From contig JACPYA010000055.1 in assembly GCA_016196295.1 (NCBI GenBank), positions 1 through 32,963 of the forward strand: 32,963 nucleotides of DNA, read 5' to 3'. This document shows, piece by piece, positions 1 to 32,963 of the stretch (the stretch's first letter is position 1; each line of letters starts with the position of its first letter). The notes below the pieces were generated by a model that was given only the letters and a program-made list of their open reading frames with translations, ran no database searches and was not told where the DNA came from. The position numbers and the translations under genes are program-made. Origin of the DNA: Candidatus Peregrinibacteria bacterium (GTDB taxonomy: Bacteria > Patescibacteriota > Gracilibacteria > Peribacterales > Peribacteraceae).

Positions 1-41
1 GGCTTTTGTGCTGTGGCACTGCAAGCGAAGCCGATGGTTTG

Positions 42-79
42 ACCCGCCCGAACGATCTGATCGTTCGGATCGGGCGGGT
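42..79. repeat. Inverted repeat (CCGAACGATC t GATCGTTCGG inside ACCCGCCCG...CGGGCGGGT)
   Basis: Arms read directly from the sequence: 48-57/59-68 and 42-50/71-79. Confidence 0.8.
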
Positions 80-82
80 TCC

Positions 83-124
83 CCGGAGCTTGCTCCGGAA
101 GAGGGAGTCCAGAGCTTGCTCTGG
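83..124. repeat. Two adjacent short hairpins CCGGAGC-TT-GCTCCGG and CCAGAGC-TT-GCTCTGG
   Basis: 83-98 and 109-124; same hairpin with a compensated G-C to A-T pair. Confidence 0.8.
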
Positions 125-180
125 GGTTCATACCAATGATTTGTTTCCTAATCAGCTAACAAGCTAATAAGCTAGACCGC

Positions 181-2070
181 ATGGATCTCACACTCTTTCT
201 TACCCTCTTCGTTGCAGGCATCTTGACCATTCTTTTGCCCTGCATCCTGCCGCTCATTCCGATCGTGCTCGGGGTCAGCATCGCCGGACGAAGCCGTTGG
301 CGTCCTCTCTTTGCCGTGCTCGGGATGCTTGTGAGCTTCGTCGGGTTCACGTTCCTGCTCCTCGTGGTGCTGAACCAGTTCGTCGAGGTGGCGGATTACA
401 TTCGCATCGGAACATACTATATTCTTCTTCTCTTCGGTCTTGGTTTCCTGACCAGCAACGCTTGGGTCCAGAGGATCGGTGCCGTACTCGGGGCCAGTTT
501 TTTCGTTTCCAAAGGACTGCTGCCGATGGGGATCGTCGCAGTTATCGGGCTGGTTGCCATGGAAATTGGGGGGATGATCGCCACCCGTCTGCAACAGATC
601 GGATCCGATCTGCAGGGCAAGGCTCGTGCGGAGTTTGGTGAAGATACGCCCCTCACCGCGTTTATTATCGGGCTCACGCTCGGTCTTGTCTGGGTGCCGT
701 GCGCCGGACCCGCGCTCGGGTTTGCCTTCACGCTCGTGCGCGAGGAGCCAGGGATTCGTGCAGCGGCTTTCCTCGGTGCGTATGGACTTGGCACGGCCGT
801 CCCGCTTCTTCTCATCGGCTACGGCGGACAGGCCGCGGTCCATTCCGTTCGGGCTCTTACGAAGTACACCGGTGTCGTGAAACAGGTCGCCGGAGCGCTC
901 CTCATCGTCACCGCGCTCGGGCTCCAATACAACTGGCTGTTCCAGCTCCAAACCTGGCTGGTCGAGAACACGAGCTTTGGAACACTCGGGACCGATCTCG
1001 AAGAAAAACTGTTCGGCGAAGACATGGACGTCGAAAATCCCATGGTTCCCACACCGCCAAATGATATTCCGCTTCCCCCGGGTTCTATGCAGCTTCCAAA
1101 ATTGCCAAAAATCACCCGCGCGCCGGAGTTTTCCGGACTCGGCCCCTGGCATAACTCAGAGCCCTTCACGCTGGAGAGCTTGCGGGGCAAGGTCATCCTC
1201 GTCGATTTCTGGACCTACAGCTGCATCAACTGCATCCGCACGCTCCCGTACCTCCGCGGGTACTGGGATCGCTACGCGAGTGGAAAGTTGAAAGTGGAAA
1301 ATGGAAAAATAACGAACGATTTTGTGTTGATTGGCGTGCACTCGCCGGAGTTCATCTTTGAAAAGAGCGAAACGAACGTGAAGGATGCGATCCGCCGTCA
1401 CGGTCTCACGTACCCGATCGCCCAGGATAATGATTTCAAGACCTGGAGAGCATTCGCCAACCGCTACTGGCCCGCGAAGTACTTAATCGATGCGAATGGC
1501 TACGTCCGGTACACGCACTTTGGAGAAGGAGCGTATGAGGAGACGGATTTGGCGATTCAGAGCTTGCTTGCGGAGATCGGAGTGAATATGGAGACCAATG
1601 AGACCAAGGAAACCAATGAGACCAAGGAATCCGGACGACGAGACCGATCCCCGGAAACATATTTGGGCTCACGAAGTTGGCCGGCGCTGGGGAATGGTGT
1701 CGATCTTGAAGCAGCCAGAGAGGGATATGATTATTACTGGCCAGCGGTCGATAAGAAATTATCCCTGCATCAGTATGCGCTTTTCGGCCGATGGCGCTTG
1801 GTGGAGGATGAGCGTCAAGTTTTAGAATCGGAAGAAGGAGAAATTCATATGCGATTCCGGGGCGCCGAAATTAACCTCGTCATGGGCATGAAAGAGGGAA
1901 GTGTACCTGCGAAGGTCGAGATTTTCGTGGATGGCAAAAAAACGAAAGATTTCACCATCGATAAGCAAGATTTGTATGAGCTCTGGAAGGGTGAATACGG
2001 AGACCACCTGATTGAGATCAAGATAAGCGGAGAGGGCGCGGAAGGTTACGCGTTTACGTTTGGGTCGTAA
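181..2070 (+). CDS. dipZ: DipZ-like protein: CcdA-type membrane domain + TlpA/thioredoxin domain (WTYSCINC) + C-terminal beta domain
   Basis: N-terminal multi-TM CcdA-like region, VDFWTYSCINCIRTLPYLRGY, GVHSPEFIFEK, NRYWPAKYLIDANGYVRYTHFGEG, SPETYLG and GRWRL motifs as in mycobacterial DipZ. Confidence 0.85.
   Translation: MDLTLFLTLFVAGILTILLPCILPLIPIVLGVSIAGRSRWRPLFAVLGMLVSFVGFTFLLLVVLNQFVEVADYIRIGTYYILLLFGLGFLTSNAWVQRIGAVLGASFFVSKGLLPMGIVAVIGLVAMEIGGMIATRLQQIGSDLQGKARAEFGEDTPLTAFIIGLTLGLVWVPCAGPALGFAFTLVREEPGIRAAAFLGAYGLGTAVPLLLIGYGGQAAVHSVRALTKYTGVVKQVAGALLIVTALGLQYNWLFQLQTWLVENTSFGTLGTDLEEKLFGEDMDVENPMVPTPPNDIPLPPGSMQLPKLPKITRAPEFSGLGPWHNSEPFTLESLRGKVILVDFWTYSCINCIRTLPYLRGYWDRYASGKLKVENGKITNDFVLIGVHSPEFIFEKSETNVKDAIRRHGLTYPIAQDNDFKTWRAFANRYWPAKYLIDANGYVRYTHFGEGAYEETDLAIQSLLAEIGVNMETNETKETNETKESGRRDRSPETYLGSRSWPALGNGVDLEAAREGYDYYWPAVDKKLSLHQYALFGRWRLVEDERQVLESEEGEIHMRFRGAEINLVMGMKEGSVPAKVEIFVDGKKTKDFTIDKQDLYELWKGEYGDHLIEIKISGEGAEGYAFTFGS
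1279..1312 (+). repeat. Short-period degenerate repeat (TGGAAAGT/TGAAAGTGGAAAATGGAAA) inside the dipZ-like CDS
   Basis: tggaaagttgaaagtggaaaatggaaaaat; encodes SGKLKVENGKI. Confidence 0.65.
1590..1630 (+). repeat. GAGACCAATGAGACCAAGGAAACCAATGAGACCAAGG repeat inside the dipZ-like CDS
   Basis: 41 bp matching the reverse complement of 16146-16186 at 38/41 positions; encodes (M)ETNETKETNETKE. Confidence 0.85.
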
Positions 2071-2084
2071 CCGGAATTAAAACC

Positions 2085-2112
2085 GTAGGCGTCGATTGCA
2101 ATCGACGCCTAC
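2085..2112. terminator. Perfect 28-bp palindrome between convergent genes; possible bidirectional terminator
   Basis: GTAGGCGTCGATTG/CAATCGACGCCTAC with no loop, between the dipZ-like stop and the amt stop. Confidence 0.55.
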
Positions 2113-2131
2113 TATGGGATACATCGATTGG

Positions 2132-3517
2132 TTAATGCGCCATCGCCGGCTCTGCCATCGACTTCTTCGTGAGGATCGATGTGGCGACAGGTGCCGGGGC
2201 AGGTCGCATCATCGGAAGATCGAGTTGTAGGTCGTACGCCGGCATGCCGTGCTCGCCGATATCCAGACCTTCCAGTTCTTCCGTGGTGCTGACGCGCAGG
2301 CCCATCACCGCCTTGATCGCATACCAACCGACAGCAGAAGCGATAGCCGTGAACGCACCGACGGCGAGGACGCCGATTGCTTGCGTGCCCAGGAGGCCCA
2401 CTCCGCCACCGTAGAAGAGCCCATCGACGGTGGAGAGGGATCCGGCCTGCGTCGCGAAGAGTCCGTATGCGAGTGTGCCCCAGATGCCGTTCGTCAGGTG
2501 GACCGCGAGCGCTCCGACCGGGTCATCGACGCGGATCTTCTCGAACCCGAAGACCGCGAGCACCGCAAGGGAGCCTGCGACCCCGCCGATGACCAGTGCT
2601 CCCGTCATCGAGACGGCATCGCAGGGCGCGGTGATGGCAACGAGCCCCGCGAGCGTGCCGTTGATGATCATGCCGAGGTCCGGTTTCTTTTGCATGTACC
2701 ACGACGTGAGCAGAGCCGTCAGCGTTCCGGCCGCCGCCGCCAGGTTCGTGGTGAGGGCGATGTGCGCGATGGCACGACCGTCCGCCGCCATGGTGCTTCC
2801 CGGGTTAAACCCGAACCATCCGAGCCAGAGGATGAGGCCCCCGAGCGTCGCGCTCGTCATGCTGTGTCCGCGGATCGTCTGCGCTTTGCCATCCATCGTG
2901 AACTTGCCGAGGCGCGGGCCAAGGATCATGGCCCCCGTCAGAGCCGCCCAGCCGCCGATGCTGTGCACGACGGTGGAACCGGCGAAGTCATGGAAACCCA
3001 TCGCGCTCAGGAAACCGCCGCCCCAGATCCAATGCCCCGCAACGGGGTAGAGCACGGCCGTCATGAGGAAGGAGAACGCGATGAACGCGGGGAACTTGAT
3101 GCGCTCCGCAACCGCTCCGGAAACGATCGTGGCTGCCGTTCCCGCAAAGACCAATTGGAAGAAGAACTTCGCCGCCATCGGCACAATCGTCCAGTCGAGC
3201 GATGCAAAAGAAGACGATCCGTTGATCAGCGACGGGAAGAATCCCGTGAGTCCTACGAGGGGATTGCCGTTACCAAACATCAGGCCAAAGCCGACTGCCC
3301 AGAAGGCGATACTGGAAATCGCGAAGACGACGTAGTTCTTCGCGAGGATGTTCACGCAGTTCTTCGCCTGGCAGAGGCCGGACTCCACGAGCGCGAAGCC
3401 GGCGTTCATGAAGAACACGAGGAACGCGGCGGCGAGCACCCAGACGGTGTCCAGAGAGACTTTGAGAGAATCGAGGGTCAGTTCCATAATGATGAGGGGG
3501 AAAGCGCAGGTTTTCAA
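2132..3517 (-). CDS. amt: Ammonium transporter (Amt family); start probably 3487 ([16 protein letters not shown])
   Basis: [49 protein letters not shown] motifs. Confidence 0.95.
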
Positions 3518-3544
3518 CCTGCGGAGAATGGAAAACTTTAACGA

Positions 3545-5041
3545 TTATGCATCAAAATATTTGAAATATTCATTCGCCGTGGGCCGCATCGCTTCGTCGG
3601 AGACTTCTCCTCGCTTCTGCGCGACGTAACTTTCCAGGAAGTTCTTGCTGAAGACTCCTTTTTTCATCAGGAAAGCGTGGTCGGCCTCCAGACAGTCGAG
3701 CGCTTCGCTTAAGTCTCCCGGCGCGTGCGGGATCTTGCTCAGTTTCTCCGCATCCATGTGGTAGAGGTTCTCCTCCGTGAACGCTCCCGGGTCGATCTGA
3801 TTCTCGATGCCATCGAGCCCTGCCATGAGCATCGCTGCGAATGCGATGTAGGGGTTACAGGTTGCATCCGGCATGCGGAATTCGACGCGCTTCGCCTTGG
3901 GATTATTGGAATACATCGGGATACGGATGGCCGCAGAACGATTGCGCGCGGAATAGATCAAGTTCACGGGAGCCTCGAAGCCCGGCACGAGTCGCTTGTA
4001 ACTGTTCGTCGTCGGGTTGCAGATGGCCGCGAGCGCTCGCGCGTGCTTGAGAAGGCCGCCGATGTAGTGGAGCGCCATCTTGCTGAGGCCCGCGTACTCA
4101 CCGCCCGCGAAGAGCGGCTTTCCTTCTTTCCAGAGGCTCTGGTGCACGTGCATCCCGGAGCCGTTGTCTCCCCAGATCGGTTTCGGCATGAAGGTCGCGA
4201 CTTTGCCGAAGCGGTGCGCGACGTTGCGCACGATGTACTTGTAGCGCATGAGCTTGTCCGCCATCACGAGGAGCTCGTCGCGTTCCATGTCGATCTCCGC
4301 TTGGCCGGCGGTCGCCACCTCGTGGTGGAAGGTCTCGATCTTGATGCCGGCCTGCTCCATCTCCCGCACCATCGCGGCGCGGATGGACTGCTGGCTGTCC
4401 ATGGGAGCGGAGGGGAAGTACCCCTCCTTGTGGCGGATTTTGTACCCATGGTTGCCGCCCTCTTCCTCGCGACCCGTATTCCAGATTGCCTCGTTTGAAT
4501 CAATCTTGTAAAACGCTCCCCCGGGCCCCTGGTCGAAGCGCACGGAGTCGAAGATGAAAAACTCCGCCTCCGGGCCGAAGTACGCGATGTCCGCGATGCC
4601 GCTCTCCTTCAAGTAGGCGACCGCGCAGTGTGCCATCGTGCGGGGACTGCTGCCATAGAACTTTCCCGTGAGCGGATCCTTTACGTCGCAGAGGAGCGAT
4701 ACCGTCGGTTCAGCCGAGAAGGTATCGAGGAAGGCCGTTGTGGGGTCTGGCACCAGGAGCATGTCGCTCTCGTGGATCGCCTGAAACCCGCGAATGGATG
4801 AACCGTCGAACCCCGCGGCGGAGTCCAGCACATCAGGAAGTTCATGGATCGGCTTGCTTGTGTGCTGGATGGTCCCCGGGACATCGACGAACGTGAAGTC
4901 CGCCACGGTGGCTTGGTGCTTCTTGGCAAAATTCAGCACATCAGTTGCCGTTTTGAGCTTTGGCGTGAAGGAGAGGTCCTCTCCTTGATGCATCGCTTTC
5001 GCATACACCGAATCTTGCAGGGAAGGAGTGAGAGTAGACAT
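3545..5041 (-). CDS. glnA: Glutamine synthetase type I
   Basis: AGFDGSSIRGFQAIHESDMLLVPD, YFGPEAEFFIFD, NGSGMHVHQSLW, PTTNSYKRLVPGFEAPVN motifs. Confidence 0.97.
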   Translation of the reverse strand: MSTLTPSLQDSVYAKAMHQGEDLSFTPKLKTATDVLNFAKKHQATVADFTFVDVPGTIQHTSKPIHELPDVLDSAAGFDGSSIRGFQAIHESDMLLVPDPTTAFLDTFSAEPTVSLLCDVKDPLTGKFYGSSPRTMAHCAVAYLKESGIADIAYFGPEAEFFIFDSVRFDQGPGGAFYKIDSNEAIWNTGREEEGGNHGYKIRHKEGYFPSAPMDSQQSIRAAMVREMEQAGIKIETFHHEVATAGQAEIDMERDELLVMADKLMRYKYIVRNVAHRFGKVATFMPKPIWGDNGSGMHVHQSLWKEGKPLFAGGEYAGLSKMALHYIGGLLKHARALAAICNPTTNSYKRLVPGFEAPVNLIYSARNRSAAIRIPMYSNNPKAKRVEFRMPDATCNPYIAFAAMLMAGLDGIENQIDPGAFTEENLYHMDAEKLSKIPHAPGDLSEALDCLEADHAFLMKKGVFSKNFLESYVAQKRGEVSDEAMRPTANEYFKYFDA

Positions 5042-5045
5042 AGAT

Positions 5046-5075
5046 GAGGGGTTAGTGATTAGAGATTAGTGATGA
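5046..5075. repeat. ATTAGTGAT-type short-period repeat upstream of glnA
   Basis: gaggggttagtgattagagattagtgatgagg. Confidence 0.6.
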
Positions 5076-5313
5076 GGAAAATTAGAAAAAGATTGGTTTG
5101 TTTTTACCGTTTGCGAAATCAAGCGATCAACGAAACGGTGAACACAAGAATGAAACTGTTCCCCATTTTTACAACTGAACAGAAGTATTGATTTTGCTCT
5201 TCTATAAGCCACTTTACGGATCATCATTTCTCTTCGGTTTCGGGATACTTCCAAAGTGTTGTCGGAACCCATTACACATTGCTACACTCGGTCTCCCGTT
5301 CCCTGATCGCATG

Positions 5314-5353
5314 GTTCGAATTCCCTCACCATTAGTTCGACTTCGCTCACCAT
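5314..5353 (+). repeat. Two direct 19-bp repeats 21 bp apart, directly upstream of the TrmB-like ORF
   Basis: GTTCGAATTCCCTCACCAT (5314-5332) and GTTCGACTTCGCTCACCAT (5335-5353), 17/19 identical. Confidence 0.75.
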
Positions 5354-5358
5354 AAAAA

Positions 5359-6165
5359 ATGGCCAAAGATCTCATCCACATCCTCGAAGCCGTCGGTCTC
5401 GACGATAAGGAAGCGCAGCTCTACCTCGCGGGGTTGCAGCTCGGCACCGCGCCTGCATCCGACTACGCGAAGAAGGCAGGAGTAAACCGGATCACGACCT
5501 ACAACGCGCTCGAGGAATTGGTGCAGAAAGGGTACTTCACGAAGGTGAAGAAGGTACGCAGTAAGTGGTACGCGCCCGTCGCGCCGGAGTACCTGTCACT
5601 GGAGGCACGCAAATCCGCAGAGGCCCTCGACCGCGCGCTCCCGGAACTACGCTCACTGCAAGGAGCCAAGTACCGCAAGCCGCGTGTGCGCTTCTTCGAA
5701 GGATGGGAAGGCGTGCGCCACGTCTACGAGGACACGCTGACGGCAAAGTCCGAGCTCTTGAACTTCGCAAACTCGGGAGTCGTCCGCAAATTTTGGCCGA
5801 ACTACGACGAGGAGTACGTCGCTGAGCGCATGAAGCGGGGGATCGCGCTCCGAGGCATCGCGCCGAATGACGAAGTGGGACAGCGCGTGCACGGTCAGGA
5901 CAAAGAACGCCTGCGCGAGATCCGCCTGGTCTCCGCGACCGACTTCGACTTTCGCAACGAGATCAACGTCTACGATCACAAGGTCGCGATCGTTTCCTTC
6001 GGCGACGGCAAAGACATGTTCGGCGTGATCATGGAGAGCAAAGAAGTTGCCGAAACGCAGAGGCAAATTTTTGAAATGGCCTGGCGATATGCAGGTTCGA
6101 TGGCGTCCAGAGAAGAGGCGATCAAGAATGCAAAACGACAATTAATCGCCAAAACAGCAGCGTAA
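5359..6165 (+). CDS. TrmB-family transcriptional regulator
   Basis: N-terminal winged HTH (LEAVGLDDKEAQLYLAGLQLGTAPASDYAKKAGVNRITTYNALEELVQKGYF) followed by a TrmB-like effector region. Confidence 0.8.
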   Translation: MAKDLIHILEAVGLDDKEAQLYLAGLQLGTAPASDYAKKAGVNRITTYNALEELVQKGYFTKVKKVRSKWYAPVAPEYLSLEARKSAEALDRALPELRSLQGAKYRKPRVRFFEGWEGVRHVYEDTLTAKSELLNFANSGVVRKFWPNYDEEYVAERMKRGIALRGIAPNDEVGQRVHGQDKERLREIRLVSATDFDFRNEINVYDHKVAIVSFGDGKDMFGVIMESKEVAETQRQIFEMAWRYAGSMASREEAIKNAKRQLIAKTAA

Positions 6166-6172
6166 CTAAGTA

Positions 6173-6200
6173 TTGACGGAAGTAAAGTTTAATTTACAAT
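6173..6200 (+). promoter_or_regulatory. Sigma70-like promoter upstream of thyA
   Basis: TTGACG-16 bp-TACAAT. Confidence 0.55.
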
Positions 6201-6407
6201 ACAAGGAGTTCATTTCCACTCCGTTACTCTTTTAAGAGGACAGTCACATGAAGTCCCAGACCTGGTCCCCATTCTAGAGCGCCTTTACAGGAAATATTCT
6301 ACTATGAGGCTCTATGAAGCAATACCTCATCGCCTTTCTCCATCGCCCTTCCTGCTTCGCCAAGGCTTCGCAGGACAGGTCGGGCTACGGATGAGAACAA
6401 GCGATTT

Positions 6408-7220
6408 ATGAAACAGTATTTGGATCTACTGAGGCATGTGTTGCGCAACGGCGTCCGCAAGGACGATCGGACGGGCACAGGGACTCTCTCGGTGTTTGGA
6501 TATCAGATGCGGTTCGATCTCCAGAAAGGATTTCCACTCCTTACGACGAAGAAGCTCTCGACGCGGTCGATCTTCCACGAGCTCCTCTGGTTTTTGAAAG
6601 GGGAGACGAACATCAAATACTTGAAGGACAATAATGTGACGATTTGGGATGAATGGGCAGACGAACAGGGGCACTTGGGTCCGGTCTACGGGAAGCAGTG
6701 GCGCAAGTGGGAGGGGCCGGATGGCAAAGTCTACGATCAGATCTCGTGGGTGATCGACGAGATCAAAAAGAATCCGAACTCCCGAAGGCTTGTCGTGTCT
6801 GCCTGGAATGTGCCGGATCTCGAAAAGATGGCGCTCGCCCCGTGCCACTGCCTGTTTCAGTTCTACGTAAGTGAAGGAGCGCGGCCAGGAATGGCCACGT
6901 TGAGTTGCCAGCTCTACCAGCGCAGCGCCGACATCTTCCTCGGCGTGCCCTTCAATATCGCTTCCTACGCGCTCCTCACCCACATGATCGCGCAAGTGTG
7001 CGGCCTGCAGGTCGGCGAATTTATCCACACGCTCGGCGATGCACATCTCTATCGCAATCATCTGGATCAAGCGATGACGCAATTGGAACGAACACCTCGC
7101 GCGCTTCCAACCCTGAAGCTCAATCCGAACGTACAGTCGATCTTCGATTTCGCCTACGAAGACATCGAGATCCTGAACTACGATCCGCACCCGGCGATCA
7201 AGGCGCCCATATCGGTATAA
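6408..7220 (+). CDS. thyA: Thymidylate synthase
   Basis: [53 protein letters not shown] motifs. Confidence 0.97.
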
Positions 7221-7221
7221 A

Positions 7222-7290
7222 TCCGAAATTCGAATTTCGAAATTCGAAGCGGCCTTTCGGATTTCGGATTTGGTTCTTCGAATTTTCCAT
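7222..7290. repeat. CGAAATT/CGAATTT short-period repeat tract between thyA and folA
   Basis: atccgaaattcgaatttcgaaattcgaagcggcctttcggatttcggatttggttcttcgaatttt. Confidence 0.7.
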
Positions 7291-7306
7291 CTGCTAAGCT
7301 GGAGCC

Positions 7307-7807
7307 ATGATTATCAGTCTTATAGCAGCAGTTGCAGATAATGGCGTCATTGGAGGAGCAAACAAACTCCTCTGGCACCTGCCGGATGACCTGAAGCGCT
7401 TCAAGGCGCTCACGAAGGGGCACCCGGTCATCATGGGACGAAAGACCTATGAATCGATCGGTCGGCCGCTGCCGGAGCGAAAAAACATCGTGATTACCCA
7501 TCAAGATCTCACGCTTAGAGGATGCGAAGTTGTTTCATCGCTGGATGAAGCGATTGCCTCTGCAAAATCAGGAAGGCCCGAGGGAATTTTCATCATCGGA
7601 GGAGGGGAGATCTACAAGCAAGCGATGGAGATCGCAGACCGGATGTATCTCACACACGTGCATGCCTCGCCTGCGGGTGATGTCTATTTCCCGGAATTTG
7701 ATGCATCGGAATGGAACATTATCGAAGAGGAAGATCATCCCATCGATAAAGATCACGCGTATCGATTCACCTACAAAACCTACCACCGCACCAGAAGCCC
7801 TCGTTGA
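7307..7807 (+). CDS. folA: Dihydrofolate reductase
   Basis: IAAVADNGVIGGANKLLWHLPDDLKRFK, VIMGRKTYESIGRPLPERKNIV, IIGGGEIYKQAM motifs. Confidence 0.96.
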   Translation: MIISLIAAVADNGVIGGANKLLWHLPDDLKRFKALTKGHPVIMGRKTYESIGRPLPERKNIVITHQDLTLRGCEVVSSLDEAIASAKSGRPEGIFIIGGGEIYKQAMEIADRMYLTHVHASPAGDVYFPEFDASEWNIIEEEDHPIDKDHAYRFTYKTYHRTRSPR

Positions 7808-7968
7808 ATCAGACCTTGATGGCTTTGGTGCGGGGCAGGTCAGCGGAAGAAGCAGGGGTTCAGCGGCGCCTTATTTTTGGCTTATTTAAGACATGAATTG
7901 AGGTACTTGAAAGATCATCGAGAAAGTATTTGGTCAAGGACCATCGTTTTCCCGATACTGTGATCGCT

Positions 7969-8658
7969 ATGACAGAAGTCGCAGATACCGTCGTCGAAGA
8001 CATCGTGAACGATCAGAAAGAAGGCCAGACCGTCGATCAGTTCACGCACAATGTGGAGGAGCAGGCGCGCGAGCGCACGGAGGCGCTGCGTGAGCAATTT
8101 GGCGACGCCGTGGACGGCGTTGCAGGGGACATCATGGACTCCGCAACGAGCTATTCCGATTCGAAGCGCGAGATATTAGACATTAATGCGACCGTGGGAG
8201 ATGCCCATGCGATCGGTGCGGCGGCCTACACCAATATGAGCGATCGCACCGTGACCTACGACACCTCCGCCATGGCGTATGACCTCAAAGATCCCGGGTA
8301 TTGGGAGCGCGTGAAGGAACACGAGCGGATCCACCAGGAGGAACAGGCGGGGAGTTACAATACGCAGACGGTGACATACATCGATCAAGGCGGAGAGATC
8401 GTGACGACGGATGTGGGCGCCTTCATCGAATGGCAACCAAGCTCGCGGGCCAATAAAACGTCCGATCTCACGGCGGAGTATCAGCAGCACATGGCGGATG
8501 GAGAGCGACTCGCGGCAGTTATCGGCTCGGATCGCATCGAACAAGCGCTGGCCGATGGAGACATGCAGGGTATGCAGCGAGAAATCATCGAGAAACAGCT
8601 GCCCGAGATGCTCGAACAGGACAAAATCAATGTGACGATCGGAGCGGATATTTCTTAG
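7969..8658 (+). CDS. Uncharacterised protein with an HExxH motif (HERIH); putative metallopeptidase-like
   Basis: ORF 7930-8658, ATG MTEVADTVVEDI at 7969; HERIHQEEQ at about 8320-8346. No signal peptide seen. Confidence 0.6.
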   Translation: MTEVADTVVEDIVNDQKEGQTVDQFTHNVEEQARERTEALREQFGDAVDGVAGDIMDSATSYSDSKREILDINATVGDAHAIGAAAYTNMSDRTVTYDTSAMAYDLKDPGYWERVKEHERIHQEEQAGSYNTQTVTYIDQGGEIVTTDVGAFIEWQPSSRANKTSDLTAEYQQHMADGERLAAVIGSDRIEQALADGDMQGMQREIIEKQLPEMLEQDKINVTIGADIS

Positions 8659-8660
8659 GA

Positions 8661-8768
8661 ATACCCTAAGAAACAAATAGCAAAGAAAATACCAAGCATC
8701 ATCAATCAAGGCTCGATCATTGGATATTGGCCGGGTGCCGTTTTTGTTTGTCGTTTGTTTCTTCGGTA
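8661..8768. repeat. About 110-bp dispersed repeat with inverted ends (copy A)
   Basis: Ends gaaacaaatagcaaagaaaa / tttttgtttgtcgtttgtttc; core TCATTGGATATTGG shared with the copy at 14901-15010. Confidence 0.6.
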
Positions 8769-8769
8769 C

Positions 8770-9315
8770 TTACGAGCGTCCTATCAGACTCAAAAATTCT
8801 TCTCTCGTGCGTTGGTCCTTCTTAAAGAGCCCCTTCACATGACTCGTGACGGCAAGGCTATGTTGTTTCTCCACCCCTCGCATCATCATGCAGAGGTGAT
8901 GTGCTTCAATGACGACGCCGATGCCCTTGGGCTTCAGCACTTTCTGCAGTGCCTCGCAGATCTGTTCTCCCATGCGTTCTTGCACCTGGAGCCTGCGCGC
9001 GAACATCTCGACGATCCGCGCGATCTTGCTGAGGCCGATCACGGACTTGTCCGGCACGTAGCCGACGTGCACCTTGCCGATGAAGGGGAGCAGGTGGTGC
9101 TCGCAGAGGCTGTAACACTCGATGTCCTTCACGATCACCATGCCCTCCGTGTCCGCCGGGTAGATCGCGCCGTTCACGATCTCCTCCAGGTCTTGGTCGT
9201 ATCCGGATGTCAGAAACTTCATCGCTTCCATCGCGCGTTCCGGGGTTTTACGCAGTCCTGGACGCTTCGGGTCCTCGCCGATGAGTTTCAGGAGCTGTTC
9301 GTAGAGATCTTTCAT
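8770..9315 (-). CDS. folE: GTP cyclohydrolase I
   Basis: [69 protein letters not shown] motifs. Confidence 0.96.
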
Positions 9316-9344
9316 GGGCAGTTCACTATACCCGATTCTGCACT

Positions 9345-10313
9345 TCAGCGCATCCAGGCATAGGGTTTCGGTTTCTCCTGTCGCACGAGGACGTCGGACC
9401 CGATGCGGATGATGCCTGGCACATCGACGAGGAAATTTTCTCCCACAACGCCCTCACCTTTGCCATTGGGATACACATTTGTGATGATTTTGAGTGCTTT
9501 TTTGCGCGAGCGCGTACCTTTCTTCTGATCAACGATCGTCATTTTGCACCGTGGACTGGGGCCCACGCCGAGCAACTCGGCATCATCAATTTGAATCCGA
9601 TCCATGCCATATTCGGCAAATTTTCCTCCTCCCCGAAATACGAGATTGGGACGGACATCGGAGACCTCCAGGGGTTCATCGCCTTCTGCACGCATGTGCG
9701 CTGCGAGATCCTCTTCCACAGTTTCTGCAGAGACCCCGAGCGCTGCGGAACCATCTGCGAGACTCGCGTTCTGCCCCGTTCTGTGCCACGCATGTTTGCC
9801 GTAGGCGCGCTCGTCTTCGTGGACGAGGAGGCAATCTTGTCCCAAATACGAAGTGAACCAAGCGGAAGCCTCTGGAGCGTCGGCAATGACAGTGGCGGTG
9901 TCCTTCTTCCCCACTTTCGTCTCAAGTGGGAGGCCCTCCGGCTTCTGCAAAGGAATTTCCAGTTCCGGCATGTGCGGCGCATTCAACACGAGCATGCCGT
10001 TGCGAATGGCCGTTTGCACGAGCGCAAGGATCTCACATCCATTGTCTCGCTGCGTGAGCATCTTGAGATCATCTGTTCGAACGAGCATTCTCCTTCGATC
10101 GTATGCGAGCCCCTTCGGTGTCATCATAACTTGTTGGCCGCGCTTGTCGAAGACTTGGCCCGCGCACGATTTGACATGATAAATGATCGCGGCAACCAAC
10201 GTGATGCGTCTATGTTCGCGCTCCTCGGATCCATGGTCTTTGTCCGGAAGTGTCCTGGGGCGATGGAGGATGGAGGATGAAGGCATGAGGCGCAGAAGGT
10301 TAAAGGATGACAT
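9345..10313 (-). CDS. MOSC-domain protein (MOSC N-terminal beta-barrel + MOSC); exact start uncertain
   Basis: [56 protein letters not shown] resemble the mARC/YcbX family. Confidence 0.8.
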
Positions 10314-10785
10314 TTGTTTTGTGAATAGGTTCAGCGGAGGCCCCCCGAAGGAGCTCTCGAAATGAAGTATTGCCTCCAGGAAGAGGTTTCACGGGATCCA
10401 TCAATTCGACGAGCGGCTCCAGGACAAACCGTCTCTCATGCATCCGCGGATGGGGTATCGTGAGGGTTTCGGTCTGAAGAATGAGATCGTCGTAGAGGAG
10501 CACGTCGAGATCGATCGTGCGGGGGCCGAAGCGGTAGGGCGGATTCTTCTGAAGCGAGTGCTCGATGACGTCCAGGACGGCTTTCACTTCCTGCGGCCTC
10601 AAGTCCGTTCCGATCTTCGCGACGGCATTCAGGAAATCCGGCTGCGTCTCTACTTCGGCGGCCTTGGAGCGGTAGACGGAAGAGAATTGGATTTTCGGGA
10701 ATGTCTGCCGGAGCATGGTGGCGGCCTTCCGAAGATTCACTTCGGGGTGAATGTTTGAGCCGAGAGCGAGAAAAACGGTGGCCAC
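10300..10785 (-). CDS. folK: 2-amino-4-hydroxy-6-hydroxymethyldihydropteridine pyrophosphokinase
   Basis: FLALGSNIHPEVNLRKA, YRFGPRTIDLDVLLYDD, PHPRMHERRFVLEPL motifs. Confidence 0.95.
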   Translation of the reverse strand: MATVFLALGSNIHPEVNLRKAATMLRQTFPKIQFSSVYRSKAAEVETQPDFLNAVAKIGTDLRPQEVKAVLDVIEHSLQKNPPYRFGPRTIDLDVLLYDDLILQTETLTIPHPRMHERRFVLEPLVELMDPVKPLPGGNTSFRELLRGASAEPIHKTNVIL

Positions 10786-10808
10786 GGAAGGAGTATAGGG
10801 AAGGTGAT

Positions 10809-10837
10809 TGACAACTTTTCTTTACCTCGCAATACTT
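10809..10837 (+). promoter_or_regulatory. Sigma70-like promoter in the folK-folB spacer
   Basis: TTGACA-17 bp-AATACT. Confidence 0.5.
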
Positions 10838-10878
10838 TGCGGTCGATCTTTCCCCCTCAACCCCTAAGAGGTGCCATC

Positions 10879-11184
10879 GTGGGAGCAAACCACGCGCGGA
10901 AGAACCGCATTGCGCGCCGAAAGCGCCAAGTGAAGAACCAGAGGACGTTCGGGGTCGCACGAATCGTTCAAGAAGCCTTTATGGCGGCTGTGAACGACAT
11001 CGGAAATGCACTTGTCGAGGCAGTTGCTTCACCTGTGCAGTGGAAGAGCGCTGGCGCAGCGCAACTGCGTGCGCTGCCAGCAGTGTTGGGGCCGCCACTG
11101 CAGTCCTGTACCAAACGACCGTTTGGACCCCTGAATGCCGCGATGCTCGCATGGAAACAGCCAGGCATGAGTCGTCTCGGCTGA
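10879..11184 (+). CDS. Possible small basic protein (GTG start); may instead be noncoding or a degraded gene
   Basis: In frame with ORF 10804-11184; AAGAGGTG upstream of GTG at 10879. Also many hairpins in the region. Confidence 0.3.
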   Translation: MGANHARKNRIARRKRQVKNQRTFGVARIVQEAFMAAVNDIGNALVEAVASPVQWKSAGAAQLRALPAVLGPPLQSCTKRPFGPLNAAMLAWKQPGMSRLG

Positions 11185-11199
11185 TCGACGTCTACGAGC

Positions 11200-11232
11200 G
11201 GCTTTCCCAGGGATGGGAAGGCCGCGCTTTTT
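11200..11232 (+). terminator. Intrinsic-terminator-like hairpin plus T-run
   Basis: GGCTTTCCCA-GGGA-TGGGAAGGCC (one G-T pair) then gcgcTTTTT. Confidence 0.5.
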
Positions 11233-11330
11233 ATGGTCGCGTGATCGCGACCTCGGATCGCAGCCACGGAGGGCTGCTCTCATTTATACAAAATTTTTGA
11301 AATAACTGGAGCGCCCTTCCAGGGGCGCGA

Positions 11331-11675
11331 TCACGGCCGCACAATTGAAATTGATACGTAATCACTGCCCGGAACCGCAAATTTTTTCACAGTCACCGTG
11401 ACAGACTGCGGTTTGTACTTCTTCTGGATCATCGCAGCGGCATCTTCGGCGAAGCGCTCGATTGTTTTCCGCTCCGTTTTTGCTATTTCTTTCAGATCCA
11501 TCGAGAGATCGAAGTAGTTGATGCTCTTTTTGACGTCGTCGGATGCGGCTGCAGCCTTGGCATTGAGTTGCATCTCGACCGAGATGAGCAGACGCTGCTC
11601 CGTTTTTCGTTCCAGCTCCGGCACGCCGATGTGGGTCCAGAGTTCTAAATCGGAAATAGCAAGAATGTCTGCCAT
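11331..11675 (-). CDS. folB: Dihydroneopterin aldolase
   Basis: DLELWTHIGVPELERKTEQRLLISVEM, INYFDLSMDLKEIAKTERKTIERFAEDAA. Confidence 0.9.
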   Translation of the reverse strand: MADILAISDLELWTHIGVPELERKTEQRLLISVEMQLNAKAAAASDDVKKSINYFDLSMDLKEIAKTERKTIERFAEDAAAMIQKKYKPQSVTVTVKKFAVPGSDYVSISIVRP

Positions 11676-11698
11676 GGAGTTCTATCCTACTCCGCGTT

Positions 11699-14131
11699 TC
11701 AGACCTGCGCTGCCGGCTTCACCCCGAAGTTGCGTGGCCGCTCCGCAAGCTTGGTTTCCGCGACTCGGCGCAAGATCCAGCGCGTGACGGTGATGGCGGT
11801 AAACATCGAGAGGACCACGCCGAGGCCGAGGGTAATGGCGAAGCCGCGGACAATGGAGGTTCCCACCATGAAGAGGATGACGCAGGTGATGAGCGTCGAG
11901 ACGTTGCCATCGCGGATGGCGGGCCACGCGTGCTGGAAGCTCGTTTCAACCGCGGTCTTCACCATCTTTCCTTTGCGCAACTCTTCTTTCATGCGTTCGA
12001 ACACGAGGACGTTCGCATCGACGGCCATGCCGAGGCTGAGGATGATACCGGCCATGCCCGCGAGCGTGAGGACGATGTAGTTGCCCGAGAAGAGGAAGAG
12101 CGGGAACTTCAGGATCACGAGGAAGAGGATGGCGTAGATGAGGAGCGCGATGTTCGCGATGATTCCGAGCAGGCGGTATACCACGATCATGTAGATCATG
12201 AGGATGATGATGCCGATGAGGGCCGCGAGGAGCGAGGTGCGAAGCGCCGCGTCACCCAGGGTTGCCTCCACCGTATGCTGACCGACGAGGTGGATAGGCG
12301 CGGGGATCGCTCCGGTGTTCAAGTCTTGCGCGAGGCTCTTCGCTTCCTCGAAGTTCTGGCTGCCCGTGATGACCGCCGTTCCTCCGATAATTTCCTGCTG
12401 GACCACCGGGGCGGAGACCAGCTCGCCGCCGACGAAGATGGCGATGCGCTTATTGACGTTCTTCTTCGTGAGTTCCTGGAATATCTTGCCTCCCTCGGCA
12501 TCGAACAGGATCTGCACGACCGGGATATTCGTCACGGGGTCGAGCGTGACGGTCGCGGCGCGGAAGTGCTTGCCGTCGAGCGTCGTGTCTTTCCACCCGG
12601 TCGGGAGCAGCGAGAAGAAGAGCGCACGCAGCGTGATGGCGTCCTCCTGAGCCTGGACATCTCCTGCCTGCAAGCGGGAGAGGAGCACGTTTGCTCGTGT
12701 CTCCGCGTCGGGTCCCGTGATCGTGAGCTCGTCGTAACTTGCCGTGTCTGGAGCGATCTTCTTCGCGCCCTCCGCGAGGATGATGTGGTACCCGAAGGAT
12801 GTCTCGACCGGCTCGCTCACTTGACGCGGCTGCAGGGCGAAGGCTGCGGCTTCGAGGGCAGGCACACCCAGCGTGCCGCGGCTGAACGTGCCCAGGCGGC
12901 CACCGTTCGCCCTGGACGGTCCGTCGGACTCCGCCTGCGCGAGGGTATGGAAATCCGCCCCTTGATCGGCTCGCGCTTTCAGGGCTTTCGCCCGCTCGAG
13001 CGCCTGCTCTTTGGTCCGCGTGATGCTGGCGGCCGCTTCGCTCGCGCCTTCGTAGGCAACGAGGATGTGGCTGGCGGTCATTTGTTCGCCGCCTTTTTCG
13101 AAGAGGCGCATAAAGAGGAGACGCGCGGAGCCGTCCGGCATCGTGACGGTCTTGAAGGTTCCCGACTCCATCGTGCGCAGCACCCCCGCAATGTTGAGCT
13201 CCATTCCGCTGTCCAGCACACGATCGTCGTGGAAGGCGTACTGCACGTTCTGCTCGGTCTTGGAGAGGAGATCGAACGCCTTCGGCGCTTCGTTGATGAC
13301 GCGACCCGTCTGGAAGCGGGGGGTGACGGCCTGCGCCATCCAGATCCCGGGAATCTCCTGCGTCGTCGCGGTGCCGTCATCATTCTGGACGGGCTGCGTG
13401 ATGACTCCTTCGCGTTCCGCCACCGGCTGTCCCGGCCGGGCGTCCCACATGCTCTCGAGGCCTTTCGGCAGTTGATCGCGGAAGAACGTGCGGCTCTCGA
13501 TGTACGCCGTCCCGAGCTCGTCGCCCAGGTCTTGGCCCAGGACCTGCAGGCTATGACCGCTGGCCGTCATCCGCTTCTTCGCGCGCGCGACGCGCGCGCG
13601 GACCTGCGTCTTGTACTCATCGCTCGCCTCCGTGTGTTCCTCTTTGAATTCCAGTTGGATGGTCTTGCCCACCGTGTTGATGCATTCCTGCGTATCAACG
13701 ACGCCCGGACACTCGACGAGCAGGTGTTTCTCGCCCGCGATGAAGGATGGCGTGATGACCGCTTCGCTGACGCCGAGTGCGTTGATGCGGCGCTCGAGGA
13801 CGGTGCGAATGGCCTCCGTCAGGTTCGTTCGCTGCTCCTCGATGCTCGCGCGCTCCGCGAGGAGAGCGTCGCGCTCCGCCCCCACGCCGCCGCTGCTTTC
13901 GAGAGTCGCGATGCGTCGATTCACATCTTCCAATTGCGCTTCGATCTCTTCCTCCGAGATGCGGAAATCCAGCTGCGTGCCGCCGATGAGGTCCAGTCCG
14001 TAATGGAGCGTGGGGGACCGCAAGAAGCCCGGAGCCCATTCTTTGGCGGAATCCGGCAATGCGATGAGCAGTGCGAAGACCCCGACGACGGCGGTCAGTG
14101 CGGGCCAGAGGAGCGAACGTTTCTGAGACAT
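11699..14131 (-). CDS. secD: SecD protein-export protein with an inserted parvulin/PpiC-type PPIase domain
   Basis: SecD N-terminus (LHYGLDLIGGTQLDFRI), P1 (RINALGVSEAVI), C-terminal TM bundle (GMAVDANVLVFERMKEELRKGK). Residues ~350-456 (about 12764-13084): MTASHILVAY...GADFHTLAQAESDGPSRANGGRLGTFSRG...SEPVETSFGYHIILAEG = parvulin signature. Confidence 0.92.
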   Translation of the reverse strand: MSQKRSLLWPALTAVVGVFALLIALPDSAKEWAPGFLRSPTLHYGLDLIGGTQLDFRISEEEIEAQLEDVNRRIATLESSGGVGAERDALLAERASIEEQRTNLTEAIRTVLERRINALGVSEAVITPSFIAGEKHLLVECPGVVDTQECINTVGKTIQLEFKEEHTEASDEYKTQVRARVARAKKRMTASGHSLQVLGQDLGDELGTAYIESRTFFRDQLPKGLESMWDARPGQPVAEREGVITQPVQNDDGTATTQEIPGIWMAQAVTPRFQTGRVINEAPKAFDLLSKTEQNVQYAFHDDRVLDSGMELNIAGVLRTMESGTFKTVTMPDGSARLLFMRLFEKGGEQMTASHILVAYEGASEAAASITRTKEQALERAKALKARADQGADFHTLAQAESDGPSRANGGRLGTFSRGTLGVPALEAAAFALQPRQVSEPVETSFGYHIILAEGAKKIAPDTASYDELTITGPDAETRANVLLSRLQAGDVQAQEDAITLRALFFSLLPTGWKDTTLDGKHFRAATVTLDPVTNIPVVQILFDAEGGKIFQELTKKNVNKRIAIFVGGELVSAPVVQQEIIGGTAVITGSQNFEEAKSLAQDLNTGAIPAPIHLVGQHTVEATLGDAALRTSLLAALIGIIILMIYMIVVYRLLGIIANIALLIYAILFLVILKFPLFLFSGNYIVLTLAGMAGIILSLGMAVDANVLVFERMKEELRKGKMVKTAVETSFQHAWPAIRDGNVSTLITCVILFMVGTSIVRGFAITLGLGVVLSMFTAITVTRWILRRVAETKLAERPRNFGVKPAAQV

Positions 14132-14143
14132 CGAAAGAATGTG

Positions 14144-14824
14144 TTACGCGCCTGCGGGAACGAAGGTCACGTGCAGGCCGACATTGAGGTCGTCTGCGAA
14201 TATCTCCGCGAGGAGGAAGGCCGGAATGTCCGTGATGATGATGTTTTCTTTCACTTCATCGCTCTCCACGAGCAGCTTGCTCACGAGCCTGTCACGCACG
14301 AAGAGGCCGATGTACTTCCCGACGTTCTCATGGAAGATCTCCCCCATCACGGCGCGGCCTTCCTCCGTGAACTCCAGCATCACGCGTCCTTTCTCGGGGT
14401 CCGTATCCTTCCCCGCCGTCACCCATTCTAAGTGTTCCTCCGTGATGCCCGCTGCCGCAAACGATCCGTGGCCTTCCACCGTGATGTCTCCCGTGCCCTC
14501 GACCTCCTTCATGATACGCATCGTGAAGGGCGCAGTCAGTTGTTCGGTGATCGAATCCTTGATGGCGTCCGATGCCGTATCGACGACGAGAATCGTCTCT
14601 CCGTTTTCGATCGTGACTGCGAGATTGTCCGGGTCCTCGCCGATTGCCTCGAGCCTGCGCTGCACCACTCGCTTCGCGGCATCGACGAGCTGTGTGCGCA
14701 CCGTCGCATCCTCCGTATCAAACTCCAGGCGGTATCGCGCCTGCGTTCCGCTGCATCCCGCGAGGAGTGTCACGGCTCCCACGGAGAGAACCAAAGACCC
14801 GATGGTGAGACCGGGAGATTTCAT
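14144..14824 (-). CDS. Lipoprotein resembling the SecD periplasmic (P1) domain, without SecD transmembrane bundle
   Basis: Lipobox LLAGC; VVQRRLEAIGEDPDNLAVTIENGETILVV and LEFTEEGRAVMGEIFHENVGKYIGLFVRDRLVSKLLV align by eye with SecD P1 segments of the neighbouring gene. Confidence 0.75.
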   Translation of the reverse strand: MKSPGLTIGSLVLSVGAVTLLAGCSGTQARYRLEFDTEDATVRTQLVDAAKRVVQRRLEAIGEDPDNLAVTIENGETILVVDTASDAIKDSITEQLTAPFTMRIMKEVEGTGDITVEGHGSFAAAGITEEHLEWVTAGKDTDPEKGRVMLEFTEEGRAVMGEIFHENVGKYIGLFVRDRLVSKLLVESDEVKENIIITDIPAFLLAEIFADDLNVGLHVTFVPAGA

Positions 14825-14900
14825 CTGGCGCAGTGTACTTGAACATATTCAGCTGCACAATCCTCCATGGGAATTTAATATGTCAATATATGGAGGAAAT

Positions 14901-15010
14901 CACCGAAAAGACAAACAACAAAGAAAAATCCACCGGACCAATATTCCAATGACCCCGAACATTGATTCCTGACACACTGGCATTATTCTTTGTCTTTTGT
15001 CTTTTCGGTT
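14901..15010. repeat. About 110-bp dispersed repeat with perfect 14-bp inverted ends (copy B)
   Basis: ACCGAAAAGACAAA (14902-14915) / TTTGTCTTTTCGGT (14996-15009). Confidence 0.8.
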
Positions 15011-15011
15011 A

Positions 15012-16082
15012 TTAAGGTTCTAACCAAGTTCCTGCTCTCAGCATCTTTCCATTCAAATCAACTCCTTTTAACACGCACCCCTCATCCATGATGCAATCTC
15101 GCAGAACGCAATCCTCCAGGATGCAGTCATCGAAAATCATCGTGTCTGCGAGTGTTGAATCAATGACTTTGCTGCGGGCCCCGACGACGATGCTTCCCTT
15201 GAGCGTGGATCCTTCCACCCGGCTCTCCGGATGGACGATGGGCGGGCCGGAGACGAGGAGACGATGCGCTTCCAAGTAGGCGGGGAACGAGCCGATGTCG
15301 AGCCAGGGCTCGGTGAACGTGAAACATTCCACGGGGATACCTCTTCTCAGGAACTCCTCGAAGATCCCGCCGACGTTATCTGGATGAGACTTCGCAAAAT
15401 CGAGAAGCACGCTGAGGCAGCCTTTCGGAATAATGGAACAGCCGGTGGAGACGAGGGAAGTTTTTGCCTGAGCAGGTTTTTCTTCGAAGGCGAGGACGGC
15501 CCCCACCCCCACCCCAGCCCTCCCCCGAGGGGGGAGGGGGCTGTTTATTTTTTTGTTTATTGTTTCACTCCTCCCTTCCCCCATCGGGGGAAGGGTCGGG
15601 GATGGGGGTCCCATGCCGGAAGAGGAGGCCTTCAAGATCACGGTGCCGAACACCGAGGCCTTCGCTCTATCCTTTATATCGTACGCCGCGAGCAGGGGAG
15701 TGCCGGGGCGGTAGGCCACGAGAAAATCTTCCATCGAGAAACCGAGGTAGTTGTCGCCCGTGAGGAGGAGCAGATCCTCCGTGAGTCCCGTTTCGGAGAT
15801 CCACTTGGCCGTCGCGCCGAGCGCCCCCAGCTTGTGATCATCTTTCTTCGTGTCCTCCACGACGATCTCGAGATTCGCGCGGTTCATGCCCCTTTTCCAC
15901 GTGGAAAACCCCTCCGCGAACACGGCGTTCGTGCTGACGGTCACGGGGATTTCTGCCGGGATCTTCTCGACGAGATGGGAGAGGATCGGTTTTCCCGCGA
16001 GCGGCAGCAGCGGTTTTGCGCGGTGCTCCGTCAGCGGCCAGAGCCTGGTCGCAAATCCGCCGGCAAGGATGAAGGCTTTCAT
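15012..16082 (-). CDS. Sugar nucleotidyltransferase with C-terminal left-handed beta-helix-like repeats; contains an in-frame repeat insertion
   Basis: Start MKAFILAGGFATRLWPLTEHRAKPLLPLAGKPIL at 16082; GDNYLGFS; FEEKP; hexapeptide-like C-terminus. Confidence 0.88.
   Translation of the reverse strand: MKAFILAGGFATRLWPLTEHRAKPLLPLAGKPILSHLVEKIPAEIPVTVSTNAVFAEGFSTWKRGMNRANLEIVVEDTKKDDHKLGALGATAKWISETGLTEDLLLLTGDNYLGFSMEDFLVAYRPGTPLLAAYDIKDRAKASVFGTVILKASSSGMGPPSPTLPPMGEGRSETINKKINSPLPPRGRAGVGVGAVLAFEEKPAQAKTSLVSTGCSIIPKGCLSVLLDFAKSHPDNVGGIFEEFLRRGIPVECFTFTEPWLDIGSFPAYLEAHRLLVSGPPIVHPESRVEGSTLKGSIVVGARSKVIDSTLADTMIFDDCILEDCVLRDCIMDEGCVLKGVDLNGKMLRAGTWLEP
15498..15612. repeat. REP-doublet-like (REPIN-like) palindromic element within the nucleotidyltransferase CDS
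   Basis: Two GC-rich hairpins (CCCTCCCCC-GA-GGGGGGAGGG and CCTTCCCCC-ATC-GGGGGAAGG) with inverted C-rich/G-rich ends and an A/T-rich centre. Confidence 0.75.
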
Positions 16083-16096
16083 AGGGGGAAACCTAG

Positions 16097-16186
16097 GAGA
16101 CCGGAGAGACCAATGAGACCAAGGATAATGGATCCATAGAATACACTTCTTTGGTCTCATTGGTTTCCTTGGTTTCATTGGTCTCC
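16097..16186. repeat. GAGACCAATGAGACC repeat arranged as an inverted pair in the spacer
   Basis: gagaccaatgagaccaagga (left) versus ttggtctcattggtttccttggtttcattggtctcc (right). Confidence 0.85.
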
Positions 16187-16989
16187 TACCTAAAAAACCA
16201 ATTCCATATCGTCTTCTTCGGACTGACGATCGTCACGGGGCGCCCCTCCAGCGATTCCACCCGCTCATCCCGTTCGACGATGCCAAGGACGGAGGGGAGG
16301 ATCACATACGTGATGCCCCGCTTGCGACAGGCGGAGAGAAGATTCAACGATTGTTCGAGATCGCTGCATTGAATCAAGTGCGTAATTTTTTCATCCTTCA
16401 ATGTGTCTTCCAGTTTATTGAGCTTGCCGTGGACGGGGACGCCGTGGACCTCTTTCTCCGATGTTCCGTGCCCATCGAGGATCGCGACGGGCTTGAGCGG
16501 ATTCCTATTGGCGTTCAGGGACTGGATGAGTGCCTTCGACTCCCGCGTGAGGCCGACGATGAGCGTCGGGAAGACGGGTGGATCCATCCGGAGGATGATG
16601 CGCGAAAGCTGATTGAAGAGCATGTGCCAGACCCACACGAGACCCGCGGAGATCACGAAGGCTTCCAGGAGGAGCAGGCGGCTGAAGAAATCCGTGAAGC
16701 GGAAGTAGTACGTCAGCGTCATGAGCGCGACGCCCACGAGGGAAGCGTAGGCGATGTAGAGAGCGTTACGGATGGTCATTTGATTGCGCGTGGGGTGAAA
16801 CGTGCGCGTCGTTGCGAGCACCGCGAGCCACGCGGGTGCGACGAGGATCACCGCCTCGATGTACTTCCAGAACGGAAAATCCGTCGAGAAGATGAACCCG
16901 ACACGCAGAAAATATGCGAGTGCATACGCGGCGATGAAGAGCGCGAGATCGCTGAAGAGCCAGAGCGCGAGGAGGATGCGATAACGCAT
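16186..16989 (-). CDS. Membrane + Rossmann-like N-terminal module of a polyprenyl glycosylphosphotransferase, catalytic domain absent
   Basis: Start MRYRILLALWLFSDLALFIAAYALAYFLRVG at 16989; TLIVGLTRESKALIQSL, VAILDG; ends VTIVSPKKTIWNWFFR. Confidence 0.65.
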   Translation of the reverse strand: MRYRILLALWLFSDLALFIAAYALAYFLRVGFIFSTDFPFWKYIEAVILVAPAWLAVLATTRTFHPTRNQMTIRNALYIAYASLVGVALMTLTYYFRFTDFFSRLLLLEAFVISAGLVWVWHMLFNQLSRIILRMDPPVFPTLIVGLTRESKALIQSLNANRNPLKPVAILDGHGTSEKEVHGVPVHGKLNKLEDTLKDEKITHLIQCSDLEQSLNLLSACRKRGITYVILPSVLGIVERDERVESLEGRPVTIVSPKKTIWNWFFR

Positions 16990-16996
16990 TTTTATC

Positions 16997-17056
16997 AAGA
17001 TACAAGATACAAGAGGCAAGATACAGCGGCCCCTTGTTTCTCGTATCTTGTATCTT
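16997..17056. repeat. AAGATACAAGATAC repeat forming an inverted pair
   Basis: AAGATACAAGATAC 16997-17010 / GTATCTTGTATCTT 17043-17056, perfect 14-bp arms. Confidence 0.85.
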
Positions 17057-17058
17057 TC

Positions 17059-17967
17059 TTATTTTTGCGCCAAGCCGCCGCGCGCGCCAAACCACACGTA
17101 CGGCAGTTTCGTTGCGTCCCATGGGACTTCTCCATTCCACGTGTGGAGTCCCGCCGCGACCGAGATGTCGCTCTGGAAGACATGGGTCTCGATCCATGCG
17201 AGTTTCGCCGCAAGCACGGAATTATTCTTTGCGCGCGCACGAAAGGCTTCCTCCTGGAGCACGAAGTACGCGATGCTCTCGGCCATATCCTCAAATGGAT
17301 CCCAGGCAGCATAGCCCGTGACGAAATCCGCTTTCTTCGCGCCGCGTTTCTGCGTGTGGGCGTCCGTCCAAGAAATCGAATAGAAGGCGACGCTCGGATC
17401 ATCTTGGTAGATCACTTCCGCGCCGTCTTTGAAGCCGCTGGGTCCCGAGAGAGCCGTGCCGCGCAGGCAGCCGAGGTCGAGCATGTGCCCGAAGATCTCG
17501 TGGATCAGGAGGGCGCGAAACTCATCGGCCGGCACATTGCCGGAGACGACGACGGAGCTCTTGCCGGCGAGGCCGCGCTGCTCCGGGTTGTCGTAGCGCA
17601 CGTAGAAATTCTTCAGTTGCTTCTGGCAGGCGGCCGGGAGGAGACGGATCACTTCATCGGCGATCGCCTTGTGCTCCTCCCGGATATCCGGGTGATCGAC
17701 CACCGGCAGATAGGGAGTTTTAACAGGAGCCGCCGCAGCCATGAGGCGGGGCGTATATCGCTTCTTCGCTTTCGCCATCTTTTTTCGCGTCCGGAGAGGG
17801 GCGCCGTGCTCATGAGAATGCTCATGATGCTCAGAAACAAGGGTCTGAGAGGCCTTCTTTTCCCTTGCGGTAGAGCTCTCCTGTGATAGGCTCAGGGCAG
17901 TGGCGAGGAATGCTCCAGAAATGCCGAGAACCGCTATTTTGCCGAGGAATAAGGGGTTTCGAGGCAT
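17059..17967 (-). CDS. Secreted/anchored putative zinc metallopeptidase (HEIFGH) with a His-rich N-terminal segment
   Basis: Signal-like N-terminus MPRNPLFLGKIAVLGISGAFLATALSLS; HHEHSHEH; LLIHEIFGHMLDLG; downstream DPFEDMAESIAYF. Confidence 0.65.
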   Translation of the reverse strand: MPRNPLFLGKIAVLGISGAFLATALSLSQESSTAREKKASQTLVSEHHEHSHEHGAPLRTRKKMAKAKKRYTPRLMAAAAPVKTPYLPVVDHPDIREEHKAIADEVIRLLPAACQKQLKNFYVRYDNPEQRGLAGKSSVVVSGNVPADEFRALLIHEIFGHMLDLGCLRGTALSGPSGFKDGAEVIYQDDPSVAFYSISWTDAHTQKRGAKKADFVTGYAAWDPFEDMAESIAYFVLQEEAFRARAKNNSVLAAKLAWIETHVFQSDISVAAGLHTWNGEVPWDATKLPYVWFGARGGLAQK

Positions 17968-18008
17968 GGGGATACGAAAGTGAGTATTTATACTATATTT
18001 ACTGTAAA

Positions 18009-19460
18009 ATGTCAATATCAGCCCAAACTGTCAAACCAGGGCAGATCTACACCGTTTTGATCGAAAAACTGACCCACGGGGGGGCAGGCTTAAGCCATAT
18101 CGAAGGAATCCCCATTTTCATCCCAGACACCATTCCGGGCCAGCAGGTGGAGGTCGTCCTCACCAAAAATAAGGAGAGCTATTTCGAGGGGAAGGTGCAG
18201 AAGGTACTCCGGAAGGCGAAAGATGAAGTGATGCCCCGGTGCAGCCACTTCCACGATTGCGGCGGCTGCGTGTGGCAGAACCTGCCGTACAACAAGCAGA
18301 TCGACTATAAAGAGGACATCGTCCGCGAGACGCTCGCGCACCTCACTCCCATCCCCGAGGCCGATCGCAAAAATCTCCCGGGCAGAGTGCTGCGCATCAT
18401 CCCCAGCCCGCAGGTATTCCATTATCGCAATAAGCTCGAGATGAGCTTCGGCTACGAGACCATGCGTCACGAAGACAAAAACGGACGGCGCATTTACTTC
18501 GACGAGAATCCCACCATCGGGTTCCACCAGCCCGGCCAGTGGTCTACGGTGCTGCCCATCACCGATTGTCACCTCTACGATGAGCAGATCGGGATGCTCC
18601 TCTCGTCCGTGCGACGGTTCATGGAGGAGACGAAGCTCCCGGTCTATAATCCAAAGACGCAGAAGGGGATGCTCCGCAATCTCCTCCTTCGCCGCGGCGT
18701 CCAAACCGGCGAGCAGATGATTTGTTTCCTCGTCCATGCGCGCAAAAAAGATCTCGAGCCGCTGTTCCAGCACTTCATGCGGCACTTCGGCGGCCGCCCC
18801 AACCTCGCCTCGCTCCTCGTCGTCGAGCACATGGGCCTCAATGACAAGCCGGAGCACCCGAAGGTCCACACGCTCATCGGCAAACCCTACATCACCGAGC
18901 GCCTGTTCGACCTCCAGTTTGAGATCTCTCCCTTTTCCTTCTTCCAAACGAACACGCTCGCCGCCGAGAAGCTCTACCGCGCCGTCGGCGACGCCGCGGA
19001 CCTCTCGCTGCGCGATACGCTGCTGGATGTCTACTGCGGCATGGGGACGATCGGCCAATACCTCGCTCGTTTCTGCAACAAGGTCGTCGGCATCGAGAGC
19101 CATCCTTCCGCCATCGAAGACGCCCTCAAGAGCGCCGGCAAGAACAAGATCGGCAACATCAGCTTCTACAAAGGACGGGCGGAGCAAGTGCTGAAAGATC
19201 AGCTGAGGGCCGGTGCCAAGTATCAGTTCGACGTCATCGTCGTGGATCCTCCGCGCGCGGGGCTCCACCCGAAGGCGCTCGAAGCAGTGATCGAGCACGG
19301 TGCGAAAAAGATCGTCTACGTCTCGTGCAATACGGCAACGCTCGTGCGAGACCTGGGAGGACTCCTCAAGGGGGGCTATGAAGTTCGGACCGTGCAACCC
19401 GTGGATCTGTTCCCGCACACGGCGCACATCGAGAGCGTGACGCTGCTCCAGAAAAAGTAG
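18009..19460 (+). CDS. rlmD: RNA m5U methyltransferase, TrmA/RumA family (probably RlmD)
   Basis: TRAM-like N-terminus, [69 protein letters not shown]. Confidence 0.9.
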   Translation: MSISAQTVKPGQIYTVLIEKLTHGGAGLSHIEGIPIFIPDTIPGQQVEVVLTKNKESYFEGKVQKVLRKAKDEVMPRCSHFHDCGGCVWQNLPYNKQIDYKEDIVRETLAHLTPIPEADRKNLPGRVLRIIPSPQVFHYRNKLEMSFGYETMRHEDKNGRRIYFDENPTIGFHQPGQWSTVLPITDCHLYDEQIGMLLSSVRRFMEETKLPVYNPKTQKGMLRNLLLRRGVQTGEQMICFLVHARKKDLEPLFQHFMRHFGGRPNLASLLVVEHMGLNDKPEHPKVHTLIGKPYITERLFDLQFEISPFSFFQTNTLAAEKLYRAVGDAADLSLRDTLLDVYCGMGTIGQYLARFCNKVVGIESHPSAIEDALKSAGKNKIGNISFYKGRAEQVLKDQLRAGAKYQFDVIVVDPPRAGLHPKALEAVIEHGAKKIVYVSCNTATLVRDLGGLLKGGYEVRTVQPVDLFPHTAHIESVTLLQKK

Positions 19461-19499
19461 GAACTTCGCTCGCGTCCGCATCGGGCGTAGAATTTCCCT

Positions 19500-20234
19500 A
19501 TGTCAGTCGTGTTCTTCGCCGGACTCGGCCTCATCTTCGGAAGTTTTGGAACAGTCCTCCTCGAACGTCTGCCAAAGAAGCAGAGTCTTCTCGGTCGATC
19601 GCGCGCCATCTGTTGCAACAACATCCTCCCGCCATGGCAGCTCATTCCGGTTCTCAGTTTCGTGCTGGTTCGCGGACGCTGCGCTCACTGCGCCGCCGCC
19701 ATTCCCTGGCGCTATCCCGGAGTCGAGGTCGCGTCTGCCTTCCTCTTCGCGTTTGCGCGGCTGCATGAAGCGAGCATCGTCGATGGGTTTCTCCTGTCAC
19801 TCCTCCTGTGGTGCCTCTTCCTCATCACTCTGCTCGATGGGCAATGGGGCATCATTCCCGATAGTCTCAACATTCCCTTCGCGGTGCTCGGGGCGGGCTA
19901 CAGCCTCTCGCACGGCGTGCTCCCGTTTGTGTCCGGGGTCTTTGGATTGAGCTTCTTCGCCGTTCAGTGGCTCCTCAGCCGAGGCCGATGGGTGGGCAGC
20001 GGCGATGTGCTGCTGGGGCTCGGGGTCGGGCTCGCACTCGGCACGATCGAGAAAGTCGCCGTGGCTCTCTGGTTCAGTTATGTTCTTGCGGCCATCGTGT
20101 GCCTCGGTCTCATCGCAGGCAAACAGTGGACACGGAAGCAGCACGTTCCGTTCGGGCCCTTCCTCGCCGCGGGATTTGTCATCGCCTTCTTCGGGACCGA
20201 CACCCTCGCTCGCGTTCTCCTGGGAATCTCATGA
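19500..20234 (+). CDS. pilD: Prepilin peptidase (A24 family)
   Basis: GSFGTVLLERLP N-terminus; TLLDGQWGIIPDSLNIP; GSGDVLLGLGVGLALG. Confidence 0.88.
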   Translation: MSVVFFAGLGLIFGSFGTVLLERLPKKQSLLGRSRAICCNNILPPWQLIPVLSFVLVRGRCAHCAAAIPWRYPGVEVASAFLFAFARLHEASIVDGFLLSLLLWCLFLITLLDGQWGIIPDSLNIPFAVLGAGYSLSHGVLPFVSGVFGLSFFAVQWLLSRGRWVGSGDVLLGLGVGLALGTIEKVAVALWFSYVLAAIVCLGLIAGKQWTRKQHVPFGPFLAAGFVIAFFGTDTLARVLLGIS

Positions 20235-21074
20235 AACGAAATTGATGGCGAGGTCCGAGGGACGAACGACGCTCGCGCAGGCCGCGGCCAACCACGACCC
20301 TTCTTGGAAATCGGGGAAGACGCGTTCAATGCCGAGCGACGACGCCTGTGGCATTGCTTCGAAAGAGCCTCCTGCGACGTACAGCGTATCCAGCACCAAT
20401 CCTTTCCCGCGATACTCCGTAGCCATCGATTCGACCGATCGCGAGAGCGCGTCGAGGCTCGTTCCGGTCGGCATGACGTCCTCATCAACGGGCCATCCAT
20501 GATGCACGAGACTCACGGTTACTTCCTCGGCAGACGCATGCAGCAGCAAGAACGAGGGGTGCTTCTTCGGTAGAATCCCCGCGATCGCCGCGGCGGGCGT
20601 TGTCAGTGCGCTGATGCCGACGCCGGTTTCACTGCACGCTGCTTTGTAGGCATCGAGCACGTCCCTCCGGACCGCCGCGACTGCCACTTCGATGCGATCG
20701 GGGTATTCTCGAAGCGTCTGCTCAAGCGTGTGAAGAGATTGGAACGGTTCTGGAATCGTTGAGGCAATGATGCCGTGCATGTGTGCGGCGATGTTTTTCT
20801 TTGCCAATGGAGAGAGCGTGGCGAGTTGTGTGTAGACCCGATTGGAAGGAAGAAGAGCCACGCACCGCGTGAGCGGCATGCGCGACTTCTTGATCGATCG
20901 CAATGCTGCAACGACCTTCTCTCGGTCGGGCATGCCCGTCACGTCTTCGGGTGCCGCGCTCTCAACGTGTTTCCGGAGGACGAGCGTCGTTCCCCTCTGC
21001 GTGGCCAGAGCGGCGCCAACGCCACCGTGCATGAACGAGAGGCCGGTCGTCTGTCGCGTGAAGAGCGAAAGCAT
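20229..21074 (-). CDS. pilM: PilM-like type IV pilus assembly protein
   Basis: MLSLFTRQTTGLSF start region; EVAVAAVRRDVLDAYKAACSETGVGISALTTPAAAIAG; downstream DTLYVAGG. Upstream extension in the ORF track looks spurious. Confidence 0.55.
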   Translation of the reverse strand: MLSLFTRQTTGLSFMHGGVGAALATQRGTTLVLRKHVESAAPEDVTGMPDREKVVAALRSIKKSRMPLTRCVALLPSNRVYTQLATLSPLAKKNIAAHMHGIIASTIPEPFQSLHTLEQTLREYPDRIEVAVAAVRRDVLDAYKAACSETGVGISALTTPAAAIAGILPKKHPSFLLLHASAEEVTVSLVHHGWPVDEDVMPTGTSLDALSRSVESMATEYRGKGLVLDTLYVAGGSFEAMPQASSLGIERVFPDFQEGSWLAAACASVVRPSDLAINFVS

Positions 21075-21108
21075 CGGATCCCAGACTACGCGAAGCGGCA
21101 CGGATGTT

Positions 21109-21519
21109 TCAATCGATTCCTTCCGTCCAGAAGAGGATGTCAGGAGCGCCTGCCTCGAGAGTCGCCTGTGTCGTGAGCTCCTTCGCCCAGCGCCCGATTG
21201 CCGCATCGACCGCGATGGTCCGCAGCGAACCTGTTCCCGAGACCACGATGGTACAACTTCCCCCGCCGACTGCTAGCGTTCCTCCCGCGTACGATGAAGA
21301 TCGTGACAGCCGCAACATCGCTTCTTCCATGCACCCGTCGGCAATGGCGGTAAGCTCCATACTTTTGCGAATTCCCTGAGCCATCGAGAGCTCGTGCATG
21401 CCACGCAGAGCGACGCTGATGCTGGTGAGGAGGGCGATGCTCCCGACGATGAGGACGGTGACGAGGAGCATCGACCCGGGACGGGCGGAGCCGACGGGGG
21501 CGGGGAATAGACGTTTCAT
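21109..21519 (-). CDS. PilX-like/type IV pilus accessory protein
   Basis: Single N-terminal TM (GSMLLVTVLIVGSIALLTSISVAL) and location among pilin genes. Confidence 0.5.
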   Translation of the reverse strand: MKRLFPAPVGSARPGSMLLVTVLIVGSIALLTSISVALRGMHELSMAQGIRKSMELTAIADGCMEEAMLRLSRSSSYAGGTLAVGGGSCTIVVSGTGSLRTIAVDAAIGRWAKELTTQATLEAGAPDILFWTEGID

Positions 21520-22031
21520 TGCCGGAGGGAGACGGATGTTTCCAGGGACAGTGGATCTCCTGCGTCGGTCGCGGCGTACGCTCGGAGCCGGAGCTTCAAC
21601 ATGGCGGGCGCATTCGGCGCCGATAGGTTTTCGAAGCGCAGTTGATCGACGACCACCTGCGGAGAGGTGAGGGGAAGGGCGCTCGCTGCTCCGTTCTTGA
21701 TCGTGATGGCGCCATTCGCGAGCGAGAAGATGGTCGGATTCATCGCGCTTCCGCTCATGGAGAGTGACAGCGTGCCCGCATCGGCATTGAAGAGCGACGC
21801 AGATACATTGATATCCAACGCGTTGCGAATGGTGGTGGTGATTCTCTGCGCGGCAAAACGCAGCTCCTCCTGCGGCGGATGGATGGTGGAGAGTTTTTCT
21901 CTCGCTTCGAGGACTGCGAGCATGCTCCGGAGCAGTGAAACGAGGATGATCGCGGTCAAGCCCGTGTAGAGGATGAACTCGATGAGGGTGAAGCCGGGAC
22001 GATTTCTCGTTGTCGCAGATGGAACGCTCAT
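21516..22031 (-). CDS. Pseudopilin with N-terminal methylation motif
   Basis: RPGFTLIEFILYTGLTAIILVSLLRS. Confidence 0.75.
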   Translation of the reverse strand: MSVPSATTRNRPGFTLIEFILYTGLTAIILVSLLRSMLAVLEAREKLSTIHPPQEELRFAAQRITTTIRNALDINVSASLFNADAGTLSLSMSGSAMNPTIFSLANGAITIKNGAASALPLTSPQVVVDQLRFENLSAPNAPAMLKLRLRAYAATDAGDPLSLETSVSLRQ

Positions 22032-23896
22032 GGATAGGTGATGGTGAGATGTTCGAGGATAGGTGTCGTGCCTTGCCCCGTGAGTATTGCTTTCCACTGC
22101 ATGTAGCGAGTGCCGGTTGCCTGCGGATCCGTCACGATCGGCTGGCCGGCACTGGTCGCGTACGCGGTAGCAGTCGTTCCATCGGGCCCCACCCAGACTG
22201 CCTGCTTCAAATTCTGGAGGGAATTCGCCGTGCGGATGCGCACCGAGACGGACCCGATCCCGCTGACCGTCCAGCTCACGTCATCCCACACGGTTCCTTC
22301 GGCGCCGGAGTCGAAAGGGAACGAGGTGATAGAGCCGCGGAACGCGCGGTTTGCCGTCCCTTCGAGTATTTGCAGCGTCGAAGTGCCGTCTCGGCAGCCG
22401 GCATAGATGTAGGCGCCATCGTAGGTGACGGCATCGCACGTGTTCCCCGGGAGACCGCGGCTCTCGACCAATCCGAACGTGGAGAGCTTCACGATGCGCA
22501 GCTCATTGTCTCCATCATCGACCGTGAACACCGCGTAGCCTTCCTGCGTCTGGACCGCCATGTCGAGGACTCCAAATGCATCCAGTTGCGCCGACCCCAC
22601 GAGTCCCTCCAAGAGGCCTTCACAGTCTCCGGGTTCGTCGCCGTCGATGCGGTACTCCGCGAATTCCGCCTGCGCTCCCCCGCTGCGTCCGATGAACAAA
22701 CGATCTCCGGCAATCTGGATTTCCGTGGCATCCTCATTGCCCGACAAGTTGCAGGTTTCATGGACTGCGGCATCGAGGTGGACCGTGATGAGCTCTTGAC
22801 TGTTGTGTCCCGTGACGAGGTAGCCGTACGCGCCCCATATGGCGATGCCGTTCACGCTGGCGCCGATCTCGATGTCATTCACAACGGAGAGGTTGCCTTC
22901 GGGATTGGCGATATTCAGAACGTAGAATTCATCGCCGCTCTGCGCGCTCCTTCCCACGTACGCACGGTTCGCCGCTTCGTCGATGACGATGTCGAGGGGG
23001 TCGCTGCTTCCCGGAAGATCCCATACCGCGACGATCTGGAAATCACGCAGGCGGACGACGACTATTTCACTCACATTTCCATTCGTGAGAACGTACGCAT
23101 AGTCCCTCCCCGCCGCAAATCCTTCGCTGCTGTCTTCCAGATCGATCGCACCGCTTTGCGTGGCCTGGCCGTCGCTGATATTCGAAATGTCGTACGTCAG
23201 AAACTCCGGGGTCGTTCCCGATTGGTTGTCGAGGGCAATGTACAGCCGATCGCGGATCGGATCGGTGGCCACTTCGTTCACATGAGCCGTCCCGGGCAAA
23301 TCGATGTTGAAGAACGTGGTGGGATCCTCCAGAGACGCGGCCGCGAGGAGCTCGACCTCGCCATCCTGCACCGCCGTGACGGACGTGCTGTTGCGGTAGA
23401 AGTTCTCGAAGGTGGAGAAGAGATCACTGAGCCACTGCCCTCTTTCCCAGTGTGTGAGGTATGTCAGCAGTGAGACTTGGCGCGTCCCCCCTTCCGAAAG
23501 ATTCCAGGTGACGGCGGAGGTGATCGCGCGCGTATCCGGATCGTCGCTGCCGCCGCTCGCGACGATATCCCCGTTGCCATCGCGCCGTACGGCATCCACG
23601 CTCACGACACGGGTGAAACTCCCGAACGCATTGGATGATCCGGTGAACGCATATATGCCCGCGGACGCATCGAGCCCGTGCACCCCCACGGTGATCTGGT
23701 CGAAGTCCCGCCTCGCGATGAATCGCGACGCTTCCAGTCCTTCTGCGGCGTAGTACGCGGCAATGGTGTCGTCACGTCCGTGTCGATTCAGCTCAAAGGA
23801 TCCCAAGGAGAGTTGCACGAATGCGGCTACGATCGTCAGAACGATTCCCAGTGCAACGATGACCTCTACCAATGACTGTCCGAAATGCCTCTGCAT
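22028..23896 (-). CDS. Large pilin-like protein with beta-propeller-like repeat region
   Basis: FGQSLVEVIVALGIVLTIVAAF prepilin-like start; repeats such as DPLDIVIDEAANRAYVGRSAQSGDEFYVLNIANPEGN and NGIAIWGAYGYLVTGHNSQELITVHL. Confidence 0.75.
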   Translation of the reverse strand: MQRHFGQSLVEVIVALGIVLTIVAAFVQLSLGSFELNRHGRDDTIAAYYAAEGLEASRFIARRDFDQITVGVHGLDASAGIYAFTGSSNAFGSFTRVVSVDAVRRDGNGDIVASGGSDDPDTRAITSAVTWNLSEGGTRQVSLLTYLTHWERGQWLSDLFSTFENFYRNSTSVTAVQDGEVELLAAASLEDPTTFFNIDLPGTAHVNEVATDPIRDRLYIALDNQSGTTPEFLTYDISNISDGQATQSGAIDLEDSSEGFAAGRDYAYVLTNGNVSEIVVVRLRDFQIVAVWDLPGSSDPLDIVIDEAANRAYVGRSAQSGDEFYVLNIANPEGNLSVVNDIEIGASVNGIAIWGAYGYLVTGHNSQELITVHLDAAVHETCNLSGNEDATEIQIAGDRLFIGRSGGAQAEFAEYRIDGDEPGDCEGLLEGLVGSAQLDAFGVLDMAVQTQEGYAVFTVDDGDNELRIVKLSTFGLVESRGLPGNTCDAVTYDGAYIYAGCRDGTSTLQILEGTANRAFRGSITSFPFDSGAEGTVWDDVSWTVSGIGSVSVRIRTANSLQNLKQAVWVGPDGTTATAYATSAGQPIVTDPQATGTRYMQWKAILTGQGTTPILEHLTITYP

Positions 23897-23905
23897 GCGG
23901 CTACT

Positions 23906-24340
23906 CTACTCGATACTCAGTTGTCCCGCATCGTTCACCGTAATGGCCGATGACCCGCCGGCTCGGTGCGTGATGGTCACGGTGCCGGCCGCGACGGGTT
24001 CCCCGGAGAGCCTGCGGAACGTCACGTCACTCAAGCCGCTGAAGACGACCGCCGAGACCGCGTGCATTTCATCGTAGGCGGGGACGCGCTCAGAATAGGA
24101 CGCTCCTGCGTACAGCACGTAGGATCCGCTCAGCAGAGCGACGCCCCACGCCGCCCCTCGCTCCTCCGTTTGCGCCCGATGCCTCGCCCGGATCATCGTG
24201 AGGAAGACGTCGTGGCCGACGACGCGCAGCGTCTCCGTTTTCTGGAACGTTCCCATGAACGGCAAGGTCGTTGCGAGCGCCCACGCGACGAGTGCGAGTA
24301 CCACCATCACTTCGATGAGACTCAATCCCGGACGGTTCAT
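23906..24340 (-). CDS. GspH/FimT-like pseudopilin
   Basis: RPGLSLIEVMVVLALVAWALATTLPFMGTFQ. Confidence 0.75.
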   Translation of the reverse strand: MNRPGLSLIEVMVVLALVAWALATTLPFMGTFQKTETLRVVGHDVFLTMIRARHRAQTEERGAAWGVALLSGSYVLYAGASYSERVPAYDEMHAVSAVVFSGLSDVTFRRLSGEPVAAGTVTITHRAGGSSAITVNDAGQLSIE

Positions 24341-24436
24341 GCGGAGAGTGTAGGATGGGATGGAGGTCCAGCGCAAAATCTTGCGATCATCCTCGCCAGT
24401 CTTCACAGGAGGCCGCGGGCGCAAGCCCGTGGGTGT

Positions 24437-25489
24437 CTACTGCAATCCTCCCGTCACGTTGTAGAGCGGCGTGATGATGGAAATGACGGTGAAACCGACG
24501 ATGAGTCCGATGCCGATGAGCAGCATGGGTTCCAACGCGGTCGTCAAGTTCTTCACCGCGTAGTCTACTTCGGACTCGTACGTGCTGCCGATGTAGTCCA
24601 TGGTCGTCTCGAGCGAGCCGCTTTCCTCGCCCACGGCGATGAGCGTTGTCGCCATGCTCGGGAACAGCTTACCTGTTTTGCGGATGCTCTCGGCCAGCGT
24701 GACCCCGCCGGTGACGTGAGGGATCATCTGGAAGATGGCTGCTCGAAAGACGCGATTGCGCGTGGCATGAGCAGTCGCTTCCAGGGCGGCTTTCAGGGGG
24801 AGACTGCTTTTCAGGAGCGTGGACAGCGTCGCCCCGAACTCCGCGACACCCGCGTTGATTTGGATGCGTCGAATGTACGGCAGCGAAAGCAGCAGTCGAT
24901 GAATGAGCGGCTTGGTGCGTTCGAGCGACAAGAGCGTGAGAACGACCGCTGCGGCGACGAACGTCCCAAAACCGACCCATAACCCGTACGCGCCGAAGAA
25001 CTCGGCGAGCCAGAGGATAAGGCGCGTGCTCCAGGGGAGATCCATATCCAGGGATTCGAAGATGGGAATGAGCTTGGGCAGGACGAAAATGCCGAGCGAC
25101 AGTCCCAGCCCGCCGATGGCAATGAGGACGAAGAAGGGATACATCATGGCTGCGCGGATTTTGTGCTTCAATTCCTGTGCGGCGCGCAGGTGGCGCACGA
25201 TGGCGTCGAGACTTTCCTCCAGCGTTCCCGAGAGTTCCCCCGTCCGCACGAGGTTCACCGAGAGAGGAGGGAACCGGCGCGGAGCCGTGGCCATTGCATC
25301 CGCCAACGCCCGCCCCATTTCAATATTCAAACGCACGTGCTTGATGACCGCGCGCATGCGTTTCGAGCTGTCACTCTCCGCAATCGAGAGTGCTCGCGCC
25401 AAGGGGACGCCCGCTTTCAGCATGACGCCGATGTTCCTGAGGAGGAGGATGGTCTCTTCCGCGCCGAGCGAGGTGGTGAACGGTTTCAT
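24437..25489 (-). CDS. pilC: Type IV pilus/T2SS inner-membrane platform protein
   Basis: T2SSF-like MLKAGVPLARAL, NLVRTGELSGTLEESL, LIAVGEESGSLETTMDYIGSTYESEVD. Confidence 0.93.
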   Translation of the reverse strand: MKPFTTSLGAEETILLLRNIGVMLKAGVPLARALSIAESDSSKRMRAVIKHVRLNIEMGRALADAMATAPRRFPPLSVNLVRTGELSGTLEESLDAIVRHLRAAQELKHKIRAAMMYPFFVLIAIGGLGLSLGIFVLPKLIPIFESLDMDLPWSTRLILWLAEFFGAYGLWVGFGTFVAAAVVLTLLSLERTKPLIHRLLLSLPYIRRIQINAGVAEFGATLSTLLKSSLPLKAALEATAHATRNRVFRAAIFQMIPHVTGGVTLAESIRKTGKLFPSMATTLIAVGEESGSLETTMDYIGSTYESEVDYAVKNLTTALEPMLLIGIGLIVGFTVISIITPLYNVTGGLQ

Positions 25490-27177
25490 GACCGAATGAC
25501 ACGCAAGACATCGTGAATGGTGGTGACCCCTTGCAGCGCTTTCGCGATGCCGTCGTCCAGCATGGTTTTGCATCCCGCCTGGTGCGCGGCTTTCCGGATG
25601 ACATCCGCGCCCCCGCTCTGCAAGATCAGTGTCCTCAGGTCGTCGGTAATGGGAAGAATTTCGAAGATGCCGATCCGTCCTCGGTATCCGTTGCCATTGC
25701 AGAGCGAGCATCCTTTGCCCTGGTACAGACGAATCGTTCCTTGGGTCGGGAGCCGCTCGATGATGTCCGCCGGATACGCGCGCAGGAGGCCGTCACGATC
25801 GAGATCCACGCTCTCACGGCAACGCACGCATATTTTTCGGACGAGACGCTGCGCGATGATCACGTTGATGGTCGATGCGATGAGAAATGGCTCGGTCCCC
25901 ATATCGATGAGACGGGGAATGGCGGTCGGCGCATCGTTCGTGTGAAGCGTGGAAAGAACGAGGTGTCCTGTCATCGCGGAGTTGATGGCGATGCCGGCCG
26001 TCTCGCGATCGCGAATCTCTCCGACGAGGATGATGTTCGGATCCTGACGCACAATGGAACGAAGACCCGTCGCGAAGGTCAGGCCCGCCTTCTCGTTCAC
26101 CTGAATTTGATTTGCACCGGGGAGATCGTATTCCACGGGATCCTCGATCGTCGAAATGTTGATTTGTTCGCTCTCGAGCTGTCGCATGATCGCGTAGAGA
26201 GAAGTCGTTTTTCCCGAGCCGGTCGGTCCTGTCACGAGCATCATTCCCCAGGACCGTTCCATCTCCGTGCGGAGCACATCGCGGTCGGGTGCGGCGAGGC
26301 CCAGGGATTCCAGGGGAATCGCCTGTTCGGATGATACGAGGAGACGCATGACGATCTTCTCCCCGCGCGTCGTCGGGACGATCGACACGCGGACATCCAC
26401 ATTTTCTCCTTCGCTGTGGGTGGAGAGTTTGCCGTCCTGAGGCACGGCATGTTCGTCCGTGGCCAAGTTTGCCATCACTTTGATGCGCAGGACGACGCGC
26501 GCGTGCACCTCCATGGACATGCGAGCGGTCACGCGGAGCAACCCATCCACGCGCTCGCGCACGCTCGCTTCACGGATGTGCGGTTCAATGTGAATATCCG
26601 ATGCGCCGCTGCGGAGCGCGTGCTGCAGGAACATATCGACGAGCACGATCACCGGTGTTTCGTCTTTCCCGCCCATCCCTCTGGCTGCTTGCGTCAGGAC
26701 TGCCGCGAAACGTTGATCGAACTGCACGTCGTGTTTCGTGATGGCGCTGCGCAGGGCTTTCTCACTGGCGAGAAAGAACCGACACTGTCCTCCGAACTTT
26801 TTCCGCATGAGGCGCCGCAGCGGTCCGTTCTCGGGATGAGCCAGAGCGATGTGGATGACATCGCCCTCGCGTCGGAATGCCATTGCCCCTTGCACCTCCA
26901 TAACGCTCTGGGGGATCAGCGCCAGCACATCCTTCTCGAGGGGTTCCAGGTCCACATTCACGGATTCCCAGCCTTTTGCCCGTGCTGTGAGTTGCAGAAG
27001 CTCCTCTTCGGTCATCAATCCTTCCTTGAGCAGGAGACGCTCCAGGGTCTCCTGCGAACCTGCGCTCTGTTCGCGAAGCGCCTGGAGATGGTCTGGAGCG
27101 ACGCGCTGCGATTCGATGAGCAGTTGGGCGAAGGCCTCATCAATGGGTTGCCGGGGTTGTGTGTGTATGTCCGTCAA
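25486..27177 (-). CDS. pilB: Type IV pilus assembly/secretion ATPase (PilB/GspE)
   Basis: VTGPTGSGKTTSLYAIM Walker A; SDIHIEPH; QDPNIILVGEIRDRETA; CVRCRESV...CSLCNGNGYRGRIG zinc-binding segment. Confidence 0.96.
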   Translation of the reverse strand: MTDIHTQPRQPIDEAFAQLLIESQRVAPDHLQALREQSAGSQETLERLLLKEGLMTEEELLQLTARAKGWESVNVDLEPLEKDVLALIPQSVMEVQGAMAFRREGDVIHIALAHPENGPLRRLMRKKFGGQCRFFLASEKALRSAITKHDVQFDQRFAAVLTQAARGMGGKDETPVIVLVDMFLQHALRSGASDIHIEPHIREASVRERVDGLLRVTARMSMEVHARVVLRIKVMANLATDEHAVPQDGKLSTHSEGENVDVRVSIVPTTRGEKIVMRLLVSSEQAIPLESLGLAAPDRDVLRTEMERSWGMMLVTGPTGSGKTTSLYAIMRQLESEQINISTIEDPVEYDLPGANQIQVNEKAGLTFATGLRSIVRQDPNIILVGEIRDRETAGIAINSAMTGHLVLSTLHTNDAPTAIPRLIDMGTEPFLIASTINVIIAQRLVRKICVRCRESVDLDRDGLLRAYPADIIERLPTQGTIRLYQGKGCSLCNGNGYRGRIGIFEILPITDDLRTLILQSGGADVIRKAAHQAGCKTMLDDGIAKALQGVTTIHDVLRVIRS

Positions 27178-27269
27178 TCCTATTATTTTAGCAGAAAATG
27201 CTGTTTCCGTCCATTCTATCTCATCCTCTCATTTCGACATCCAGATGCGCTTTAGCTAGCATTCCTGCC

Positions 27270-27788
27270 ATGCATCACACTTCCTCCCTTTTCCGACGCG
27301 GTTTCACGCTCATCGAACTCATCATTGTCATTGCCATCATCGCCGTGATCGCCGGCGCGGTCTTCGTGTCACTTGATCCTGCGCGACGCCTCCATGCTTC
27401 GCGCAACAGCGCGCGGTGGACCGATATCACGGCTGTTGCTCAGGCGCTCAAAACATACCAAGCGGATACTAATGGGAGTTTGCCGGCAAGCCTCGATAAC
27501 GACGAGACGACCGTTCAGGTGATCGGAGAGAGCGTTGGCCTCTGCTCGGGTCTCGCGTGCACGGGTCAGAGCATCGCCGCAGCGAACTGCGGCATCACCG
27601 ACTTCGACACGGAATTGCGAACGTACCTTCAGGCAATGCCGACGGATCCGACCACCGGTTCCGCCAACGATACCCGCTACTACGTCAATGAAGATCAGTA
27701 CGGGATCGTCACCGTGGGAGCCTGCGATGCCGAGGGAGAAGGGTCAGGCGGCGGCGCTCCCGTTCCTGCCATCAAGGTGACGAACTAG
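27270..27788 (+). CDS. Type IV pilin
   Basis: RRGFTLIELIIVIAIIAVIAGAVFVSLDPARR. Confidence 0.9.
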   Translation: MHHTSSLFRRGFTLIELIIVIAIIAVIAGAVFVSLDPARRLHASRNSARWTDITAVAQALKTYQADTNGSLPASLDNDETTVQVIGESVGLCSGLACTGQSIAAANCGITDFDTELRTYLQAMPTDPTTGSANDTRYYVNEDQYGIVTVGACDAEGEGSGGGAPVPAIKVTN

Positions 27789-27810
27789 TCAGAGCGTCGT
27801 TGAAGGACAT

Positions 27811-27968
27811 CGAAAAAGATCGTCTGCGTCTCGTGCAATACGGCAACGCTCGCGCGAGACCTGGGAGGACTCCTCAAGGGGGGCTATGAAGTTCGGACCG
27901 TGCAACCCGTGGATCTGTTCCCGCACACGGCGCACATCGAGTCGGTGACGTTGTTGCAGAAGAAATAA
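27811..27968 (+). pseudogene. 158-bp fragment homologous to the 3' end of rlmD, with no start codon
   Basis: Aligns without gaps to 19303-19460; encodes [51 protein letters not shown]. Confidence 0.93.
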
Positions 27969-28095
27969 CCCATTGAATGGAGAGCGGGCATACATGCCCG
28001 CGGAACTATCGGGAATTGGCTTCGGTCGCCCCAGGTATGGGCACTCTTGTTTGTGGAGGTTTTTGATTTCAATACGCTGGAGTACTCTTTCTTTC

Positions 28096-28560
28096 ATGCA
28101 ACGTATCAGGATTCTTTGCGTAGGGAAGATCAAAGCGAAGTGGCTGCTCGACGGATGCGAGGAATACCTGACGCGCTTGAAACCGGTGATGAAAATCACG
28201 CTTGTCGAAGTGCCGGCCAGCAAAGCGCGGACACCGGAGCTCCAGATGGCGGAAGAATCGGAACGATTGCTTCATTGGATGGAACAATATTCCGGAAATG
28301 TGTGGGTGCTGGACGAGCGAGGCGTTCGAAAATCTTCACAGGAGTTTACCGATCTCATCTCTGGCGCTCGCGATCGAGGAGAAGAACTGACCTTCGTGAT
28401 CGGCGGGGCGTATGGCCTCACGGAACCCGTTCGGAAGATGGCGAAAGGGGTGCTGCGCATCAGCGACATGACCCTCACGCATGAATTCACGCGCGCACTG
28501 CTTTTGGAACAACTCTATCGCGCGGCGGAGATTGCGAAAGGGAGTGGATATCATCATTGA
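28096..28560 (+). CDS. rlmH: 23S rRNA (pseudouridine1915-N3)-methyltransferase RlmH
   Basis: IRILCVGKIKAKWL, FVIGGAYGLTEPV, ISDMTLTHEFTRALLLEQLYRAAEIAKGSGYHH. Confidence 0.95.
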   Translation: MQRIRILCVGKIKAKWLLDGCEEYLTRLKPVMKITLVEVPASKARTPELQMAEESERLLHWMEQYSGNVWVLDERGVRKSSQEFTDLISGARDRGEELTFVIGGAYGLTEPVRKMAKGVLRISDMTLTHEFTRALLLEQLYRAAEIAKGSGYHH

Positions 28561-28614
28561 TCCGGCTCCCCGTTGTTTGATCGCTGTGCGTTTTCGTATA
28601 CTATGGCCGTCCCA

Positions 28615-28689
28615 GGCCCTATCGTCTAACGGTTAGGACAGCAGGTTCTCATCCTGCAAATCGGAGTTCGATTCTCCGTGGGGCTGCCA
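28615..28689 (+). tRNA. tRNA-Glu (anticodon CTC), CCA encoded
   Basis: Cloverleaf by eye: acceptor GGCCCTA/TGGGGCT, anticodon stem-loop GCAGG-TTCTCAT-CCTGC, T arm CGGAG-TTCGATT-CTCCG, 3' GCCA. Confidence 0.92.
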
Positions 28690-30267
28690 TACTGAAATCT
28701 CCTCCTGAGTGATAAGAGTTTTTGTCTCCACAGAGCCATGAACTCTTTTTTCGAGCCGACCCCGAAGCAGTTCTGTCGAAATGATGCCTTCCCGAATCTT
28801 CTTGAATGGGATTTTGGCCTCACATTGCACAATTCCATCTATCATCGTCCATTTCGAGCCGATTGTGACGAGCACGATCCGTTTGGCGTTCGGATCGTCC
28901 TTATCAAAGAACTTCAGAGCATTTGTGGCGAACTCAAAAGTTTGCACGGTCAGATCGAGCGCCATATCCACCTTCTTCTTGTTGTCCTGAAGCAACGCAT
29001 CGTAATGGTCGCGCTGCTGCACCAGACCACCCTTCTGTTTCTTGTAATCCTCCTCGCTCAACAGTGACCGATCTCCGTTCCCTTCAGAGGCATAGAGGCG
29101 CACGAGGTCGCGTATCTGGGTTTCATATTTATCGAACTCCTTTCGCCATTCCTTTTTCTGCTGCTCCAAGAGCTTGCAATCTTCCTTCAGAAACCGCTCG
29201 CAGACTCGCGCTGCCCAGAGGACGAACCTGTGCGGCACGGTGTAGTTTGCGATGATTGCGCGGAATTGTGCGACAAGATCCTTTTCGCTAAGCGATCCTT
29301 TTTGGGAGCACTGCCCTTTCTTCTTCGTTGAGCGGTAGTACACATAGGTCTTCTTGGTGCCGTCTTTGAGCGTTGTGACCTGCACATCCGCAGTGATAGC
29401 CGACCCGCAGCATCCACACGTCATCAGCCCCGTGTAGGGCGAGTCGTGGATTTCGTTTCTCGCTTTTCCATCCCTGCCGAGAATCTTCTGCACCTTGTCG
29501 AACTCCCGCTTCGTAATCATCGGTTCGTGTGCGCCCTTGTACAACTCGCCGTCCCATTCAAAATGACCGTAGTAAAACTCATTCGAGAAAATCTTGTAGA
29601 TGGCTCCAAGAGTGATCGGGCGCTCAGGTAATTTGTCAAAAGGAGGCAGAGTCAGATGCCACTCATCCCGCGCAATCTCCCAGAGTTGTGGGACGTTGTA
29701 GGCTCCGGTGAGAAAGAGCTTCCACATCTTCTGTACGAGTGGGAAACGCATGGGATCTTTGTCGATGTAGCAAGTGCCCCGCTTGCCCGGATTGATGTTC
29801 TTATAGCCCGTCGGTGCCTTCTCAGGAAGATGGCCGAGTCTGCACTTCGTTTCCATGCCACGCTTCGCGTCGATGCCCAACTTCTCGGAATAGTATTTCG
29901 ACTGTGAGAGCATGATGCCCAGCATCATTTTTCCTTCAGGAGTATTCGTGAAGTGATAGCTTCCAAACTTCAAATCTTTGAGCTTGCCCATGTCGAGGGC
30001 ATAGAGGATCACCCCCGCATCAATGGGATTGCGGGCGAGGCGGTCAGGATGCCACACGATGATCCCATCCGCCTCGCCCTTCTGCACTCGTTGCATCATA
30101 GCCTTGAACTTCGGTCTGCCCGGCTTGTAGGCGCTGCAATCTTCCGTGATCTCATCGACGATCTCCAAAGTTCCATACTTCTCCTTCAATTCATAGAGTT
30201 GTGATTCGATGGAGAGCGCCTGCTTTTCGTCGTCGGTGGAGCGGCGACAATAAAGAAAATATTTCAT
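28633..30267 (-). CDS. Large serine recombinase (resolvase N-terminal, recombinase, zinc-ribbon, coiled-coil)
   Basis: MKYFLYCRRSTDDEKQALSIESQ, IIVWHPDRLARNPIDAG, GLMTCGCCGSAI; stop codon TAA inside the tRNA on the opposite strand. Confidence 0.93.
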   Translation of the reverse strand: MKYFLYCRRSTDDEKQALSIESQLYELKEKYGTLEIVDEITEDCSAYKPGRPKFKAMMQRVQKGEADGIIVWHPDRLARNPIDAGVILYALDMGKLKDLKFGSYHFTNTPEGKMMLGIMLSQSKYYSEKLGIDAKRGMETKCRLGHLPEKAPTGYKNINPGKRGTCYIDKDPMRFPLVQKMWKLFLTGAYNVPQLWEIARDEWHLTLPPFDKLPERPITLGAIYKIFSNEFYYGHFEWDGELYKGAHEPMITKREFDKVQKILGRDGKARNEIHDSPYTGLMTCGCCGSAITADVQVTTLKDGTKKTYVYYRSTKKKGQCSQKGSLSEKDLVAQFRAIIANYTVPHRFVLWAARVCERFLKEDCKLLEQQKKEWRKEFDKYETQIRDLVRLYASEGNGDRSLLSEEDYKKQKGGLVQQRDHYDALLQDNKKKVDMALDLTVQTFEFATNALKFFDKDDPNAKRIVLVTIGSKWTMIDGIVQCEAKIPFKKIREGIISTELLRGRLEKRVHGSVETKTLITQEEISVWQPHGESNSDLQDENLLS

Positions 30268-30704
30268 CGAGAGGTTTTGGAAAATTTGTCATATGTGCAA
30301 CCACATGCTTTGCATCGGACACGTCTTGAATCAGCAAGGTGCAAACATCTATAGAGAAAATCTTTAGTTTTCTTCCAGGTATACGATTCATGTAATGTCC
30401 TAATTTCCTTAACAAATTTCGGCTTCAATAAAGTAAAAAGAGTAATGGCAGCAGGTGTAACAAACACCTGAAGATCATCAATAAGAAGAGCATTTGCTTT
30501 TCCCTTTTGGAAATAATCAATCATTTCTCTAAATATGGGGCTGCAAAGGTTATTTGAATTTTTGTCTATGAATACACGGGAGACAGATAATTCGTGTTCT
30601 TTTGCGTAAGCGAACAGAGACTGCTTCTGACGCTCGATACTATTTCCCTGTTGATTATTATTTTCAAAATATTTGTGACAATAAATGATGTACTTATTTT
30701 TCAT
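30264..30704 (-). CDS. Resolvase-like protein lacking the catalytic serine and DRLxR motif
   Basis: MKNKYIIYCHKYFENNNQQGNSIERQKQSLFAYAKEH...; aligns by eye with the recombinase N-terminus; CKACGC near the C-terminus; ATGA overlap with the recombinase start. Confidence 0.7.
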   Translation of the reverse strand: MKNKYIIYCHKYFENNNQQGNSIERQKQSLFAYAKEHELSVSRVFIDKNSNNLCSPIFREMIDYFQKGKANALLIDDLQVFVTPAAITLFTLLKPKFVKEIRTLHESYTWKKTKDFLYRCLHLADSRRVRCKACGCTYDKFSKTSR

Positions 30705-30728
30705 GGTATCAGGGGGGAAAGAATGAAA

Positions 30729-30837
30729 CGCCCAAGCGGGCGACCCTGAGTGCCCAACATCAGTCAGAGACTTTTGTCGGCAGGATCGCCCACTTGAGCG
30801 ACAACAAAAATAATCTCTGAGCGGCGATGTGGGCACT
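30729..30837. promoter_or_regulatory. Nested/overlapping inverted-repeat region upstream of the pseudo-recombinase
   Basis: AGTGCCCAACATC/GATGTGGGCACT, TCAGAGA/TCTCTGA, TTGTCG/CGACAA nested; plus a 20-bp inverted pair 30729-30748/30781-30800 at 17/20. Confidence 0.75.
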
Positions 30838-30872
30838 GGGGACATTGTATAGGAAAAATGGATAGATGAAAG

Positions 30873-31181
30873 TCACTCAAAAATGACGAACATATAATCG
30901 TCTTTTGGGTTTGCTGTTGCGTATTGAATGATCTTCTCGACAGCCCTTTTCAGAGCAGGTTCGTCTTTGAGGCAATCCAGTTCTTTCAGTTGCTCGATTT
31001 CACAAGCATCAAGCACGAGATGACCGACAATCGGATCTTCAGAACCAAGTTCAAATGTGCGAATATATAAAGAACCAATACCTTCTTGGGGCAAACGATC
31101 CATCAGTAACACTCCTTCTTTGTCTTCAAAATGCAGAGGTTTACTGAAGTCATAATCGAATTGAGCGGCGAAGATTTCCAT
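30873..31181 (-). CDS. Uncharacterised small protein
   Basis: ORF; ATG start MEIFAAQFDYDFSK at 31181 (ORF track extends to a TTG at 31226). Confidence 0.55.
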   Translation of the reverse strand: MEIFAAQFDYDFSKPLHFEDKEGVLLMDRLPQEGIGSLYIRTFELGSEDPIVGHLVLDACEIEQLKELDCLKDEPALKRAVEKIIQYATANPKDDYMFVIFE

Positions 31182-31200
31182 AAAAATAAAAGGTAAAAAT

Positions 31201-31452
31201 TTATAAACAGTCTCTTCCGAGTTCAAATCCGTTCTCTAATCCTGCCCAATAAGTATTGAGCCACTCCTCACTGAACTCATGGGGAGGGACGTTTCTGATG
31301 ACCTTGAAAATCTCATCATTCTTCAGGAAATGGAGGTCTAAGTTGCCCTTCTCATTCTCAAAGACATGGACACTGATCCACGAAAGATTGATAGGAGAAT
31401 CTGGCTGACTCCATTTTTGAGGCCGATATGGGACGATTTTGAGCTGACGCAT
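31201..31452 (-). CDS. Uncharacterised small protein
   Basis: ORF MRQLKIVPYRPQKWSQPDSPINLSWISVHVFENEKGNLDLHFL. Confidence 0.55.
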   Translation of the reverse strand: MRQLKIVPYRPQKWSQPDSPINLSWISVHVFENEKGNLDLHFLKNDEIFKVIRNVPPHEFSEEWLNTYWAGLENGFELGRDCL

Positions 31453-31501
31453 GTCTCATGGGAGGAGGAAAATAAATTCTTGGCTGCATCGTGGTGAGAA
31501 C

Positions 31502-31668
31502 CTGTTACTTCTGTTACTAACTGGGTTTTTACTCATTCTCTTGCGGCAAGTTTGGTAACAGACTTCGGTTACTTCGAGTGCTGCTCGGTACAGAGGTAAC
31601 ACACTGCTAGTTACCAACTTTATGGCTTACGGAGGCTCTTCTCCCTCTGTGGTAACAGATGTAACAGG
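31502..31668. repeat. Cluster of GTAAC/GTTAC (GTAACAG-like) motifs; iteron-like
   Basis: ctgttacttctgttac, ttggtaacagac, cggttac, gaggtaacac, tagttaccaa, tggtaacagatgtaacaggc. Confidence 0.5.
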
Positions 31669-32892
31669 CTCAGGAGAAATGAGTGACGTGGAATAGCGTT
31701 TCGCTGCTTCCTGTACAGATGACATCTTTATTTCGTAGCAGCGTTTCTTCTTACCCTCGATGTGCTTGGTCTGTGAATGTTTTGTGCAAAGTCCTAATCG
31801 TTTCAGCTTCTCGTTTATGTCCGCGACGGGCAGGATTGCGTTCTCAGCGCCTTCCAGCATCCCGTAGAGGCAGGGAAGTATTTTTTGCGTTTCGCTGTCG
31901 GCATCTTCCGACCGTCTCACGTCTCGTACCTCTTTCGCTAAAGCAATGATGGTGTCGATGAGTGATTGGCTCCCCGTCGCCTTCGCTATCGTCAAAAGAG
32001 GCCGCCATAGCTCAGCTTCTCGTCCGATGACATCTGTGACCTGTAACGAGCGGCGCGCCTCCTCCACTGCTGGGTACGAGCAGAGGGCGGTAGGATAAAG
32101 CAATGCGCGGAGATCGCTCCACTCATTGGATTCAATCTCGACCTCTTTGTTCAGGAGCACATCGTTCGTGCTCCGCAACATCACGATCTGAATACAGCGT
32201 GATGCAAGCGCTTGTTCCAAACGTTCAATGCCTCCGAGTGCCTTTGGGGAGTACGGATCATAGTTCACGACATCGAATTGCCCCTTTTTCTTTCCTGGCT
32301 CGCACTTAAATACAGACACTCCTCGTTTGTAACCGCTCCGCAGAACATCTTGTAAAGAGCGAGAGTGTTCATCTTGTGCGTTCCATAGGTGCTCGACTTC
32401 ATCGAGGCAGCAAGTCGTCCCGTTTGCATGAACAAGACGGATGACAGAAGCAGGTGAGGATGTGCTCGTTAGTAGCTCCCCGTTGAACGAGAGCAGCGCG
32501 AGCATTTGGAGTACCTTCGTTTTCCCGCTCTGGTACTCTCCGGTGATGTGGAGATATGGGAAAGCTGGAAAGAGCCGAAAGTAGTACGTTGCGATTATCC
32601 AGAGCGACAAACAATGAAAGTGACGTTCATCAGATAGCTCTACATATTCCCGCAGTTTAACATTTATGAAGTTTTGCAGATCGGCCAACGAGAACACGTC
32701 GGCTCCCTGTAAGAAGATCGACAATTGTCGTTGATCCCAACGCCTCTGCATTCCCTCAGGAGGCAATCTCGATACGGACAAACCCCTTCTTGATAATTCC
32801 TCGGTGGTACAGGGAAAGCACTCTTTCTTGGAAGAAACGACATAGTTTTTCGACTCCTGCCCCTCTTGCACGGATACAGTGAAATATGCCAC
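31627..32892 (-). CDS. P-loop NTPase, mobile-element primase/helicase-associated-like protein
   Basis: Walker A HITGEYQSGKTKVLQML, Walker B-like TTCCLDEVEHLW; C-terminal region consistent with a DNA-binding domain. Confidence 0.6.
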   Translation of the reverse strand: MAYFTVSVQEGQESKNYVVSSKKECFPCTTEELSRRGLSVSRLPPEGMQRRWDQRQLSIFLQGADVFSLADLQNFINVKLREYVELSDERHFHCLSLWIIATYYFRLFPAFPYLHITGEYQSGKTKVLQMLALLSFNGELLTSTSSPASVIRLVHANGTTCCLDEVEHLWNAQDEHSRSLQDVLRSGYKRGVSVFKCEPGKKKGQFDVVNYDPYSPKALGGIERLEQALASRCIQIVMLRSTNDVLLNKEVEIESNEWSDLRALLYPTALCSYPAVEEARRSLQVTDVIGREAELWRPLLTIAKATGSQSLIDTIIALAKEVRDVRRSEDADSETQKILPCLYGMLEGAENAILPVADINEKLKRLGLCTKHSQTKHIEGKKKRCYEIKMSSVQEAAKRYSTSLISPEPVTSVTTEGEEPP

Positions 32893-32963
32893 TCCATTAT
32901 GGAAAGCCTGTACGGGAAAGATCCTCTGTTGATTCGCACCTTTTTCTAATGTCGAATAAAAAT

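Follow-up and report, generated by a model that had tools for sequence, protein, structure and literature searches.

How the P1 domain of SecD pulls or holds exported proteins is still under debate. P1 is critical for stimulating translocation, is thought to lie over the SecYEG exit, and changes between F and I forms (PMC9508474, PMC8669966). The locus described here, from a genome of the ultra-small Candidatus Peribacteria (CPR), raises the question of whether a copy of P1 has been taken out of SecD and kept as a lipid-anchored protein of its own, and what such a copy might do. The window (the whole stretch of DNA analysed, 32,963 nucleotides) contains the following features around secD:

11699-14131, minus strand: secD, 810 aa; its P1 is interrupted by an inserted parvulin (Rotamase) domain (Pfam, model)
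14132-14143, minus strand: gap of 12 bases from the lipoprotein stop to the secD start, with no promoter-like box (sequence)
14144-14824, minus strand: lipoprotein gene, 226-aa precursor, a stand-alone SecD-type P1 domain (ORF, homology, model)
14159-14467, minus strand: P1 head-like part, residues 120-222, the Pfam SecDF_P1_head region (Pfam, BLASTP, hhalign)
14501-14698, minus strand: P1 N-terminal (base-like) part, residues 43-108 (BLASTP segment 43-82, models)
14753-14824, minus strand: lipoprotein signal peptide, residues 1-24, with the predicted lipid-attachment Cys24 (LAGC) (sequence, Cys conservation)
14832-14860, minus strand: promoter-like TTGTGC-N17-TACACT, its end 7 bases upstream of the start codon of the lipoprotein gene (read from the sequence)

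The lipoprotein is a homologue of the whole SecD P1 domain

A preliminary description of the locus had aligned the lipoprotein with SecD by eye and called it a mimic of SecD P1. The alignment is real: BLASTP pairs lipoprotein residues 148-216 with residues 539-607 of its own SecD (E=2e-7, 35% identity), and a second, colinear segment pairs residues 43-82 with SecD 101-140 (E=0.004). The likeness to P1 holds, and the word "mimic" should read "homologue". The Pfam model SecDF_P1_head matches the window lipoprotein alone at E=0.0012, under the curated cut-off, and matches 33 of 42 members of the lipoprotein family, the best at 3.9e-9. Profile searches, proposed earlier as a check, recover SecD P1. 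The lipoprotein profile against the SecD profile in hhalign gives a probability of 98.2 (E=3.4e-14), and the best PDB sequence match of the family profile is 3aqo, the isolated P1 of Thermus SecDF (E=7e-6). The parvulin-free SecDs of other CPR (~430-550 aa) are matched in a single stretch covering positions ~20-212 of 221, with E of about 1e-17 to 1e-19 for this whole-P1 match. The lipoprotein is a full-length P1 homologue, the whole domain rather than a fragment.

In the lipoprotein Pfam gave no match to SecD_SecF_C (the RND-type transmembrane domain) at E<10, and the model has no transmembrane bundle after Cys24. The Sec_GG motif (PF07549) has no match in the lipoprotein and is absent from the family alignment, and neither the Rotamase (PPIC) domain nor YajC (PF02699) was found by Pfam. 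An LpoB-type PBP activator (TIGR02722) was rejected at 13.4 bits (E=0.058) against a curated cut-off of 110.55 bits.

The AlphaFold2 model of the lipoprotein has a mean pLDDT of 91.9, and at E<0.001 it matches ten PDB chains and no others, every one a SecD or SecDF. The best structural match is the isolated P1 3aqo (E=5.3e-11), covered over its full length. Whole-chain TM-scores to solved P1 structures are ~0.5 with an rmsd near 8.6 Å, so the two P1 subdomains appear to be differently arranged in the lipoprotein. In SecD, Pfam places SecD_1st at 108-165, Rotamase at 355-453, SecDF_P1_head at 514-611 and SecD_SecF_C at 618-789. The modest quality of the SecD model (pLDDT 77.6) limited our comparison of the two models to secondary structure. 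The first part of P1 in SecD runs beta 51-58, alpha 85-118, beta 125-131, beta 134-142, alpha 147-154 and beta 160-165; the chain resumes after the insertion with beta 513-519, 523-530 and 537-543, alpha 545-557 and beta 562-567, and P1 ends with beta 570-573, beta 585-588, alpha 594-607 and beta 613-620. With the insertion removed, the lipoprotein model repeats this order element for element, and its residues 43-108 follow the order of SecD 85-165. The lipoprotein has neither TM1 nor the parvulin insertion, and it also lacks a long helical hairpin and all SecD parts beyond P1. Its signal peptide stands in place of TM1, the chain stops where SecD would go into TM2, and the SecD motifs adjoining TM2 (SAP, GAIPAP) are lost.

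The lipoprotein is predicted to be anchored at the outer face of the cytoplasmic membrane

The lipobox (VTLLAGC) and the lack of further transmembrane helices noted earlier are both borne out. The signal peptide is a textbook lipoprotein signal with the lipobox cysteine at residue 24, and in the model a single helix (12-24) runs to this cysteine and is followed by a globular alpha/beta protein. The cysteine is invariant, lying 16-24 residues after the chosen start in each of 46 relatives, and all 46 have the charged n-region, hydrophobic stretch and lipobox by which bacterial lipoproteins are recognized. Both Lgt and LspA (signal peptidase II) are encoded in the source genome. The protein is predicted to be processed by Lgt and LspA and lipid-anchored, the lipidation itself being what we infer from this signal. 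The preliminary description had called it surface-tethered; the tether to the membrane stands, and its place would be better given as the outer face of the cytoplasmic membrane. Separately, one relative carries a broken lipoprotein frame (L023, genome G047) with one TGA and two TAA codons within the match, a sign either of decay or of a frameshift in the assembly.

The lipoprotein gene is linked to secD and probably heads its operon

The distance to secD, first put at about a dozen bases, is exactly 12 (14132-14143). In the loci examined, the lipoprotein gene lies directly upstream of secD on the same strand wherever both share a contig, with a spacing of mostly 2-33 bases and 4-base overlaps in two genomes; the linkage is kept in relatives, which the preliminary description had named as a point to check. 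The wider order RlmD-like, 17059 ORF, CoA_binding_3 protein, nucleotidyltransferase, lipoprotein, secD was found in 20 of 20 neighbourhoods.

Several features of this neighbourhood can be recorded in their own right. The 318-aa protein at 17059-18015 has no Pfam match, and its position upstream of sugar-modification genes is kept in all 20 neighbourhoods. Just downstream of secD (8770-11675) lies a cluster encoding FolE, a MOSC-domain protein, FolK (HPPK) and FolB, and these pterin genes are linked in many, not all, relatives. The nucleotidyltransferase ORF (15012-16178) holds an apparent in-frame insertion at 15500-15612, a repeat-like stretch with G+C-rich ends that is partially matched at 18 other places in the genome.

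In 38 of 46 cases a TANACT box lies no more than 25 nt from the lipoprotein start, usually 7-9 bases before the ATG, and in the relatives' upstream regions a TTGC often lies ~17 bases further up. The same box precedes the secD start in 2 of 43 cases, and was seen at 20 of 245 background long ORFs. In genome G039, which has no lipoprotein, a TAAACT is found before secD itself, at -13 and 7 bases before the ATG. Since the box precedes the lipoprotein gene and not secD, and precedes secD where the lipoprotein is absent, the two genes probably form an operon that begins with the lipoprotein gene. It looks like an added first gene, placed between secD and its promoter. The predicted leader of the shared transcript looks very short or absent, and the conserved TTGC...TACACT box, so close to the start codon at 7-9 bases (14832-14860 in the window; L032-L061), suggests short-leader or leaderless transcripts in Peribacteria.

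The lipoprotein is, as far as searched, restricted to one family of Peribacteria

We found the lipoprotein in 70 of the 74 genomes of the source genome's family; the relatives carry the names Candidatus Peribacteria, Peribacterales or Peregrinibacteria. Three of the four genomes without it have incomplete secD loci: the contig ends inside secD in G001, and the assemblies of G014 and G022 contain no full secD, with a SecF-like match only. G039 is the only one of the 74 with an intact secD yet no lipoprotein. Outside the family we searched overlapping sets of 359 genomes of the class and 384 of the phylum. Among the matches listed from these ~600 other genomes no stand-alone P1 was found, every match being a long SecD frame of at least 391 aa. 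A 156-aa frame in G078 was rejected as a stand-alone copy, because it is a full SecD when read under genetic code 25. One family peptide pattern searched against 85,488 species genomes gave 42 loci, 41 of them such lipoproteins and one a SecD itself. One locus (L100) is in a MAG titled Kiritimatiellales, which is probably a naming or binning matter. As far as searched, the lipoprotein is restricted to one Peribacteria family.

In the open-access literature, which leaves out most subscription journals, we found no description of a lipoprotein made of a stand-alone SecD P1. The protein appears to be an undescribed, putative accessory of the protein-export machine.

The lipoprotein arose once and evolves faster than SecD P1

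All lipoproteins group in a single clade in P1 trees (100/100), the stem of which is very long (~6 substitutions per site), and the single origin of the family is firm. Rooting this clade in a named SecD branch was attempted and rejected, as trees conflict between a place inside the family SecDs and one among other class SecDs; placement outside all class SecDs is not rejected either (p-AU 0.26). The lipoprotein shares FVxG and D[LV]NxG with class-type SecDs, where other CPR SecDs have FLDG and LN[AS]GALP, suggesting that the donor lay within the class. A tree of full-length SecDs places G039 as sister to the lipoprotein-bearing members as a whole (SH-aLRT 86), which fits one gain after the G039 split; G039 may also have lost the gene once.

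Mean pairwise identity among lipoproteins is 26% in the N-terminal part and 40% in the head part, compared with 85% and 76% for the SecD equivalents in the same genome pairs. Evolution is much faster in the lipoprotein than in the P1 of SecD, so the lipoprotein need not bind the same partners. The head signature, F..EG...F..N.GK.IGLFVRg.LVS ... IP...A..FADDVNVG.HVTF, is partly common to SecD and partly its own, with FADDVNVG specific to the lipoprotein. Within the family, SecD is best conserved in its P1. We rejected this conservation as the sign of a partner, since the same excess is seen against G039, which is without the lipoprotein.

The parvulin insertion in SecD occurs without the lipoprotein

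The preliminary description had joined the lipoprotein and SecD-parvulin into a two-component post-translocational folding machine. We scanned nine SecDs from other families of the class and found a clear Rotamase domain in six (L063, L065, L067, L068, L070, L071), a borderline Rotamase_2 in L069, and none in L062 and L064. No stand-alone P1 was seen for any of these nine, the parvulin-bearing ones included, and the SecD of G039 likewise carries the parvulin domain where the lipoprotein is absent. The insertion is more widespread than the lipoprotein, so the two features do not go together, and a tie between them was rejected. With parvulin occurring without the lipoprotein, and the lipoprotein itself having no rotamase domain, the folding machine is not specifically supported. 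We found no paper describing a SecD with parvulin inside P1. In several sister families (L065, L067, L068 and other ~1050-aa class loci) the SecD and SecF domains are apparently fused, with the parvulin insertion; in the source genome SecF is present on a contig other than the window.

Possible roles of a separate P1 domain

The role that we favour, and hold to be reasonably likely, is that of a lipid-anchored paralogue of the whole P1 domain serving as an accessory module beside SecDF at the translocon exit. For a lipid-tethered P1 copy co-expressed with SecD, the simplest role would be that of an accessory P1 at the same place. We computed its homology, architecture, anchoring signal, co-inheritance and promoter arrangement, and from these we infer lipidation, a site next to the translocon, contact with SecDF and the holding of cargo. 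Once processed by Lgt and LspA, the lipoprotein would sit beside the translocon at the outer face of the cytoplasmic membrane; there it could form an extra P1 module with SecDF and hold or hand over the emerging polypeptide; alternatively, it may pack against SecD P1 or SecF P4. The lipoprotein cannot itself be a motor, as it has no transmembrane domain, and the proton-driven movement would be done by SecD's own parvulin-bearing P1. A stronger form, possible if rather doubtful, is that SecDF in this family has an obligate lipid-anchored second P1 that docks on SecD/SecF and holds cargo, while the P1 of SecD carries the parvulin. If true, it would be a motor with substrate grip and proton-driven movement split onto two chains.

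The homology and operon evidence would also suit a general lipid-anchored holdase or chaperone with a P1 fold, acting on released clients without contact to SecDF, the operon then reflecting co-regulation with export. Fast divergence of the base-like part fits a loss of SecD contacts, and Peribacteria export many very large Cys-rich proteins (PMC4736985). We nevertheless think it unlikely, because a single-copy gene with near-invariant adjacency to secD suggests stoichiometric or physical coupling. The lipoprotein might also be a regulator or decoy, pairing with SecD P1 (a P1-P1' dimer) and damping or gating the SecDF cycle. A paralogous domain kept beside its parent, and the standing of P1 as the best conserved SecD part, would be in keeping with this; the dimer is hypothetical, however, and SecD P1 shows the same pattern against G039, making regulation of this kind improbable.

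The long stem and the FADDVNVG motif could instead mark a domain that has taken on a new function outside Sec (for example, envelope binding) and lies beside secD by inheritance only. Linkage to secD in all checkable genomes bar one, across ~40 genera, and a promoter arrangement that routes secD expression through the lipoprotein gene both speak against it, and we regard it as the least probable of these readings. As an accessory P1, the lipoprotein would be a lineage-specific component of protein export in CPR, a group in which some members send out large numbers of very large surface proteins. A P1 domain copied out of the motor and kept separate family-wide is also a natural experiment on what P1 does without being moved by a transmembrane domain.

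Comparison with known systems

YajC is an accessory of SecDF whose gene lies upstream of secD in E. coli. The lipoprotein gene resembles it as a small gene directly upstream of secD; however, the YajC model does not match the lipoprotein. YajC had no match over the cut-off in any of 96 family and class genomes, whether or not they carry the lipoprotein, and a replacement of YajC by the lipoprotein was rejected, since the absence of YajC does not track the lipoprotein.

The post-translocational helpers PpiD/YfgM and PrsA are, as predicted for the lipoprotein, membrane-tethered proteins of the outer face, and PpiD/YfgM is located at the Sec translocon (PMC8669966, PMC9643414). Unlike these systems, the lipoprotein has no parvulin domain, and the parvulin of Peribacteria sits inside SecD.

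With SecD P1 itself (PF21760 SecD_1st and PF22599 SecDF_P1_head; PDB 3aqo, 3aqp) the lipoprotein shares sequence homology and the order of secondary structure over the whole of P1. It differs in being a separate protein without TM1-6, without a GG motif match and without the GALP-type exit to TM2, and in its much faster evolution.
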